Shown: positions 1 to 64,000 of the stretch, in pieces
Position numbering within the stretch: the first letter of the stretch is position 1
Layout of the letters: each line of letters opens with the position of its first letter
DNA from: Streptomyces sp. NBC_00193
GTDB taxonomy: Bacteria > Actinomycetota > Actinomycetes > Streptomycetales > Streptomycetaceae
Length of the DNA: 64,000 nucleotides
Direction of reading: 5' to 3'
Assembly: GCF_026342735.1 (NCBI RefSeq)
Contig: NZ_JAPEMM010000002.1
Coordinates: forward strand, 744,001-808,000
The notes under the pieces: model-generated
What the model was told of the DNA's origin: nothing
The model's input: the letters and a program-made list of their open reading frames with translations, nothing else
Database searches by the model: none
Position numbers and translations under genes: made by a program

Positions 1-2
1 GG

Positions 3-122
3 TCCGTGGTGAACGTGCCCCTCCACATGGAGAAGGGGACCGGAGAGTTCCGCGTCACCTTCAACGAAGGCGGACACCTCATCGGTCTGTACTTCCTCCG
101 GACGGGCATCCCGGTCCCGTAA
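3..122 (+). CDS. C-terminal fragment of a DUF3887-like protein
   Basis: Only the last 39 codons are present, in frame 3, ending at a TAA; the start lies outside the window. The visible residues (VVNVPLHMEKGTGEFRVTF followed by a G-H-L-I-G-L-Y-F ending) resemble the closing beta strands of DUF3887 domains, which occur alone or attached to alpha/beta hydrolases in actinomycetes. It converges on the peptidase gene downstream. The family match is from memory on a short stretch, so the function is unknown. Confidence 0.5.
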   Translation, partial: SVVNVPLHMEKGTGEFRVTFNEGGHLIGLYFLRTGIPVP

Positions 123-159
123 CTCCCTTGGATTCAGGGGGGTCAGGCCTCGTCGGAGG

Positions 160-1500
160 TCAGGCCTCGTCGCGTACGAGCGCCAGCAGCCGGTCCAGGA
201 CGCGCGGGCCTCCCGCACGTACCCCGTCGTGCTCGAACTCGTCCGTCACCCATGTCTTCAGGCCGCGGATCGCCCGGGCGGTGGCCAGGGAGTGCGCGGT
301 GTCCACGTACATGTCGTCGTGGTAGACGGCCGCGGCCACCGGCACCTCGTTGACGGCGAGCCGCGCCCGGTCGTACAGCGGGGTCCAGCCGGTGCGGGCC
401 AGCAGCAGCTCGGCGGTCTCGCGCAGCGGGGCGAGTGCCGGGTCGCAGGCGAAGTGCCAGGGGTGGATGGTCTCGCCGGTGAAGTACAGCGGCTCCGCGC
501 CCGCGAGGGTCTTCGCGGCGTCGAACCGCGGGAGCCCGGAGCGCACCCGTTCGGCGGCCCAGCCGATGGGCGCGCCCGGGTCCTGGGCGTAGATCGCCTC
601 GTGGACCAGGGCGTAGAGGGGGTGCCCGGCGAAGGAGAGCTGGGCGTGCACGGCCTCCAGGAAGGCGTCGGAGAGGGCGGGTCCGGCCGGGGTGGGCACG
701 AAGGCGTCCTCCAGCAGGTAGTGCAGCTGGTGGCTGCCGTCGGATACGCCGAGGAGCAGGCCGAGGGACTGGAAGGCCTCGGCCGTCAGCAGGTATCCGC
801 CGGGCAGTTCGGCCGGGCGCTCGACGAGGTGGGCGGCGATGCGGCGGGCACGCTCCACGTCCATGGGGTAGCGGGCGTAGTGCGCCCGGTTCTTGCGCTC
901 GATGCGGGGGTACGCGGCTTCGTACACCTCGGCGGCGGTGGCGTCGAGGGAGGGCAGCCCGCCGGTGATGAGGGCGGCGGCCAGCCCCTCGGGGGCGGCG
1001 CCCAGGTAGTGGGTGACACAGAAGCCGCCGAAGCTCTGGCCGAGGACCGTCCAGGGGGCGCCGCCGGTGAGGAGCGGGCGGATGGTCTCGGCGTCGCGCA
1101 CGATGGAGTCGGCGCGGAAGTGCGCGAGGTACTCGGCCTGCTGCGCGGGGCCGCCGCGCAGCGGCAGGGTCTGCCGGTTGACCGGGGTGGAGCGGCCGGT
1201 CCCGCGCTGGTCGAGCAGCAGCACCCGGTACTCCGCGAGGGCCCGCTCCAGCCACGCCTGCCGGCCGACGAACCGGCGGGCACCGAAGCCGGGTCCGCCC
1301 TCCAGGTAGAGCAGCCAGGGCAGGGACTCCGGGTCCTTGCCGGTGGCGACCAGTTCGCGGGCGTACAGCTCGATCCGCTCGCCGTCGGGGCGGGCGTGGT
1401 CGAGCGGAACGGTGAAGTGGTGGTCGGTGAGGACGACGCCGGGCTGGCGGTAGCTGCCGGAGGCGGCGCTCTCGGAGGGCACGGGGTTCACGGGGGTCAC
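160..1500 (-). CDS. Alpha/beta-hydrolase, proline iminopeptidase-like (S33)
   Basis: Cytoplasmic serine aminopeptidase-type hydrolase of 446 aa, the usual length for the large actinobacterial S33 group. Visible motifs are the oxyanion-hole segment LEGGPGFG near residue 67, DQRGTGRS near residue 97, and the nucleophile elbow GQSFGG near residue 155. The catalytic Asp and His should lie in the C-terminal third; the late HDDMYVDT segment is a candidate for the His region. No signal peptide is seen. Start is GTG, with AGGGA seven bases upstream. It is transcribed alone, converging on the DUF3887 fragment. Family members remove N-terminal proline; the actual substrate cannot be read from sequence. 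Confidence 0.85.
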   Translation of the reverse strand: MTPVNPVPSESAASGSYRQPGVVLTDHHFTVPLDHARPDGERIELYARELVATGKDPESLPWLLYLEGGPGFGARRFVGRQAWLERALAEYRVLLLDQRGTGRSTPVNRQTLPLRGGPAQQAEYLAHFRADSIVRDAETIRPLLTGGAPWTVLGQSFGGFCVTHYLGAAPEGLAAALITGGLPSLDATAAEVYEAAYPRIERKNRAHYARYPMDVERARRIAAHLVERPAELPGGYLLTAEAFQSLGLLLGVSDGSHQLHYLLEDAFVPTPAGPALSDAFLEAVHAQLSFAGHPLYALVHEAIYAQDPGAPIGWAAERVRSGLPRFDAAKTLAGAEPLYFTGETIHPWHFACDPALAPLRETAELLLARTGWTPLYDRARLAVNEVPVAAAVYHDDMYVDTAHSLATARAIRGLKTWVTDEFEHDGVRAGGPRVLDRLLALVRDEA

Positions 1501-1597
1501 GGGAGGTCCCTGGGGTCGGCGCGGTGCGGTGGTGTACGCGGCAGCCGTCCCGGGGCCAGTGGGTGGTGACGAACCGGGACGACGGGCCCGCCCGAGC

Positions 1598-2359
1598 TTA
1601 CGCGAGGCCTCCGGCAGAGGTCGGACCTGCGGATTGCCCGACGACCGATTCGACTCCGTCCAGCATCCGCGCGAGCCCGAACTCGAACAGGGTGTCGAGG
1701 TCGAACTGCTCCTCGCCGAAGAGCGTGGACAGGATCGGGAAGGACCCGGCGGTCTGGATCGTCTCCATCCGCGGCTCGTTGGAGGCCATCCACTCCTCGG
1801 GGGTCATCCCGGTGTCCTGCCGGGCCTGCGACTCCAGCTCGACGGCCGCCGCGACCCCCTGGGCGTATCCGAGGAGAGCGAGGTGGATGTGGATGATCTG
1901 GGTCGGTGTCAGCCCCAGGCCGTTCAGGGCACTGAGAACCCGTTCGGTGTACCGCATCGCGTGGGGCGAGGCCATCGGCCGGGTGAGGGCGGCCATGGCC
2001 CGTGCCAGCCAGGGATGCCGCTGGTACAGGACCCACAACCACCGCACCTCCCGCTCCAGTTGCGCACGCCAGCCGAGCGGCGGCGACCCCGGCGGCTCTC
2101 CGGCGAAAACCGTCTCCGACATCAGCCGTACGAGCTCGCCCTTGCTCGGGACATGACGGTAGAGCGCCATCGTGGAGACACCGAAGTCGGTTGCGATGCG
2201 GCGCATGGAGAGCGCGCCCAGCCCTTCGGCGTCGACGAGGGCGATCGCGCCTCGGACGATGCGATCCCGGGTGAGTCCGTGAGCGGGAGTCGAGGGCCGT
2301 TCCCGTCCCGACTCGGCGACGACGGTGCCGACGCCGGGGCCCCGTTCCCTCCTGTGCAT
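1598..2359 (-). CDS. TetR-family transcriptional repressor
   Basis: 253-aa regulator. The N-terminal helix-turn-helix is clear (RIATDFGVSTMALYRHVPSK near residues 53-72), followed by a ligand-binding domain of the tetracycline-repressor C-terminal type. It is divergent from an efflux pump and is probably its drug-responsive repressor. The chosen ATG (2359-2357) shares the tetranucleotide CATG with the ATG of the divergent transporter (2358-2360). A TTG at 2392 would extend the protein into the transporter gene and has no ribosome site. Neither gene has a Shine-Dalgarno sequence upstream, so leaderless mRNAs are plausible. AGGAGGG lies just inside the coding region, but no start codon follows it in frame. 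Confidence 0.85.
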   Translation of the reverse strand: MHRRERGPGVGTVVAESGRERPSTPAHGLTRDRIVRGAIALVDAEGLGALSMRRIATDFGVSTMALYRHVPSKGELVRLMSETVFAGEPPGSPPLGWRAQLEREVRWLWVLYQRHPWLARAMAALTRPMASPHAMRYTERVLSALNGLGLTPTQIIHIHLALLGYAQGVAAAVELESQARQDTGMTPEEWMASNEPRMETIQTAGSFPILSTLFGEEQFDLDTLFEFGLARMLDGVESVVGQSAGPTSAGGLA

Positions 2360-3920
2360 GGAGAACACACCCGGCCCCCGCGCGGGGCGCAAGGAATGGA
2401 CTGCCCTCGGCGTCCTGATGCTGCCCCTGCTCCTCGTCTCGATGGACGTCTCGGTCCTGTACTTCGCGATCCCCTACATCAGTCGGGAGCTGGAACCGAG
2501 CGCGACGCAGCAGTTGTGGATCCTCGACATGTACGGCTTCGTCCTCGCAGGGCTGCTCATCACGATGGGTGCGCTCGGCGACCGGATCGGCCGGCGCGCG
2601 CTGGTGCTCTCGGGAGCCGCTCTCTTCGGAGCGGCCTCGCTCGCCGCCGCGTACGCGGACACGGCTGAACTGCTCATCGCCGTGCGCGCCCTGCTGGGGC
2701 TGGGCGGCGCCGCCTTGATGCCCTCGACCCTCGCCCTGATCCGCAACCTCTTCCACGACGAGGAACAGCGCGGCAAGGCGGTGACCCTGTGGACCGCCGT
2801 GATGACGACGGGCATTTCGCTGGGGCCCGTGGTCAGCGGTCTGTTGCTGGAGCACTTCTGGTGGGGCTCGGTCTTCCTGATCAACCTGCCCGCGATGGTG
2901 CTCCTGCTCGTACTGGTGCCCTTCCTGGTACCGGAGTTCAGGTCGGCGACGGGCGAGCGCTTCGACCTGCCGAGTGCGGCGCTGTCGCTCGGCGCGGTGC
3001 TCCTGGTCATCTACGGCATCAAGGAATGGGCCCGGCACGGGTACGAGCCGCTGCCCGCGCTCGCCATCGGCACGGGGCTGGTGCTCGGCCTCGTCTTCGT
3101 ACGCCGCCAGCGGCACCTCGCGCATCCGGTGATCGACCTCGGCTTGCTCGGCCGACGCGCCTTCGGCGGTCCGGTGTTCGCCAATCTCCTCGCGATGTCC
3201 GCCACGGTCGGGATGGCCGTCTTCCTGACCCAGTACCTGCAGTCGGTCCTCGGTCTGAGCCCGTTCGACGCCGCCCTGTGGAGCCTGGTGCCGGCCGCCG
3301 GAGTGGCCGTCGCGGCCCCGGCCGGAGCGGCCCTCGCCCAACGCGTCGACCGGGCGTACGTCATGGGCGGCGGCTTCCTGCTCTCCGGCTGCGGCTTCCT
3401 CTGGCTGACCCAGGTGCGCACGGACTCGGCGCTCTGGTTCACCCTCGCCGGCGTCTCCCTGTACGCGGGGGGCCTGGTCGCCGCCATGACCCTCGCCAAC
3501 GAACTCGCCCTCGGAGCGGCCCCGCCGGAACGCGCGGGATCCGCCGCGGCCGTGCTGGAGTCGGGCCAGGAGCTCGGCGGAGCCCTGGGCATGGCGATCC
3601 TGGGGTCCATCGGGGCCGCGGTCTACAGCCGGGACATGGCGGCGGCACTGCCGCCGGGCGTGCCGCGGGCCGAGGCCGTACGCGAAACGCTCGGCGGGGC
3701 GACGGCTGCCGCGGCCGAGCTGTCCTCGGGGCCCGCGGATGCCGTACTGGCGGCCGCGCGCGAGGCCTTCACGCACGGGATGGGCTTCGCGGCCGTGGGC
3801 GCTGCCGTCACCATGACCGGCGCCGCCTTCTTCTCGTTCACCTGGCTGAGGGGTGTGGGCACGACGGGGCGCCCGGTGCCTGCACCGGCCGCCCCGCGGT
3901 CCGCCACCCGCACCCCCTGA
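2358..3920 (+). CDS. MFS drug efflux transporter, 14-TM DHA2 (EmrB/QacA) type
   Basis: 520-aa integral membrane protein, the standard size for 14-helix drug:proton antiporters. The DHA2 signatures are visible: a first helix with LLVSMDVSVLYFAIPYI, W-I-x-D-x-Y-G-F at the start of helix 2, and the loop motif GDRIGRRALVLSG. It probably exports a hydrophobic drug or metabolite in exchange for protons. It is divergent from and overlaps the start of the TetR repressor, a classic self-regulated pair. ATG 2358 was chosen because the GTG at 2325 adds an 11-residue tail absent from relatives and lies inside the repressor gene. The substrate is unknown. Confidence 0.88.
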   Translation: MENTPGPRAGRKEWTALGVLMLPLLLVSMDVSVLYFAIPYISRELEPSATQQLWILDMYGFVLAGLLITMGALGDRIGRRALVLSGAALFGAASLAAAYADTAELLIAVRALLGLGGAALMPSTLALIRNLFHDEEQRGKAVTLWTAVMTTGISLGPVVSGLLLEHFWWGSVFLINLPAMVLLLVLVPFLVPEFRSATGERFDLPSAALSLGAVLLVIYGIKEWARHGYEPLPALAIGTGLVLGLVFVRRQRHLAHPVIDLGLLGRRAFGGPVFANLLAMSATVGMAVFLTQYLQSVLGLSPFDAALWSLVPAAGVAVAAPAGAALAQRVDRAYVMGGGFLLSGCGFLWLTQVRTDSALWFTLAGVSLYAGGLVAAMTLANELALGAAPPERAGSAAAVLESGQELGGALGMAILGSIGAAVYSRDMAAALPPGVPRAEAVRETLGGATAAAAELSSGPADAVLAAAREAFTHGMGFAAVGAAVTMTGAAFFSFTWLRGVGTTGRPVPAPAAPRSATRTP

Positions 3921-3929
3921 CGGCCGGCT

Positions 3930-4931
3930 TCAGCGGGCGTCGCGCCACCAGTAGCGCCCGACGACGAGCTCCTCCAGCGAGCGGAGCCGGTCCGCGGCCA
4001 TGCGCGCGTGGACCTCGGGGCGTTCCAGTGCGACACGGAGATCGGCCGCGAGGTGGGTCGCTTCGCGGACCTCGCAGCCTGCCCGAAGGGTGTCCGGGGA
4101 GGTATCCGTCGCACGGGCGACGACGTCGAGGACGCTCTCCATGTGCGGGCCGCTGAACCGGATCAGGAAGAACCAGTCGTCGACCGGATCCCCGAGGCGG
4201 GCCCATTCGAAGTCCAGCAGGGCCGTCACGGTCCGGCCGTGCGCGAGCCAGTTGTCCCAGTGGCAGTCCGCGTGGACCGGGACGACCGTACGGGCCTGCG
4301 GGGGCGCGTCCCGCGCGATCGCCCTCAGCCCGTCGAGCAGGCGGGGAGGTACGGTTCCGTGCCGGTCGCGCTCGGCCAGGCCCTCGATCTCGGCGAGGAA
4401 CTCGGCCCGACCGGTGAACCCTCCGTGGTCGAGGGTTTCCCTCAGCGTCCGGTCGGCGTCGCCCTCGGGCACCCAGGCGTGGAGTCGGCCGAGCCGCTCG
4501 ACCGCCTCCCCGGCCAACGCGCGCGCGGTCGCCGCGTCCACGCCGGGCATGCCCATGCCGGGAGCCGTTCCCGGCACGCGGGTGTAGCAGGCATAGCGGA
4601 GGTCGCCCGACTCCAGCCGGTGGGTCCCGCTGTCGAGCAGCGGGGCCGTCAGGCCGGCGGGCAGGTGGGGCGCGAGCGCGATCTCCCGGTTCAGCCGCGT
4701 GTGGGAGGCCGCATCGATGATCTTCACGACCACGTCCGGGCCCACGTACACGTGGTGGGAACCGCTCGCGGCGGTGGCCATGGGGCCGGGATCCCGTCCC
4801 AGGGCCACCACCGCGAGCGCGCGGGCGGCGGCGTGCGCCCGGCTCGGGTCCGCCATCGGTTCGCGGGCGGTCAGAGGCCCCTCGGTTGCCGGAGGTACTT
4901 CGGTGGTCACCGGTCCTTCGGTGGTGGTCAC
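3930..4931 (-). CDS. Aminoglycoside phosphotransferase (APH)-fold small-molecule kinase
   Basis: 333-aa APH/choline-kinase-fold enzyme. The Brenner motif HADCHWDNW (near residue 224) carries catalytic Asp and Asn, and LLDFEWARLGDP supplies the metal-binding Asp. The lysine of the N-lobe is probably in VVVKII. Substrates of such orphan proteins include antibiotics, homoserine, choline or sugars, so resistance cannot be assumed. The start is ambiguous. GTG codons at 4931 and 4910 each follow GAAGG within a short imperfect repeat of GTGACCACCGAAGG, and an ATG at 4856 gives a more family-like N-terminus. It lies 32 bp downstream of the mycothiol dehydrogenase gene and may be co-transcribed. Confidence 0.78.
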   Translation of the reverse strand: MTTTEGPVTTEVPPATEGPLTAREPMADPSRAHAAARALAVVALGRDPGPMATAASGSHHVYVGPDVVVKIIDAASHTRLNREIALAPHLPAGLTAPLLDSGTHRLESGDLRYACYTRVPGTAPGMGMPGVDAATARALAGEAVERLGRLHAWVPEGDADRTLRETLDHGGFTGRAEFLAEIEGLAERDRHGTVPPRLLDGLRAIARDAPPQARTVVPVHADCHWDNWLAHGRTVTALLDFEWARLGDPVDDWFFLIRFSGPHMESVLDVVARATDTSPDTLRAGCEVREATHLAADLRVALERPEVHARMAADRLRSLEELVVGRYWWRDAR

Positions 4932-4963
4932 GGGGCCTTCGGTGGTCGCGGGTCCGTGGATGC

Positions 4964-6049
4964 TCAGAACTCGACCACCGAGCGGAGCACCTCACCCCGT
5001 TCCATGCGGGCGAAGGCCGCCTCGACCCCGTCCAGGGCGATCCGCTCCGAGACGAACGCGTCGAGGTCGAGCCGGCCTTGCAGGTAGAGGTCGATGAGCA
5101 GCGGGAAGTCCCGCTCGGGCAGGCAGTCCCCGTACCAGGAGGACTTCAGGGCGCCGCCGCGTCCGAAGACGTCCAGCAGCGGGAGTTCGAGCTGCATCTC
5201 CGGCGTCGGGACGCCGACCAGCACCACCGTGCCGGCCAGGTCGCGCGCGTAGAACGCCTGCTTGTACGTCTCGGGACGGCCGACGGCCTCGATGACCACG
5301 TCCGCCCCGTTGCCGCCGGTCAGCTCCTGGATGGCCTTGACCACGTCCTGCGTACCGCCGTTGACGGTGTGCGTGGCGCCGAGTCCCCGCGCCCACTCCA
5401 GCTTCCGGTCGTCCAGGTCCACGGCGATGATGCGGGAGGCTCCGGCCAGCCTGGCCCCGGCGACGGCGGCGTTGCCCACTCCCCCGCAGCCGATCACGGC
5501 CACGGAGTCGCCGCGGCCGACGTTGCCGGTGTTCAGGGCGGCGCCCAGGCCGGCCATCACCCCGCAGCCGAGCAGCCCGGCGGCCGCCGGCGAAGCGGCC
5601 GGGTCCACCTTGGTGCACTGACCGGCGGCGACCAGGGTCTTCTCGGCGAAGGCGCCGATGCCGAGGGCCGGGGAGAGCGGGGTGCCGTCCTCCAGGGTCA
5701 TGGGCTGGGTGGCGTTGTGCGTGGCGAAGCAGTACCAGGGGCGGCCGCGCTTGCAGGCCCGACAGCTCCCGCACACCGCGCGCCAGTTGAGGACGACGAA
5801 GTCGCCGGGGGCCACGGAGGTGACGTCCGGGCCGACGGATTCGACGACACCGGCCGCCTCGTGGCCGAGCAGGAAGGGGTACTCGTCGTTGATCCCACCC
5901 TCCCGGTAGTGCAGGTCGGTGTGGCAGACCCCGCAGGCCTGGACCCGTACGAGCGCCTCGCCGGGGCCCGGGTCGGGCACGAGGATCGTCGTGGTCTCCA
6001 CCGGTGCGCCCTTGCTCCTGGCGATGACCCCTCGTACGCGATGCGTCAC
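4964..6049 (-). CDS. mscR: S-(hydroxymethyl)mycothiol dehydrogenase
   Basis: 361-aa zinc-dependent medium-chain dehydrogenase that oxidises the formaldehyde-mycothiol adduct to S-formylmycothiol with NAD, the actinobacterial formaldehyde (and nitrosomycothiol) detoxification step. Catalytic zinc ligands are in ACGVCHTD and GHEAAG. Structural-zinc cysteines are in [16 protein letters not shown]. The Rossmann glycine motif is [10 protein letters not shown]. Length and the N-terminal VRGVIAR start match the family closely. Start is GTG, with GGGGT just upstream. It is followed by the phosphotransferase gene at 32 bp. The companion metallo-hydrolase often found beside this gene is not adjacent here. 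Confidence 0.92.
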
Positions 6050-6179
6050 GTGCTACCCCGATCTCGATCACGGTCTCGTCGACTGCGCCGGAGGCCCCCC
6101 GAGGGTTCCACCGGTCCCCCGCCAACGTACACGCGCTGTCCCGTGTGCGGGAGTTGCACCGCGCCCTGGCGGGCCCGTC

Positions 6180-7154
6180 CTAGGCGTGGTCCCCGGACAG
6201 TCCGGGCGGCAGCGCCGCCCGTAGGGCCGTGCCGAAGGCGGCCACGGCGGGGTGGGCTGCGGCGCCGCTGCGGAAGGCCACGTTGGTGCGGCGCTCCATG
6301 ACGAGGCGGGTGAGCGCCACGGCCGGATCCGCGTGTCCGGTGATCCCCAGCTGCGGCACCACTGCCACCCCCTGGCCGGCCGCGACCAGCGCGAGCACGG
6401 TGGCGAACTCGTCCACCTGGTGGCGGATCCTCGGCATGAACCCGGCGTCCTCGCAGGCGCGCACGGTCATGGCGTGGCAGAGCGTGCCGGGCGTGGCGGT
6501 GATCCAGGGCGCGTCGGCGTGCGTACGGAGCAACGCCCGCTGCCCGACTCCGCCCTCCCCGACTCCCCCCTCCCCGACTCCCTCTGCCGAAGCGACGGAC
6601 CCGGCCGGCCCGCCGGTCCACTGCGCCGGTGTCGCCAGGTACATCGCCTCGCGGTAGAGCGGTTCCGTGGCGAGGCCCGGTTCCTCCGGCGCGGGGACGA
6701 AGTCGTAGGCGTGGATCAGGGCCACGTCCAGGTCCCCGGCCCGCAGCGCGTGGGCGACCGCCGCCGGGTCGGTTTCGGACACCATCGGCTCCAGTCCCGG
6801 GTGCCGGCGGGCCAGCTCCGCCAGGGCCGCCGGGACGATGGCCCTGGTCGCGGTCGGGAAGGAGCCGATCCGCAGCGCTCCGGCCAGTCCGCCGCGCGCC
6901 TCCGCGAGCTCGGCGTCGGCCCGCTCCAGCAGGTCCAGCACCGCGTCGGCGTGCCGGACCAGGTTCTGGCCGGCGGGCGTGAGCCGGACCCGGCGCCCGG
7001 TGCGCTCCAGCAGCGGCAGACCGGCCTCGCGTTCGAGGACCGAGAGCTGCTGGGACACCGCCGAAGGGCTGAAGGAGAGCGCCTCGGCCACCGCGGCGAT
7101 GGTCCCGCGGTGGGCGAGTTCGCGCAGGAGGCGCAGGCGTCGTACGTCGAGCAT
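6180..7154 (-). CDS. LysR-family transcriptional regulator
   Basis: 324-aa LysR protein. The N-terminal winged HTH (LSFSPSAVSQQLSVLEREAG, residues 26-45) is followed by a periplasmic-binding-like effector domain. It is divergent from the DapA-like gene, with a matching LysR box in the 70-bp gap, so it very likely controls both genes. Within the effector domain (coding bases about 6543-6590) there is a low-complexity GVGEGG repeat produced by a short DNA tandem repeat. This loop is expected to vary between strains. ATG start at 7154. Confidence 0.88.
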   Translation of the reverse strand: MLDVRRLRLLRELAHRGTIAAVAEALSFSPSAVSQQLSVLEREAGLPLLERTGRRVRLTPAGQNLVRHADAVLDLLERADAELAEARGGLAGALRIGSFPTATRAIVPAALAELARRHPGLEPMVSETDPAAVAHALRAGDLDVALIHAYDFVPAPEEPGLATEPLYREAMYLATPAQWTGGPAGSVASAEGVGEGGVGEGGVGQRALLRTHADAPWITATPGTLCHAMTVRACEDAGFMPRIRHQVDEFATVLALVAAGQGVAVVPQLGITGHADPAVALTRLVMERRTNVAFRSGAAAHPAVAAFGTALRAALPPGLSGDHA

Positions 7155-7162
7155 CGGATCAG

Positions 7163-7179
7163 CTTACGGTTCAGGTAAG
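7163..7179. promoter_or_regulatory. LysR-type operator (T-N11-A dyad)
   Basis: CTTACGGTTCAGGTAAG is an inverted repeat of CTTAC/GTAAG with a 7-base spacer, and it fits the LysR T-N11-A rule exactly. It sits 9 bp upstream of the LysR start and 46 bp upstream of the DapA-like start, where autoregulation and activation sites usually lie. Binding by this particular LysR protein is inferred. Confidence 0.65.
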
Positions 7180-7224
7180 AAAGGCGAACTGGATTCGATG
7201 CTCGGGGCGGGTCAGGCTCGTTCC

Positions 7225-8181
7225 ATGACCCAGACGCTCAGCACCTCGTCCACACCCGCCGCCGCCCCCTCCGCCACCCCTGCCGCCTCCGGCCCGTACG
7301 CCCCGCACGGGATCCACGTGCCGCTGATCACCCCTTTCACCGCCGCCGGCGAGGTCGCCGCCGACGCCCTGGAGGCGCTCGCCCACGAGGTGCTCGACGC
7401 GGGAGCCACCGGGATCGTGGCGCTGGGCACCACCGGCGAGCCGGCCGCCCTCGACGAGGCCGAGCGCGACCTCGTCACCGACGTCTGCGCCCGGGTCTGC
7501 CGGGAGCGGGGGGCGGCGCTGACCGTGGGTGCCGGGGCGAGCGGGACGCGGGCCGCCGAGGAGTCGCTCGGCCGGCTGAAGCGGTGGCCCGAGGCGCGGG
7601 CCGCGCTGGTGACCGTGCCCGCGTTCCTGCGGCCCGCGGCCTCCGGGGTGCTGGCGCACTTCGAGCGGCTGGCCCGTGTGAGCCCCGTACCGCTGATCGT
7701 CTATCACGTCCCGTACCGCACCGGGCAGCCGTTGGACGCGACGCCGCTGCGGGCGATCGGTGCGCTGCCGGGGGTGGCCGGAGTGAAGTACGCCGTCGGC
7801 TCGCTCGACGGGGAAGCGGTGGCCCTGCTCGGTGATCTGCCGGACGGTTTCGCGGTGTTGGCGGGCGACGACGTCTTCCTGTCGCCCCTGCTCGCGCTCG
7901 GCGCGGCGGGCGGGGTCCTCGCGTCGGCCCATCTCGCGACGGGCCGGTTCGCCGAGCTCGCGACCGCCTGGCGGGCGGGCGAGGCGGACCGGGCCCGCCC
8001 CCTGGGCCATGCGCTGGCCCGGCTCTCCGCCACTCTCTTCGCCGAGCCCAACCCGACGGTGATCAAGGGGGTGTTGTACGCGCAGGGGCGCATCCCGACC
8101 CCCGACGTACGCCTCCCCCTGCTGCCCGCGGGCGCGGAATCGGTCGCCGCGGCCCTGCGGGAGCTGGCGCAGCTTCCCTGA
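7225..8181 (+). CDS. Dihydrodipicolinate synthase/N-acetylneuraminate lyase family aldolase
   Basis: 318-aa class I aldolase of the DapA superfamily, which makes or breaks pyruvate C-C bonds through a Schiff-base lysine. The substrate-loop motif GTTGEPAAL (family GTTGE), the conserved Tyr in YHVPYRTG and the Schiff-base Lys in GVKYAVGS are all visible. The lone genomic position beside a LysR regulator argues for a catabolic or specialised aldolase rather than the housekeeping lysine-pathway enzyme. ATG 7225 gives a 30-residue Ala/Ser/Pro-rich lead before the barrel; ATG 7199 upstream is a weaker alternative. Confidence 0.85.
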   Translation: MTQTLSTSSTPAAAPSATPAASGPYAPHGIHVPLITPFTAAGEVAADALEALAHEVLDAGATGIVALGTTGEPAALDEAERDLVTDVCARVCRERGAALTVGAGASGTRAAEESLGRLKRWPEARAALVTVPAFLRPAASGVLAHFERLARVSPVPLIVYHVPYRTGQPLDATPLRAIGALPGVAGVKYAVGSLDGEAVALLGDLPDGFAVLAGDDVFLSPLLALGAAGGVLASAHLATGRFAELATAWRAGEADRARPLGHALARLSATLFAEPNPTVIKGVLYAQGRIPTPDVRLPLLPAGAESVAAALRELAQLP

Positions 8182-8276
8182 CCTCCCCCCCTGCCCGTTA
8201 CCACAACCTCGCCCGCCGCGTGCCGAGTTGACGATGCCGCGGCGGCCCGTCGGCAACCGGGCCCAGACTGCTCGCC

Positions 8277-9317
8277 ATGAGCAGCGAGGTACCCCCCGGG
8301 CGCGAGCACCTCTACATCAACGTCGAGCCCGCGGAGCATCCGGTGGCGGCCGCGCAGGAGGCCGACGCCTCCGACGCCGCGCAGCGGTACACGCGCTGCA
8401 TCATCCGGGGCCCGCTCTTCGGGATCGCCGCCCAGGAGGAGGGCGGCGGGCACCGGTGGCAGGTGCTGGCCCCGGTCACGTGCGGGTACCCGCAGGACGC
8501 CCGGGACCGGCTGAACTCCGCCCTGTGGTTCCGGGCCAAGGACGACACCGACGACCGGGCGGTCCGCCGGGAGTTCCTGGCCGCCGTCGCGCGGCTGGAG
8601 ACCGAGACGGTCGACGAGGTCACCGCGGCCGGCACGCGCTACCGCGTGGTGCGCTGCGAGGAGATCGTCTACAGCGACGGGGACGGCCCGGAGCCGCCCC
8701 GCCCCACCGATCCGGAGCCGGTCGTGCGCGACTGGGAGCTGGGGACCCGGGACCCGGAGATCGACCTGGGCTTCGTGATCGACCACATCGCGGCGGCGAG
8801 CGTCATGGAGGCCTCCGAGCGGCTCGCGCTGATGGGCCTGCACTACCGCAGCCCCCGCTACCCGGCCGCGGTACGGGCGGACTCGCGGCGCGCGCTGCGC
8901 ACGCACGCCGGGACCGTGCTGCTGCCGACCGGCTACCGGGTGCTGGAGCGCACCGCGACGGGCTGGCAGCCCGCGTCCGCGGTGCTGCCGAGCCCGCACG
9001 CGGCCCGCAGGGCACTGGTGCACATCCTGACCTGGCTCTGGCCCGCCACGTCCGCGCTGCAGGGGGCCGAGCTGCCGGAGGCCCGGCGGGCGGGGTACGA
9101 GCGGGCGGCGGCGGAGTTCCGGGCCGCCGGGGACGCGAACGCGGCGCGGCTCGACGACGGCCGCGAGCTGCGACTCGTCCGGATGCGCCGGCTGGTGCGG
9201 ATCGGGCCGGACGGGCCGGAGGGCCCGCGGCCGTCGGACGAGGAGGAGAACGGGGAGGGGCCGACCAGGATCCACCCCGCGATGGACGAGGACGGCACGA
9301 TCACCTACGAGGACTGA
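8277..9317 (+). CDS. DUF5954 family protein
   Basis: 346-aa soluble protein with no signal peptide or membrane helix. The N-terminus (EHPVAAAQEADASDAA then a RGPLFGIAAQE segment) is characteristic of the Streptomyces DUF5954 family, whose function is unknown. The C-terminus is acidic and charged. It is transcribed alone, 95 bp after the aldolase gene; TTGACG at about 8228 could be part of its promoter. No catalytic motif was recognised. Confidence 0.75.
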   Translation: MSSEVPPGREHLYINVEPAEHPVAAAQEADASDAAQRYTRCIIRGPLFGIAAQEEGGGHRWQVLAPVTCGYPQDARDRLNSALWFRAKDDTDDRAVRREFLAAVARLETETVDEVTAAGTRYRVVRCEEIVYSDGDGPEPPRPTDPEPVVRDWELGTRDPEIDLGFVIDHIAAASVMEASERLALMGLHYRSPRYPAAVRADSRRALRTHAGTVLLPTGYRVLERTATGWQPASAVLPSPHAARRALVHILTWLWPATSALQGAELPEARRAGYERAAAEFRAAGDANAARLDDGRELRLVRMRRLVRIGPDGPEGPRPSDEEENGEGPTRIHPAMDEDGTITYED

Positions 9318-9681
9318 GGGCTGATTGACCCGGGATGGGCGATTCGCCGCCAACGGGCGGGTCGCCCGAATCGGCCCCGGCGACGGGCGACTTGCCCGAA
9401 TTGGACCGTCGCCCGCCGGCCCGTGATGTGAGTCACGCCGGAGGCGTCAACATCATTTCCCCGAGAGGGACGATTCCCTTTTCCCGGTTGGATATTCGCG
9501 AATTCCCGGATCTCTTTCCAAGGTCATCCACCGGGCCGAATGCGGGAAGTTGATCTCCCGGTCGAATTCGTGTCTTGTTCCGGCCCGGCGGGCTCGCCTA
9601 CGGTCACCTCATTCCCGGTGGTCAGCTGCCGAATCCGGCCTCCGCCAGGGCTCTTCCGTCCCCCACGTGAGGAATTCCGCC
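9318..9681. other. 364-bp intergenic leader region with no gene
   Basis: No convincing coding frame is present. The first part (about 9338-9420) holds repeated GGGCGA/TCGCCC and CGCCCGAAT-type words able to form small hairpins, likely the end of the DUF5954 transcript. A Crp-type dyad follows at 9423. The remaining roughly 225 bases up to the LysM gene look like a long 5' leader with several GCCGAAT words. I could not match it to a named riboswitch. Confidence 0.5.
9423..9436. promoter_or_regulatory. Crp-type binding site
   Basis: GTGATGTGAGTCAC fits the Streptomyces Crp consensus GTG-N6-GNCAC exactly. It lies 246 bp upstream of the LysM-transglycosylase start. Streptomyces Crp is known to act on germination and cell-wall lytic genes, so control of this peptidoglycan-hydrolase gene is a sensible inference. 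Confidence 0.55.
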
Positions 9682-10353
9682 ATGCCCGCACACGGAAAGC
9701 ACCGTCGGCCGAAGCAGCACCACGCACTCACCCGCAAGCTGGCCCTCGCCGGTACGGGCAGCGCCGCGCTGGCCCTCCCGCTGATCGGCGCGACCACGGC
9801 CGGGGCGGCCGAGGTGGCCGTCGCCCCGACGACGTACTCCGTGGTCAGCGGCGACACCCTGAGCAAGATCGCGGCCGAGCACTCCATCGGCGGCGGCTGG
9901 CAGCAACTGTACGAAGCCAACAAGAGCATCGTCGGCGCCAACCCCTCGGCCATCCGCCCCGGCCTGAAGCTGAACCTCACGGCGGCCGCCCCCGCCGCCG
10001 CGCCCGCCGCGGCCAAGGCCGCCACCGGCTACGCGAACAACCTCGACGGCTGGATCCGCGAGTCACTCGACGTCATGGCGCAGCACGGAATTCCCGGAAG
10101 CTACGAAGGAATTCACCGCAACATCATGCGCGAATCCTCGGGGAATCCGCTGGCCATCAACAACTGGGACTCCAACGCGGCGGCCGGCATCCCCTCCAAG
10201 GGGCTCCTCCAGGTCATCGACCCGACGTTCAAGGCCTATCACGTCCCCGGCACCCCGATGGACTCCTACGACCCGGTCGCCAACATCACGGCCGCCTGCA
10301 ATTACGCGGCGGCCCGCTACGGTTCGATCGACAACGTCAACGGCGCCTACTGA
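9682..10353 (+). CDS. Secreted LysM / lytic transglycosylase protein
   Basis: 223-aa exported cell-wall enzyme. A basic start (MPAHGKHRRPKQ) leads into a hydrophobic signal sequence ending at about A-A-E near residue 40. One LysM peptidoglycan-binding repeat follows (SVVSGDTLSKIAAEHS, residues about 52-105). After an Ala-rich linker comes an SLT-type transglycosylase domain. Its catalytic Glu is probably in NIMRESSGNP, with GLLQVIDPTF as the conserved second motif. It should cleave glycan strands in the wall during growth or germination. ATG 9682 was chosen because GAGGA lies ten bases upstream and the signal peptide then begins correctly. Confidence 0.87.
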   Translation: MPAHGKHRRPKQHHALTRKLALAGTGSAALALPLIGATTAGAAEVAVAPTTYSVVSGDTLSKIAAEHSIGGGWQQLYEANKSIVGANPSAIRPGLKLNLTAAAPAAAPAAAKAATGYANNLDGWIRESLDVMAQHGIPGSYEGIHRNIMRESSGNPLAINNWDSNAAAGIPSKGLLQVIDPTFKAYHVPGTPMDSYDPVANITAACNYAAARYGSIDNVNGAY

Positions 10354-10428
10354 ACGAGCTCGCGGTGAGCCGCTCCCGGCCACGTCTCCGTCAAGTCGAA
10401 GTCGTGCGCGGGCGGCACGTCCCGGGAA

Positions 10429-11343
10429 TCAGGCGGCGGTACGCGGCCTGCGGGCCCTGGCGCGCACCAGGGTGCGCAGCGGCGCCGTGAACCCGTAGCC
10501 GACGTCCTTGCGCAGAGCCCCGGCACCGGCTCGCTCCACCGCCGTGAGCTGGTGCTCCATGAGCTCCGTCATCGTCACGGCGACCGCCCGCAGCCCAGGT
10601 GCGGTGAGGTCGAGGATGCCGTCCGCGGCGGCGAGCGCCGTACGGGCCCGTCCGCATTCGGCGGCCAGCAGTTCCCGTACGGCCGGGGTGTCGCGGGCCT
10701 GTTCGAGGTCGGCGCGGGTCACCGCATGCTCGGCGAGGCGGGCCCGCGGGATGCAGAGCCGGCCGGCGGCGAGGTCTCCGGCGAGGTCGGCGAGGAAGTC
10801 GACCCGCTGGGCGGCGTCCACGAACCGCCGCCAGCCCGCGGCCTGTTCGGCGTCGGGCCCGCCCTCGTACTGCAGGCCGGTCAAGACGAGCACCCCGGGC
10901 CAGGCGTAGGCGTCGAGGTAGGCCTGGAACTCCTCCTCGGCGGCGAACCCGTCGAAGACCGCCTCCTCGGTGGCCGCCCCGTCGAGGAACCGGAACACCC
11001 AATCGGTGGGCAGACCGCGGGAGTCGACGGCGTGGGCGTAGGCGCGCAGCAGCGGGTCGGGGCTGTCCCCCGTCTCCAGGGCGCGGCGCACCTCGCTGCC
11101 CAGTTCCTTGAGCCCCGCGGCCCGCCGGTCGGCGGAGCCGGTCTCGGCGACGTCGTCGACCCGGTTCATGAAGGCGAGGCCGGCCGCCAGCCAGGGCACG
11201 AGCGGGGGTGCGGCCAGCAGCCGCAGGGCGAGGTACGGCGCGGGTTCCCGGCGCAGGACGCGGCGGGCCGCGTACGTGTAGTCGGCCCGGAGCCGGGGGC
11301 CGGTGATCCCGGCGGTCGTGAGCGTGCTGCGCCAGCTCGGCAT
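10429..11343 (-). CDS. Squalene/phytoene synthase family protein
   Basis: 304-aa member of the trans-isoprenyl-diphosphate head-to-head synthase fold. The first Asp-rich motif is visible as RVDDVAETG near residue 63. The second is FLADLAGDLAAGRLCIP (DxxxD then GR), which aligns with the usual DVAED-GRxYLP site, so the enzyme may be active. No carotenoid or hopanoid partners are nearby, so its product is unknown. It begins 27 bp after the Ser/Thr kinase gene on the same strand and is probably co-transcribed, an unusual pairing. Confidence 0.78.
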   Translation of the reverse strand: MPSWRSTLTTAGITGPRLRADYTYAARRVLRREPAPYLALRLLAAPPLVPWLAAGLAFMNRVDDVAETGSADRRAAGLKELGSEVRRALETGDSPDPLLRAYAHAVDSRGLPTDWVFRFLDGAATEEAVFDGFAAEEEFQAYLDAYAWPGVLVLTGLQYEGGPDAEQAAGWRRFVDAAQRVDFLADLAGDLAAGRLCIPRARLAEHAVTRADLEQARDTPAVRELLAAECGRARTALAAADGILDLTAPGLRAVAVTMTELMEHQLTAVERAGAGALRKDVGYGFTAPLRTLVRARARRPRTAA

Positions 11344-11370
11344 GGTGGTGGTTCTCCGCTTCCCCGGGCG

Positions 11371-13119
11371 TCAGCTCCGGTAGACCTTCTTGACCTTGAA
11401 GTCCGTACCGGCGAGGACGTAGCCGCCCTGTCCGTACTCGTCGCTCATGTAGGGCCGGACCGCGGGGGCGTTCATCCAGGGCGAGACGTTGAGGTAGCGG
11501 GAGCTCGGGTTGTCGACGCCGAGCTCCTTCGTCGACTCGGCGAGCAGGGCGGGCAGGGCGTCCCAGTCGAGCGCCGCCATGTCCATGAGCGGCTCGCCGG
11601 GCTTCACGGTGCCGGACGGGCCGGTGCGCTTGGCGACGCCGCCGCGGTACTGCCAGGAGTCGACGGTCTTGGCTCCGGGTGCGGTGGGGATGTCGGCGAG
11701 CACGTACTCGTCGTAGACCCTCATGTCGACGAAGGTGGTGGTGCCCGTCTGCTGCTTGAGCGCCTCGACGGCGGTGCGGATGTTGGCCGGGTCGATCAGG
11801 CTGCCCTTGGGCGGGGTGACCGGCTTGGGCGTGCTCGCCTTCGGGGCGGGGGTCAGGGCCACGGCGGTGCCCTGGGCCGGGGAGGCCGGGCCGGAGGCGG
11901 ACGGGGTGTCCGCGGCCTTCGTGTCGCCGCCCTTGCCCGCGGAGCCGCCCGCGTTCCCGTCGGGCAGCCACTTCACGAGGCCGACGACGCCCGCGGCCAG
12001 GACCACCGCGAGGAGTCCGGCGAGCAGGGCCGGGCGACGGCGCCGGCGCGGGGAGGGCGGTGCGGGGAGGCTCACGGGGACGGTGAACGCGTACGGGTTG
12101 CCCGCGCCCGGAACGAACGGGGTCGGCGTCGGCATCGGCGTCTGCGGTGTCTGAGCGGGGCCGTGCGCCGCCGCCGGTATCGGTACGGGTCCCATGGCGG
12201 GACCGGGGACCGGGGTGGCCGGCCCGAAGCTCCCGAAGGCGACCGCCGGTACCACCGGGGAGCCACCACCGAGAGCACTGCTCGCACTGCGGAGCAGCGC
12301 TTCCAGTTCCTCGGCGTCGGGCCGCACGGACAGGTCCCGCACCAGCAGCCGTTCCAGTACGGGTCCCAGCGGGCCGGACCGGACCGGCGCGGGGATCGGC
12401 TCGTCGAGCACCGCGACCACGGTGGCCAGGCTGGTGGCCCGGCGCAGCGGATGCACCCCCTCCGCGGCCACGTACAGCAGCATCCCGAGCGACCACAGGT
12501 CGGAGGCGGCGAGCCCCTCCTCGCCGCGCGCCCGCTCGGGCGCGATGTACTCCGGCGAGCCGATCAGGGCTCCGGTCGAGGTCAGCCCGGTCGCCCCGTG
12601 CAGCGCGGCGATCCCGAAGTCGGTGAGCACCGCGGAGCCGCCGGGGCGCAGGAGCACGTTGGCCGGTTTCACGTCGCGGTGCAGCACCCCCTCCGCGTGT
12701 GCGGCCCGCAGGGCGGAGAGCAGGTCGAGCGCGAGGCGCAGCACGTCCGCCACCGGCATCGGTCCGGCCTCCAGCCGGTCGGCCAGGGAGCCGCCCCTGA
12801 CGAGCTCCATGACGATCCACGGGTGGCCGTCGGAGCCGGGCTCGGGCTCCACGATGTGGTGGATCGTGACCACGTTCGGGTGGGCGAGCCGGGCGAGGGC
12901 CCGGGCCTCGCGGACGGCCCGTTCGCGCAGTTGGACGACGAGCCCGGGCTGCGCCGCGGCGGTCGCCGGGTCCGGCGGCCGCACCTCCTTGAGGGCGACC
13001 TCCCGGTCGAGCGCGATGTCGCGGGCGAGCCACACTGTCCCCATACCGCCGCTGCCCAGGGGGCGGGCGAGTTCGAATCGCCCGTCGATCAACCGTCTGC
13101 CGGCCTCACTGCTGTCCAT
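11371..13119 (-). CDS. Membrane Ser/Thr protein kinase (PknB type) with extracellular domain
   Basis: 582-aa Hanks-type kinase. The cytoplasmic kinase domain (residues about 14-275) has the P-loop GSGGMG, the ATP-binding Lys in VALKEV, the catalytic loop HRDVKPAN, TDFG and the APE motif IAPERARG. A Pro-rich juxtamembrane linker leads to a basic stretch and a single membrane helix (about residues 355-375: LLAGLLAVVLAAGVVGLVKW). The remaining roughly 200 residues are outside and lack PASTA repeats, so the sensor domain is of unknown type. The squalene-synthase-like gene follows in the same operon. ATG start at 13119. Confidence 0.9.
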   Translation of the reverse strand: MDSSEAGRRLIDGRFELARPLGSGGMGTVWLARDIALDREVALKEVRPPDPATAAAQPGLVVQLRERAVREARALARLAHPNVVTIHHIVEPEPGSDGHPWIVMELVRGGSLADRLEAGPMPVADVLRLALDLLSALRAAHAEGVLHRDVKPANVLLRPGGSAVLTDFGIAALHGATGLTSTGALIGSPEYIAPERARGEEGLAASDLWSLGMLLYVAAEGVHPLRRATSLATVVAVLDEPIPAPVRSGPLGPVLERLLVRDLSVRPDAEELEALLRSASSALGGGSPVVPAVAFGSFGPATPVPGPAMGPVPIPAAAHGPAQTPQTPMPTPTPFVPGAGNPYAFTVPVSLPAPPSPRRRRRPALLAGLLAVVLAAGVVGLVKWLPDGNAGGSAGKGGDTKAADTPSASGPASPAQGTAVALTPAPKASTPKPVTPPKGSLIDPANIRTAVEALKQQTGTTTFVDMRVYDEYVLADIPTAPGAKTVDSWQYRGGVAKRTGPSGTVKPGEPLMDMAALDWDALPALLAESTKELGVDNPSSRYLNVSPWMNAPAVRPYMSDEYGQGGYVLAGTDFKVKKVYRS

Positions 13120-13290
13120 GGCCGGTCATCGTAAGCGCCGCCACCGACGCCGGTGCACCCGTACCGGGACGTGGACGTCACGGCCCCCGGCCCGGCCCCG
13201 GCCCGGGCCCCGCGCGTGGGCGCCGCACACCGTGGGTAGTGTCCCTGCCCGATGACCCCGAGGGGCCGAGGCCCGGACGGAGGTGGAACG

Positions 13291-13776
13291 GTGTCCGTGT
13301 GGCTCCCGCCCGCCGAGTACCTCAAGACCATCCCCCGGGCGACCGGTTACGCCTGCCTCTACTTCACCGACACCGGCGGCCGCCCGGTGCAGCTGCGTGC
13401 GACGTACGCCACGGAGACCTGGCAGTGGCCCGGCGGGAACATGGACCACGGCGAGACGCCCTGGGAGTGCGCGCTCCGGGAGTGCCTGGAGGAGACGGGC
13501 ATCGCCTTCGAGGGCGAGCGGAAGCTGTTGGGCACGCAGTTCATCGCCCACCGGGGCGAGGCCTGGCCCGCGAACCACATCGGCTTCCTCTTCGACGGCG
13601 GCACCCTCACCGACGAACAGATCGCCGCGATCGTCCTCGACCCCGAGGAGCACAGCGAGGTACGGGTCCACTCGGTGCGGGAGTGGCAGGCGCTCATGAC
13701 CCCCGTGAACTTCGCCCGCCTACGGGAGATCGACGCGGCCCGCCGTACCGGCACGGTGGCCTACATGGAGCACTGA
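13291..13776 (+). CDS. Nudix hydrolase
   Basis: 161-aa pyrophosphohydrolase. The Nudix box is complete (GGNMDHGETPWECALRECLE then ETGI, fitting GX5EX7REUXEEXGU), so it should bind Mg and cleave a nucleoside diphosphate linked to X. GTG 13291 is preceded by GGAGG with seven-base spacing and is preferred over the ATG at 13252, which lacks a ribosome site. It is divergent from the kinase gene across about 170 bp. The substrate is unknown. Confidence 0.87.
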   Translation: MSVWLPPAEYLKTIPRATGYACLYFTDTGGRPVQLRATYATETWQWPGGNMDHGETPWECALRECLEETGIAFEGERKLLGTQFIAHRGEAWPANHIGFLFDGGTLTDEQIAAIVLDPEEHSEVRVHSVREWQALMTPVNFARLREIDAARRTGTVAYMEH

Positions 13777-13789
13777 CCCGGCCCGCCGG

Positions 13790-14056
13790 TCAGTTGCGGG
13801 AGTTGCCGAAGAGGAGGCGGCAGGCGACGAGGAGAACGAAGGAGCCCGCGATGGCGGAGCCCCAGGTCGCGAGGTCGAAGAAGTCGTTCTGGATCGGCCG
13901 GTCCAGGAACTTGGCCGAGAGCCAGCCTCCGGTGAAGGCGCCTGCGATGCCGATGAGGGTGGTCCCGATCAGGCCGCCCGGATCACGGCCGGGCAGCAGG
14001 ACCTTGGCGATCCCGCCCGCCAGCAGTCCGAGGATGATCCAGCCGATGATGCCCAT
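13790..14056 (-). CDS. GlsB/YeaQ/YmgE family stress membrane protein
   Basis: 88-aa small integral membrane protein with three hydrophobic segments (IIGWIILGLLAGGIAKVLL, a Gly-rich middle helix, and AIAGSFVLLVACRLLF). The GLLAGGIAK and GRDPGGLIGTTLIGIAGA patterns are typical of the transglycosylase-associated/GlsB family, linked to general stress. It converges on the Nudix gene with a 13-bp gap. Its promoter region carries a 24-bp tandem repeat. Confidence 0.88.
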   Translation of the reverse strand: MGIIGWIILGLLAGGIAKVLLPGRDPGGLIGTTLIGIAGAFTGGWLSAKFLDRPIQNDFFDLATWGSAIAGSFVLLVACRLLFGNSRN

Positions 14057-14078
14057 GCCCGTTCACTCCGCTTCGATG

Positions 14079-14126
14079 TGCGCGCGTCGTCCATTCAGGT
14101 CCTGCGCGCGACGTCCGTTCAGGTCT
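14079..14126. repeat. 24-bp tandem direct repeat upstream of the GlsB-family gene
   Basis: Two adjacent 24-bp units (14079-14102 and 14103-14126) match at 21 of 24 positions, sharing TGCGCGCG and TTCAGGTC cores. They lie 23-70 bp upstream of the GlsB-family start on the opposite strand, in promoter position. They could be a doubled operator or sigma-factor element, or simply a recent duplication. Confidence 0.5.
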
Positions 14127-14161
14127 CACGAGGAGAGACGCGTGAACAGGTGAAACGGTTC

Positions 14162-14482
14162 TCAGCCGGGCCGGCGGACCTCGGGGGCGGGCCGCAGGAC
14201 GGCCACCGCCGCCAGGCCGAGCACGGCCGCTCCCGCCGCCAGGAAACCGCCGCGGGAGCGCCAGGACAGCACCGACCACGTCGACTGGGCGGAGGCGAAC
14301 GAGCCCGCGCTCAGTACGGATCCCACCGAGGCGGCCGACAGGGCCGAGCCGATCGAGCCGACCGACAGCACGCTGCCGACCGATCCGATGGACAGGATCG
14401 ATCCCACCGAACCGATGGAGAGGATCGATCCCTTGGAGCGGAGCGAGAGGAACGAACCGTAGTCGGCAACCATGCGGATCAT
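14162..14482 (-). CDS. Small Ser/Gly repeat protein with C-terminal membrane helix
   Basis: 106-aa protein of unknown function. Residues about 16-75 are built from roughly six nine-residue repeats of the form GSxLSxGSV, placing Ser at nearly every third position. A hydrophobic segment then follows (GFLAAGAAVLGLAAVAVL). The stop codon of the transporter upstream overlaps this ATG as ATGA (14482-14479), so the two are translationally coupled. Similar Ser-Ile-Gly-Ser-Val proteins occur in other actinomycetes as hypotheticals. The period-3 Ser pattern could suit a solenoid or an extended helix, but no role is known. Confidence 0.72.
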   Translation of the reverse strand: MIRMVADYGSFLSLRSKGSILSIGSVGSILSIGSVGSVLSVGSIGSALSAASVGSVLSAGSFASAQSTWSVLSWRSRGGFLAAGAAVLGLAAVAVLRPAPEVRRPG

Positions 14483-15444
14483 GCTGCCACACCGGCCATC
14501 GGCGCCGGCTGAGGCGCGGAAGGAGGCGCGGAAGGAGGCGCGGAGGGAGGAGCGGAAGGAGGCACGGGCTTGGACGCGGTCTGAGGCGCGGGCTTGGACC
14601 CGGACTGGGGCGCGGCGGTCGCCGTCTGCCGCGGGGCCCGGGTGAGCAACAGCACGCCCCGGGCCGCCGCGAGCGCCCCGGCCACGGCCAACAGGACCCC
14701 GAAGGCGCCGCCGTGGATGCGTTCGCCGAGCAGGATCATGCCGATCGCGGCCGCGGCCAGCGGGTTGGTCAGGTTGACCACCGCGAGCGGGGCGCCGAGG
14801 CCGCCCCGGTAGGCCCGCTGGGACAGGAGCATCCCGCCGACCGCGAAGACCACCACGAGCAGCGCCACCGAGACGACGCGGACGCTGAGCAGGGACCCGC
14901 CCCGGCCGCCCGCCACGGCGACGGTCTGGGTCAGGGCGGAGGCTGCCGCGGAGGCCAGCCCGGACGCCGTCGCGTGGCGCAGCCCCGAGCGGGTGTCGCT
15001 CCGTGCGGTCAGCAGCATGATCACCGCGGCCGTGGCTCCGGATACGGCGAGCGCTTCGGCCAGGGTCAGGGTCTCGTCGGGGGACGGGCCGGAGGCGGGC
15101 AGCAGGAGCAGGCCGAGGCCGACGACGGTGGCCAGGGTGCCGCGCCATTCGCTGGCCACGACCCGCCTTCCGGCGCCGCGGGCGCCCAGCGGTACGGCGG
15201 CGACGAGGGTGAGCGCGCCGAGCGGCTGGACCAGGGTGAGCGGCCCGTACCGCAGGGCGGCGGCGTGCAGGAGCGCGGCGGCGGCGTTCAGGCCGGCCGA
15301 CCACCACCAGGCGCCGTTGCCGAGCAGTGCCGCGGTGCTGCGGGCGACCGCGCGGCGGGCGAGGCGTTCCTGGGCGACGGCGGCGGCCGCGTAGGTGACG
15401 GCCGCGGCGAGGCAGAGCAGGACGGCGAGGACCGTGGCGTTCAC
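14479..15444 (-). CDS. EamA/DMT-family transporter
   Basis: 321-aa multi-helix membrane protein of the drug/metabolite transporter superfamily. About ten hydrophobic segments form two related halves, followed by a low-complexity Pro/Ser/Ala cytoplasmic tail with PPSAPPSAPPSAPPSAP repeats. GTG 15444 overlaps the stop codon of the PAP2 gene (GTGA), and its own stop overlaps the next start (ATGA). The three genes therefore form one tightly coupled operon. The substrate is unknown; the neighbouring lipid phosphatase-like gene suggests a membrane-related role, which is only inference. Confidence 0.83.
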   Translation of the reverse strand: MNATVLAVLLCLAAAVTYAAAAVAQERLARRAVARSTAALLGNGAWWWSAGLNAAAALLHAAALRYGPLTLVQPLGALTLVAAVPLGARGAGRRVVASEWRGTLATVVGLGLLLLPASGPSPDETLTLAEALAVSGATAAVIMLLTARSDTRSGLRHATASGLASAAASALTQTVAVAGGRGGSLLSVRVVSVALLVVVFAVGGMLLSQRAYRGGLGAPLAVVNLTNPLAAAAIGMILLGERIHGGAFGVLLAVAGALAAARGVLLLTRAPRQTATAAPQSGSKPAPQTASKPVPPSAPPSAPPSAPPSAPQPAPMAGVAA

Positions 15445-16289
15445 CGGACCGCTCCTACGGGCTCCATCGGCTCTGCGGGCCTCGGGGCGCCCGGACCGGC
15501 AGCCGTCGGCACGGGCAGCGCCGCGGAACGCGGGACCGGCACGCTCCGCCGGGCGACGAGCGACCGGCCGACCGGGCGCGGGACCAGCAGCAGGGCGGCT
15601 CCGAGGAGCAGCGTGGCGACGACGGCGTCGAGCCAGTAGTGGTTGGCCGTGCCGACGACCACGAGCAGGGTCACCAGCGGGTGCAGCAGCCACAGGGCGC
15701 GCCACCGCGAGGAGGTGGCGGCGATCATGCCGAGGGCCAGCATCAGCGCCCATCCGAAGTGCAGCGAGGGCATCGCGGCGAACTGGTTGGCCATGGTGTC
15801 GGCGGCGGGCGCGGCTCCGTAGACGGTCGGGCCGTAGACCTGGCCGGTGTCGATCAGGTGGGCCTCGCCCAGCATCCGCGGGGGTGCGAGCGGGAAGGCC
15901 AGGTGGATGACGAGGGCCGCGCCGGTCAGGACGGCCAGGACCCGGCGGGTCCAGAGGTAGTGCGCGGGGCGGCGTACGTAGAGCCAGACGAGGAAGAGCA
16001 CCGTGGCGGGGAAGTGCACGGCCGCGTAGTAGGTGTTCGCGGTGTGCACGAGGGCGTCGCTGTGCAGGAGCAGGCGCTGGACCAGGCCTTCGCCGGGCAG
16101 GTGCAGGGTGCGCTCGGCGTCCCAGATCCGGGTGGCGTTGCGGAAGGCTTCCTCCGTGCGGCCGGTGGCGAGCGTACGGCCGCACTTGTAGACCGCGAAG
16201 AGGCCCACGACGAGCAGGAGCTCGCGTATGAGGCGGCGGCGGGCGCCCGGCCCCGCGCCGGCCCCGACGGGTGTGGTGTGGGAGGTCAT
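15441..16289 (-). CDS. PAP2-superfamily membrane phosphatase/transferase
   Basis: 282-aa polytopic membrane protein. The PAP2 active-site elements are present: MPSLHFGWA (catalytic His in the P-S-L-H motif) and GTANHYWLDAVVA (second His and Asp). R-M-L-G before them matches the inositol-phosphotransferase-like branch (AUR1-type). It probably acts on lipid phosphates at the outer membrane face. ATG 16289 is preferred; a GTG at 16313 would add eight residues. It heads the PAP2-DMT-repeat-protein operon and faces a TetR gene across a region with three operator-like dyads. Confidence 0.82.
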   Translation of the reverse strand: MTSHTTPVGAGAGPGARRRLIRELLLVVGLFAVYKCGRTLATGRTEEAFRNATRIWDAERTLHLPGEGLVQRLLLHSDALVHTANTYYAAVHFPATVLFLVWLYVRRPAHYLWTRRVLAVLTGAALVIHLAFPLAPPRMLGEAHLIDTGQVYGPTVYGAAPAADTMANQFAAMPSLHFGWALMLALGMIAATSSRWRALWLLHPLVTLLVVVGTANHYWLDAVVATLLLGAALLLVPRPVGRSLVARRSVPVPRSAALPVPTAAGPGAPRPAEPMEPVGAVR

Positions 16290-16340
16290 CCCCCGGTCTC
16301 GCTTCCTGTACACAGCTCTGGCTCACAATCGACACACCAG

Positions 16341-16383
16341 TGTATCGATACATTCTCGTATCGATACGAGTGTGTACCGATAC
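16341..16383. promoter_or_regulatory. Triple palindromic operator between TetR and PAP2 genes
   Basis: Three copies of a 10-bp dyad start exactly 16 bp apart: GTATCGATAC (16342), GTATCGATAC (16358) and GTACCGATAC (16374). The first two extend to perfect 12-bp palindromes. They occupy the divergent promoter region of the PAP2 operon and the TetR gene. TetR proteins bind such dyads, so this is the likely operator for autoregulation and operon repression. Confidence 0.72.
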
Positions 16384-16504
16384 GCTCGCGTTCCCGTAGA
16401 CTTTCACTAGAGCCCACTGCCCCGCGACCGAAAAAAATCGGCCATCATGACGAGGGCCCACCCGGCCACACCGGCCGGAACGCAGCATCGAGGAGAGCCG
16501 CCCC

Positions 16505-17149
16505 ATGACGTCGCCGACGCCGGAAGCCGCCCCGGCCCCCGCGCGCCGCTCCAAGATCACGCCGGAGCGCGAGCAGCAGCTCTACGACGCCGTCCTGGAG
16601 CAGCTGCGCGAGGACGGCTACGAGGCGCTGACCATGGAGAAGATCGCCGCCCGGGCCACCTGCGGAAAGTCCACGCTCTACCGGCAGTGGAAGACCAAAC
16701 CGCAGCTCGTCGCCGCCGCCCTGCGCGCGGACCGGCGCGGGACCCTCGCCGCGGTGGACACCGGAACCCTGCCGGGCGACCTGCGCGAGGCGGCCCGGAT
16801 CGCCGCCTGCACCTCGGGGAACGACACCCGGCTGATGCAGGCCCTCGGGCACGCGGTGCTGAGCGACGAGGAGCTGAAGGCGGCCCTGCGCGAGGCTCTG
16901 GTGGAGCCGGAGCTGGCGGCGTTCGACTCGATCGTGGCGCGGGCCGTGGCCCGGGGCGAGCTCGCCCCCGGACACCCTGCCGTGGAGTTCCTGCCGGCGC
17001 AGCTGATGGGCGTGCTGCGCATCCGGCCCGTGCTGGAGGGCCGCTTCGCCGACGCCGAGTACCTCGTGCGGTTCGTCGACGCCTGCCTGCTGCCGGTGCT
17101 GGGCGCGGCCCCGCCGGAGGCGGACCGGGCCCCTGAACCGGGCGCCTGA
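16505..17149 (+). CDS. TetR-family transcriptional repressor
   Basis: 214-aa regulator with an N-terminal HTH (MEKIAARATCGKSTLYRQWK, residues about 44-63) and an effector domain of the TetR_C type. It is divergent from the PAP2-DMT-repeat operon and is the probable ligand of the triple dyad in between. ATG 16505 follows GAGGAGAGCC with suitable spacing. The 3' end and following bases (17132-17178) contain four copies of CCTGAACC at 12-14 bp spacing that straddle the stop codon. Confidence 0.86.
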   Translation: MTSPTPEAAPAPARRSKITPEREQQLYDAVLEQLREDGYEALTMEKIAARATCGKSTLYRQWKTKPQLVAAALRADRRGTLAAVDTGTLPGDLREAARIAACTSGNDTRLMQALGHAVLSDEELKAALREALVEPELAAFDSIVARAVARGELAPGHPAVEFLPAQLMGVLRIRPVLEGRFADAEYLVRFVDACLLPVLGAAPPEADRAPEPGA

Positions 17150-17338
17150 ACCGGGACCTGAACCAGGCCCCCTGAACCAGCGGGCCGCCGTCCTTGATGA
17201 CCGGACGGTGACCCGCTCGCGCTGCCTCGTGGGGACGGTGGCAGCGCAGCCCCCGGACCGGACGGCGGGCACTCCCTCGCGGAGTGACCGCCGACCGGTC
17301 CGTGTGGCTTTCCCGCCGGCTTTGCCGCCGGCTTCGGT

Positions 17339-17356
17339 GCCGCCCTTCCGGGCGGC
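17339..17356. terminator. Hairpin terminator between convergent genes
   Basis: GCCGCCC-TTCC-GGGCGGC is a perfect 7-bp stem with a 4-base loop, located between the TetR gene and the convergent TerD gene. A second stem, GCCGGC-TTTGCC-GCCGGC, lies just before it. No U-tract follows, as is common for high-GC actinomycete terminators. Confidence 0.5.
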
Positions 17357-17374
17357 TCTCCGTGTGGAGCCCGC

Positions 17375-17911
17375 TCAGCTCCGGGCAGCGCCCATCGCCC
17401 GGGCGAACTCCTCCGGGTCGGCGTCGAAGCCCCGTAGGGTCGGGTCGATCGACCAGACCCCCGCGGCGTCGCGGGTGAACTCGGCGACCGTGACCCCGCT
17501 CGCGGCGCCGAAGCCGGTGAGGTCGTCCACGGCGAGGTCTTCGTAGCCCTCCCGGATGCGCACCCCCTTGCCCGCGACCTCGGCGAAGGTCACCGCCGGG
17601 CCGCCGCCCGGCCGCTGGATCACCACGCCCACCACGACCCGGGTCAGCTCATCGGCGATCCGGGTGAGTTCGATGGTCATGACCTCGTCGAAACCCAGCC
17701 CCAGTCCGGTCCTGCTGTCCCGGTTCAGCGTGATGGTGCCATCGGGCGACCGGCTGCCGAAGTGGACCAGGTGGACGGGGTCCCCGTACGGGTCCGCGGC
17801 CGGGTAGACCGCGGCGATCAGGTCGAGGTCGTGGACGGGCGCTCCCGCCGGGCTGGGATCCCACCGCAGCGCGATCTCCACCTTGGCCAGGCCCTTGCGT
17901 ACTCCGCTCAC
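17375..17911 (-). CDS. TerD-family protein
   Basis: 178-aa cytoplasmic protein of the TerD/CABP family of calcium-binding stress proteins linked to tellurite resistance and membrane-associated stress complexes. The typical pattern is present: DLDLIAAVY, an SPDGTITLNRDSRTG-like segment, a conserved F-D-E-V, and the later EGYEDLAVDD motif with acidic calcium ligands. A hypothetical gene lies 120 bp upstream on the same strand and may belong to the same unit. Other ter genes are not in the window. Confidence 0.85.
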   Translation of the reverse strand: MSGVRKGLAKVEIALRWDPSPAGAPVHDLDLIAAVYPAADPYGDPVHLVHFGSRSPDGTITLNRDSRTGLGLGFDEVMTIELTRIADELTRVVVGVVIQRPGGGPAVTFAEVAGKGVRIREGYEDLAVDDLTGFGAASGVTVAEFTRDAAGVWSIDPTLRGFDADPEEFARAMGAARS

Positions 17912-18030
17912 CGAACTCCCCCTCCGAACACCGTGTGTTGCCCTCCCATGCTGTCACGGGTCCCGCCCCGGGGCTCGAACGACCGTACGTTCCCGGCCAG
18001 TCCGGGGACCGGACGGAGACGGCACGGGGG

Positions 18031-19209
18031 TTACCAGTCGCCGTCCTGGACCGGCTTGCCCGGCCGGGGAGCGTTCCCCAGGGGTGCGACCTGGCCGGGA
18101 GCGGGTTCCGTCCACGGAGCCTCGTCGGTGCCGAGCCATTCGCCGACCGGCTGCACCCGGCCGAGGGTGTCGGAGGCGGCGAGGTCGGCGGCATCCTCGT
18201 CGTAGTAGTCGAACCACGGCAGCCCGGCCTTGGTGTACGCGGCCCGGTCCACCGGCGAGGGCGGCGGCTCCTCCCCGGTGATCCGGCGCCATGCGGGCGG
18301 GGTCACCAGGTGGACGAAGACCCGCGCGGCCGGCTCGGACGCCCAGTCCTTCGCCTTGCGGTCGTCGCGGTACACCTCCTGCCGCATGGAGCCGCCGACG
18401 CCGAGTCCCATCGCCGGGGCCGCCTGCGGGGCCGGCCCGCCCCTCGAGCGGCGCAGCGGGCCCCCGGCCGAGGCCGGAGCCGGAGCCGCGGGCGCTCCGG
18501 GAAGCCCGCCCGGCGCCGGAGCCGCCATCGGCGCCGGCATCGGCGCCGGCATCGGCATCCCCGGGGCCGCTCCGTAGCCGCCGCCCCCGTAGCCGCCCGG
18601 CTGACCGCCCGGCGGCACGATCCCGTAGGGAGCGCCGCCGACCCGGCCGGCCCCGGCCGTGCGCGCCCGCTCCTCCTCCCGCCACCGCTCCAGTGCCTTC
18701 GCCCCGAGCGGGAAGGCCTGGAGCTGCACGCCGCCCGCGGTCTCCTCGCCGGTGACCTGGCCCTCCACCGTGGCGCCGAGCCCCAGCGGGACGGCGACGA
18801 ACTGGCGGACCGTACCCGTGCCCGAATTGATCCCGTCCAGCCACGGCTGGCGCGGCAGCACGAGATAGTTCTGCGGCCTGCGCCCGAGCGCGCCCGTCCA
18901 CCGCTCGCCGGAGACGGCGCACACCTTGCCGACGCCGACCTGGAGCGCGGTGGGCTCCCGGGTCCCGCCGAAGCTGAGCCACATCGCCTCGCGCAGGTAC
19001 ACGGGGAGCATCACCCCGCCCTTGGCGAGCCAGTCCGCCGGAACCGTGTCCGGATAGTCCTCCACCCGCCGCAGCGGGAACTCCCCCAGCCCCGGGGGCA
19101 GATTGTGCGTACCGGTCTCCGGCAGCCGCAGCGTCCGCATGAACCGGACCTGCGCCCCCTCGCCCAGCAGCAGTGCGTTCCCCTCGACCCGTACCCCGCC
19201 CTTGGCCAC
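18031..19209 (-). CDS. Uncharacterised protein with Gly/Pro/Ala-rich central linker
   Basis: 392 aa, not assigned to a family. Residues about 1-185 look globular (VRFMRTLRLPETGTHNLPPG near the start, a VSGERWTGALGRRPQNYLVLP segment). Residues about 190-275 are a Gly/Pro/Ala/Met linker with PMPAPMPAPMAAP repeats. The last 115 residues are again globular and acidic (WFDYYDEDAADLAAS). There is no signal peptide or membrane helix. It lies upstream of the TerD gene on the same strand, so a role in a Ter-type stress complex is possible but unproven. ATG start at 19209. Confidence 0.6.
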   Translation of the reverse strand: MAKGGVRVEGNALLLGEGAQVRFMRTLRLPETGTHNLPPGLGEFPLRRVEDYPDTVPADWLAKGGVMLPVYLREAMWLSFGGTREPTALQVGVGKVCAVSGERWTGALGRRPQNYLVLPRQPWLDGINSGTGTVRQFVAVPLGLGATVEGQVTGEETAGGVQLQAFPLGAKALERWREEERARTAGAGRVGGAPYGIVPPGGQPGGYGGGGYGAAPGMPMPAPMPAPMAAPAPGGLPGAPAAPAPASAGGPLRRSRGGPAPQAAPAMGLGVGGSMRQEVYRDDRKAKDWASEPAARVFVHLVTPPAWRRITGEEPPPSPVDRAAYTKAGLPWFDYYDEDAADLAASDTLGRVQPVGEWLGTDEAPWTEPAPGQVAPLGNAPRPGKPVQDGDW

Positions 19210-19461
19210 TCGACCGGCTCCTCTCCCGTTCAGAACCGGATTCGCCGCAGGATCTGCCGCCGTTCCGGATCGTTACCCTCAAGATTTGCTCAGATGCCGT
19301 GACACTGTGCCCGACACCTTCCTAGCTTCCTCATATACGCGTCCACCAGCCCGTGCGGTTCCCCCGCGCCACGGGCCGGTCCCGGTGCGCTCCGCGCGCT
19401 CCCGCGCGGCACCGCCCGCCCGCGACCCCGCGTATCCGCGTACCCCAGGAAAGAGTGCAGC

Positions 19462-20277
19462 ATGAAGGTTCCCAAGGCAGGCGTCATCGCCGCAGTGATC
19501 GGTCTCTCCCTGACCGCATCGGCGTGTGGCGGTGACGATGACCAGGGAACCCTCGCCGTCGGCATCAAGTTCGACCAGCCGGGCGTCGGGATGCGGGAGC
19601 CCGACGGGAGCTTCACCGGTTTCGACGTGGACGTGGCGACGTACGTCGCGAAGGAGCTCGGCTACTCGAAGGACCGGATCGTCTTCAAGGAGGTCCTCAG
19701 CAACGACCGCGAGCTCCTGATCGAGTACAACGAGGTCGAGATCGTGGCGGCCAGCTACTCGATCAACGACAAGCGCAAGCTGAAGGTCGACTTCGCCGGC
19801 CCGTACTTCCTCGCGCACCAGGACCTGATGGTCCGCGCCGACGACCCCACGATCACCAAGGCCGAGGACCTCAACAACCCCGCCAAGCGGCTGTGCTCGG
19901 TGACCGGATCGACCTCGGCGGAGAACGTCAGGAAGAACCTGGCTCCCAAGGCGAGCCTCCTGGAGCTCGGCGGCTACTCCGAATGCGTCGTCGCCCTCAA
20001 GGACGGCCTGGTGGACGCCATGACCACGGACAACTCGATCCTGGCCGGCTACACCGCCCGCAAGGGCAACGAGGGCAAGTTCCGGCTGATCGGGCTGAGG
20101 CTGAGCAGCGAGAACTACGGGATCGGCATGAAGAAGGGCAACACCGAGCTCCAGGTCAAGATCAACAATGCGCTCCGCAAGATGGTCGAGGACGGCACCT
20201 GGGAAGCGGCCGTGAAGAAGAACTTCGGCCCGGACTACAAGTACGAGGCGGCACCCGCCATCACAGCGGGCAGCTGA
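19462..20277 (+). CDS. Glutamate/amino-acid ABC transporter substrate-binding lipoprotein
   Basis: 271-aa lipoprotein. The signal peptide ends in lipobox LTASAC, so Cys22 is the lipidation site. The mature part is a type 2 periplasmic-binding fold of the GluB/GlnH amino-acid family (GSFTGFDVDVATYVAKELGY near the N-terminus, VDFAGPYF, then a C-terminal ALRKMVEDGTWEAAVKKNFGP). No ABC permease or ATPase gene is adjacent, so it is an orphan binding protein. AGGAAAG upstream supports ATG 19462. Its 3' end overlaps the convergent propeller gene by 17 bp. Confidence 0.86.
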   Translation: MKVPKAGVIAAVIGLSLTASACGGDDDQGTLAVGIKFDQPGVGMREPDGSFTGFDVDVATYVAKELGYSKDRIVFKEVLSNDRELLIEYNEVEIVAASYSINDKRKLKVDFAGPYFLAHQDLMVRADDPTITKAEDLNNPAKRLCSVTGSTSAENVRKNLAPKASLLELGGYSECVVALKDGLVDAMTTDNSILAGYTARKGNEGKFRLIGLRLSSENYGIGMKKGNTELQVKINNALRKMVEDGTWEAAVKKNFGPDYKYEAAPAITAGS

Positions 20278-21223
20278 CGACCGTCGAGGCGGTGGCCGGG
20301 TCCGACCAGTCGGCGTCGAAACGGGCGTTGACCACGTAGAGCCGGCCGCCGTACACCGCCGCCGTCGTCGGCTCGTCGAAGCGCGGGTCGGTGATCTGCT
20401 TGACGAAGCGGGCCCGGCGGCCGTCCCCGCTCAGGGTGAACACGTCCACCGCATAGGCCCAGTTGCGTACGACGTACAGCGTGCGCCCGTGCACCACGAG
20501 CCCGTCGCCGTTGCGCGCCGAGCCGCCGTCGAGCACGGTCCGGGTGGCGGCGCCGGTACGCGGGTCCACGCGGAACAGCGCCTCTGCGGTGTCGTGCACC
20601 ACGAGCAGGGCCTGGCCGTCGGGGGTCCGCGCGATCCCGTTGGCGCCCCAGTGGTCGCCGCCGGGCGGGACCGGGTCCCACTCGCCGCCGAGCTGCAGGG
20701 CGCGGGGGGCCGCGCCGGGGCCGGTGAGGTCCCGGCCGACGGGCAGGAAGTACAGGACGTCCGCGAAGGAGTCGGTGAACCAGGCGCCCCCGCAACCGAC
20801 GACGGCGTCGTTGACGAAGGCGGCGCCCGTCGCGGCCTGGTGGGTGGCCAGAACCCGCCCGTCCCCGGCGTCGATCACCCGGATCTGCCCGCTGGCGCCG
20901 CCCGCGACCAGCAGCCGGCCGTACGGGTCGAGCTTGAGGCCCACCGACATCGGCCCCTCGCCCCGGGTGATGATCCGCCCGGCGCCGGTGGTGAGGTCGA
21001 AGCGGTAGACCGAGCCGTCGAGCAGCGAGCCCGTGTAGGCCGTGCCGCGCGCGGAGACGGCGATCCCTTCGGGCTGGAAGCCCGCCGGGATCGCCACCGT
21101 GTCGGGCCACGGCCTGGCCGCCTCCTGGGCCCGGGCGAGCGGCGCCCCGGCTCCGACGAGCGCGGCGCCTCCCAGCGCCGCGGCCGCACCGATGAACCCG
21201 CGCCGTCCCCATCGTCCCGCCAT
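20261..21223 (-). CDS. Tat-exported SMP-30/gluconolactonase-like beta-propeller protein
   Basis: 320-aa secreted protein. The N-terminus carries a twin-arginine signal (GRRGFIGAAAALGGAALVGAG) ending at about ARA-QEA. The rest repeats short blades with G-x-L/A-Y-x-x-D-L patterns typical of the SMP-30/NHL-type propellers. Family members include lactonases and non-enzymatic binding proteins; metal-ligand residues could not be assigned with certainty. ATG 21223. It converges with and overlaps the solute-binding protein gene. Confidence 0.72.
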   Translation of the reverse strand: MAGRWGRRGFIGAAAALGGAALVGAGAPLARAQEAARPWPDTVAIPAGFQPEGIAVSARGTAYTGSLLDGSVYRFDLTTGAGRIITRGEGPMSVGLKLDPYGRLLVAGGASGQIRVIDAGDGRVLATHQAATGAAFVNDAVVGCGGAWFTDSFADVLYFLPVGRDLTGPGAAPRALQLGGEWDPVPPGGDHWGANGIARTPDGQALLVVHDTAEALFRVDPRTGAATRTVLDGGSARNGDGLVVHGRTLYVVRNWAYAVDVFTLSGDGRRARFVKQITDPRFDEPTTAAVYGGRLYVVNARFDADWSDPATASTVVSCPL

Positions 21224-21348
21224 GACTGACCCCTCTCAACTGCCGTGCGCAATAGGTGGGTTGACGCCCACACCCCACCACATCGATTGCGCTCCCCGGC
21301 AGTCCCCGGCAGTCACGGCCTAGATCCTTCACAAGGGGACGGCGGAGC

Positions 21349-21921
21349 TCAGGCTCCCGAGACCGGGGCCTTGCCGCGCAGGACGGTCAGGAACTCGCGC
21401 ATCCAGGCGGAGTGGTCGGGCCAGGCGCGGGCCGACACCAGCGTGCCGTCGACCACGGCCTCGGAGTCCTCGAAGGTGGCGCCGGCCGCCTTCACGTCCA
21501 GCTCCAGCGCCGGGTAGGCCGTGACCCGGCGGCCGTCGAGCGCACCGGCCGCGGCGGCGATCAGGGGGCCGTGGCAGATCTGCGCGATCGGCTTGTCGTC
21601 GCCGGCGAAGGCCGACAGGATCCGCCGCACCTCGGGGTCGTTGCGCAGGTACTCCGGGGCGCGTCCGCCGGGCACGACGAGCGCCGCGTACTCCCCCGGG
21701 TCCACGTCGGCGAAGGCGATGTCGGCGGGCCAGGTGTAGCCGGGCTTCTCGGTGTAGGTGTCGAAGCCGTCCTCGAAGTCGTGTACGACGAACCGCAGCT
21801 TCTTCACCGCCGGGGCCGCGATGTGGACCTCGTACCCCTCCTCGATCAAACGCTGGTAGGGGTAGAGGACTTCGAGGGATTCCGCCGCGTCGCCGGTCAC
21901 GATGAGGATCTTCGGTGCCAT
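21349..21921 (-). CDS. DJ-1/PfpI family protein
   Basis: 190-aa class I glutamine-amidotransferase-like protein. The nucleophile elbow AQICHGPL contains the reactive Cys followed by His. The conserved acidic residue may be the Glu of GDAAESLEVLYPY. Members act as glyoxalase III, deglycases or proteases; the exact reaction is unknown. ATG 21921 follows CAGGAG at six-base spacing; longer upstream frames lack a ribosome site. It is divergent from the secreted nuclease gene. Confidence 0.84.
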   Translation of the reverse strand: MAPKILIVTGDAAESLEVLYPYQRLIEEGYEVHIAAPAVKKLRFVVHDFEDGFDTYTEKPGYTWPADIAFADVDPGEYAALVVPGGRAPEYLRNDPEVRRILSAFAGDDKPIAQICHGPLIAAAAGALDGRRVTAYPALELDVKAAGATFEDSEAVVDGTLVSARAWPDHSAWMREFLTVLRGKAPVSGA

Positions 21922-22157
21922 GGGCTGCTCCTGGTAGGGCTGTTCACGGTGTGGCCTCCGCCACCGTGCCCGCACCGCCCCGTCCTGCATAGGGATTCTT
22001 CCGCCAATCACCCGCATGACGCGCGTAGAAAATCCTGCCTCCCGACACGTGCTTTTTACCTGTAGGGCACATGACAATGTGAATCTCGCTCTGCCACCTG
22101 ATACCCCGCCAATTCCCCGGGCGGGAGCGGTGCGTGTGGAGAGGTACCCCCCACGTG

Positions 22158-22976
22158 ATGAGAATCTCGCGCCTTACTCCTTGGGCAGCCGGCCTCGCGG
22201 CCGCGTCCCTGATACTGGTCCCGGCCTCCGCCTCGGCCGGCCAGCGGAACACGGCCGCAGCCCCCGCGGCGGCCCCGGTCTCGGCCTCCGCCGTCGACAC
22301 CTACTACGCCACCGCCGAGGGCAAGACCGGCGCCGCGCTGAAGACGGCGCTGCACAACATCATCAAGAACCAGTCCAAGGTGACGTACGACGGGGTCTGG
22401 AACGCCCTGAAGGTCACCGACCAGGACCCCGCGAACTCCAACAACGTCATCCTGGTCTACTCGGGCCGCTCGCAGTCGAAGTCCACCAACGGCGGCGGCG
22501 TCAACGACTGGAACCGCGAGCACGTCTGGGCCAAGAGCCACGGCGACTTCGGCACCGCCACCGGCCCCGGGACCGACCTGCACCACCTCAGGCCCGAGGA
22601 CGTCACCGTCAACAGCACCCGCGGGAACAAGGACTTCGACCTGGGCGGCGGCCCGGTCTCCGAGGCCCCCGGCAGCCTGACCGACGCCGACTCCTTCGAG
22701 CCGCGGAACGCGGTCAAGGGCGATGTCGCGCGCATGCTGCTCTACATGGCCGTGCGCTACGACGGCGGTGACGGTTTCGCCGACCTGGAGATGAACGACA
22801 AGGTCAACAACGGCAGCGCGCCCCTCTTCGGCCGGATCAGCCTCCTGAAGCAGTGGAACCTGCAGGACCCGCCGGACGCCTTCGAGCAGCGCCGCAACCA
22901 GGTCATCTACGACACCTACCAGCACAACCGCAACCCGTTCATCGACCACCCGGAGTGGGTCAACTCCATCTGGTAG
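22158..22976 (+). CDS. Secreted endonuclease I-family DNase
   Basis: 272-aa extracellular nuclease of the EndoI/NucM/Vvn family. A signal peptide (MRISRLTPWAAGLAAASLIL ending near ASASAG) precedes the mature enzyme. Catalytic motifs are WNREHVWAKSH (His general base in the beta-beta-alpha metal fold), DLHHLRPED and the later NAVKGDVARMLLYMAVRY. It should degrade DNA outside the cell, for nutrient or phosphate scavenging. Starts at 22155 (GTG) and 22134 (GTG) are possible; ATG 22158 gives the best signal peptide. Confidence 0.87.
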   Translation: MRISRLTPWAAGLAAASLILVPASASAGQRNTAAAPAAAPVSASAVDTYYATAEGKTGAALKTALHNIIKNQSKVTYDGVWNALKVTDQDPANSNNVILVYSGRSQSKSTNGGGVNDWNREHVWAKSHGDFGTATGPGTDLHHLRPEDVTVNSTRGNKDFDLGGGPVSEAPGSLTDADSFEPRNAVKGDVARMLLYMAVRYDGGDGFADLEMNDKVNNGSAPLFGRISLLKQWNLQDPPDAFEQRRNQVIYDTYQHNRNPFIDHPEWVNSIW

Positions 22977-22990
22977 GCGCGCGCCGGGGC

Positions 22991-23018
22991 CCCTCGGCGC
23001 CCTACTGCGCGCCGAGGG
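22991..23018. terminator. Bidirectional hairpin terminator
   Basis: CCCTCGGCGC (22991-23000) pairs perfectly with GCGCCGAGGG (23009-23018) around an 8-base loop. It sits between the convergent nuclease and GNAT genes and overlaps the GNAT stop codon, so it probably ends both transcripts. Confidence 0.6.
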
Positions 23019-23460
23019 CCATCCACTTCTCCGGTGCCGCGAGCGGCTCGAAGCCGGCCTTCGCGTACACCTCGTGGGCGTCCGCGGTCGCCAGCAGGAT
23101 CCTGCGCAGCCCGTACGGGGCGAGGTGGTCCCGTACCGCCCCCGCCAGGGCGGTGCCGAGCCCCTTGCCCCGTACGCCCCGGTCCACGTACACGTCGCAG
23201 AGCCAGGCGAAGGTGGCGCGGTCGGTGACGACGCGGGCGTAGGCCACCTGGAGGCCGGACACGGAGTCGTAGACCCCGAAGTTGAGGGACCCCTCGATGG
23301 CGGCGTCCTGCTTCAACCGGCTCCGGCCGAGTGCCCAGTAGGCGTCCTCGGACAGCCATCGGTGGATCAGCTCCCGGTCCAGGCGGCCGGGGTCGGTGGA
23401 CATCTCGTAGCCGGTGGAAATCTCATGCCCCTCCGGCGAGGGGAGCGCGCTGTCGTCCAT
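23002..23460 (-). CDS. GNAT-family N-acetyltransferase
   Basis: 152-aa acetyl-CoA-dependent acetyltransferase. The acetyl-CoA loop is visible as DVYVDRGVRGKGLGTALAGA, and the fold ends with the common HEVYAKAGFEPLAAPEKWM segment. The STDPGRLDRELIHRWLSEDA opening is shared by a widespread small-GNAT group of unknown substrate. ATG 23460 was taken; the internal ATG at the STDPGRLD segment is possible and would give a more compact protein. Confidence 0.82.
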   Translation of the reverse strand: MDDSALPSPEGHEISTGYEMSTDPGRLDRELIHRWLSEDAYWALGRSRLKQDAAIEGSLNFGVYDSVSGLQVAYARVVTDRATFAWLCDVYVDRGVRGKGLGTALAGAVRDHLAPYGLRRILLATADAHEVYAKAGFEPLAAPEKWMALGAQ

Positions 23461-23573
23461 GCCCGCATCCAAGCAAAGCGGAGGGGGCCCGGCCAGTGTG
23501 TTTCGACGGCCGAGACGCGGATGCGCGGATACGCCGGTACGCCGGTACGCCGAGACGCCGAGACGCAGCCGCG

Positions 23574-25244
23574 CTACAGCCGGTCGGCCAGGGCCTTGAA
23601 GGCCGGCCAGTCCAGGGCCGGGGTGCGGGAGTCCCAGACCTTCTGGGACAGGGCGGCGAGGGGGAGCCGGATGCCGGCCGCGACCTGGGCCTGGGTCTGG
23701 GACCCGGCGAGATCGCACCAGACGGCGAAGCGTGCGCCCAGGATCTGCCCGGCGTACCGCGCGGGCACGGCCGTGGTGCCGCGCAGGACGAGCGGGGTCC
23801 ACTGCTCGTAGATGCGCCGGCCGTCGGGGTACGTGAACTGGTTCGGCTCCCCCAGCACGTAGTAGAGGTACTCGTCGTTGAGGTTGACGACCTTGCGGCC
23901 CTCGCGCAGGTACTCCAGCGGCGGCCGGGCCCCGATCTCCTTGCCCGTCCAGTACTCGACCTGGATGTCCCGGGCCGGCTGGGCGAGCCCGCCGGTGAAG
24001 AAGCCGTCGTTCCAGGCCGCCGGCGCCCTGCCCGCCGAACGGACCACGGCCGAACGGTCGTTCAGCCAGCCCGTCGCCAGGTCCTGGACCCGCGCGGTGG
24101 GCCCGTACCGCTGCCGGGCGGCGGCGGTGAGCTGCGGGAAGGAGGTCTGCGGATCGCGGTAGACCAGGGCCTGGTACTCGTCGGCGCCCACGTTCCAGAT
24201 CGCGCCGGGGAACAACGGCAGGTACTCGCGCAGGAGTTCGTCGACGAGTTTCGCCGCCGCCGGGTTCGAGATGTCGACCGCGCCCTTGACCGTCCGGCCC
24301 TGGACGTCGCGCAGCTGCAGCCCGGGGTACGCGCGCAGCACCGCACCGAGGTGGCCGGGCGAGTCGATCTCGGGGACGACCGCGATGTGCAGACGGGCGG
24401 CGAGCGCCGTGATCCCGCGCACCTGCGCCTTGGTGAGGTGGGGGGTGGAGACGATCTCGGGATGGGTGTCGGACTCGATCCGGAAGCCCTGGTCGTCGGA
24501 GAAGTGCAGGCCGAGCTGGTTCAGCTTCAGGTCGGCCATCTCGCGCAGCCGGTCCTCGATCCAGTCCGGGGTGAAGTGCTTGCGGGCTATGTCGAGGTTG
24601 AGCCCGCGCTGCGGCTTGGCCGGGGCGTCGCGCACGGTGCCCTCCGGGGCCGAACCGCCGCCGCTCACCTCCTGTTTGAGGGTGCGGGTGCCGTAGAACA
24701 CCCCGGCCTGGTCGGGTCCGGTGATGCGGACCTGCCCGTTGCTCACGGTGAGGGTGTACGACTCGGGGGTTCCGGAGCCTTTGGGCCCGAGGGCGAGTTC
24801 CACGTCCCCCTTGCGCGGGGTGGCCGATTCGGCGAATCCGATGCGCAGTTCCCCGGCGAGCAGCTTGCCCTCGTCCGCCAGGGCCGCACTGTCGGCCGGC
24901 GGTACGACGACCCGCGCCTCGGGGACGGGCCGCCAGCCGAGGCCGCGGGCCGGCACGTGTTCCCGTACGGCGGGGATCGTGCGCGGGGCCTTGGACAGCG
25001 GAAGGGCGGACGTCGGCGAGGGCTCCGGGTCTTGTGGGGTGGAGGGGGCGGCCGGGGTCGCGGCGGGTGCCGCCGCGCTCGGCGGGGTGCTCGGCGGGGT
25101 GCTCGCCGCGGCCGGGGCCCGGGCGTCCCCCGGGCCGGGCGCCCCGGACGCACAGCCGGGGACGGCGACAAGGGTGACCAGCGCGGCGACGGTTGCCGTC
25201 GCGATGACGTGGCTCCGCCCGTACTGCTTCGTCTGCCGCATCAT
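23574..25244 (-). CDS. GH20 beta-N-acetylhexosaminidase lipoprotein
   Basis: 556-aa exported glycosidase. A lipoprotein-type signal ends at VAVPGC, followed by a Pro/Ala/Thr-rich linker (residues about 35-80). Next come the GH20b alpha/beta domain and the catalytic TIM barrel. HFSDDQGFRIES matches the family HxTDDQGWR motif. The catalytic Asp-Glu pair is in WNVGADEYQ, where most members have WHxGGDE. It should release terminal GlcNAc from chitin- or glycan-derived oligomers at the cell surface. Two adjacent ATGs at 25244/25241 follow GGGGGAGAGG. Confidence 0.87.
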   Translation of the reverse strand: MMRQTKQYGRSHVIATATVAALVTLVAVPGCASGAPGPGDARAPAAASTPPSTPPSAAAPAATPAAPSTPQDPEPSPTSALPLSKAPRTIPAVREHVPARGLGWRPVPEARVVVPPADSAALADEGKLLAGELRIGFAESATPRKGDVELALGPKGSGTPESYTLTVSNGQVRITGPDQAGVFYGTRTLKQEVSGGGSAPEGTVRDAPAKPQRGLNLDIARKHFTPDWIEDRLREMADLKLNQLGLHFSDDQGFRIESDTHPEIVSTPHLTKAQVRGITALAARLHIAVVPEIDSPGHLGAVLRAYPGLQLRDVQGRTVKGAVDISNPAAAKLVDELLREYLPLFPGAIWNVGADEYQALVYRDPQTSFPQLTAAARQRYGPTARVQDLATGWLNDRSAVVRSAGRAPAAWNDGFFTGGLAQPARDIQVEYWTGKEIGARPPLEYLREGRKVVNLNDEYLYYVLGEPNQFTYPDGRRIYEQWTPLVLRGTTAVPARYAGQILGARFAVWCDLAGSQTQAQVAAGIRLPLAALSQKVWDSRTPALDWPAFKALADRL

Positions 25245-25324
25245 GCACCTCTCCCCCGTACCAACGTGGCACGGGGGACGGCGGTGCGCGACCGGGGGCC
25301 CGGGGCGGGCCGGGAGGCAGGGGG

Positions 25325-25765
25325 TCAGGCCAGGACGCCGAGCGCGGACTCGGCGAATCCGTGGTCCTGGGCCGGGGCTCCGCCGCCGACGCCGATGGCT
25401 CCGACGAGCCGGCCGTCGCGGTGGACCGGCAGCCCGCCCGCGATGAACAGCAGCGGCCGGTCCAGGGCGGTGGGCAGCGTGTGGAAGGGGGCGCCGGGCT
25501 GGACGGCGTCGACGAGATCGGCGGTCGGGGCGTCGAGCTGCAGCGCCGTGAAGGCCTTGCGGGTGCTGGTCTCGCCCGAGATCAGGACGGCCCGGTCGTC
25601 GCGCCGGAAGGCGAGCGGGTGGCCGCTCGCGTCGAGCACGGTGACGCTGACCGCGACCCCGGCGGCTCCGGCGGCGGCCGTGGCGGCGGCGACGAGCGCC
25701 TCGGCGTCCGCGGTGGTCAGCGGGGCGACGGCGGTACGGGTCGGGGTGGGGGTGGGGGTGGACAT
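25325..25765 (-). CDS. GlcG/HbpS-family heme-binding-type protein
   Basis: 146-aa protein with the HbpS/GlcG pattern: a TTADAEALVAAATAAA helix, VSVTVLDASGHPLAFRRDD, and a Gly-rich end (GAIGVGGGAPAQDHGFAES). In Streptomyces, HbpS binds haem and regulates an oxidative-stress system; most paralogues have no known role. There is no signal peptide here. It lies 51 bp downstream of the MFS gene and probably shares its MarR-controlled transcript. Confidence 0.8.
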   Translation of the reverse strand: MSTPTPTPTRTAVAPLTTADAEALVAAATAAAGAAGVAVSVTVLDASGHPLAFRRDDRAVLISGETSTRKAFTALQLDAPTADLVDAVQPGAPFHTLPTALDRPLLFIAGGLPVHRDGRLVGAIGVGGGAPAQDHGFAESALGVLA

Positions 25766-25816
25766 GCGGGTCTCCTGCGGTGTGGGGGGATGCGGGTGGG
25801 TACGAGAGGTGGTGGA

Positions 25817-27043
25817 TCAGTGGTGGGCCGGGACGGCGGCGGCTGCCGGGGCGCCTGCCGCGATGACCCGGCTGCCGCCTTCGCCGCCCGCGCGGGTCCC
25901 CGTGCGCCGTTCCAGCGCTCCGGACAGCAGGGCGAGGGCGAGGGCGGAGGCGGCCAGGGCCGCGCCGACCCAGTTCGGGGCGGTCCAGCCGAGTCCGGCG
26001 GCGATGACGAGTCCGCCGAGCCAGGCGGCGAGGGCGTTGCCGAGGTTGAAGGCGCCGATGTTGACGGCGGAGGCCAGGGTGGGGGCGCCGGAGGCCTGGT
26101 CGAGGACCCGCTTCTGCAGCGGCGGCACGGTGGCGAAGCCGAGGGCCCCGATGAGGAAGATCGTGACGGCGGCGCCCACCCGGTCGTGGGCGGTCAGGGT
26201 GAACAGGGCCAGGACGACGGCGAGCGCGCCCAGGGAGGTGTACAGCATCGGCATCAGTGCGCGGTCGGCGAAGCGGCCGCCGACGAGGTTGCCCGCGACC
26301 ATGCCGAGGCCGAGGAGGACGAGCAGCCAGGTGACGGAGGTGTCGGCGAAGCCGGCGACGTTGGTCATCATCGGGGTGATGTAGGTGATGGCGGCGAAGA
26401 CCCCGCCGAAGCCGAGGACGGTCATGCCCATGGCCAGGAGCACCTGGACGTTGCGGAACGCGGCCAGTTCGTGGCGGATCCGCACCCCCTCGGGGCGGGG
26501 CAGGTCGGGGACGAGCCGTGCGATGCCGAGCAGTCCGAGGAGGCCGAGCGAGGCGACGATCAGGAAGGTGACGCGCCACCCGAGGTGCTGGCCGACCAGG
26601 GTCCCGAGCGGGACGCCGACGACGTTGGCGACGGTGAGGCCGGTGAACATCATGGCGATGGCTCCGGCCTTCTTCTCGGGGGCGACGAGCTCGGCGGCGA
26701 CGACCGCGCCGATGCCGAAGAAGGCGCCGTGGGCGAGGGAGGCCACCACCCGTCCGGCGAGCATGACGCCGAAGGCGGGGGCGAGCGCGGAGACCACGTT
26801 GCCGACGATGAACAGGCCCATGAGCAGCATCAGCATGCGCTTGCGCGGGATGCGGGTGCCGAGGACGGTCATCAGCGGGGCGCCGAGGACCACGCCGAGG
26901 GCGTAGCCGGTGACCAGGAAGCCCGCGGTGGGGATCGAGACGCCGTACGTGCCGGCGACCTCGGGGAGCAGGCCCATGATCACGAATTCGGTGGTGCCGA
27001 TCCCGAAGGCGCCGATGGCGAGTGCGAGGAGTGCGAGAGGCAT
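25817..27043 (-). CDS. MFS transporter, DHA1 (arabinose-efflux-like) type
   Basis: 408-aa, 12-helix major facilitator. The opening LALAIGAFGIGTTEFVIMGLLPEVA and the AHGAFFGIGAVVAAELV helix are typical of the YdhP/AraJ-like DHA1 group that exports drugs or sugars. It is divergent from a MarR gene, with repeated motifs in between, and is followed by the GlcG-like gene. MarR control is inferred from the arrangement. The substrate is unknown. Confidence 0.86.
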   Translation of the reverse strand: MPLALLALAIGAFGIGTTEFVIMGLLPEVAGTYGVSIPTAGFLVTGYALGVVLGAPLMTVLGTRIPRKRMLMLLMGLFIVGNVVSALAPAFGVMLAGRVVASLAHGAFFGIGAVVAAELVAPEKKAGAIAMMFTGLTVANVVGVPLGTLVGQHLGWRVTFLIVASLGLLGLLGIARLVPDLPRPEGVRIRHELAAFRNVQVLLAMGMTVLGFGGVFAAITYITPMMTNVAGFADTSVTWLLVLLGLGMVAGNLVGGRFADRALMPMLYTSLGALAVVLALFTLTAHDRVGAAVTIFLIGALGFATVPPLQKRVLDQASGAPTLASAVNIGAFNLGNALAAWLGGLVIAAGLGWTAPNWVGAALAASALALALLSGALERRTGTRAGGEGGSRVIAAGAPAAAAVPAHH

Positions 27044-27137
27044 GAGGGGTGCCCTTCAGGAGCTGCGGGAGCTTCAGGGGGAGGGGAGACGGAGGCGGCG
27101 GGCGCGGCGATTGCCGCAGCGGGTTGCCTGCGTCCAC

Positions 27138-27184
27138 ATTAATTGCAGACGCGGGATATTTGCAAGCGCGGGCAATTGCAGACG
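27138..27184. promoter_or_regulatory. Probable MarR operator region
   Basis: AATTGCAGACG occurs twice in the same orientation (27141-27151 and 27174-27184), 33 bp apart, about three helical turns. Between them a related TTGCAAGCG lies at 27160, and TTGC/GCAA arms form a dyad at 27160-27175. The segment sits in the divergent MFS/MarR promoter region and is AT-richer than its surroundings. Confidence 0.55.
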
Positions 27185-27237
27185 TGCCCTATCCTGGAGT
27201 CAGCCACACGCCACCCGGCCTTCGAGGAGGACCGCCC

Positions 27238-27705
27238 ATGACGGCCACGGACAGCGCACTCACCGCCCTCTCCCAGGGCTGGTGCGCCCTCTCCCTCCTG
27301 CACGGGCGCATCGAGACGCACATCGAGCGCGCACTCCAGGCGGGACACGACCTGAGCGTGCGCGAGTACTCGCTGCTCGACGTCCTCAGCCGCCAGCACA
27401 GCGGCCCGGGCGGCCACCTGCGCATGCACCAGGTCGCGGACGCGGTGGTGCTCAGCCAGAGCGCGACGACCCGGCTGGTCAGCCGGCTGGAGGACCGCGG
27501 ACTGCTGAGCCGCTACCTGTGCGACACGGACCGCCGGGGCATCTACACCGACGTCAGCCCGGCCGGCCTGGCGCTCCTGGCCGAGGCCCGCCCCACCAAC
27601 GACACCGCCCTGCGCGAGGCCCTGGACGAGGCGGCGCGCACTCCGGAGCTCGCCCTGCTGGTGGCCGCGGTGAAGAACACCCCGGCGGGGGTCCCGGCCG
27701 TCTAG
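27238..27705 (+). CDS. MarR-family transcriptional regulator
   Basis: 155-aa winged-helix regulator. The recognition region is MHQVADAVVLSQSATTRLVSRLEDRGLL (residues about 64-91), with wing residues CDTDRRG next to it. ATG 27238 follows GAGGAGG with ideal spacing. It is divergent from the MFS-GlcG pair and probably represses that pair and itself. The inducing ligand is unknown. Confidence 0.88.
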   Translation: MTATDSALTALSQGWCALSLLHGRIETHIERALQAGHDLSVREYSLLDVLSRQHSGPGGHLRMHQVADAVVLSQSATTRLVSRLEDRGLLSRYLCDTDRRGIYTDVSPAGLALLAEARPTNDTALREALDEAARTPELALLVAAVKNTPAGVPAV

Positions 27706-27765
27706 GCGCAGCTGCGAGAGCGAATCTCGTCATGCGTGACCGCCCCGCGCCGCTCCGACGACAGG

Positions 27766-27793
27766 CGGCCCCGGGCCGCGGCGCCCGGGGCCG
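27766..27793. terminator. Strong bidirectional hairpin terminator
   Basis: CGGCCCCGGGC (27766-27776) and GCCCGGGGCCG (27783-27793) form a perfect 11-bp GC stem with a 6-base loop between the convergent MarR and IMP dehydrogenase genes. Confidence 0.65.
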
Positions 27794-27799
27794 GTCGGA

Positions 27800-28960
27800 T
27801 CACTCCGCCGCGTCGATGGCGGGGTGGCGCAGCTGCACCTCGGCACCCGTCTGCTTGAACGACTCCGCGGAGACCGGCACCAGCAGGGCATCGCGGTGGA
27901 AGTCCCGCAGGCTGGTCGACCCGCAGCTGATCATCGTCGAGGTGAGCTTCGCCCGGGTCCGCTCCACGTTGTCGTACAGGCTGCCGGCGTAGGGCACGTA
28001 GCCGTCGACGCCCTCTTCGAAGACCATGCGGCCGCGCTGGCCGTAACGGGCCGCGTTCTGCGCGCGCCGCGAGCCCTCGCCCCAGTACTCCTTGTACCAC
28101 TGGTCGCCGATCTGCAGCTTCCGCGACGGGCTCTCGTCGAGCCGGGCGAAGTAGCGGCCGAGCATGATGAAGTCCGACCCCATCGCCAGCGCCATCGCCA
28201 TGTGCGAGTCGTTGAGCAGCCCGCCGTCGCAGCACAACGGCACGTACACACCGGTCTCCTGGGCGTAGGCGTCGCGCGCCTGGACCACATCGATCAGCGC
28301 GGAGGCCTGCCCGCGGCCGATGCCCTTCTGCGCCCGGGTGGTGCAGATGGCCCCGCCGCCGATCCCGACCTTCACGAACGCCGCGCCCGCATCGGCGAGG
28401 TAGCGGAAGGCCCTGCCGTCGACGACGTTCCCCGCGCCGACGAGAACATCGTCCCCGTACGCCTCCCGCGCGAATTCGAGGGTCCTCGCCTGGTGCACGG
28501 AATAGCCGTCGGAGGAGTCCAGGCACAGCACGTCCGCGCCGGCCTCCGTCAGGGCGGGAATGCGGTCCTTGAAGTCACGGGAGTTGATGCCGGCACCCAC
28601 GCGCAGACGCTTCTCGCCGTCCACCGTCGCGCGGTGATGCGTCGCGCCGGTCCGGACGCCGGCCTCGTGCCGCTTCACCGCCAGCACGTCGGCGGCCTGG
28701 TCCTCGATCAGCTGGTTCTGGTGGATGAACGACAACCCGCCGGCCTGCGCCAGCGCCACCGCCAGCGTCGGTGACGACACCGCCTGCATGATGGCGCTCA
28801 CCATGGGAGTGGCGATCCGGATGCTCGGCTCCTCGCCGACGCGGTGGCGCACCAGCGGCGCGCCGAGGTCCACGTTGTCCGGCGTGCAGTCTTCCGTGGT
28901 CAGGCCCGGGATGAGGAGGTATTCGCTCAGCGTACGAGAAATCTCGGGGAGGATTTTCAC
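27800..28960 (-). CDS. IMP dehydrogenase-type enzyme lacking CBS domains
   Basis: 386-aa TIM-barrel enzyme of the IMPDH/GMP reductase family, about 100-120 residues shorter than housekeeping GuaB because the CBS insert is replaced by a short linker (near residues 91-116). The catalytic loop GGGAICTTRAQKGIGRGQ places the nucleophile at Cys206. DSSDGYS (near 148) and the flap segment ARYGQRG with EGVDGYVPYAGS are also visible and favour an IMP dehydrogenase over a GMP reductase. GTG 28960 follows GGAG at five-base spacing. No purine genes are adjacent, so it is probably a second, specialised copy. Confidence 0.8.
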   Translation of the reverse strand: MKILPEISRTLSEYLLIPGLTTEDCTPDNVDLGAPLVRHRVGEEPSIRIATPMVSAIMQAVSSPTLAVALAQAGGLSFIHQNQLIEDQAADVLAVKRHEAGVRTGATHHRATVDGEKRLRVGAGINSRDFKDRIPALTEAGADVLCLDSSDGYSVHQARTLEFAREAYGDDVLVGAGNVVDGRAFRYLADAGAAFVKVGIGGGAICTTRAQKGIGRGQASALIDVVQARDAYAQETGVYVPLCCDGGLLNDSHMAMALAMGSDFIMLGRYFARLDESPSRKLQIGDQWYKEYWGEGSRRAQNAARYGQRGRMVFEEGVDGYVPYAGSLYDNVERTRAKLTSTMISCGSTSLRDFHRDALLVPVSAESFKQTGAEVQLRHPAIDAAE

Positions 28961-29179
28961 ATGGTCTCCGGCAAGGAGCCTGCGCCGGTCGACGACGGAT
29001 CGGCGAGGCTCGTACGGGCAGTGCGGATCGATGCCGACCAGTGGCGCGCTATCGGAAGAATGCGCTCTGGACATCCTCAGAGCGGGCGCAACCGGCGGAG
29101 CAGTGCTCGCACGCGCGGCCGAATCGGCGGCGAGGCAGGGCAGGCCCTGATCCTCCGCGCGGTGCTGCACAGGCGCTGA
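28961..29179 (+). CDS. Possible small ORF, 72 aa, divergent from the IMPDH gene
   Basis: The ATG at 28961 immediately abuts the IMPDH start and is preceded by GGGGAGG with eight-base spacing, but that motif is also IMPDH coding sequence. The encoded 72 aa have no recognised domain and become Arg-rich at the end, and codon bias weakens after the first 30 codons. It may be a decayed gene or chance. If it is not real, the whole 28961-29309 interval (349 bp) is empty apart from the promoter of the IMPDH gene. Confidence 0.25.
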   Translation: MVSGKEPAPVDDGSARLVRAVRIDADQWRAIGRMRSGHPQSGRNRRSSARTRGRIGGEAGQALILRAVLHRR

Positions 29180-29309
29180 CTTCCATTGCGCCATGCGTGA
29201 TCTTAACGCACTGTCCTGTTCACCCGTCCGAGCAGAGCGTCGAGAGCGGCAGCACCGAAGTCGGCTTCCCCTCCCCGCACTTGGCCGGGCCTGACCCGAA
29301 GGACACGCC

Positions 29310-29840
29310 CTAGACCCGCTGTGCCAGTACCTGGCCCGGCCAGCTGCCGGAGAGGAACGGGTCGGTGCGGGTGAAGCCGTTGCGCTCGTAGTACGCGACC
29401 AGTTCGCCCGTACCGCCCGCCCAGCAGTCGACCCTCAGCAGCTCCACGCCGGCCCGCCTGGTCTCCTCCACGGCCCGGGCCAGCAGGGCGGCGCCGACGC
29501 CCAGGCCGGCGTACCGCCGGTCGGAGACCAGCAGCCGGACGTACCGCTCGGGTTCCCCGGCGGGCGGGATCATCGGCATCTTCGGGCTCGGCCCGGTGTC
29601 CAGTACCAGGGCTCCGACGGGGACCCCGTCCAGCTCCGCGAGGTACGGGGAGTTCTCGGTCGCGTACCCCTGGACCCGCTCCACCCCGCCGGGGGTCTGC
29701 GAGTAGGGGATCGTGCCCCACTGCTCGGTGTTCCCGCGGGCGTTCATCCAGGCCACGGCCGCGTCGAGCATGTCCAGAACGGCCGGTACGTCCTCCGGGC
29801 CGCCCGGCCGGATCCGTATGCCGTGTGCGATGTCGTTCAT
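29310..29840 (-). CDS. GNAT-family N-acetyltransferase
   Basis: 176-aa acetyltransferase. The acetyl-CoA-binding segment is VRLLVSDRRYAGLGVGAALLARA, followed by VELLRVDCWAGG and the C-terminal YYERNGF motif. The substrate is unknown. It begins nine bases after the AraC gene on the same strand and is presumably co-transcribed, so it may be the regulator's target or a passenger. Confidence 0.85.
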   Translation of the reverse strand: MNDIAHGIRIRPGGPEDVPAVLDMLDAAVAWMNARGNTEQWGTIPYSQTPGGVERVQGYATENSPYLAELDGVPVGALVLDTGPSPKMPMIPPAGEPERYVRLLVSDRRYAGLGVGAALLARAVEETRRAGVELLRVDCWAGGTGELVAYYERNGFTRTDPFLSGSWPGQVLAQRV

Positions 29841-29849
29841 GGAACGAGC

Positions 29850-30836
29850 CTAGACGCTGCCCTGGTGCGGACCCCCGGCGCTCAGCGCACGGTACTCCGT
29901 GGGCGTGAGCCCGTACGCCTCGCGGAACGCCCGGCTGAAGACCACGGGTCCGCCGAAGCCCCATCGGGCGGCGATGGACTGCACGCGGTGGGCGGCGAGT
30001 TCGGGACGGCCCAGCTCGGTGCGGCACTGTTCCAGGCGGCGTCGGCGGATCCGGGCCTGGACGGTCTCCCCCTGTCCCCGGAAGAGCTGGTGGAGACCGC
30101 GCACCGAGATGTTGTGGCGGGCCGCGATCGCGGGCGGTCCGAGCTCCGGGTCGCCGAGGTTGTGCTCGATGAAGGCGTGGATCCGCCGCAGGAGGACCTC
30201 CGCCCGGGCTTCGGAGGGGATCCGGTCCTCGGCGTCCAGGTGCTGGGCCAGGCAGGCCGTGGCGAGGTCGACGGCGACCGTGCCCAGCCGGGCCAGTTCC
30301 CCGGGCTCGCATTCGGCGGCGTGGTCCTCCAGGGCGGCCATGAAGGAGGCCAGGATCGCCGCGATTCCGCGGTCGCCCGGTATGCGCCGGGCCAGCAGCC
30401 GTTCCAGCCGTTCGGGACGCAGCGGCAGGACGTCCCGGGGGAGCATCAGGATCGTCGCCCGCACCCGGCCGCCGTCCGCGTGCATCGTGTTGTCGGAGGG
30501 GAGCGAGGTGTCCCACAGCATGAGGTCCCCGGCCCCGACCGTGCACGCGTTGCGGTGCTGGGACATCGACGTGACGCCCGTGCGCAGCAGGGCCAGTTGG
30601 TACTGCTCCGGATCCCCGCGCCGGATCAGCGCGGGCGTGCGCCGCGAACGCAGGGGCGACAGCGTGAACTTGGAGGCGCGCAGGGGCCCCAGGTCCACCA
30701 CGGCGGCCTCGCCCTGGAAGTCGGCCGGCCGTTCGCTGCTGAGGGCGGCCGGCATCACCTCGCGCGAGATGATGTCGGCGTACCAGTCGAACCGCTCCCC
30801 CGCCGGGACCCCGCCCGACGACACCACTGACCACAT
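29850..30836 (-). CDS. AraC-family transcriptional regulator
   Basis: 328-aa regulator. The N-terminal half is an AraC-binding-like cupin domain (CTVGAGDLMLWDTSLP). The C-terminal half is the double-HTH AraC domain (PAIAARHNISVRGLHQLFRG and SIAARWGFGGPVVFSRAFREAYG). ATG 30836 follows GGGGAG at six-base spacing; the upstream open frame is Arg/Pro-rich and unlikely to be coding. It is followed directly by the GNAT gene. Confidence 0.86.
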   Translation of the reverse strand: MWSVVSSGGVPAGERFDWYADIISREVMPAALSSERPADFQGEAAVVDLGPLRASKFTLSPLRSRRTPALIRRGDPEQYQLALLRTGVTSMSQHRNACTVGAGDLMLWDTSLPSDNTMHADGGRVRATILMLPRDVLPLRPERLERLLARRIPGDRGIAAILASFMAALEDHAAECEPGELARLGTVAVDLATACLAQHLDAEDRIPSEARAEVLLRRIHAFIEHNLGDPELGPPAIAARHNISVRGLHQLFRGQGETVQARIRRRRLEQCRTELGRPELAAHRVQSIAARWGFGGPVVFSRAFREAYGLTPTEYRALSAGGPHQGSV

Positions 30837-30933
30837 CTCGCGCTCCCCGTTCGCATGCTTCGGCAGGATCCAAGGATGCGGCCAACGGATCACCACCGGC
30901 GCATGGTTCGGGCCCGCGGGCCGCCCCGCACCC

Positions 30934-31581
30934 TCAGCGGCGGCCCGGCGAAGCGGTGGGCGGCGGGGACGACGGCGAGGCCGAGGGCTGCGCTGCGGCG
31001 GTCGCCGAGGACGGCGGACGCGAGGGCGTGGAACTCGGCTGTGGCGCACCCGTACCGGACTGCGGAGCCCGCGACGGGCTCACGGTGGGCACGTACGAGG
31101 TCGTGGGCCCGGCCGAAGGCGAAAGCGGCGACGGCGACGGCGACGCGGACGGGACGACGGACGGGGACGGACCGTCCTGAACCGGCCCCGGATCAGAGCC
31201 GGTCGGCGAGGCCGACGGCGGCGCGGCGGGCGGCACGGGCACCGGGCCCGGGCGGACCGGGGCGTCCGGCGCCAGTACGGCGTACCCGACCACCACCGCT
31301 GCGGCGGCCGCCAGCCCCGCCAGGGGCAGCGTGAAACCGCGCGGCCAGGCCCACGGCAGGCGCAGCCCGCCCGGCACCGGCGGCTGCGCAGGGCGCAGGT
31401 CGCGCACGGTGATCCCGGCCGCGCGGGCGTCGAGGGCCTGGCGCAGCCGGTACTCCACCGGCCGCCCGGCCGGCGCCCCGGAAGGCACGTGTGCTTCGGA
31501 GGGCACGTGTGCCCCGGACGGCCCGTACCCGTCCGACGGCTCCCGGCCCGGCCCCGTGGGCGGCTCCTGTCCACGCGTCAT
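30934..31581 (-). CDS. Single-pass membrane protein, probable sigma-factor partner
   Basis: 215-aa protein: a cytoplasmic N-terminal part of about 80 residues (VEYRLRQALDARAAGITVRDLRPA), one membrane helix (GFTLPLAGLAAAAAVVVGYAVLA) and a Ser/Pro-rich external tail of about 110 residues. Its ATG overlaps the stop codon of the sigma-factor gene (ATGA, 31581-31578), so the two are coupled. The topology and position fit an anti-sigma or sigma-associated sensor, but no anti-sigma zinc motif (HxxxCxxC) is present. Role inferred from context. Confidence 0.68.
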   Translation of the reverse strand: MTRGQEPPTGPGREPSDGYGPSGAHVPSEAHVPSGAPAGRPVEYRLRQALDARAAGITVRDLRPAQPPVPGGLRLPWAWPRGFTLPLAGLAAAAAVVVGYAVLAPDAPVRPGPVPVPPAAPPSASPTGSDPGPVQDGPSPSVVPSASPSPSPLSPSAGPTTSYVPTVSPSRAPQSGTGAPQPSSTPSRPPSSATAAAQPSASPSSPPPTASPGRR

Positions 31582-32243
31582 ATCCGACCCTCCAGAATCC
31601 GTTCCAGCGCGTCCAGCCCACGGCTCGCGTTCGATTTGACCGCCCCCCGGCTGATCCCCAGCGTCTCGGCGATCTCCGCCTCGCTGAGGTCGGCCCAGTA
31701 GCGCAGCACCAGGACCTGCCGCCGCCTCGGCGTCAGCCGCCCCAGCGCGGCGAGGACCTCGCGGTGTGCCTCGTCGAGGACCACGGACGCCTCGGCGGAG
31801 GGCACGTCGGCGGGTGCCTGCGGGGTCCAGGCGCGGGCGATCCGGCGGCGGCGCAGCACGGAGCGGGCCGTGTTGACGACGGCCGTGCGCAGGTAGCCCA
31901 GCGCGTTGTCCACCTCCGTGATCCGCTCGCCGTGGCGCCGGTACAACGCCGTGAAGGCGTCCTGCACCACGTCCTCGGCGGTACCGAGGTCGTCCACCAG
32001 CAGCACCGCCAGCCGGACCATCCGCAGCCGGTGGGCGTGGTAGAGCTCGGTCACGGTGGGCGGCGGGCCGCCCGCCTCGGTGGGGTGGCCGTACGTGTAC
32101 GCGTGCCGGTACGGCTCCGACGGCGCGGGCGGGGCCGCCGCGGCGGAGGAGCGCTCACGGCGCAGCAGGAACGACCACAAGCCCCGCCGCGGCCGGTCGA
32201 AACCGGACGCGACGGGGCCCGCGGGGAATGCGAGGTGGAGCAC
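31578..32243 (-). CDS. SigE-family (ECF-like) RNA polymerase sigma factor
   Basis: 221-aa sigma factor. Region 2 is at residues about 66-140 (ELYHAHRLRMVRLAVLLVDD, AEDVVQDAFTALYR). Region 4 is at about 160-215 (LTPRRRQVLVLRYWADLSEA then AEIAETLGISRGAVKSNASR). GTG 32243 follows GAGGA at suitable spacing, giving an N-terminal extension of about 60 residues before region 2. It is sandwiched between the LAHTG surface-protein gene (8 bp upstream) and the coupled membrane-protein gene, forming a three-gene operon that suggests envelope control. Confidence 0.86.
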   Translation of the reverse strand: MLHLAFPAGPVASGFDRPRRGLWSFLLRRERSSAAAAPPAPSEPYRHAYTYGHPTEAGGPPPTVTELYHAHRLRMVRLAVLLVDDLGTAEDVVQDAFTALYRRHGERITEVDNALGYLRTAVVNTARSVLRRRRIARAWTPQAPADVPSAEASVVLDEAHREVLAALGRLTPRRRQVLVLRYWADLSEAEIAETLGISRGAVKSNASRGLDALERILEGRI

Positions 32244-32251
32244 GGGGGTCC

Positions 32252-32719
32252 TCAGCCGTTGGCGCGACGCCGCACGGTGTACAGGGTCGCGGCCCCGGCG
32301 GTGATCAGCACGGCGGCCCCGGCGCCGTATGCGGCCGTGGTGGCGGAGGAGCCAGTATGCGCGAGTTCGGGCTCTCCGGGCGAGGACGGGGCGGCGCTCG
32401 GAGCCCCGCTGGGTACGGCGGTCGGGGTCCCGTTCGGCGCGCCGCTCGGAGACACGCTCGGGACGGAGCTGGGCGAGGCGCTCGGCTTGGTGCCCGGAGG
32501 CACGCTCACCGAGGGCTGCGGCTTCGGAGCAGAGGGGACCACGCTCGGCGCGGTGCTCGGCGCGGTGGTCGCCGGGGCGGGGGCGGGTGCGGTCGGCGAG
32601 GCGGACGCTCCCTGTGCGGCGGAGGCCGGCCCGGCGAGCGCGAGGGCCACGCCTGCGGCGGCTACGGCGAGGCCCGCCGCCCTGCGGACGGACAGCGGGG
32701 CGCGCTTCAGGTTCTTCAC
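32252..32719 (-). CDS. Sortase-anchored surface protein (LAHTG)
   Basis: 155-aa exported protein. A signal peptide (RRAAGLAVAAAGVALALAGP ending near ASA) leads to a mature region made almost entirely of Pro/Ser/Thr/Ala. The C-terminus is a sorting signal: LAHTG, then a hydrophobic segment and an RRR tail. LAxTG is the motif of class E sortases of actinomycetes, so the protein should be covalently linked to peptidoglycan as a stalk-like chain. GTG 32719 follows GGAG. It is the first gene of the sigma-factor operon. No sortase gene is in the window. Confidence 0.8.
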   Translation of the reverse strand: MKNLKRAPLSVRRAAGLAVAAAGVALALAGPASAAQGASASPTAPAPAPATTAPSTAPSVVPSAPKPQPSVSVPPGTKPSASPSSVPSVSPSGAPNGTPTAVPSGAPSAAPSSPGEPELAHTGSSATTAAYGAGAAVLITAGAATLYTVRRRANG

Positions 32720-32865
32720 GGTGGTTCTCCACGGTCGGCTGCGGGGCGCGGGATCACGCCCTTCACCCCCGCACGACGCGCGAGTCCCCGGGAGGTTGCC
32801 GCCGTTCCCGAAAAACTTTTCGCGGGCCCGGAAGACGGCCCGGCCGCGGCACGGCGCGGGCCCGG

Positions 32866-34401
32866 CTACCCCCGTAGCGCTCGCAGGGCCGTGCCGAGGG
32901 TGGCCACGCCCTCCTCGATCTCGCCCACCGAGCCCGCGGCGTAGCCGAGGACCAGGCCCGCGGGGCCCGGGGTGACCCGGTGCCAGGACAGGGGGTGGGC
33001 CTTGACCCCGAGGTCCAGGGCCGCGGCGGCGAGGGCGGTGTCGTCGAAGCCCTCGGCGTCCGCCCCCTCGAAGGTGACCATCAAGTGCAGCCCGGCCGCC
33101 GCCCCGTGCACCCGCGCTCCGGGCAGTTCGGCGGCGATCGCGCGGAGCATCGCGTCCCGGCGGGCCCGGTGGCGCCTGCGTACGAAGCGCAGGTGGCGCT
33201 CCAGCTCCCCCGAGGCCATCAGCCGGGCCAGCACCAGCTGGGCGAGGACGGGATTGCCGAGGTCGGCGTAGCGCTTGGCCTCGATCACGGCGTCCAGCCT
33301 GCGCGGCGGAACCAGCAGCCAGCCCAGCCGCAGGGCGGGGGCGAGGAGTTTGGAGACGCTTCCGGTGTAGCAGACGGCCTCCGGGAGCAGGGCCCGCAGG
33401 GCGGGGACGGGGGCGCGGTCGTAGCGGTGTTCGGCGTCGTAGTCGTCCTCGATGACGACTCCCCCGGCCGCGGCCCAGCGGAGCAGCTCGCGGCGGCGTT
33501 CTCCGTCGAGGACGACCCCGGTCGGGAACTGGTGCGCCGGTGTCAGCACCACCGCCTGGGCCGGGCCGGCCGCCAGGGCGGCGGTGTCGATGCCGCCCGC
33601 GTCCACGGGTACGGGCAGGAGGCGCATGCCCCCGTGTTCCAGTTGCCGGCGCGTCCCGAGCGAGCCGGGGTCCTCGACCGCCACGTTGCGTACGCCTTCC
33701 GCGCGCAGCACCTGTGCCAGCAGTCCGAGCGCCTGCGCCACGCCCGCCACCACGACCACCTCCTCGGGGTCCGCGCGGATCCCGCGGTTCTGGGCGAGCC
33801 AGCCGACGATCGCCTCGCGCAGCGCGGGGGTGCCCTGCGGGTTCCCGTAGCCGAAGTCGGCGGGCGTCAGCTCGGCGAGGACCCGGCGTTCCGCCTGGAG
33901 CCAGGCCGTGCGCGGGAACGCGGCCAGGTCCGGCGCCCCGGGCGAGAGGTCGATCCGGCCCGGGGCCGCGCGCAGCGCGTCGACGAGGGCGCCCCATTCC
34001 CTCGTGCCGAACGGGTCGGCCGGATCCGGGAGCGCGGGGCGCGCGGGCCCTGACGGGGGCTGCACTCCGGTCGCCGGCGCGGCCACCACGACCGTCCCCG
34101 CACGGCCGCGGCCGGCCACCTGGCCGGTCTCCGCCAGCCGCTGGTACGCCTCGGTGACCAGCCCCCGGGAGACCCGCAGCTCGGCGGCGAGGACGCGGCT
34201 GGCCGGGAGGCGGCTGCCCACGGCGAGCGTGCCGTCGGCGATGGCCGCACGGAGGCGGTCGGCGAGCCAGTCGGTGCGCCCGCCGGCCGGGGCCCGGCCG
34301 ATGTCCAGCTGGAGGAAGTCCGACCCCCCTGCTTCGGACCCCGCCGCTTCAGAACCTGCTGTTACGGACCCCTCGAAGGCGCTCTCTTTGGACCTGTCCA
34401 T
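32866..34401 (-). CDS. MocR/PdxR-type GntR regulator with aminotransferase domain
   Basis: 511-aa regulator: an N-terminal GntR winged helix (GSRLPASRVLAAELRVSRGL, TEAYQRLAETG; residues about 60-100) fused to a fold-type I aminotransferase domain that binds PLP. The Schiff-base Lys is in YTGSVSKLLAP, and the PLP Asp is in VIEDDYDAEHRYDR. Such proteins usually sense PLP or amines. It is divergent from a DMT transporter with only 29 bp between starts, so both promoters overlap and the transporter is its probable target. No ribosome site is seen, so the mRNA may be leaderless. Confidence 0.86.
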   Translation of the reverse strand: MDRSKESAFEGSVTAGSEAAGSEAGGSDFLQLDIGRAPAGGRTDWLADRLRAAIADGTLAVGSRLPASRVLAAELRVSRGLVTEAYQRLAETGQVAGRGRAGTVVVAAPATGVQPPSGPARPALPDPADPFGTREWGALVDALRAAPGRIDLSPGAPDLAAFPRTAWLQAERRVLAELTPADFGYGNPQGTPALREAIVGWLAQNRGIRADPEEVVVVAGVAQALGLLAQVLRAEGVRNVAVEDPGSLGTRRQLEHGGMRLLPVPVDAGGIDTAALAAGPAQAVVLTPAHQFPTGVVLDGERRRELLRWAAAGGVVIEDDYDAEHRYDRAPVPALRALLPEAVCYTGSVSKLLAPALRLGWLLVPPRRLDAVIEAKRYADLGNPVLAQLVLARLMASGELERHLRFVRRRHRARRDAMLRAIAAELPGARVHGAAAGLHLMVTFEGADAEGFDDTALAAAALDLGVKAHPLSWHRVTPGPAGLVLGYAAGSVGEIEEGVATLGTALRALRG

Positions 34402-34430
34402 GGGGCCATTGTGGCGCCAGGCTCGACGGT

Positions 34431-35462
34431 ATGAACACCTCAGCCCCTTCACACGCTTCGCACCCTTCACCACCTGCACAGCCTTCGCCGCCTTCGCCGC
34501 CTTCGCCGCCTTCGCCCCGGCAGGTGCGCGACCTCGCCCCCGGCATCGTCGGCATGGCACTCGTCGGCAGCAGCGTCACCGTCTCCCGCTCCCTCGTGGA
34601 CGCCCCGCTCTTCGGCGTGCAGGCCGTCCGCTACACGATGGCCGCGCTGCTCCTCTTCGGCCTGGCCCGCCTCGCCCGGGTGCGGATCACCGCGCCGCGC
34701 GGCCGGGAGTGGCTGTGGCTGGCCGGGGTCGCCGCGACCGGGCTGGTGCTGTTCAACGTGGCCGTCGTACGGGGCGTCGCGCACGCCGAGCCGGCCGTGA
34801 TCGCCGTCGCCGTGGCCTGCGTACCCGTCCTGTTCGGGGTGGTCGGCCCGCTGATGGAGGGCCGCAGGCCCAGCCGCCGGGTGCTGCTGGCCGCGCCGGT
34901 GGTCGTCGCCGGGGCGGTGCTGGTGGAGGGAACGGGCCGGACGGACGCGGCCGGGGTCGGTTGGGCCGCGCTCGCGCTGGGCTGCGAGGCCGGGTTCACC
35001 CTGCTCGCGGTGCCGGTGCTGCGGCGCCACGGGGCGTGGGGGGTGTCGCTGCACGCGGTGTGGATGGGCGCGGTGATGCTGGCGGTGCTCACGGTGTGCG
35101 TCGAGGGGCCCGCGGAGCTCGTGTCCGTGAGCCCGCGCCAGTGGGCCGCCGCGGGCTACCTCGCGGTGATGGTGACGGCGGTGGCCTTCCTCCTCTGGTA
35201 CCGCACGGTGGCCGCGGTGGGCTCCGGCCGGGCCGGGCTGCTGACCGGGGTGGCCCCGCTCGCGGCGGCGGGCGCGGGAGCCGTCACGGGCGGCGGGGTC
35301 CCGGGTCCGGCGGTGTGGCTGGGCCTGACCGTGGTGGTCGCCGGCCTGGCGGTGGGGCTCCGGCCGGAGCGGGCACCGGGCGGGCCGGCGGTCGCGCTGC
35401 CCGCGCCGGTCGCCCCGGGCGCGCGAAAGCCTCGTAACGCCCATGAACCCGCGGCCCCTTGA
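34431..35462 (+). CDS. EamA/DMT-family transporter
   Basis: 343-aa membrane protein with about ten helices in two EamA repeats (a PGIVGMALVGSSVTVSRSL opening and a late AVAFLLWYRTVAAVGSGRA helix). The N-terminal 30 residues are Ser/Pro-rich and include a perfect four-copy 9-bp DNA repeat (34481-34516) encoding PSPPSPPSPPSP. It is divergent from the MocR-type regulator and probably exports the metabolite sensed by it. The substrate is unknown. Start ATG 34431, without a clear ribosome site. Confidence 0.83.
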   Translation: MNTSAPSHASHPSPPAQPSPPSPPSPPSPRQVRDLAPGIVGMALVGSSVTVSRSLVDAPLFGVQAVRYTMAALLLFGLARLARVRITAPRGREWLWLAGVAATGLVLFNVAVVRGVAHAEPAVIAVAVACVPVLFGVVGPLMEGRRPSRRVLLAAPVVVAGAVLVEGTGRTDAAGVGWAALALGCEAGFTLLAVPVLRRHGAWGVSLHAVWMGAVMLAVLTVCVEGPAELVSVSPRQWAAAGYLAVMVTAVAFLLWYRTVAAVGSGRAGLLTGVAPLAAAGAGAVTGGGVPGPAVWLGLTVVVAGLAVGLRPERAPGGPAVALPAPVAPGARKPRNAHEPAAP

Positions 35463-35507
35463 GCACTCCCCTTGAGCACGCCCCGCCTTGTGGATCACAA
35501 TCCGCAG

Positions 35508-36440
35508 ATGGCAACGCCTCCGTACAGCAGTTGGATGCGGTACTTCTCGCCGACCGCCAACCACCGCCGGCTCGGTCTGGTGTGCCTCGGTGTGGGGGTG
35601 CAGCAGGGCGAGCTGCCGGTGGTCGGCCCGCGCGTGCTCGACCACCACGTCGCGGTGGTGGTGTGCGCCGGCCGGGGCTGGTTCAGCCACGGCGGGCGGG
35701 CCCCGCAGCCGGTGACGGCCCCGGCGCTGCTGTGGCTCGTGCCCGGGGTGGAGCACCACTACGGCCCCGATCCACAGACCGGGTGGGACGAGTGCTTCGT
35801 GGATTTCGCCGGCCACAGCGTGGAGGCGTACACCGACCTCGGCTACGTCACCCCCGACCGGCCGCTGGTCCCGCTCAGCGGCACGGCCGGGGTGCGGCAC
35901 GTGGTCGACGGGATCGTCCGGGCGGCCCGCCTCGGCGGCCCCCTGCTGGAGGTGGAGGCCGCCGCGGCCGTGCACGGGCTGCTCGTCGCGCTGCGCTACG
36001 CCCGGGCCGGGGTGTCGCGGCACGGGGACACCGTGATGGACACCCTGGCCCGGGACGCGCTGCTGCCGATCTCGGTGGCCGAGCACGCCGCCCGGCTCGG
36101 GATGAGCCTCCCCGAACTGCGCGGGGCGGTGCGGGGCAGTACCGGGGAGGGGGTCAAGGAGTACCTCCTCGGTATCCGCCTGAGCCGGGCGAAGGAGCTG
36201 CTGGCCCGGACCGACCTGCCGGTCGCCGGGGTCGCCCGGCGGGTCGGTTACGAGGACGCCGCCTACTTCAGCAGGCTGTTCAGCCGCCGGGTGGGCGTGG
36301 CGCCCGTCCGGTTCCGCCAGCAGCAGTCGGTGCAGCAGCAGTCGGCGCGATGGCTCCTCTCTCCCCCGACCTCTCCCCCGGACTCGCCCCCGGAGCCGTC
36401 GCCGTGGGAAGGACCCGTCACGGCAGGTAGCCGATGTTGA
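35508..36440 (+). CDS. AraC-family transcriptional regulator
   Basis: 310-aa regulator with an N-terminal cupin-like sensor domain (VVGPRVLDHHVAVVVCAGRG, PGVEHHYGPDPQTGW) and a C-terminal AraC HTH pair (SVAEHAARLGMSLPELRGAV; GVARRVGYEDAAYFSRLFSR). The C-terminus beyond the HTH is a Gln/Ser/Pro-rich tail. It follows the DMT gene by about 45 bp and converges on the GH101 gene, overlapping it by 23 bp. The start is uncertain: ATG 35508 was used, with GTG 35490 and TTG 35472 in frame upstream. Confidence 0.82.
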   Translation: MATPPYSSWMRYFSPTANHRRLGLVCLGVGVQQGELPVVGPRVLDHHVAVVVCAGRGWFSHGGRAPQPVTAPALLWLVPGVEHHYGPDPQTGWDECFVDFAGHSVEAYTDLGYVTPDRPLVPLSGTAGVRHVVDGIVRAARLGGPLLEVEAAAAVHGLLVALRYARAGVSRHGDTVMDTLARDALLPISVAEHAARLGMSLPELRGAVRGSTGEGVKEYLLGIRLSRAKELLARTDLPVAGVARRVGYEDAAYFSRLFSRRVGVAPVRFRQQQSVQQQSARWLLSPPTSPPDSPPEPSPWEGPVTAGSRC

Positions 36441-39400
36441 GTTCCGCGACGGCCGTCCACGGATTCCCCGAAACCTCCCTCGTGGCCTTGAGCTTGACGT
36501 AGCGCGCGGTGCGCGCCGTGAAGGCGACGTCCTGCTGGGCGGTGGTGTTGGCGAAGGTGCCGGAGGCGGCCGCCGTCCCCCAGGTGACGCCGTCGGTGGA
36601 GGTGAGGACCTGGTAGTCGGCGATGCGTCCGTTGCTCTGCGTCTGCCGGGGCAGGTAGTGCAGGGCGGAGACGTTGTACGAGGCGCCGAGGTCGAGGGTG
36701 ATCTCGTGCGGCATCGGCGCGGTGGCCTGGTACCACTGGGTGTGCCAGATGGTGGCGCTGTCGCCGTCGAGCACGTTGGCCGCGGCGCCGTTCTCGCCGG
36801 CGGTCTCCTGGCTGTCGACCGCCCTGACGCTCATCTGTGCCTGCGGGACGAGGAGTTCGCCGCCGCTCCCGGAGCCCAGGTCGTCGACGGCGAGGTCGTC
36901 GAGGATGAAGTCGGCCTCGTTGTGGGAGCCTTCGCCGGTGACCTTCCGTACGCCGATCCAGGCGTCGGTACCCGCGGTGAAGGTCTTCGTGAAGGTGGTG
37001 GCCGTCCGGGCCTGGTCCAGCGCGGTGGCCGTCTCGGTGCTGCCGGAGCCGGTGATGAACTGATAGTCGCCGCTGAAGCCGTTCTCGTAGCTGAAACTGA
37101 CCTTGTACGAGCGGCCGGGCGTCAGCCGCAGGGTCTGCGGGAGGGTGCGGTAGACCAGGCCCTGGCGTTCCTCGTGCGATTTCAGCGAGTTCTGCCCGCT
37201 GATCACGTCGTCGACCAGCTTTCCGTTCCAGCCCGCCTGGGTGTACGGGGCGTTGCGCTGGGCGATGTGGGTGCGCGGGTCGGTGGCGGAGCCGCCGGCG
37301 CCGCCGAAGGCGAAGGGGCCCCAGCCCGCGTCGACGTTCTCGAAGTCCTCGGTGAACCAGTGGCCGTTCAGCGGGGTGCGGGCGGAGCGGACGACCCGTA
37401 CGTCGTCCAGGTAGACGGTGCCGGAGCCGGATGCCGCGGACAGCTTGAGGGTGGCCGCCGACTGCCCCGCGGGGACGTCGAAGAGCACCTTCATGCGCTG
37501 CATCTTGGTGCCGTTCTTCTCGCTGCCGCCGAGGTTGTTGGTCAGCGTCGAGGAGTCGGCGTGGACGGAGGCGGCCGTGCCTCCGGCGGGGGTCACGGTG
37601 AGGGTGGCGGCGCGTCCGGCCGGGGTGGAGACCCAGACGGAGGCGGCGTAGGTGCCGGGGGCGAGTCCGGTGAGCTGCTGGGAGACGGCGGGGGCGGTGC
37701 TCGCGGCCATCGTGAGCTCGTTCTGCCCCTGGGCGTTGCGGGTGACGGCGGCGCCGGAGCCGGTGACGGTCCAGGCGTTCAGGTTGCCGGAGAAGAAGGA
37801 GGGGTCCTTGACGGGGGCACCCTGGCCCCAGTTCGGGTCGGCCTGGGCGGGGGCGGCGCCGTTGGTGACGACGTAGGCGGTCCTGGCGGCGGCGTTGAGG
37901 GTGACCTGCCCGCCGGTGACGGCCAGGTCTCCGACCAACTGGCGTCCGGTGTCGGTCAGTTTGTAGAGCTTGGGCGAGGACCAGCCGGCCGGCAGGGTCC
38001 AGGTGGTGGAGGCCGCCTTGTCGTTCCAGTGGTAGAGCTTGCCGTCGCGCGGGAGCAGGTAGGCGGAGCCGTCGAGGACGGTCCGGCCGGCCGTGGTGAT
38101 CTTGCGGGTGTTCCCGGAGGTGGTGACGGTGGTGCCGTTGGCGAGGGTGACCGTGTTGGCGGTCCACTTCACGATCGGGGATTCCTGGAGGTACTTGGTC
38201 GGCAGGTTGGTCGCGAAGGTGGTGTTGAGGAAGGAGGTGAAGTCCCGCTTGCCCTGCCAGCCCTCGTAGGCGGTGATCTCCGCGCCGCCGAGCAGCGGGT
38301 TGGCGGCGATCCAGTCGTCCTTGGTGTGGTTGGCGATGAACCGGGCGATGTTCGAGTTGATGCCCTTGAGGTCGGTGCCGCCGTAGTTGACGTCGGTGGC
38401 CCAGTGGTGCCAGAGGGACTGACCCGTCATGGAGGCGGGGAACTCGGTGGCGAGCTGGTAGCCGAGGCCGCCGATCTCGCGTTCGAGCTTGCGCGAGAGG
38501 TAGCCGTCGCCGTACCAGACGTCCACGTAGAGGAAGTCCAGGCCGGGGGCGGCCGCCTTGAGGTCCTGGAGCCGCTTCAGGCGCCCGCCGGACTGTCCGT
38601 CCTTGCGGGTGTCCACGTAGTACGACTGGTCGAGCCAGTCCCAGCCGAGGCCGCCGGTCTGGTGCGCCGGGTCGAAGGTGGCCGAGACCGGGTACTCCTC
38701 GGTGGCGTTGATGTGGACGCCGAAGTCGGCGTTGTAGGTGTGGCCGACGGTGGTGAGGGTGTTCAGGTCGGTGGCGCCGCCGAGCTTGGAGCCGATGTTC
38801 TTGTAGTCCATGTGGGCCGAGTCGTGGCCCTCGGAGGCGTACCCCTTGAGCAGGACGAACTGGCCGAGGCCGTCGGTGGCGAGGTTGACCCGCTTGGTCT
38901 CGTCGAGGGTCTCGGCGAAGGGGTGGGTGGCCGCGGAGGCGAAGTTGAAGGGGATGCGCTGCACGACCCGGTCGGCGGTCTGCTGCCAGCCGGTGGGAGC
39001 GGTCCAGATGTCGCGGTAGGCGACCGCCGCGTCCTGCCAGTCGACGGTGGAGTCGGCGTTGCGGTCGGCCGTGATCGCGACCCGGACGTAGGGCAGCGGC
39101 TCGGTGTCGGTGTCGGCCGCGCCCGAGGCCCGGTAGAGCCAGGATCCGCTCCACAGGCCGGCCCGGCGGTAGGTGCCCTTGTCGGTGACCTGCTTGCTGA
39201 TCCGGCCGTTCTCGTTGGCGGTGCCGCCCGAGGGGGCGTCGTAGTACGAGTTGGAGTCGATGGCCGCGGCCAGTTTGCCGGTGTTGGCCAGCCCGTACAT
39301 CACGGTCGCCGCGGAGGCGTCCACCGGGGTGTTCACGGTGATCGGGGTGAAGGTGTCCCCGGTGCCGGTGGTGGCGGTGTGCATCTTCGCGGTGGAGAGC

Positions 39401-39855
39401 GCCGCGCCCGTCTGGTTGCTGCGGACGCTGACGAGGTTGTGGTTGGGGATGGAGAAGCTGCGGACGCGCAGGGCGGCCGTGTCCTCGACCGCCGTGACCT
39501 TGAACTCCACCACCGAACCGGTCACCGAGAGCCGCGACCTGATGGTCACTCCGGAGAAGGCCAGCGCGTAGTCCACGCCGGAGGCGGAGGGGGTGGCGGT
39601 GACGGTGGGGGTGTAGGTGGTTCCGTTGACGACGATCGCGCCGATGGTGTCCTCGTTGCCGTTCAGCACGTCCCCGGTGGCGGTGCGGGTGTAGCTGATG
39701 ACGCGGGGGAAGGCGCTGTCCACGCTGACGGACAGCTCGGGCGAGGTGATCGTCACGGGGCCGGCCGCCACGGCGGGGGCGGCGGGCACGGCCACGACCA
39801 AGGTGGCCACGAGACCGGCCACCGCGGCTGCGGCCGGCCAGAGGGGGGTTCGCAT
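36418..39855 (-). CDS. Secreted GH101 endo-alpha-N-acetylgalactosaminidase
   Basis: 1145-aa exported glycosidase. A signal peptide of about 30 residues (WPAAAAVAGLVATLVVAVPA) precedes a beta-sandwich, the GH101 TIM barrel, further beta domains, and a C-terminal F5/8 type C/CBM32-like module (HYLPRQTQSNGRIADYQVLT). Candidate catalytic residues are Asp445 in YVDVWYGDGY and Glu471 in QLATEFP. GH101 enzymes release the Gal-GalNAc core-1 disaccharide from mucin-type O-glycoproteins. ATG 39855 follows GGAGG at five-base spacing. It is transcribed alone, so host- or soil-glycoprotein feeding is a plausible role. Confidence 0.83.
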   Translation of the reverse strand: MRTPLWPAAAAVAGLVATLVVAVPAAPAVAAGPVTITSPELSVSVDSAFPRVISYTRTATGDVLNGNEDTIGAIVVNGTTYTPTVTATPSASGVDYALAFSGVTIRSRLSVTGSVVEFKVTAVEDTAALRVRSFSIPNHNLVSVRSNQTGAALSTAKMHTATTGTGDTFTPITVNTPVDASAATVMYGLANTGKLAAAIDSNSYYDAPSGGTANENGRISKQVTDKGTYRRAGLWSGSWLYRASGAADTDTEPLPYVRVAITADRNADSTVDWQDAAVAYRDIWTAPTGWQQTADRVVQRIPFNFASAATHPFAETLDETKRVNLATDGLGQFVLLKGYASEGHDSAHMDYKNIGSKLGGATDLNTLTTVGHTYNADFGVHINATEEYPVSATFDPAHQTGGLGWDWLDQSYYVDTRKDGQSGGRLKRLQDLKAAAPGLDFLYVDVWYGDGYLSRKLEREIGGLGYQLATEFPASMTGQSLWHHWATDVNYGGTDLKGINSNIARFIANHTKDDWIAANPLLGGAEITAYEGWQGKRDFTSFLNTTFATNLPTKYLQESPIVKWTANTVTLANGTTVTTSGNTRKITTAGRTVLDGSAYLLPRDGKLYHWNDKAASTTWTLPAGWSSPKLYKLTDTGRQLVGDLAVTGGQVTLNAAARTAYVVTNGAAPAQADPNWGQGAPVKDPSFFSGNLNAWTVTGSGAAVTRNAQGQNELTMAASTAPAVSQQLTGLAPGTYAASVWVSTPAGRAATLTVTPAGGTAASVHADSSTLTNNLGGSEKNGTKMQRMKVLFDVPAGQSAATLKLSAASGSGTVYLDDVRVVRSARTPLNGHWFTEDFENVDAGWGPFAFGGAGGSATDPRTHIAQRNAPYTQAGWNGKLVDDVISGQNSLKSHEERQGLVYRTLPQTLRLTPGRSYKVSFSYENGFSGDYQFITGSGSTETATALDQARTATTFTKTFTAGTDAWIGVRKVTGEGSHNEADFILDDLAVDDLGSGSGGELLVPQAQMSVRAVDSQETAGENGAAANVLDGDSATIWHTQWYQATAPMPHEITLDLGASYNVSALHYLPRQTQSNGRIADYQVLTSTDGVTWGTAAASGTFANTTAQQDVAFTARTARYVKLKATREVSGNPWTAVAELNIGYLP

Positions 39856-40109
39856 CGGACCTCCGGGAGTCGGCGCTTCCTGGGCGGAAGACCGCACACC
39901 GTGGAGGCCGGCGGTCCGCTCACTGACCTGACAGCCTGCGGACCACACCCCGGCAGGCCCATGGACAAAGCCGCACCCCGTCCTGGACTTATGTGCCGGG
40001 TGGGTCGGGTGGGTGGACAAGGACTCAAGATCACGTCGGCCTCGCCCTGATGACCGAAAGCTGACTCACCGCGTGCGGCGCGGTCAGTCCCTCCTGCGAG
40101 CATGTCGCC

Positions 40110-40655
40110 ATGACGACCGGATCACCTGCTCAGCGGCCCGACGAGGCCGCCCTGGAGTTCCTGCGCTCGGCGTTCGAGCCGGAGTGGCGCGAGCCGGCTC
40201 TCGGATACGAAGCGGTCGCGGAGTGGGAAGCCGAGCACGGGGCCGTGCTCCCAGAGCCGTACCGGAGTTTCGTAGCGGAGATCGCCAACGGGTCCTCGCT
40301 CGGGCCACCGGAGGACGGTGGCCTCCTCCCCCTTGGCCGGCTCACGCCGGGCTGGCCCTACCGGACCGCCCGGAATCCCGCCGCGCCGTTCCCGCTCCAG
40401 GAGACCTGGGCATGGGAAGGCGAACCTCTCACCGCAGATCACGACGAGCGCGTCGCCGATGTCTACGGCAACGGCTCCGTCGTACTGGGCACCGACGATG
40501 AACTCTCCTACTGGGTGCTCGTGGTCAACGGGCCCCAACGGGGCAAGATCTGGCTGGTCAGCGACGTCGGCGCCTACCCCTATCCGGGGCCGGAATCCTC
40601 CGGCTTCCTCGAGTGGATCCAGCGCTGGCGAACCGGCGACGGCTGGTGGGACTGA
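40110..40655 (+). CDS. SMI1/KNR4 (SUKH) family protein
   Basis: 181-aa soluble protein with the SUKH pattern: EAVAEWEAEHGAVLPEPYRS, IANGS-G, and a later YGNGSVVLGTDDELSYWVLVVNG. SUKH proteins are frequent immunity proteins against polymorphic toxins but also occur alone with unknown roles. No toxin gene lies within the neighbouring 5 kb, so it may be an orphan immunity gene. The small unknown gene downstream follows by 79 bp. Confidence 0.8.
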   Translation: MTTGSPAQRPDEAALEFLRSAFEPEWREPALGYEAVAEWEAEHGAVLPEPYRSFVAEIANGSSLGPPEDGGLLPLGRLTPGWPYRTARNPAAPFPLQETWAWEGEPLTADHDERVADVYGNGSVVLGTDDELSYWVLVVNGPQRGKIWLVSDVGAYPYPGPESSGFLEWIQRWRTGDGWWD

Positions 40656-40734
40656 CCGCCATCACCGAGAGCGCGTCGGGACCGAACGACGCGTGAGGGA
40701 GCCACCGGCTGCCCGAGCACGCGAGAATCACCCC

Positions 40735-40971
40735 GTGAGTACACCAACGCAATCCCAGCGAGTCGTCGGACGCGGCGTCAGCACCCTCATCCCGCAGAGC
40801 GCCACGGATCAGGCCATGGCCGCGCTCACCGGACTGGCGACCGTGCCCGTGCACATCGGTCTCCTCCAGGCGGCCGCCCTCCTGCTGGAGGACGCCGCGC
40901 GAACCGCTGCCGACGAATCGACGAAGGCCGCCATGACCAAGACCGCGGGGATGCTGCGGTCCGCCATGTAG
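40735..40971 (+). CDS. Small hypothetical protein, 78 aa
   Basis: A GTG start gives a 78-residue Ala-rich, largely helical protein with good actinomycete codon bias. No domain was recognised, and there is no signal or membrane helix. It sits just after the SUKH gene on the same strand. It could be an accessory of that gene or independent. Confidence 0.5.
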   Translation: MSTPTQSQRVVGRGVSTLIPQSATDQAMAALTGLATVPVHIGLLQAAALLLEDAARTAADESTKAAMTKTAGMLRSAM

Positions 40972-41052
40972 CCGCGGGGACCCTCCGGGACGGCTCCGCG
41001 GACGGGGTGACACGGACTTTGCGCTCTCCCCCGGTCTCCTCCGGTGTGCTCG

Positions 41053-42378
41053 TCAGGCCGGCTCGGGTTCCTCCGCCTCTCGGGGGGTCGGGTACGGGGC
41101 TGCGGGGGCGGTCTGTCGGGTCCATAGGAGGGCGCCCGCCAGGAGCAGTGCGGCTCCCGTCAGCCAGGGCAGCGGGCCGCGGGGCAGGATGCCGACGAGC
41201 AGGCCCGTGAGTGCTCCGGTCAGTTGGAGGGCGAGGGACTGGACGGACAGGGCTGTGGCTCGTCCCGTGCTCGGCACCCGGCGGTGCAGGAGGTCGTTCT
41301 GGCTCGGACCCGCCGCGCCGAGGCCGAGGTACACCAGGCCGTAGCCGAGGATCGCGAGGGCAAGCGCGGCCGGGCCCGCCGCCACGGCGGTGACGCCGAG
41401 CAGGAGCAGTCCGCCCGCACCGGCGCCCAGGCCCAGCAGGACCGCGCGCTCGCCGCTGCCCGCGAGCCGCGCGGTCAGGGGTGCGAGGTGGTTCCCGAGT
41501 CCGGAGCAGAGGAATCCGGCGCAGGCGAGCACGGCGAAGAGCATCGCGCCCGATTCCGGCGCCCCGGTGAACGACGCGGCGCGGCCCGGTGTCAGCAGTT
41601 CGAGCGCGGCGAGCGCGCCGCCCGCGGCGGCCGCGCTCAGGAGCACCCGGCGGATCAGCGGATCGCGGCCGCCCAGCCGTACTCCCTCGGCGATGGTGGC
41701 TGGGATGCCGTGGAGGACGGAGCGCAGGGTGCTCGGCGGGCGGGGCGGTTCGGGGAGCGCGGTGAGGACGTAGAGCACGAAGGCCGTCTCCACGACGGCG
41801 CCCAGCAGCGGTGGTGTGGAGAGCGGGAGCACCAGCCCGGAGGTCGCCCGGCTCAGCCAGGCGGCGGCTCCGTCGCTCCGGGCGAGCAGCCAGGGGAGCG
41901 CGCCCCCGAGCAGCGTGCCCGCCGCGAGCGCGGCGGAGACCGCGGAGCCGCCGCGGGCCAGTCCGGTGCGCAGTTCGGCGTCGGGGCCGGAGTGGGCCTG
42001 GACCGTGTCGACGTACCAGGCCTCGGCGGGTCCGCTGGACAGTGCGCGCCCCGCGCCCATGAGGGCCATCCCGAGGGCGAGGACCCAGGGTGCGGTGCCC
42101 AGGCCCTGGAGGGTGAAGGCCGTCAGGTTGAGCAGGCCCGCCGCGGCCAGCACGGCGCGGCGGCCCAGCACGTCGGAGAGTCCGCCGGTGGGCAGTTCCA
42201 GTGCGGCGGCGGTGACGGAGTGGGCGACGAAGAACGCGGCGACGGCGGTCAGGGACATGCCGCGCTCGGTGAAGAGCAGGATCAGCGGGCTGACGGCCAG
42301 GCCCACGGGGAACCAGTAGAGGACGCAGGCGGTCACGTAGCGGCGTCCCGCGGTGCGCGGGTCCAGGGGCCCGGTCAC
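41053..42378 (-). CDS. MFS transporter
   Basis: 441-aa, about 12-helix major facilitator with the loop motif GGLSDVLGRRAVLAAAGLL and a mid-protein AEAWYVDT segment seen in several actinobacterial exporters. The substrate is unknown. GTG 42378 overlaps the stop of a 26-codon ORF as GTGA, suggesting translational coupling to a leader peptide. It ends near the small helical gene from the other strand. Confidence 0.83.
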   Translation of the reverse strand: MTGPLDPRTAGRRYVTACVLYWFPVGLAVSPLILLFTERGMSLTAVAAFFVAHSVTAAALELPTGGLSDVLGRRAVLAAAGLLNLTAFTLQGLGTAPWVLALGMALMGAGRALSSGPAEAWYVDTVQAHSGPDAELRTGLARGGSAVSAALAAGTLLGGALPWLLARSDGAAAWLSRATSGLVLPLSTPPLLGAVVETAFVLYVLTALPEPPRPPSTLRSVLHGIPATIAEGVRLGGRDPLIRRVLLSAAAAGGALAALELLTPGRAASFTGAPESGAMLFAVLACAGFLCSGLGNHLAPLTARLAGSGERAVLLGLGAGAGGLLLLGVTAVAAGPAALALAILGYGLVYLGLGAAGPSQNDLLHRRVPSTGRATALSVQSLALQLTGALTGLLVGILPRGPLPWLTGAALLLAGALLWTRQTAPAAPYPTPREAEEPEPA

Positions 42379-42455
42379 GTCGCGGCTCCGGCGGCCCGGG
42401 AGACGGAGATGGCCGGCTCGGGTTCGCGTGTGCGTTTGAATTCTTCGCAGATCAT
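42375..42455 (-). CDS. Putative 26-aa coupled leader ORF
   Basis: An ATG at 42455 opens a 26-codon frame (starting MICEEFKRTREPEPAIS) whose TGA overlaps the MFS start codon as GTGA. The peptide is charged and lacks any signal. No good ribosome site precedes it, so it could be a true small protein, a coupling leader, or chance. Confidence 0.35.
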   Translation of the reverse strand: MICEEFKRTREPEPAISVSRAAGAAT

Positions 42456-42536
42456 CACGGGAGGTTAGAGCCCCGTCGCGGTGATCGCCAAGGGTGGGTC
42501 GGCGGAACGCCCTTCGGCGCCCACGTGCTCGCCCGG

Positions 42537-42608
42537 GTGCTGGTCCGGGGGCGTGCCCAGGTGCTGGTCCGGGGGCGTGCCCAGGTGCTGGTCCGGGGGC
42601 GTGCCCAG
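42537..42608. repeat. 24-bp perfect tandem repeat (3 copies)
   Basis: Three identical 24-bp units (42537-42560, 42561-42584, 42585-42608) contain GTGCTGGTCCGGGGGCGTGC and are flanked on both sides by degenerate GTGCTCGCCCGG-type pieces. The array lies just after the stop codon of the YbjQ-type gene. One minus-strand frame would give HLGTPPDQ repeats, but no start or codon-bias support makes it a likely protein. The copy number probably varies between strains. Confidence 0.75.
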
Positions 42609-42628
42609 GTGCTCGCCCGGGTGCTCGT

Positions 42629-43003
42629 CTAGGTGCTCGCCGGCACCAGGACCACGGCCGTTCCGTACGCGCACACCTCGGTGCCGACGTCGGCCGCGTC
42701 GGTCACGTCGAAGCGCATCATCAGCACGGCGTTCGCGCCGCGCGCCTTCGCCTGCTCGATGAGCCGTTCCATGGCCTGGTTGCGGGTCTCCACCAGGGTC
42801 TTCGTGAGGCCCTTCAGTTCGCCGCCGATCATCGATTTCAGACCGGCGCCGATCTGGCTGCCCAGGTGGCGGGAGCGGACGGTCAGGCCGAAGACCTCTC
42901 CGATGACCTGCTCGACCCGGTAGCCGGGGACGTCGTTCGTCGTCACGACCATCACACCGGTCTGCTGTGCGCCGGCGCCGCCGCCGTAATCGTCGATACC
43001 CAT
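42629..43003 (-). CDS. YbjQ/UPF0145 heavy-metal-binding-domain protein
   Basis: 124-aa small protein with the highly conserved YbjQ pattern: VVTTNDVPGYRVEQVIGEVF, GLTVRSRHLGSQIGAGLKS and EQAKARGANAVLMMRFD. Family members form pentamers; the function is unknown. ATG 43003 gives the usual short N-terminus. The frame stays open upstream and would add a Leu-rich segment resembling a membrane helix, which is probably an artefact of a GA-rich tract on the opposite strand (about 43035-43095). The 24-bp repeat array follows. Confidence 0.85.
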   Translation of the reverse strand: MGIDDYGGGAGAQQTGVMVVTTNDVPGYRVEQVIGEVFGLTVRSRHLGSQIGAGLKSMIGGELKGLTKTLVETRNQAMERLIEQAKARGANAVLMMRFDVTDAADVGTEVCAYGTAVVLVPAST

Positions 43004-43276
43004 GGCATCCACTCTGGCGGCGCCGCGCGGTACCCGCATCCGGAGGAGGAGGCAGAGGAGGAGGAAGACGGGGAGGAAGAGGAGGGGGCCGGGGCTTCGG
43101 AACCGCCGGGTTGCGGCCCCGGGCGGACCCGCGTATTGGGCATATCGGGCGAAGTCACGGTGCGTCAGCGGGACCTCCCGGCCCTCCGTCGCCATAGTCG
43201 TCCCTGGCAACCGCCTGGTTGCCGCCCCGCGCCGCGTGCCGCGGCCGGGCGGACGTCTTCTCGGAGGAGCCGGCTC

Positions 43277-43774
43277 ATGCTGAAGCCCACCAGGACCATC
43301 CTCGCCCTCACCGCCGGAAGCATGGTGCTCGGCCTGGTCGGGGCGGGCACGGCCGTCGCGGCCGACCACTCGGTACCGCGCGGACCGGTCCTGACGACTC
43401 CCGTGGACGAGGAGGACGACTACGGCCGGGACGACGAGGACGGCTACCGCAAGCACGCCCGCGGCGTCGTCATCTCGCGCGGCCCCCTGACCGTCCGCAG
43501 CAGGCCGACCACCCACTCCCACAAGGTGGGCCGGGTGCACCCGCACGAGAAGCTCTCCATCGAGTGCAAGACGCGCGGCGAGCGGGTCGACGGTAACAAC
43601 CTCTGGTACCTGCTGGAGGAGCGGGACGACCACGACTCCATGGACGAGGACCGCAAGAACGCGACGACGCCGATGACCCCGAAGTCGGCCAAGGCCGCCA
43701 AGGACCGCGACGACCGCTGGGTCTCCGCCCGCTACGTCAAGAACCTGGGCGAGGTCCGCTACTGCCGCTCCTAG
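43277..43774 (+). CDS. Secreted SH3-like domain protein
   Basis: 165-aa exported protein. The signal peptide LKPTRTILALTAGSMVLGLV ends at about VAA-DHS. A short acidic stretch rich in Asp/Glu follows, then a bacterial SH3-like domain (GPLTVRSRPTTHSHKVGRVH with DRWVSARYVKNLG). Such domains bind peptidoglycan or other wall parts. An Asp/Lys-rich insert splits the domain (residues about 115-145). ATG 43277 follows GGAGGAG. Confidence 0.8.
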   Translation: MLKPTRTILALTAGSMVLGLVGAGTAVAADHSVPRGPVLTTPVDEEDDYGRDDEDGYRKHARGVVISRGPLTVRSRPTTHSHKVGRVHPHEKLSIECKTRGERVDGNNLWYLLEERDDHDSMDEDRKNATTPMTPKSAKAAKDRDDRWVSARYVKNLGEVRYCRS

Positions 43775-43805
43775 GCACCGCCCCGCGGCCGGCCCGGGGC
43801 CGCAT

Positions 43806-44177
43806 CTACGGGCGTACGGTGCGCGGTCCCACGCACCGCGCACCGTACGCCCGTACCCGTGTCCGCAGTTCCCGGTCCGCCGTGACCACGACGCACCCGC
43901 CGCGCTCCGCGCAGGCGGCCGCGAGCTCCACGATCCGGTCGTCGCCGCTGCCCGGCGCCTCGTCCACCCGTACGCCGGGCACCGAGGCGACACCCCGGGC
44001 GGCGCCTTCGACGACGAGGACGATCTCCTCGCCCTCGTCGCGCAGCGCCAGCCGGTCGCGCAGCCGCTCGGCGGCGCCGCGCCGGTCCCGCCACCAGCCG
44101 TCCGGCACGGACCCGACGACGTTGGCACCGTCCACGATCAGTACGTTCGGCTCGTCCAGTGCGTTCGGCTCGTCCAT
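43806..44177 (-). CDS. NYN-domain (PIN-like) putative ribonuclease
   Basis: 123-aa protein with the NYN/YacP-like nuclease core: LIVDGANVVGS (Asp16, Asn19), DDRIVELA (Asp79/Asp80) and VVVTADRELRTR (Asp101) supply the expected acidic metal ligands. It follows the kinase/phosphatase gene by 54 bp on the same strand, so ligase, end-healing enzyme and nuclease-fold protein may form one operon. The N-terminus carries a duplicated DEPN word and the ribosome site is poor, so the start is uncertain. The 3' coding end contains a perfect 18-bp inverted repeat. Confidence 0.75.
   Translation of the reverse strand: MDEPNALDEPNVLIVDGANVVGSVPDGWWRDRRGAAERLRDRLALRDEGEEIVLVVEGAARGVASVPGVRVDEAPGSGDDRIVELAAACAERGGCVVVTADRELRTRVRAYGARCVGPRTVRP
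43810..43852. repeat. Perfect 18-bp inverted repeat at the 3' end of the NYN gene
   Basis: GGGCGTACGGTGCGCGGT (43810-43827) and ACCGCGCACCGTACGCCC (43835-43852) are exact reverse complements around a 7-base loop. The element is inside the last codons of the NYN gene and lies between convergent genes, so it may act as a terminator or 3' end stabiliser for the RNA-repair operon. Confidence 0.75.
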
Positions 44178-44231
44178 CCCTTCAGTATGGCGAGCCGGGC
44201 GGAAGCCGCCGTACCGGCCTCGCCACCCGTA

Positions 44232-45200
44232 CTAGAAGTCGCCGTAGTTGACCTGCCAGGTCGCCAGACCCATCCGGCGCCAGATCGCCACCACGCGGTC
44301 GCGGTCGTCCAGGGAGACCCGGACCGCGTACCGGTCGCGCACGTGCGCGTTGAACAGCTCCGCCTTGACGATGTCGTCGCGGCGCGTGTCGCCCGCCGCC
44401 CGCATCCACAGTTCGTCGTACGGGACTTCGTGCTCCCGCAGCCAGGCCTCGGTGGGCTCCCGGTGCTCCTCCCCGCGCCCGGACAGCAGGACGATGGTGT
44501 CGCCGTCGGCGCGCCGGAAGGAGTCCAGCGCGTCGCGCACCGGGGTGTTCAGCGTGTCGAGGCCGCAGCGCGAGAAGTCGTACGGGTTGCGGTCGCCGGT
44601 CATCGCGAGCGTGCCGTCGATATCGCACATGACCGCCGCGGGCAGCGCCGGGTCGGGGACGTACGGGGACACGTCCGGCTGGTCGTTGAGCCAGTCCGCG
44701 GTGAGCCGCCAGCCGCCCTTCCGGGCCTTCGCGTGCTTGTCCGCGAGTATCCGGATGATCTCCTCACCGACCTGGCGTTCGCGCGCGGCGTCGCGCCGCA
44801 GGCACTCCTCCACGGGCACGTCGGTGAAGTCGTGCACGACGAAGGTGGCCCGTCCCGCCACGGCCGCCTTGAGCCGCTTGGGGATGTGCGAGGTCAGGTG
44901 GGTGTTGTCGACGACCACGTCGAAGCCGCCCTCGACGGCCGCGCCGACGGCCGCGTCCTGGATGTCCAGCACGGTCTGCTCGTGCTTGTACGAGCGCCCG
45001 CGCTCGGGGTCCGGCACGTCGAGCATGGCCCGCAGGTCGTCGAGGTTGACGCGCCGCATCCGGCCGCGTGACTCCGCCTGGAGGGCGCGCGCGGCGGTGG
45101 TCTTCCCGGAGGCCGGCAGACCCGTCATGACGTGGACCACCGGAAGCGCGGGGGGCGCGACCGGGGATGCGGGGGTCTCGGTTTCGGGTGCTTCGGACAC
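44232..45200 (-). CDS. T4 Pnkp-like polynucleotide kinase/3'-phosphatase
   Basis: 322-aa two-domain end-healing enzyme. The N-terminal kinase has a P-loop TGLPASGKTT (residues 26-35) and VNLDDLR. The C-terminal HAD phosphatase has CDIDGTLAMTG (Asp193, Asp195) and LLSGRGEEH. The order kinase then phosphatase matches phage T4 Pnkp, which converts 2',3'-cyclic phosphate/5'-OH ends into ligatable 3'-OH/5'-phosphate ends. It starts 4 bp after the RNA ligase gene and is followed by the NYN gene, giving a self-contained RNA repair unit. ATG 45200. Confidence 0.87.
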   Translation of the reverse strand: MSEAPETETPASPVAPPALPVVHVMTGLPASGKTTAARALQAESRGRMRRVNLDDLRAMLDVPDPERGRSYKHEQTVLDIQDAAVGAAVEGGFDVVVDNTHLTSHIPKRLKAAVAGRATFVVHDFTDVPVEECLRRDAARERQVGEEIIRILADKHAKARKGGWRLTADWLNDQPDVSPYVPDPALPAAVMCDIDGTLAMTGDRNPYDFSRCGLDTLNTPVRDALDSFRRADGDTIVLLSGRGEEHREPTEAWLREHEVPYDELWMRAAGDTRRDDIVKAELFNAHVRDRYAVRVSLDDRDRVVAIWRRMGLATWQVNYGDF

Positions 45201-45204
45201 GGTT

Positions 45205-46419
45205 TCAGTTCTCCTCGTCGTTCGTGAAGGGGTCGGACGCCTCGGGCCGCACCTGCCGCCAGGTGACGAGCTCGGTCGTCCTGCCGTCGAGGCGCTGGAA
45301 CAGCGCGCCGCGGATCCCGCTGTCGCGGATCGCCGCCTTGGCGGCGCGCGCGAACGCGCCCCGGTCGCCCGCCAGGTGGGCCAGCGAGGCGTACGCCTCG
45401 TCGATGGCGCGCTCGCGGAGCGCGGCCTCGGCCTCCAGGCGTTCGATCACCGAGCGCACCCAGTGGTCGAACTCGTCGGGCACCTGCTCCAGCAGGGCGT
45501 CGAGCGGCTTGCCGCCCGAGGCCTCGATCTCGGCGACGGTGCAGTTCAGGCCCTGGGCGAGCTGCTTGACGGGCAGGCCGGCGAACCGCTGGATGCCGTG
45601 TCCGCGCCAGATGTCCCGCTCGGTCGCGCCGGTGAGCACCTTGTGGAGGCGTACGTACTCGGCGATCTTGGCCTTGGCCCGGATGCCGGAGGCGAAGCGC
45701 AGGACGAAGCCCTCCGCGTCGGTGCCGGTCGCGGCGGCGCCGCCCGGCAGGGTGCTGGACCCGGTCAGCGCGAGCAGCTCGTCCAGCGGCATGGCGGGCC
45801 ATACGGTGACCACGGAGCCGATGCCCTGCCAGTGACCGGCGGCTTCGGCGAGCGGCACCTCGGCGCCGTCCGCTCCGTACGCGGCGAGCAGGACCAGGTC
45901 GCGGCGGTCCCCGTAGTCGACGACGATGCGGTTCTGCGGGTACACGATCTCCGCGAGGTAGGTGGTGCCGGGGACCAGGGCGGAGGTGTCGCGTCCGTCG
46001 AGGCGGCGCTGCGTCCAGACGGCCTGTGTGCTGGTGAAGGAACCCCTGGTGGCGGCCCGCCACTTCCCCGCGTAGTGGAAGAGCACTCCGAGACTGCCGT
46101 CGACCTTGTCGTACACCTCGAACGGCTCGTCGTCCGGCAGGGCGGGCGCGTACGGCCGGCCCGACTCGTGCTCGCCGACGTTGAAGAACTTGGGCAGCGG
46201 CAGCGCGACGACCTCGCCGGTGACGTCGTCGGCGACGAGTCCGCGGCAGCGCGTGGTGACCTGGTTCCAGACCTGGTCGTACTGGGCGGTCCGGGTGTAG
46301 CTGTAGAGGGACAGCGGCAGCTCGGGGTGTGCCTTGCGGGCCACGTATCCGGCGTCGATGGCCTCGGTCAGCGCCTGCGCGGGCATCAGGTCGTGCAGAG
46401 TCAGGCGGTCCTGGCTCAT
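45205..46419 (-). CDS. T4 Rnl1-like RNA ligase
   Basis: 404-aa ATP-dependent RNA ligase. Nucleotidyltransferase motifs are in order: motif I KVDGS with the AMP-accepting Lys105; a LPKFFNVGE segment before it as in T4 Rnl1; motif III region YLAEIVYPQNRIVVDY; motif IV AEGFVLRF (Glu236); motif V RAKAKIAEY (Lys249/Lys251). A helical C-terminal domain of about 140 residues may recognise tRNA or another substrate. ATG 46419 follows GGGAGGAA. It is the first gene of the ligase-Pnkp-NYN operon. Confidence 0.87.
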   Translation of the reverse strand: MSQDRLTLHDLMPAQALTEAIDAGYVARKAHPELPLSLYSYTRTAQYDQVWNQVTTRCRGLVADDVTGEVVALPLPKFFNVGEHESGRPYAPALPDDEPFEVYDKVDGSLGVLFHYAGKWRAATRGSFTSTQAVWTQRRLDGRDTSALVPGTTYLAEIVYPQNRIVVDYGDRRDLVLLAAYGADGAEVPLAEAAGHWQGIGSVVTVWPAMPLDELLALTGSSTLPGGAAATGTDAEGFVLRFASGIRAKAKIAEYVRLHKVLTGATERDIWRGHGIQRFAGLPVKQLAQGLNCTVAEIEASGGKPLDALLEQVPDEFDHWVRSVIERLEAEAALRERAIDEAYASLAHLAGDRGAFARAAKAAIRDSGIRGALFQRLDGRTTELVTWRQVRPEASDPFTNDEEN

Positions 46420-46491
46420 GGGGTTCCTCCCGGTTCGAGATGCCTCATTCTCGGGTCCGCAGGGCCCTGGCCGAAACCGAATTTCCGCCCG

Positions 46492-47196
46492 TTACCGCAG
46501 GTCCGCCGCCCCGTGCGGGTGTGGGCCGCCCAGCCGGTTGATGTCGCGCGGCCGCAGGATCCGCTGGGTGCGGGCGTCACCGGGTCCGGCCGCGGCGACG
46601 GTGATCATGGCGCGGCCGAGTGCGCCGGTGGTGGTCACGAGGTGCGGCGCGAAGCGGCGCAGGACCGGGAAGAGCGGTGCGGTGACGGCGTAAGCGGCGC
46701 GGTAGAGCGGGGTCTTGGAGGGAATGCCGCGGTCCGGCTGCACGATCCCCGGCCGGAACATGTACGCCTCGAAGGGCAGCTTCAGCAGGTCGTTCTCGGT
46801 CTTCCCCTTGACCCGGGCCCACATGGAGCGGCCGTTCTCGGTGCTGTCGGTGCCCTCGCCGGAGACGTAGGCGAAGGTCAGCCGCGGGTTGGCGGCGGCG
46901 AGGGGGCGGGCGGCGGCGAGCGTCAGGTCGTAGGTGATCCGCCGGTACTCCTCCTCCTTCATGCGGAAGGAGGAGACACCGAGGCAGAAGAAGCACGCGT
47001 CGTACGAGGCCAGGTCCGGGCCGGGCACCGACAGGTCGGTCGCATCCGCCCGGACGAGCTCGCGCAGCTTGGGGTGGGTGACGGCGAGGGGGCTGCGGCC
47101 GACGGCGAGCACGCTGTCGACGGACTCGTCGCGCAGGCACTCGCGCAGCACGCCGCGCCCGATCATGCCGCTCGCGCCGAAGAGGATGACGTTCAC
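46492..47196 (-). CDS. NAD(P)H-binding Rossmann protein (atypical SDR/epimerase-like)
   Basis: 234-aa single-domain oxidoreductase-like protein. The N-terminal dinucleotide motif is VILFGASGMIGRGVLRECL, followed by a conserved YDACFFCLGVSSFRMKEEEY. It resembles the small YwnB/HTATIP2-like group often annotated as epimerases; the reaction is unknown. It lies upstream of the RNA ligase gene on the same strand with a 70-bp gap and is probably a separate unit. Confidence 0.8.
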   Translation of the reverse strand: MNVILFGASGMIGRGVLRECLRDESVDSVLAVGRSPLAVTHPKLRELVRADATDLSVPGPDLASYDACFFCLGVSSFRMKEEEYRRITYDLTLAAARPLAAANPRLTFAYVSGEGTDSTENGRSMWARVKGKTENDLLKLPFEAYMFRPGIVQPDRGIPSKTPLYRAAYAVTAPLFPVLRRFAPHLVTTTGALGRAMITVAAAGPGDARTQRILRPRDINRLGGPHPHGAADLR

Positions 47197-47262
47197 GGGG
47201 CCAGCCTAGGCCGTCTCTTTCGGATCTCGCCGGTCAGGCTCGCGCCGTCCGGTGCCGGGCCG

Positions 47263-47697
47263 TCAGTGCGAGACGCACAGCTCGTTGCCCTCGGGGTCCG
47301 TGAGGGTGGTCCAGGTGAAGGGGCCCTGGTTGCCTTCGTGCAGGTGCTTGGCCCCCCTGGCGAGGAGCCGCTCGACCAGGGCCCGCGGGTCCTCGTCTCC
47401 GGTGCGGACGTCGAGGTGGAGGCGGTTCTTGACGGTCTTGGGCTCCTCGATGAACTGGAAGAGGATGCGGGGCGCCCGTTCGAGACCCTCGGGGTGGCGG
47501 ATCCCCTGGCCCGCCTTCCAGGCGAGGACGCCACGGTGGGTGGTGGTGTCCTCCTCGGTCGCCCGCCCGTCGGCGATCATCTTGCGGATGAACTCCTCGT
47601 CACTGGGCTCGACTTCCCATCCGAGGGCCTCGGCCCACCAGTCGGCGAGGGCGTGCGGGGTGGCGGAGTCGACGGTCAGCTGAAACGTGTAGGCCAT
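47263..47697 (-). CDS. VOC-family (glyoxalase/bleomycin-resistance fold) protein
   Basis: 144-aa vicinal-oxygen-chelate protein. It begins YTFQLTVDSATPHALADWWA and ends with TTLTDPEGNELCVSH, the family's C-terminal strand with the metal-ligand Glu. KNRLHLDVRT supplies the second conserved His. The substrate is unknown; many such proteins are lyases or resistance proteins. Confidence 0.82.
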   Translation of the reverse strand: MAYTFQLTVDSATPHALADWWAEALGWEVEPSDEEFIRKMIADGRATEEDTTTHRGVLAWKAGQGIRHPEGLERAPRILFQFIEEPKTVKNRLHLDVRTGDEDPRALVERLLARGAKHLHEGNQGPFTWTTLTDPEGNELCVSH

Positions 47698-47713
47698 GCC
47701 TGAACCCTACTGA

Positions 47714-48418
47714 TCACCTCTGACAATCTGCCACCGGAAGGGGTTCGTAGTGGGAGCCGACGGCGGGCTGACCCGTGTAGTTGGGGCCGGCGGCCGGATC
47801 CGCGCCGAGGTACCGGAACGGCAGCCGCACCGCACGCCCCGGTCCGTCGAGCGCGACCCGGTGGTGGCGGGCGCTGTAGCGGAACCCGGCCGCCCGCAGC
47901 GCCGCCACGGCGGCCCGCCCGGCCGGTGCTCCGTCGGCGAACCGGAGCGCGTCGGGGTCGAGGTGCGCGATCAGCAGGCCGCCGGGAGCGAGCCAGCCGG
48001 CGGCGCGGGCGAGCAGCCCGAGCGGGTCGCCGACGTAGTGCAGGCCGTGCACGCAGGTGATCAGGTCGTACGTGCACGAGCGCGGCGGCGCCCACCGCCC
48101 GGCCGGGGCCGTGACCAGCTCCAGGCCTGCCGGTACGGGGAGCCCGGCCGGCGGCCCGACCAGGTCCACACCGGTCAGCACGGCCCCGGCGGGCAACCGC
48201 GGCAGGGCCTCGCGCAGGGCGCGCCCCTCCCCGCTGCGCAGGTCGAGCCAGGCGGGCGCGGCGGAGCCGCGGGCGAGGAGGTGGGCGACCGGGTCGAGGC
48301 CGAGCTCCCGGGCGTAGCTGTTCACCCCGGTGAGCCCGCGCTCGCGGTTCATCGTGTTGTTCGCGACCACGGAGGTCCGCTCCAGCGCGTCGGCGGACAG
48401 CAGGTGAGGAACCGTCAT
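47714..48418 (-). CDS. Class I SAM-dependent methyltransferase
   Basis: 234-aa protein with the methyltransferase fold: AWLDLRSGEGRAL (motif I, with R-S in place of the usual G-C-G), TGVDLVGPP, DLITCVHGLHYV and the GGLLIAHLD strand. The altered glycine motif leaves SAM binding somewhat uncertain. ATG 48418 gives the standard VPHLLSADALERT opening. It lies 16 bp upstream of the VOC gene and is probably in the same operon. Confidence 0.75.
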   Translation of the reverse strand: MTVPHLLSADALERTSVVANNTMNRERGLTGVNSYARELGLDPVAHLLARGSAAPAWLDLRSGEGRALREALPRLPAGAVLTGVDLVGPPAGLPVPAGLELVTAPAGRWAPPRSCTYDLITCVHGLHYVGDPLGLLARAAGWLAPGGLLIAHLDPDALRFADGAPAGRAAVAALRAAGFRYSARHHRVALDGPGRAVRLPFRYLGADPAAGPNYTGQPAVGSHYEPLPVADCQR

Positions 48419-48506
48419 CCGGCCATTGTCCTCGGCGGCCGCCGCGGCGCGCGAGGGCCCGGTGCGCGGCATCGTGCGCACCGGGCCCTCGGTCGGGTCG
48501 CGGGGG

Positions 48507-49846
48507 TCAGGGCGAATCGGCGCTCACCTCCTCTCCCTCCGGCGCGGCTTCCTTCGGCATCCAGGACGGCTTCTTGAACCGTTCCAGGATCAGCGGCGCC
48601 GAGCTGAAGATCACGGCGCCCGCGGCGACCAGGCCCACGTACAGTCCCGGACTGCCGATGGGCAGTTGAGCCGGCGGGACGAAGGCCAGGACGAAGGCGA
48701 AGGCGACGGCGAGGAAGCCGAGGCCGCCCACCAGCCAGATGCCGGGCTTCCCGCCGGGGATGCGGAAGGCGCGGGGCAGGTCGGGCTGGGTGTAGCGGAG
48801 CCGGACGGCCGACGCGTACAGCAGCATGTACACGATGATGTACAGGCTGACGGCCATGGCCGAGATCAGGAAGAAGACGGTCGAGACGTTGTCCACGACC
48901 AGGTAGAGCGAGGACAGCGCGGCCACCACGACGACCTGTACGAGCAGGATGTTCTTCTGGACTCCGGCCCTGTTGGTCTTCTGCATGAACGGCGGCAGCA
49001 GCCCGTCGCGGGCGGTGGCCAGCACGCCGCGACTGGGGCCGGTGATCCAGGCGAGCACCCCGCCGAGGGCCCCGTAGCAGATCAGTACGGCGAGCACCTG
49101 CACCGGCCAGCCGACGCGCATCAGGCCGGTGGTGGCGTGCGTGAGGGCGTCGAAGACACCGGTGTTGATGTCGATGTCCTCGTACGGGAGGATGCCCGCC
49201 ACCGCGAGCGCGCCGAGGGTGAAGATCACGAAGGACAGCCCGGCGGCGACCATGATGACGACCGGGTAGCCGCGCTTGGCGTCCTTCAGCTCGGTCGCGT
49301 GCACGGCCTGGGACTCGACGCCGGCGAAGTTCAGCAGGATCCCGGCCAGGAACGACAGGCTGGACAGGCCGGTCAGGTAGGGCAGCCAGCGCGGGCCGGA
49401 GTGCCCGTGCGAGACGACGGCGACGGCGTGGTCCGTGGCGGTGGACCAGCCTGCGGCGTGGCCGGTGACCAGCCAGGCCAGACAGAGCGCGATGAGGACG
49501 ACGCCGGGGACGACGGTGCCCAGGAGGAAGCCGTACTTGGTGACCTTGCTCGCGAAGTGCGTGCTCACCAGGGCGGCCCCGGTGCACAGGCAGAAGGCGA
49601 CGACGATGAAGAGCCCGACGTAGACGTTGTTCGCGGCGAGGTCGGGGCGGCCGATGGCGAAGGCCGCGGCGGTCGCGGCGAAGGTGAGGCCGGTGGGGTA
49701 CCAGACGATGTTCTGGACCCAGGTCAGGAAGATGGCGACGAATCCGGTGGGCTTCCCGAAGGCCTCGCCGACCCAGACGTAGAGTCCCCCGGCGCGGTGG
49801 CCGAAGGCGCCGCCGAGCTCGGCGGCGACCAGTCCGGCGGGAACGA
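48507..49846 (-). pseudogene. gadC: Truncated GadC-like glutamate/GABA antiporter (APC family)
   Basis: The frame encodes an APC-superfamily permease from VPAGLVAAELGGAFG onward, about 445 codons, aligning with E. coli GadC from its second helix to a C-terminus of normal type (SRGVLATARDGLLPPFM, RAFRIPGGKPG). About the first 55-60 codons, including the start and helix 1, are missing. The sequence instead joins directly to the glutaminase gene in a different frame at about 49846/49847. No native start remains, so the gene is probably non-functional. The intact operon would exchange glutamate for GABA in acid resistance. Confidence 0.8.
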
Positions 49847-50737
49847 GACGGAGTTGCCCTTGACGTCGAGGCCGGGTCCCCAGGCGACGGCGGCGCACCG
49901 GTCGGGGACGACGGCGAGGATGCCGCCACCGACTCCGCTCTTGCAGGGCAGGCCGACGCGGTAGGCGAACTCGCCCGCTTCGTCGTAGGTGCCGCAGGTG
50001 AGCACGAGCGCGTTGATCCGCCGCGCTTCGGCCCGGCGGATCAGCCGGGTCCCGTCGGCGCGCTCGCCGTGCCGGGCGAACAGCAGTCCGGCGCGGGCGA
50101 GTTCGGATGCGGTGATCATGAGGGAGCACTGCCGGACGTAGTGTTCCAGCACCTCGGGAACGGGGCCGAGCATGTTGTCGAAGTCGGCCATCAGGTAGGC
50201 GAGGGCGCGGTTCCGGTCTCCGGTACGGGCCTCCGACCCCTCGGTGACCCCGTCCAGGTGGAGGTAGGGGTTCCCGGTCTCGGCGCGCAGCAACCCGCGT
50301 ACGGCCTCGAAGGCGTCACCCGTGTACGCGAGCAGCTGGTCGGTGACGACGATGGCGCCGGGGTTGATGAACGGGTTGCGGGGGACGCCGAGTTCCAGTT
50401 CGAGCTGGATCAGGGAGTTGAAGGGCTCCCCCGACGGTTCGCGGTGGACCCGGTTCCAGATCATCTTGTCGTCGTGGCCGAGGACGAGCGCCAGGGAGAA
50501 GAGCTTGGAGATGCTCTCCAGCGCGAAGGGCACGTCCGCGTCCCCGCCGGAGTGGAAGTCCCCGTCCACCGTGGCGACGGCGAAGCCGAACTGGTGGGGG
50601 TCGACCCGCCCCAGGTCCGGGATGTAGTCGGCCACCTTGCCCGCACCGATGTGCGGGGCGACCGCGCTCATGACCCGGCGGGTGATCTCCGCGTAGTCGG
50701 GGGTGCACTCGAAGGCCGACCCGGCGCCGGCGGTCAT
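49724..50737 (-). CDS. glsA: Glutaminase A with a lost and replaced C-terminus
   Basis: Glutaminase of the beta-lactamase-like family that converts glutamine to glutamate and ammonia. The catalytic SxxK is Ser75-Ile-Ser-Lys78, and GVGGGILAVVP with GPGLDVKGNSV are conserved late motifs. Native sequence ends after about 297 codons at GNSV, where relatives continue about 20 residues (A-G-x-x-A-L-E). Here about 40 unrelated residues follow, read out of frame from the permease gene. ATG 50737 overlaps the gadB stop as ATGA. The enzyme may be impaired. Confidence 0.83.
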   Translation of the reverse strand: MTAGAGSAFECTPDYAEITRRVMSAVAPHIGAGKVADYIPDLGRVDPHQFGFAVATVDGDFHSGGDADVPFALESISKLFSLALVLGHDDKMIWNRVHREPSGEPFNSLIQLELELGVPRNPFINPGAIVVTDQLLAYTGDAFEAVRGLLRAETGNPYLHLDGVTEGSEARTGDRNRALAYLMADFDNMLGPVPEVLEHYVRQCSLMITASELARAGLLFARHGERADGTRLIRRAEARRINALVLTCGTYDEAGEFAYRVGLPCKSGVGGGILAVVPDRCAAVAWGPGLDVKGNSVSFPPDWSPPSSAAPSATAPGDSTSGSARPSGSPPDSSPSS

Positions 50738-52107
50738 GACGCGACCTGCTCCGCCCGGATGCCGGCCGGGCTGAGCTCGGCGACCGCGCGACGGATGTCG
50801 GCGAGCAGCAGGGAGGCCTTGTCGCGGCTGATCTCTCGGCGCACCAGGATCCGGTGGATCACGGTGGGCTCGCCGGCGCAGGGCAGCGGGTACGCGGCCA
50901 CCTGCCAGCCCCGCAGGCGCAGCCGGTCGGAGAGCTCGTACAGGGTGAAGGGGCTCCGATCGGGGTCGGCGAGGGTGTAGGAGACTCCGGGCAGGGCTCC
51001 CTTCCCGTCGTACAGGATCCTGAACTGGCCCATCGCGGCCATCTCTTCGCCCAGGTGGACGGCAGTGTCGGCGCACGCCTGCTGGATCCGGCGGTATCCC
51101 TCGCGGCCGAGGTGGACCAGCAGGTAGTACTGGGCGATGATCTCGCCCCCGGGCCGGGAGAAGTTCAGGGCGAAGGTGGGCATGTCCCCGCCGAGGTAGT
51201 CGACCCGGAAGATCAGCTCGGGCGGGAGCAGTTCGGCGGTGCGCCAGACGACCCAGCCGACCCCGAGGGGGGCGAGGCCGTACTTGTGGCCGGAGCTGCT
51301 GATCGAGCCGACGCGCGCGATCTCGAAGTCCCAGAGCAGGTCGGGCTGGAGGAAGGGGGCGACGAAGCCGCCGCTGGCGGCGTCCACGTGGATCGGGACG
51401 TCCAGTCCGGTGTCGCGCTGGATGGCGTCGAGTTCGGCGGCGATCTCGGCGACGGGCTCGTAGTCGCAGGTGAAGGTGACGCCGAGGATGGCGACGACGC
51501 CGATCGTGTTCTCGTCCACGTGGGCGCGGAGCTGCTCGGGGCGCAGGCCCGTGGCGCCGGGCAGCAACTCGACCTGGCGCAGCTCCACATCGAAGTAGCG
51601 GGCGAACTTCTCCCAGCAGACCTGGACGGGACCGCAGACCAGGTTCGGCCTGTCGGCGGGCAGTCCGGCGGCCTTGCGGGCCTTGCGCCAGCGGGTCTTG
51701 AGGGCGAGACCGCCGAGCATGCAGGCCTCGCTGGAGCCGGTCGTGGAGCAGCCGAGCGCGGTGTCGGGCTCGGGCGCGTGCCAGAGGTCGGCGAGCATGG
51801 TCACGCACCGCTCCTCGATGGCGGCGGTCTGCGGGTACTCGGCCTTGTCGATCATGTTCTTGGCGAGGTTCTCGTCCATCAGCTTGCGGACCTGGGGCTC
51901 GGCCCAGGTGCTGCAGAAGGTGGCGAGGTTCTGCTCGGCGTTGCCGTCGAGTGCGAGCTCGTCGCGGATGAGGGTGTACACGGCCTCCGGATCCGACGGT
52001 TCGTCGGGAATCCGGTGTTCGGGCAGGGAGCGCCGGGCGAATTCACCCGCGTAGACGTCCCTGAATCGCAGGGTGTCCTCGGGTGCACCGGCGGCTGATT
52101 CGGACAT
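50734..52107 (-). CDS. gadB: Glutamate decarboxylase
   Basis: 457-aa PLP-dependent decarboxylase that turns glutamate into GABA while consuming a proton. Motifs include GCSTTGSSEACMLGG, NLVCGPVQVCWEKFARYFDV, HVDAASGGFVAPF and the PLP lysine in SISSSGHKYGL (Lys275). The length is close to the enterobacterial enzyme. ATG 52107 follows AAGGAA. It is the first gene of a gadB-glsA-gadC operon in which glutaminase supplies glutamate and the antiporter exchanges products. The antiporter is broken here, so the circuit may not work as acid resistance. Confidence 0.93.
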   Translation of the reverse strand: MSESAAGAPEDTLRFRDVYAGEFARRSLPEHRIPDEPSDPEAVYTLIRDELALDGNAEQNLATFCSTWAEPQVRKLMDENLAKNMIDKAEYPQTAAIEERCVTMLADLWHAPEPDTALGCSTTGSSEACMLGGLALKTRWRKARKAAGLPADRPNLVCGPVQVCWEKFARYFDVELRQVELLPGATGLRPEQLRAHVDENTIGVVAILGVTFTCDYEPVAEIAAELDAIQRDTGLDVPIHVDAASGGFVAPFLQPDLLWDFEIARVGSISSSGHKYGLAPLGVGWVVWRTAELLPPELIFRVDYLGGDMPTFALNFSRPGGEIIAQYYLLVHLGREGYRRIQQACADTAVHLGEEMAAMGQFRILYDGKGALPGVSYTLADPDRSPFTLYELSDRLRLRGWQVAAYPLPCAGEPTVIHRILVRREISRDKASLLLADIRRAVAELSPAGIRAEQVAS

Positions 52108-52342
52108 GGAATTTCCTTACCTGGAATCTCGCTTCGACGACTGGACTGGTTGCTCTTGTCCCTCTGCTTGGACCTCTGCGGGTCGCTCCTTCTATCGTCC
52201 GCGGTGGATGGCTAGCATTTCTGCGGGACAAAGCCCCCTCCGCTCCGCCCCCTTTCGGGGTGTGCGGGTCCTTTCACTTCTGACGAAGGTCCCGTTTGCC
52301 CGCCTGCCACGGACCGGCCCGCGCCACGACCGGAGGCACCCC

Positions 52343-53056
52343 TTGACCTCACCCCCACCGCGGCGGCACGGGATCCTGCCGCCGCTGGCCGACCTGCTGT
52401 TCCCGCCGGAGGCGGACGGCGCCGGGTCTCCCCACGGGGTGCTGCCCCCGCTGCTGATCGCCCTCACCTTCGTCAGCGGTGTGGTCGACGCGGTGAGCTA
52501 CCTGGGCCTCGGCCACGTCTTCGTGGCCAACATGACGGGCAACGTGGTCTTCCTCGGCTTCGCGCTCGCCGGGGACCGGTCCCTGTCCGCCCCGGACTCC
52601 CTGCTCGCCGTCGGCGCCTTCCTGGCCGGGGCGGCGGCCGCCGGACGGCTACGGCGGACCACCGGGGCGGCCAGGATGTTCGCGCCGCTGGTGGCGGTGC
52701 AGACGGTCCTGGTGGGCGGGGCGCTCGCCCTGACCGCGCTCGGCGCCGGGCCGCCGGGCATCATCGCCCTGCTCGCCCTCGGCATGGGCCTGCAGAACGC
52801 CGTCGTGCACCGGCTCGCCGTCCCCGACCTCACCACCACCGTCGTCACCAGGGCCCTGACCGGGCTGGCGGCCGATCCGTGGGGGCCGGGTCCGCTCCGC
52901 CGCCTCGTGACGGTCGTGGCCCTGCTCCTCGGAGCCCTCACCGGCGGGGTGTTGACGCTCCGTCACGGTGCGCTGTGGGCGCTGGCCTTGGCCGTGGCTC
53001 TACTGGGCTGCGTAGCCCTCTCCCCCCGGTGGGACGGCACCGGGCGACGGACGTAG
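52343..53056 (+). CDS. DUF1275/YoaK-family membrane protein
   Basis: 237-aa, six-helix-type membrane protein with the DUF1275 signature SGVVDAVSYLGLGHVFVANMTGN, followed by LGMGLQNAVVHRL and VTRALTGLA. The function is unknown. TTG 52343 was chosen because GGAGG lies six bases upstream; longer in-frame extensions into the gadB promoter have no ribosome site. It is divergent from gadB across about 235 bp in which I see no other gene. Confidence 0.83.
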   Translation: MTSPPPRRHGILPPLADLLFPPEADGAGSPHGVLPPLLIALTFVSGVVDAVSYLGLGHVFVANMTGNVVFLGFALAGDRSLSAPDSLLAVGAFLAGAAAAGRLRRTTGAARMFAPLVAVQTVLVGGALALTALGAGPPGIIALLALGMGLQNAVVHRLAVPDLTTTVVTRALTGLAADPWGPGPLRRLVTVVALLLGALTGGVLTLRHGALWALALAVALLGCVALSPRWDGTGRRT

Positions 53057-53075
53057 GGGCCGGACTCGCCCCCGC

Positions 53076-54041
53076 TCACTTCGGCGGACGGTCCTGCCCG
53101 CGCTCCACGAGGAAGGCCGCGAAGGTCAGCACCCACGCCCCGACCGCCACCCAGAGCAGCACCGTACCGAGGGGCCGTAGCCACCCGACCCCGGTCGGGG
53201 CGGCCGCCGAGAGGCAGGCGGTCGCCGTCATCCCGAGCGGGAAGACGCTCGACCAGCGCCGGACGTCGTAGCGGGGCCTCGGCCGGACCGCCTCGGCGGC
53301 GAGGAGCACGGCGTACCAGGCCAGGGAGAGGCCGAGAGCCGCCAGGGTGACGGTACGCAGCCCCGTGTGCGCCCATCCCGTCCACAGCGGTGACGCCGTG
53401 AGCCCGGTCCCGGCGAGGGCGGTGATGGAGAGGGCCCCGCCGGCCACCCAGTGGTCGCCCGCGCCCGAGACGACCTGGCGGAAGTCGAAGCGCACGAGGG
53501 CCTCGGCGTAGAGCAGCAGCCCCAGGCAGAAGGCGGCCAGCGCCGCCCGGCCGAGCCAGTCACGGCCGGTGGGGGCGGCCAGGGTGCCCGCCAGGACGGC
53601 GAGCCCCTGGGTGGCCACGCAGACGAGGAACGCCGCGCCGGGCATCCGGTAGCCCCAGTGGCGCAGGACGGCGACCAGCAGTCCCGGCCAGAGCACGGCG
53701 GCCAGCACCAGCAGCCCCACGGCCACGGGAACCCACCCGAGTACGGCGAGCCGGGAGCCGAGTACGGCGGTGGCGGCCACGGCCGTGAGGGCCGCCGGGG
53801 TGTCGGCCTCCGCGCGGAACCGCCGGCGGTCACCCAGGAGCCGGGCGGTGAAGTCGGCGGCGAGGACGAGCCACAGCGCGGCGGAGACGACCAGTGCGGC
53901 GATCGACAGCGCGTCCCGGCCGATCAGGTGCAGGCCGGCCGAGATGATCCCGGCCGCCATGACGGCGGCGCCGGCGGCCGGCGACAGCTCCGCCCACCAC
54001 CGGGCACCCGCAAGGACTCGCACCCTGCCAAGGGACACCAC
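53076..54041 (-). CDS. TehA/SLAC1-type (TDT family) transporter
   Basis: About 321 aa with ten hydrophobic helices typical of the tellurite-resistance/dicarboxylate transporter family related to plant SLAC1 anion channels. SPAAGAAVMAAGIISAGLHL is the usual opening, and YDVRRWSSVFPLGMTATACL lies in the last third. The exported or conducted anion is unknown. The start is uncertain: two adjacent GTG codons at 54041/54038 were taken as most upstream; a GTG near 54024 is possible. It converges on the DUF1275 gene and is divergent from the urea transporter. Confidence 0.78.
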   Translation of the reverse strand: MVSLGRVRVLAGARWWAELSPAAGAAVMAAGIISAGLHLIGRDALSIAALVVSAALWLVLAADFTARLLGDRRRFRAEADTPAALTAVAATAVLGSRLAVLGWVPVAVGLLVLAAVLWPGLLVAVLRHWGYRMPGAAFLVCVATQGLAVLAGTLAAPTGRDWLGRAALAAFCLGLLLYAEALVRFDFRQVVSGAGDHWVAGGALSITALAGTGLTASPLWTGWAHTGLRTVTLAALGLSLAWYAVLLAAEAVRPRPRYDVRRWSSVFPLGMTATACLSAAAPTGVGWLRPLGTVLLWVAVGAWVLTFAAFLVERGQDRPPK

Positions 54042-54291
54042 CGCAGCGGGCCGGGCCGCCGCGGCGCGCCATCGCGGCGGCGGCGATGACCCTTCCGGGT
54101 GCGGTGAAGGGCCTCTCCCCCACCATTCACTATTCGATATTCCGATCCTATTTCCGTCCCCGGGGAAAGGGAATGACGAGCACATTTATGACAACCCGGC
54201 CGCATTCTCCCGCTCATCCCGACACGCCCATGCCCAGGCGGAATTGATCCGATTCACCGGTACTGTCGTCGTCAACGCACCGATGATTCGC

Positions 54292-54316
54292 GGGCCCTTC
54301 AGGGCCCTCTCTTTTT
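54292..54316 (+). terminator. Intrinsic terminator/attenuator in the urea-transporter leader
   Basis: GGGCCC-TTCA-GGGCCC (54292-54307) forms a perfect 6-bp stem followed at once by TCTCTTTTT. It ends 17 bases before the urea transporter ATG and directly upstream of its ribosome site. U-tract terminators are rare in this genome type, and the position suggests transcription attenuation. The upstream leader (about 54130-54290) is AT-richer than average but matches no riboswitch I know. Confidence 0.65.
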
Positions 54317-54333
54317 GCACCAGGGAGAATGAA

Positions 54334-55302
54334 ATGCAGGCCTTGGCAACGGAGCCCGCCCGCCAGGCCCCTCCCGCCCAGCCGGCGAGCTTTATCCAGG
54401 AAGTCCTGCGCGGTGTCGCCCAGGTCGACTTCATGCCGAGCGCGATCACGGGCATCTTCTTCCTGGCCGCCCTTGCCGCCGCGGGCTGGCAGTACGCCCT
54501 CTACGGCCTCCTCGGCGCGGTCGTCGGCACCGGCACCGCCTACGCGTTCGGCATCGACCGCGAGATCGTCTCGGCCGGCCTGCGCGGTTTCAACGGCACC
54601 CTGGTCTCGCTCGGGTTCGCCGTCTTCCTCGGGTGGGACCACCTGTCCACGCTGCTGCTCGCGATCGGCGGAAGCATCACCGTGGTGGTCGTCACCTCGG
54701 CGCTGGCCACCATCCTCGGCACCTGGAACATCCCCACGTTCACCGCGCCGTTCTGCATCATCGCGAGCGTCATGACCATCGCGGCGCCCGGCTTCTCCCG
54801 GGTGTGGCACACCGGCCCCGATCTGGCGGCGCTGCCCGCGGCCGCGAGCGGGACCACCGCGCTGGACTGGGGCCAGCTCTGGCGCGCCTTCTTCGCCAAC
54901 GTCGGCCAGATCTTCTTCATGCCGCAGTGGTACGTCGGCCTGATCTTCCTCGCCGGCATCTTCGTGGCCAGCCGGGTCGCCGGGGTCATGGCCTGCGTCG
55001 GCAGCGTCACGGCGATCTTCGTCGCCTGGGCGATGGGTTCACCGTCCGAAGGCGTCTCGCAGGGGCTCATGGGGTACAGCAGCGTGCTCGTCGCGATGGC
55101 CCTGTGCGGGGTCTTCCTCGTCCCCTCCAACTGGAGCTTCGCCTTCGCCGTCCTGGGCGCCGCAGCGGCGACCGGGCTCACGGCCGCGATGACCGCCTTC
55201 TTCGCGCCGTTCGGCGGTCACACCTTCACCTGGCCGTTCGTCCTGACCACGGTCGTCTTCGTCGCCGCCGTCCCCCAGATCCCCCGGCTGCAACGGACCT
55301 GA
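54334..55302 (+). CDS. Urea transporter (UT family)
   Basis: 322-aa membrane channel of the UT family with two homologous halves (GLRGFNGTLVSLGFAVFLGW in the first, SQGLMGYSSVLVAMALCGVF in the second), each carrying the conserved N/Y-G-x-L/V-x-x-L/A pore signature. It admits urea down its gradient. ATG 54334 follows AGGGAGA. It heads the urease operon and is preceded by a hairpin/T-tract that could attenuate transcription. Only 84 bp separate it from ureA. Confidence 0.9.
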   Translation: MQALATEPARQAPPAQPASFIQEVLRGVAQVDFMPSAITGIFFLAALAAAGWQYALYGLLGAVVGTGTAYAFGIDREIVSAGLRGFNGTLVSLGFAVFLGWDHLSTLLLAIGGSITVVVVTSALATILGTWNIPTFTAPFCIIASVMTIAAPGFSRVWHTGPDLAALPAAASGTTALDWGQLWRAFFANVGQIFFMPQWYVGLIFLAGIFVASRVAGVMACVGSVTAIFVAWAMGSPSEGVSQGLMGYSSVLVAMALCGVFLVPSNWSFAFAVLGAAAATGLTAAMTAFFAPFGGHTFTWPFVLTTVVFVAAVPQIPRLQRT

Positions 55303-55386
55303 CACCGCCTCAGCCCGAACCGGCGCACCAAGAGCACCAGCACCGGCAGCACCTGAACCACCTTGAGAGCCGAAAGTGAGTGACCG

Positions 55387-55692
55387 ATGAATCTCGCTCC
55401 CCGTGAGATGGACAAGCTCTGGATCTACGTCGTGGCCGACCTGGCGCGCAAGCGGCGGGACCGGGGCGTCAAGCTCAACTACAGCGAGGCCTGCGCCCTG
55501 ATCAGCGAGGGCATCCTCGAAGGCGCCCGTGACGGCAGGACCGTCGCCGAGTGCATGGAGCTCGGCAAGCAGATGGTCTCCGCCGCCGACGTCATGAAGG
55601 GCGTACGGGAGATGCTTCCGCTGCTCCAGGTCGAGGCCGCCTTCGTGGACGGCACCAAGCTCGTCTCCTGCCACGACCCCGTCGGCGCCTGA
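55387..55692 (+). CDS. ureA: Urease gamma subunit
   Basis: 101-aa structural subunit of nickel urease. The N-terminus [20 protein letters not shown] and the block [21 protein letters not shown] are diagnostic. Gamma, beta and alpha are separate genes as in most bacteria. In this operon the beta gene does not follow directly: a His-rich chelatase-like gene is inserted three bases after the ureA stop. Confidence 0.96.
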
Positions 55693-55695
55693 GCG

Positions 55696-56580
55696 GTGGC
55701 GGCCATCGCACCCGAACGGCCCGGCCGGGCAACGCAATCGGCGGCCCGCGTCATCCTGGCCGGCGGCCACGAGGGCGGCGCAGCGGCCGGCGCCGTACAC
55801 CCCGGCCGGCCGCTGGCCGAAGCCGTCCGCGCGGGGCTCGCCGCCTCGTCCGAACCGGTGTGCGTGGTCCCGATGACGCTGGGGCGCGACCCCGGGCTGA
55901 TCGCCGACTGCGCCCGCGCGCTGCGCTGGCTGAGCCGGGAGGAGGAGCCCGGGCGGCTCGTGCTGGCGCCGCCCTTCGCCACCGTGGACCACCTGACCGC
56001 GTGGCTCCGTACCGCCGCCCTCAAGGCGGTCCGCGAGGCTCCCGACACCTCCGCCGTGCTGGTCACCGCTCCCGCCGCGGGTCCCTTCGAGGACGCCGAT
56101 CTGTTCCGGGTGGCCCGGCTGGTGCGCCAGTACGGGCACCACCGCTGGGTCGAGGTCGCCTTCGACGGCGGCGACCCGGACCTGGCGGAGGGCGCGGAGC
56201 GGTGCCGCCGGCTCGGCGCCGGCCACGTCTCCCTGGTCCGGGCCGCGTTCGCCCCGCCCGCCGAACTCCCGTCGGGGGTCCTGGACACCGGTCCGCTGCT
56301 GTCCGACGCGGCGATCGCCCAGGTCGTACGGGCCCGCTCGCAGGAGGCCCTGCACCGGCTGGCCCACGGGCAGGACGGCGTGGCCGAGGGGCTGGACGCC
56401 GAACACGGGCACGGGTACGCGCACTCCCACGGCCCCGGCGGCGACCACGGCCATCACCACGGCCACGCGGACCCGGACGCACACGACACGGACCCGCACC
56501 ACACGCACGCGCACGGCGAGGGCCACCGGCACGCGCGCGGCCAGGGTCACGGCCACCCGCACGGCCATTCCCCCCACTGA
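55696..56580 (+). CDS. CbiX/sirohydrochlorin-chelatase-like protein with His-rich tail
   Basis: 294 aa. Residues about 18-230 resemble two halves of the CbiX/CfbA chelatase fold: [10 protein letters not shown] keeps the first active-site His (His25), while the second canonical His appears lost in [11 protein letters not shown]. The last 60 residues hold about 21 His among Gly/Asp/Ala (for example [15 protein letters not shown]), a metal-storage tail like that of UreE or HypB. It lies between ureA and ureB, 23 bp before ureB, in an operon with no ureE. I infer a nickel chaperone or store for urease. A role in cobalt or sirohaem insertion is possible but does not fit the context. Confidence 0.72.
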
Positions 56581-56603
56581 TCCGAAGGAAGGGAAGTACC
56601 ACC

Positions 56604-57185
56604 ATGTCAGGTGGCGCCACATACCTTTACGGCGAAGGCACCGTAGAGATCAACGCCGGCCGCCGCAAGGCCAAGGTCACCGTCTCCAACACCGGTGACC
56701 GTGCCGTCCAGGTCGGCTCGCACTACCACTTCTTCGAGGTCAACCGAGCCCTCGACTTCGACCGCAACGCCGCCTACGGCATGCACCTCGACCTCCCCGC
56801 CGGCACCGGCGTCCGCTTCGAGCCGGGCGACACCCGCGAGGTCGAACTCACCGCGTACAGCGGCCACGGCCGGCTGATCGGCTTCAGCTCCCTCGTCAAC
56901 GGCGGCCTCGGCTCCACCGACACCCGCGTCCGGGCGATGAACCGGGCGGTCGAGCTCGGATTCCTGGGAGCCCGTGCGGAGACGGCCCAGCAGGCCGCGG
57001 CGGCGCAGGCCGCCGCGCCCGCCGTGGAGGCCCCCTCGAAGCCGGGGTCCAGGCCGGGGTCCAAGCCGGCCTCGAAGCCCGCCGCCCGGCCCGCTGCCCA
57101 GCAGGCCGGCAAGCCCGCCGCCAAGGCACCCGCCAAGACCGCGGCCGCCAAGAAGGCCAAGACCTCCAAGAAGGGCGACAAGTAG
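56604..57185 (+). CDS. ureB: Urease beta subunit with Lys/Ala/Pro-rich extension
   Basis: 193 aa. Residues 1-115 are a standard UreB ([56 protein letters not shown]). The remaining roughly 75 residues are absent from most UreB proteins. They begin with an Ala/Gln segment and become a basic Lys/Pro/Ala tail ([35 protein letters not shown]), like histone H1 tails. ATG 56604 follows AAGGAAGGGA. ureC follows after two bases. Confidence 0.94.
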
Positions 57186-57187
57186 CG

Positions 57188-58912
57188 ATGGCTGTCCTGA
57201 GCCGCAAGCAGTACACCGACCTGTTCGGGCCGACCGTCGGCGACCGCTTCCACCTGGCGGACACCAACCTGGTCATCGAGGTCGAGAAGGACCACAACGA
57301 GGGCCACTACGGCGACGAGGCCGTCTACGGCGGCGGCAAGGGCATCCGCGACGGCATGGCGCAGGACCCGCAGGCCACGAACCTGCAGGGCGCCCTGGAC
57401 CTGGTCATCACCAACGTGGTGGTCATGGACGCGATCCTGGGTGTGGTCAAGGGCGACCTCGGCGTCAAGGACGGGTTCATCGCGGGTCTCGGCAAGGCCG
57501 GCAACCCGCACACCCAGTCCGGGGTGCACCCCAAGCTGGTCATCGGGCCCGGCACCGAGGTGATCTCGGGCGAGCACATGATCGCCACGGCCGGCGGCAT
57601 CGACACCCACATCCACTTCATCGCCCCGCAGCAGGCCGAGCACGGCCTGTCCAACGGCATCACCACCCTCATCGGCGGCGGCACCGGCCCCTCCGACGGC
57701 ACCAACGGCACCACGTGCACCCCGGGTCCGTGGAACATCGGGCGGATGTACCAGGCGGTCGAGGACCTGCCGGTCAACGTCGGCCTGCTGGGCAAGGGCA
57801 ACGGCTCGCTGCCGGAAGCGCTGATCGAGCAGGTCGAGGCGGGCGTCTGCGGCCTCAAGGTGCACGAGGACTGGGGCACCACCCCGGCCGCGCTGAGCAA
57901 GGCCCTGGACGTGGCCGACGCCTACGACGTGCAGGTCGCGGTGCACACGGACACCCTGAACGAGTCCGGCTTCTTCGAGGACACCCGCTCCGCCATCGAC
58001 GGGCGCACCATCCACACCTTCCACACCGAGGGCGCGGGCGGTGGCCACGCCCCCGACATCATGCGGGTGGCGGGCGAGCCCAACGTCCTGCCGTCCTCGA
58101 CCAACCCGACGCTGCCGTACACGGTGAACTCGGTCGACGAGCTCCTCGACATGGTGATGGTCTGTCACCACCTGTCGCACGACATCCCGGAGGACGTGTC
58201 CTTCGCGGACTCGCGCGTGCGCGCGGAGACGATCGCCGCCGAGACCGTGCTGCACGACGAGGGGGTCATCTCGATCTTCTCCTCCGACTCCCAGGCCATG
58301 GGCCGCATCGGCGAGTCCTGGACCCGCGCCTTCCAGACCGCGCACCACTGCAAGGACCAGCGCGGCAAGCTCGACGGCGACACCGAGCGCAACGACAACT
58401 TCCGCGCCCTGCGCTACCTCGCCAAGATCACGATCAACCCGGCGATCGCCTCGGGCACCGCCGAGCACATCGGCTCCCTGGAGACGGGCAAGCTCGCCGA
58501 CATCGTGCTGTGGCCGATCGGCTCCTTCGCCGCGAAGCCGAAGATGGTCATCAAGGGCGGCCTGATCAACTGGGCGCTGATGGGCGACCCGAACGCCTCC
58601 CTCCCGACCCCGCAACCGGTCTACTACCGGCCGATGTTCGGTGCCTACGGCAAGGCCAAGCAGGCCACCCGGGTCTCCTTCATGTCGCAGGCCGCGATCG
58701 AGCTCGGCGTACCGCAGAAGCTGGGCCTGGACAGCAAGGTCCTGCCGGTCCGGCACTGCCGCACCGTCGGCAAGCAGCACATGGTCCGCAACGACGCCCT
58801 CCCGGTCATCACGGTCGACCCGGAGACCTACAAGGTCACCCTCGACGGGGTACCGGCCACCATCGAACCGGCCCGCGAGCTGCCCCTGAACCACCTGTTC
58901 TACCTGGCATGA
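57188..58912 (+). CDS. ureC: Urease alpha (catalytic) subunit
   Basis: 574-aa nickel amidohydrolase that splits urea into ammonia and carbamate. All active-site residues are in place by alignment with the Klebsiella enzyme: His141 and His143 (THIHF), carbamylated Lys224 (GLKVHEDWG), His226, His253, His279 and Asp367 (SSDSQAMGR) around the two nickels. The mobile flap holds Cys326, His327 and Arg343. Its TGA overlaps the ureF ATG (ATGA). Confidence 0.97.
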
Positions 58913-59640
58913 GCACTGCCGCCAACGCCGCCGTGTCCAGCCCCGCGGCGGCGACGCCGGTACAGGCCCTGCTGGTCAGCCTCCAGCTCACCGACTCGGC
59001 CTTCCCCAGCGGCTTCTACACCCTCTCCCACGGCCTGGAGGGCTACGCCCAGGCCAAGGCCGTGACCCCCGAGGGCGTACCCGTACTGCTGGCCGACCTG
59101 CTGCGGCACGCGGTGGGGCCTTCCGACGCCACCGCGCTGGCCCTGGCCCACCGGGCGGCGCTGGCCGGCGACTGGGAGGCCCTGGCCGAGACCGACCGGC
59201 GGCTGAACGCGGGCAAGCTGAACGAGGGCCTGCGCCGCGCCGCCACCCGCACCGGCCGCCAGCTGCTGGACCTCGCCCGCGAGTGCGTCGGCGGCGAGCC
59301 ACTGGAGCGGTACGCGGAGCTCGTGGCGGCCAAGCGGGCCCCCGGCTCGCAGGCCGTCGCCGCCGGGGTCGCGTACGCGGCCGCCGGCGTCCCGGCCGAA
59401 CAGGCCGTTGTGAGCGATCTGTTCGCCTACTCGGCCAGCTTCACCGGGGCCGCGCTGCGGCTGCGGCTCACGGACCATCGCAAGGCACAGGTGGTGCTGC
59501 GCGGGATCGCACCCGTCATCGAGGAGGTGGCGCAGGCGGCCCTGCGCCGCGAACTCGGGGATCTCGGCGGGTGCGTTCCGATGGCCGATGTGATGTCGGG
59601 CCGTCACGAGCGGGCCGAGGCAAGGCTGTTCGCCACCTGA
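58909..59640 (+). CDS. ureF: Urease accessory protein UreF
   Basis: 243-aa accessory protein that binds UreD and recruits UreG during nickel insertion. [20 protein letters not shown] is the diagnostic opening, and the protein is helical throughout. The start overlaps the ureC stop, so translation is coupled. ureG begins about 80 bp later. Confidence 0.92.
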
Positions 59641-59718
59641 CCTGGTCCATCGATGCTCCTCCCCCTCTTTCCTGACCCCTTTGTCCAAGCTCTCCTTTCC
59701 CCAAGGTGCGTGACTTTG

Positions 59719-60342
59719 ATGACCGAGGACAACGTCCTGCGCGTCGGCGTCGGCGGCCCCGTCGGCTCCGGCAAGACCGCGCTGATCGAGGCCCTGGTAC
59801 CGGTGCTGATCGCGCGAGGCCACCGGCCCGCCGTGATCACCAACGACATCTACACCCAGGAGGACGCCCGCCAGGTCCGCCGCACGCTGGCCGGGGTGCT
59901 CGACCCCGAGCGCGTCGTGGGCGTGGAGACCGGTGCGTGCCCGCACACCGCAGTGCGCGACGACCCGACGATGAACCTGGCCGCGGGCGCCGAGATGCTG
60001 GAGCGGTTCCCCGATGTCGACACCCTGCTCTACGAGTCGGGCGGCGACAACCTCACCCTCACCTTCAGCCCGGTCCTGGTCGACCTGTTCCTCTTCGTCC
60101 TGGACACCGCCGAGGGCGAGAAGATGCCCCGCAAGCGCGGTCCGGGCATCACCGAGTCCGACCTGCTCGTGATCAACAAGATCGACATCGCCCAGTACGT
60201 CCGCTGCGACATCGGCGTCATGGAGTCCGACGCGCACCGCGTGCGCGAGGGGCGCCCCGTGGTCCTGACCAACTGCCTCACCGGGCAGGGCCTGGAGGAC
60301 GTGGCCACCTTCATCGAGTCCTTCCGCCGGGTGCCGGCGTGA
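59719..60342 (+). CDS. ureG: Urease accessory GTPase UreG
   Basis: 207-aa SIMIBI GTPase that delivers nickel to the apo-urease-FD complex. The P-loop is GGPVGSGKTALIEAL, the nickel-binding CPH motif is GACPHTAVRDD, and ESGGDNL and NKIDIA are G-motifs. Unlike some UreG proteins it has no N-terminal His-rich region, consistent with metal storage being located in the CbiX-like protein. ATG 59719 was used; a GTG at 59710 is possible. Its stop overlaps the ureD start (GTGA). Confidence 0.94.
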   Translation: MTEDNVLRVGVGGPVGSGKTALIEALVPVLIARGHRPAVITNDIYTQEDARQVRRTLAGVLDPERVVGVETGACPHTAVRDDPTMNLAAGAEMLERFPDVDTLLYESGGDNLTLTFSPVLVDLFLFVLDTAEGEKMPRKRGPGITESDLLVINKIDIAQYVRCDIGVMESDAHRVREGRPVVLTNCLTGQGLEDVATFIESFRRVPA

Positions 60343-61358
60343 GCGTCGTGGCAGATCCGCCCCGCACCCCGCCGCAGGCTCCGCCCCCCGCCCCGCCCCG
60401 CGCCCTCCTGCCGCCCGGGCGTCTGGAGGCCGCGCACTACGAACCGCCGCGCGTCCCCCTGGAGGTGCTGCGGCACTCCTCGGTGCCCGACACCCTCGGT
60501 GTCGGGCGCCCCGGCAAGGTGGGGCTGCTGGAGTTGGGCTTCGAGCTGGTCGGCGGGCGCACGGAGCTGGTGCGGCACTACCAGAAGTCCCCGCTCCAGA
60601 TCATGCGGCCGCTCTACTTCGACCCGCACCGCCCCGACCTGCCCATCACCTTCCTGATGTCCACGGGCGGCGGGGTCATCCAGGCCGACCGGCTGCGCAC
60701 CGACCTGTCCTTCGGCCCCGGCACCTCGGGGCACGTCACCACGCAGGCGGCCACCAAGGTCTACCGGATGGAGCACGACTACGCCGTCGCCCAGACCTTC
60801 TTGACCGCCGGCCCGGGCGCGTACGTCGAGTACCTGCCGGATCCGGTCATCCCCTACGTCGACTCCCGCTTCTACCAGCGCACTGTGATCACCGCCGCCC
60901 CCACGGCCACCGTGCTGGCGAGCGAGACCGTCCTGGCCGGCCGGCTGGCGCACGGCGAGCGCAACGCCTACCAGGTCTTCGCTTCCGACCTCGAACTGCG
61001 CCGACCGGACGGTGAGTTGGTGGCGCTGGACGCCGTACGGCTGGAACCGGGCGGGGCCGGGGAGTCCGGCGGCAGCTCCGTCGACGGGCCCGCCGTACTG
61101 GCCGGCCATTCGGTGATGGCCTGCTTCTTCGCGGTCAGCCCGCTCGCCCCGGCCCGCGAGCTCGCCGACCTGCTGCACACGACCCTGGCCGGCCGCGGAC
61201 TCCCGTACGGGGTCAGCGTGCTGCCGCAGGACTGCGGGGCCTGGGTGCGGGTGCTCGGGGAGCACACCGAGGCCGTGACCCGGTCGCTCGCGGCCGTCTG
61301 GGACGCGGTGCGGCGCAGGTTGATCGGCGTCCCCGCACCGGACCTGCGCAAGACCTGA
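60339..61358 (+). CDS. ureD: Urease accessory protein UreD (UreH)
   Basis: 339-aa scaffold protein that binds apo-urease and passes nickel from UreG/UreF. Family segments include ITFLMSTGGGVIQADRLRTD, THE-type TTQAATKVYRMEHDYA and YLPDPVIPYVDSRFYQ. A Pro-rich N-terminal stretch of about 25 residues precedes the domain. GTG 60339 overlaps the ureG stop. It is the last urease-assembly gene; no ureE was found in the operon. Confidence 0.92.
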   Translation: MSVVADPPRTPPQAPPPAPPRALLPPGRLEAAHYEPPRVPLEVLRHSSVPDTLGVGRPGKVGLLELGFELVGGRTELVRHYQKSPLQIMRPLYFDPHRPDLPITFLMSTGGGVIQADRLRTDLSFGPGTSGHVTTQAATKVYRMEHDYAVAQTFLTAGPGAYVEYLPDPVIPYVDSRFYQRTVITAAPTATVLASETVLAGRLAHGERNAYQVFASDLELRRPDGELVALDAVRLEPGGAGESGGSSVDGPAVLAGHSVMACFFAVSPLAPARELADLLHTTLAGRGLPYGVSVLPQDCGAWVRVLGEHTEAVTRSLAAVWDAVRRRLIGVPAPDLRKT

Positions 61359-61406
61359 ACTCCCCACTCCCTCCTGCCTGTTCACGACCAGAGAGAGCTC
61401 CACCAG

Positions 61407-62780
61407 ATGCCCAGTGGCTACGATACGGGTAATACCGCCTGGATGATGGCGAGCACCGCCATGGTGCTGCTGATGACCCCCGGCCTCGCCTTCTTCTACG
61501 GGGGCATGGTCCAAACCAAGCACGTGCTGGTGATGCTCAAGATGAGCTTCGCCTGCCTGTCGCTGGTGACCATCCTGTGGGTCGCGGTCGGCTACTCCCT
61601 CGCCTTCGGCAAGGACTCCGGCGGCGGCATGATCGGCAATCTCGACTACGCCTTCTTCCGCGGCATCGGGATGGACTCCCTGCACGGCTCCATCCCGACG
61701 GTGATCTTCGCCTGCTTCCAGATGTCCTTCGCGATCATCACGGTGGCGCTGATCAGCGGCTCCATCGCGGGCCGCGCCACCATGAAGGGCTGGCTGGTCT
61801 TCGTCGTCGCCTGGACCATGCTGGTCTACGTGCCCACCGCGCACTGGGTGTTCGCCCCCGACGGCTGGATCAACAAGTCCCTGGGCGCGCTCGACTACGC
61901 CGGCGGTCTGCCGGTCGAGCTCAGCTCGGGGGCCTCGGGCCTCGCGGTGGCCATCGTGCTGCGCAAGCGCAAGGACTTCGAGCGCGAGACGATCCGACCG
62001 CACAACCTGCCCCTGGTCATCATCGGTCTGGCGCTGCTGTGGTTCGGCTGGTTCGGCTTCAACGCGGGCTCCGCGCTCCAGGTCGAGGGCAGCGCACCGA
62101 CCACCTTCTTCAACACCCAACTGGCCGCCGCGGGCGCGATGATCGGCTGGCCGATCATCGAGAAGTGGCGGCTGGGCCACGTGGAGATGCTGGGCGTGGC
62201 CTCGGCCGCGGTCGCCGGCATGGTGGCCATCACCCCCGCCTGCGGCGAGGTCTCCCCGCTCGGCGCGCTGATCATCGGCTTCACCGCCGGTGTGGTCTGC
62301 TGCTTCGCCATCAACATGAAGTTCAAGATCGGCGTCGACGACACCCTCGACGTGGTCGGCGTGCACGGCTGGGGCGGCATCGTCGGCGTCCTCTCCATCG
62401 GCTTCTTCGCGACGGCCGCGATGAGCGGCAAGAAGGGCCTCTTCTACGGGGGCGGACTGGACCAGTTGTGGCGTCAGGCCGTCGGGGTCCTGGCGGTCGG
62501 CTCCTTCGCCTTCGTCATGACCTGGCTCATCGCCAAGGCGATCGACAAGGCCGTCGGCTTCCGCACCTCGGAGGAGTACGAGAACGTACCCGGCCGGGAC
62601 GAGGAGGTCGCCTACGACAACGCCACCCTGGACGAGATCCGCGACCGGATCGGCGGAGCCGGTGCCGCGCCCCGAGAGCCCGCCGCGGTGGGCGCCGCCC
62701 AGGGCGCGTCGGAGCGGCAGGACGCCGCGCTGCTCGCCGAAATCGTATCCGTGCTGGACCGACGAGAGCGTGACAAGTGA
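61407..62780 (+). CDS. amt: Ammonium transporter (Amt), first copy
   Basis: 457-aa, 11-helix Amt/Mep channel (PGLAFFYGGMVQTKHVLVML; LWFGWFGFNAGSALQ; VVGVHGWGGIVG). The second pore His is present (His320), but the first of the twin-His pair is Glu171 (GGLPVELSSGASGL), as in some fungal Mep proteins. The C-terminal tail is longer than usual and acidic. It lies 48 bp after ureD and probably recaptures ammonia made by urease. No GlnK gene is seen before the window ends. A second amt gene overlaps its stop. Confidence 0.93.
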   Translation: MPSGYDTGNTAWMMASTAMVLLMTPGLAFFYGGMVQTKHVLVMLKMSFACLSLVTILWVAVGYSLAFGKDSGGGMIGNLDYAFFRGIGMDSLHGSIPTVIFACFQMSFAIITVALISGSIAGRATMKGWLVFVVAWTMLVYVPTAHWVFAPDGWINKSLGALDYAGGLPVELSSGASGLAVAIVLRKRKDFERETIRPHNLPLVIIGLALLWFGWFGFNAGSALQVEGSAPTTFFNTQLAAAGAMIGWPIIEKWRLGHVEMLGVASAAVAGMVAITPACGEVSPLGALIIGFTAGVVCCFAINMKFKIGVDDTLDVVGVHGWGGIVGVLSIGFFATAAMSGKKGLFYGGGLDQLWRQAVGVLAVGSFAFVMTWLIAKAIDKAVGFRTSEEYENVPGRDEEVAYDNATLDEIRDRIGGAGAAPREPAAVGAAQGASERQDAALLAEIVSVLDRRERDK

Positions 62781-64000
62781 CCGCGCACACGATTGCCGAC
62801 ACCGTGTCGGCGGTCTCCGCCGCACCCGCCGTCGCCGACTCCGGCAACGCGTCCTGGCTGATGATGGCCACGGCGCTGGTGCTGCTGATGGCTCCCGGAG
62901 TGGCCTTCTTCTACGGCGGCATGGTCCGCACCGGCCAGATCGTCGCCATGCTGAAGATGATCTTCTTCTGCATGGTGATCGTCACCGTGCTCTGGTTCGC
63001 GATCGGCTACTCCCTGGCCTTCGGCCCGGATGCCGGCGGGCTCGGGGTCATCGGCACGCTCGACCACGCCTTCCTGCGCGGGATCGATGCCCGGTCGCTG
63101 ACCGGCTCCGTGCCCACGGTCACCTTCGTGGTCTTCCACCTGTCCTTCGCGGTCGTCACCGTGGCCCTGATCGCCGGCTCCATCGCGGGCCGCGCGAAGA
63201 TGGGCGGCTGGATCGCCTTCGTCATCGCATGGACCCTGCTGGTCTACATCCCCATGGCCCACTGGGTGTTCGACCCGGCCGGCTGGGTCGCCAAGCAGCT
63301 CGGCGCCGTCGACTTCTCCGGCGGCACCGTCGTGGAGATCGGATCGGGGGCCGCCGGACTCGCCCTCGCCATCGTCGCGGGAAAGCGGGCGGACTTCGAC
63401 CGCCAGGGCATCCGGCCGCACAACCTGCCGCTCGTGGTCATCGGGCTGTCCCTCATGTGGTTCGGCTGGTTCGGCTTCAACACCGGTTCCTCCCTGGAGA
63501 CCCCGGGCGGCGCGGCGATGGCCTTCCTCAACAGCCAGCTCGCGGCGGGCGCGGCGATGGCCGGCTGGGCGGTGACCAGTTGGTGGCGCACCCGGCAGGT
63601 CGGCCTGCTCGACATGTGCATGGGCGCCGTCACCGGACTGGTCGCCATGACCCCGCTGGCCGGCGGGGTGAGCCCGGTATGGGCCACCGTCATCGGTTTC
63701 CTCGCCGGGCTGACCTGCGCGTTCGCGATCAGCTGGAAGTACCGGCTGGGCGTGGACGACACCCTGGACGTGGTGGGCATCCACGGCTGGGGCGGCATCG
63801 TCGGCATGGTCATGGCCGGCCTCTGCGCGACCGGGACGCTGACGGGCCACAAGGGCCTCTTCTACGGCGGCTCCTGGGACCTGCTGAGCAAGCAGCTCAC
63901 CGCCACGGTGGTGCTCGGGCTGTTCTCGTTCGTGATGACCGCACTGATCGGCAAGGCCATCGAGGTCACCATCGGGCTGCGCCAGCCCGGCGCCATGGTG
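62777..64000 (+). CDS. amt: Ammonium transporter (Amt), second copy, cut by window end
   Basis: 408 codons are visible with no stop. GTG 62777 overlaps the first amt stop (GTGA). The core has AFFYGGMVRTGQIVAMLK and VVGIHGWGGIVG with His336. The first twin-His position is again Glu (Glu187 in GGTVVEIGSGAAGL). The N-terminus is about 20 residues longer than in the first copy and is weakly hydrophobic. Similarity to the first copy is clear along the whole length, so this is a tandem paralogue pair of some age. Confidence 0.92.
   Translation, partial: MTAHTIADTVSAVSAAPAVADSGNASWLMMATALVLLMAPGVAFFYGGMVRTGQIVAMLKMIFFCMVIVTVLWFAIGYSLAFGPDAGGLGVIGTLDHAFLRGIDARSLTGSVPTVTFVVFHLSFAVVTVALIAGSIAGRAKMGGWIAFVIAWTLLVYIPMAHWVFDPAGWVAKQLGAVDFSGGTVVEIGSGAAGLALAIVAGKRADFDRQGIRPHNLPLVVIGLSLMWFGWFGFNTGSSLETPGGAAMAFLNSQLAAGAAMAGWAVTSWWRTRQVGLLDMCMGAVTGLVAMTPLAGGVSPVWATVIGFLAGLTCAFAISWKYRLGVDDTLDVVGIHGWGGIVGMVMAGLCATGTLTGHKGLFYGGSWDLLSKQLTATVVLGLFSFVMTALIGKAIEVTIGLRQPGAMV

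Follow-up and report, generated by a model that had tools for sequence, protein, structure and literature searches.

A histidine-rich, CbiX-related protein encoded between ureA and ureB as a candidate nickel carrier for urease in Streptomyces

A histidine-rich protein of 294 residues (hereafter X) is encoded between ureA and ureB in a urease operon of Streptomyces sp. NBC_00193, and sequence comparison suggests, with a probability of roughly 0.7, that it descends from a long-type CbiX cobaltochelatase and serves urease maturation as a nickel metallochaperone. What is informative is that X operons, besides having no UreE, are without the UreG His tail found in nearly all other UreE-less operons read. 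The computed support for the carrier reading consists of homology to chelatases, the predicted fold, the lost catalytic His, the kept His tail, the ureA/ureB context and the exclusion pattern; counted against it are the single clade formed by the X operons, the operon L131, and the His gained when the furthest UreG start is taken.

The window, i.e., the whole stretch of 64,000 nucleotides that was analysed, belongs to a genome of 8.0 Mb in 4 contigs. Open reading frames, Pfam and NCBIfam matches, and tblastn, in which the window's own proteins were run against other loci, delimit a nitrogen module on the + strand that runs from a UT urea transporter through the urease genes to amtB:

54334..55302, + strand: UT-type urea transporter (Pfam PF03253; start picked by eye)
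55387..55692, + strand: ureA, urease gamma (Pfam PF00547; TIGR00193, NF009712)
55696..56580, + strand: X, His-rich CbiX/SirB-like protein of 294 aa (core about residues 15-235, tail about 236-294)
56401..56577, + strand: His-rich C-terminal tail of X, residues 236-294, with 21 His by count
56604..57185, + strand: ureB, urease beta, with a C-terminal extension rich in Lys/Ala/Pro (Pfam PF00699)
57188..58912, + strand: ureC, urease alpha (Pfam PF00449, PF01979)
58909..59640, + strand: ureF (4-nt overlap with the ureC stop; start picked by eye; named from its position and conserved place)
59719..60342, + strand: ureG, without a His tail (TIGR00101; conserved ATG; a longer frame begins at 59653)
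60339..61358, + strand: ureD (GTG start picked by eye; named from its position and conserved place)
61407..62780, + strand: amtB, ammonium transporter (Pfam PF00909)

The GTG start of X lies 3 nt past the ureA stop and its end lies 23 nt ahead of ureB, and the same evidence bears out the order ureA-X-ureB-ureC-ureF-ureG-ureD with short gaps that a first-pass annotation of this DNA had described; ureF and ureD are identified by their position and by matches at the corresponding places of related operons. Behind amtB, a second amtB-like frame lies in tandem at 62783-64000, toward the window end (by eye), and two amtB each are likewise present at loci L074 and L075. The absence of ureE and of a His-rich UreG N-terminus, both asserted earlier, also held up: UreE_N reached its cut-off nowhere in the window's genome in a profile search, and the window UreG has zero His ahead of its P-loop, whether the start is placed at 59653 or at the conserved ATG at 59719.

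The same genome contains other urease loci. At L077 (G000:C1), ureG has a His-rich N-terminus, and this UreG could serve in trans, which counts against the carrier reading. L078 (G000:C1) has ureA, ureB and ureC matches, with no accessory gene matched nearby. A fourth ureC-like region lies at about 7356-8688 of L079 (G000:C2:1379000-1395000), where UreC matches occur in pieces, in different frames and with a gap, and it may be a broken gene.

X contains 29 His, of which exactly 21, the number estimated in the first-pass annotation, fall within the last 60 residues; the binomial chance of such a tail is about 2e-19 at an assumed His frequency of 2.35%. The tail is kept in its relatives, since 42 distinct X ORFs read to their stop have 8 to 33 His after the core (median 17), the upper value being inflated by at least one "tail" of 792 aa that is an ORF running on, and one read-through ORF and three ORFs missed by the pattern being left out of the count. 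No Cys follows the core in 41/42 of these tails. The tail was probably inherited from the CbiX ancestor because long-type actinobacterial CbiX proteins often carry one, as judged by eye and from the available part of a review (PMC7689651).

Domain libraries place X only remotely. The Pfam CbiX model scored 15.3-16.2 bits on X, below its cut-off of 22, NCBIfam gave no match, and no UreE domain was matched in Pfam or NCBIfam up to E 5 and E 1. A sequence search of solved structures with the X protein returned no chelatase, nor did one with a 13-row X profile, whose single match was unrelated (E 0.17); a fold comparison was therefore needed. The X core modelled from 13 sequences reached a pLDDT of 75.2 and a pTM of 0.73, with two of the five models above 68 and the remaining ones near 45. 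Its best structural match was SirB (Z 12.7, rmsd 4.4, 214 aligned), followed by CbiK (Z 12.1), CbiX (11.0) and ferrochelatases (about 10); the comparison with CfbA and CbiX, proposed earlier as a check, thus gave for CfbA a Z of 10.1 over 100 residues, i.e., one lobe. Foldseek gave modest E-values, 4e-4 at best. Meanwhile, the X profile aligned with that of seven actinobacterial CbiX proteins with a probability of 97.3 over 180 columns and an E of 2e-11 for a single comparison. The X core is accordingly predicted to adopt the two-lobed class II chelatase fold of CbiX, SirB, CbiK and CfbA, and at the level of sequence profiles X is homologous to actinobacterial CbiX proteins. The earlier label "CbiX-like" thus stands as remote homology, through profile-profile and fold comparison, but not as a library match, and both comparisons agree with the suggested origin in a tetrapyrrole chelatase.

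By eye, actinobacterial CbiX proteins have the motifs GHG(T/S)R and (A/S)GHxKGDIP-like, an NCDxC-like Cys motif, and an end that is His-rich to a varying degree. The first motif of X reads GHE, and its H25 was equated with the first catalytic His by eye, as the profile alignment begins at residue 40. Residue 67 of X occupies the place of the second catalytic His in the alignment; it is variable and never His in the 17/17 aligned X proteins, so that the loss of the second active-site His, suspected from a single sequence, is general in this alignment; D65 and H99 are invariant in the 17 sequences, and X does not have the pair of catalytic His in one lobe. It is highly improbable that X is an active chelatase that inserts nickel or cobalt into a tetrapyrrole: the predicted fold is shared with SirB, CbiK, CbiX and CfbA and one catalytic His position is kept (by eye), but the other is the residue 67 just described, and the metal site of SirB uses His10, Glu43 and His76 according to the available part of its description (PMC11301274). 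Three more CbiX-family proteins are encoded in the window's genome, and by eye both His motifs are retained in them; a role of X in siroheme or cobalamin synthesis is therefore unlikely. Among the neighbours of X in the operons read, no tetrapyrrole gene was noticed.

X is conserved beyond the window. A core scan with short peptide patterns, with one genome per species and covering close relatives, found it in 12 loci, all Streptomyces. A 13-row profile then placed it in 26/295 Streptomyces genomes at E 2.4e-31 or better, one of them with two copies, and in 5/394 genomes of the class at E 7.9e-47 or better, three of which represent other genera (two other families). With a 17-row profile, X was found in 32/150 genomes of the family at E 1e-12; 18 new loci from these genomes were read and 12 were unread. 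The 17-row profile also matched 3/296 genomes of a phylum sample, one of which (G922, E 4e-13) was rejected as an ordinary CbiX that keeps both His motifs (by eye). These 296 genomes, a sparse sample in which three known X genera were also missed, yielded no X from beyond the class. Weak profile matches (E 4e-11 to 3e-4 in the genus, E 1.4e-10 and weaker in the class) were not counted as X. Eighteen of them were read and by eye look like CbiX paralogues, some degenerate, and one weak match (G191) is a decayed X.

The position of X is constant. In the overlapping sets of copies inspected, ureA lies directly upstream in 12/12, 26/26, 4/4 and 18/18, and ureB lies downstream in 10/12, 23/26, 4/4 and 18/18, the remainder being at contig edges; no locus read had an X apart from urease genes. 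The proposed search of other actinomycete urease operons thus revealed a conserved family between ureA and ureB. Several side observations were made at individual loci. The decayed Streptomyces locus (L074, G191) retains ureA, an X fragment and the two amtB mentioned above, and a decayed locus on the Embleya plasmid NZ_CP108777.1 (L222) keeps X and ureB, retains just fragments of ureA and UT, and gave no ureC match. At X, the two plasmid records carry no annotated features. At L208 (G1003), a single open frame spans X and UreB, either a fusion or an assembly error; a fusion is doubtful, since the genome is 76% complete and the ORF continues beyond UreB. Six loci of another family (L059, L060, L063, L066, L068 and L069) hold CbiX-like paralogues with GQGS replacing GHGS, no second-motif His and no His tail, and by eye these form another degenerate chelatase group.

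UreB is longer in X operons than in most others, at 129-209 residues from the first aligned residue compared with medians of 101 and 112. In Streptomyces, its C-terminal extension is Lys-rich and often ends in KKG plus two residues, which is not seen in other genera; a rule that X goes with a Lys-rich UreB tail fitted the first set and was broken by other genera of the family. Together with the constant slot between ureA and ureB, the longer UreB would suit a protein that mainly acts as an assembly or scaffold factor for UreA and UreB of this urease type, with metal binding by the tail as a secondary matter. Such a role is nevertheless improbable, because other ureases assemble their UreA and UreB in the absence of X, the UreB extension is not of one kind across the family, and the missing UreG His tail is left unexplained.

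The relationship of X to the other His-rich elements of urease operons was then counted. UreE_N exceeded its cut-off in 7/394 class genomes when the best 15 candidates per genome were scored, and ureA was present in 169/394; a missing UreE is thus normal in the class, and its absence from X operons says little by itself. UreE was found in none of 59 X genomes: 0/54 with all or nearly all candidates scored, and 0/5 in the class sample, among which is the window's genome, with the best 15 candidates per genome scored. The operon survey took in 80 ureA stretches, hand-picked among the matches listed and spanning many families, together with the X, UreE and own-genome operons and the 12 loci of the core scan, and left out five loci without ureA or ureC (L010, L012, L074, L076 and L174). 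It yielded 36 X operons, 8 UreE operons, 79 with neither and none with both X and UreE, so the mutual exclusivity with ureE raised in the first-pass annotation was seen in every X genome scored and in all surveyed X operons.

After removal of identical-UreC rows and of nine operons without a readable UreG, 110 distinct operons were kept. UreG tail His are zero in 32/32 X operons and in 8/8 UreE operons, and number at least two in 66/70 (nearest start) or 69/70 (furthest start) operons with neither; the furthest start also adds 1-3 UreG His in 4/32 X operons and 1/8 UreE operons. By eye, the X-operon UreG proteins all share the short start, which lies about 8-9 residues ahead of the P-loop. Among the operons with neither X nor UreE, 45 have a GSGKT-type UreG with 1-9 N-terminal His, three have a GTGKT type, and the GTGKS type has 3-19 C-terminal His in 22/22 (L080-L087, L094, L095, L100, L104, L107, L112, L127, L128, L135, L137-L139, L141 and L142); a UreG group without any His element, suggested by N-termini alone, was dropped on the strength of these C-termini. 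L131 has neither X nor UreE, and one UreG tail His even with the furthest start, which means that a His element is not strictly necessary.

A 2009 study reported, as far as its available part goes, that in genomes without UreE the N- or C-terminus of UreG bears a His stretch; the two exceptions, Bradyrhizobium japonicum and Frankia CcI3, have neither UreE nor the stretch (PMC2770081). X supplies a His-rich element in 32/32 operons where UreE is absent, with at least 8 tail His throughout the 42 ORFs, and on these counts it fits as a third alternative under the published rule. The earlier proposal of X as a replacement for UreE was right in that no UreE was found alongside X, but it needs widening, as UreE absence is normal in the class and the UreG His tail is missing too. 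The evidence partly supports a reading in which X takes the place of the His-rich element usual in other urease operons, be it UreE or, mostly in this class, the UreG tail.

A tail with at least 8 His in 42/42 X proteins fits storage as well as delivery, and X might be a store or buffer for nickel, or for zinc or cobalt, that sits in the operon with no handover to the urease complex. According to the portion of the review available (PMC7689651), the C-terminal extension of Bacillus megaterium CbiX combines a 4Fe-4S centre with a long stretch rich in His; cobalt insertion persists when this stretch is deleted, and its function in storing and delivering metal is itself no more than a proposal. 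A plain store is rather unlikely here, as a general store need not keep to the ureA-ureB slot and need not exclude UreE and the UreG His tail.

The weight of the exclusion pattern depends on descent. A quickly built UreC tree with 117 rows places the X operons in one group (one change, support 100), and the pattern therefore counts as one origin, not as 32 independent cases. UreE operons lie near the X group, and operons with a His-tailed UreG form another large group; with 92-93% SH-aLRT at deep forks, a midpoint root and a long-branch warning, the tree supports no claim as to which state came first. Pairwise distances of X and UreC are correlated across 29 of the 32 distinct X operons, three being left out (r 0.888; 0/2000 permutations as high), and the lowest identity among these 29 is 39% for the X core and 69% for UreC. 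What supports X is thus a single origin that has persisted through much divergence.

If X is a nickel carrier, its tail would collect or store several Ni2+, and the core site at H25-E26, perhaps with D65 and H99, would hold one Ni2+ more specifically. Docked on apo-urease or the UreD/F/G complex, X would hand Ni2+ to UreG within the UreD/F/G-urease complex, filling the role that UreE or the UreG His tail has elsewhere. We infer the identity of the metal, its storage, the docking and the transfer, and the metal could be zinc or cobalt instead. There is a somewhat better than even chance that a cobalt-inserting enzyme was turned into a protein metallochaperone, with the chelatase site lost and the His tail kept, and that X represents a third independent nickel route as a partner of UreG or apo-urease.

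For urease nickel supply without UreE, the UreG His stretch is the proposed answer, with unexplained exceptions, in the available part of the 2009 study (PMC2770081); X is a concrete, testable candidate for one lineage that has neither. If the carrier reading is true, X would show how a ring-metallating enzyme can turn into a carrier delivering metal to a protein, and it offers a comparison of which part of a urease chaperone matters: the tail, the core site or the docking surface. The principle of a His-rich nickel-binding element replacing UreE is already known. A separate chelatase-derived protein in UreE's place did not turn up in full-text searches of an open-access library, outside which most subscription papers and preprints lie, nor in the passages of papers that were read.

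Among known systems, the long-type CbiX proteins of actinobacteria and Bacillus megaterium are homologous to X and share with it the two-lobed class II chelatase fold, predicted for X, and a His-rich C-terminal tail, whereas X lacks the second catalytic His and, by eye, the NCDxC-kind Cys motif before the tail, and is found in urease operons; X looks like the B. megaterium CbiX with the chelatase disabled and the store kept. UreE resembles X in its His-rich C-terminus, which ends in short His runs, in its place in a urease operon and in its company of a UreG without a His tail, but X has no UreE domain and occupies another place in the operon. The UreE fold differs from the predicted chelatase-type fold of X. 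The His-tailed UreG is, like X, a proposed UreE substitute in the part of the source available (PMC2770081), but there the tail is on a GTPase, whereas X is a separate protein and the UreG of X operons has no tail. CfbA, the nickel chelatase of coenzyme F430 synthesis, has a related predicted fold and is itself linked to nickel; it is a short, homodimeric protein in which His and Glu occur in two sets, as given in the available part of PMC11301274, whereas X has two predicted lobes and keeps one His.
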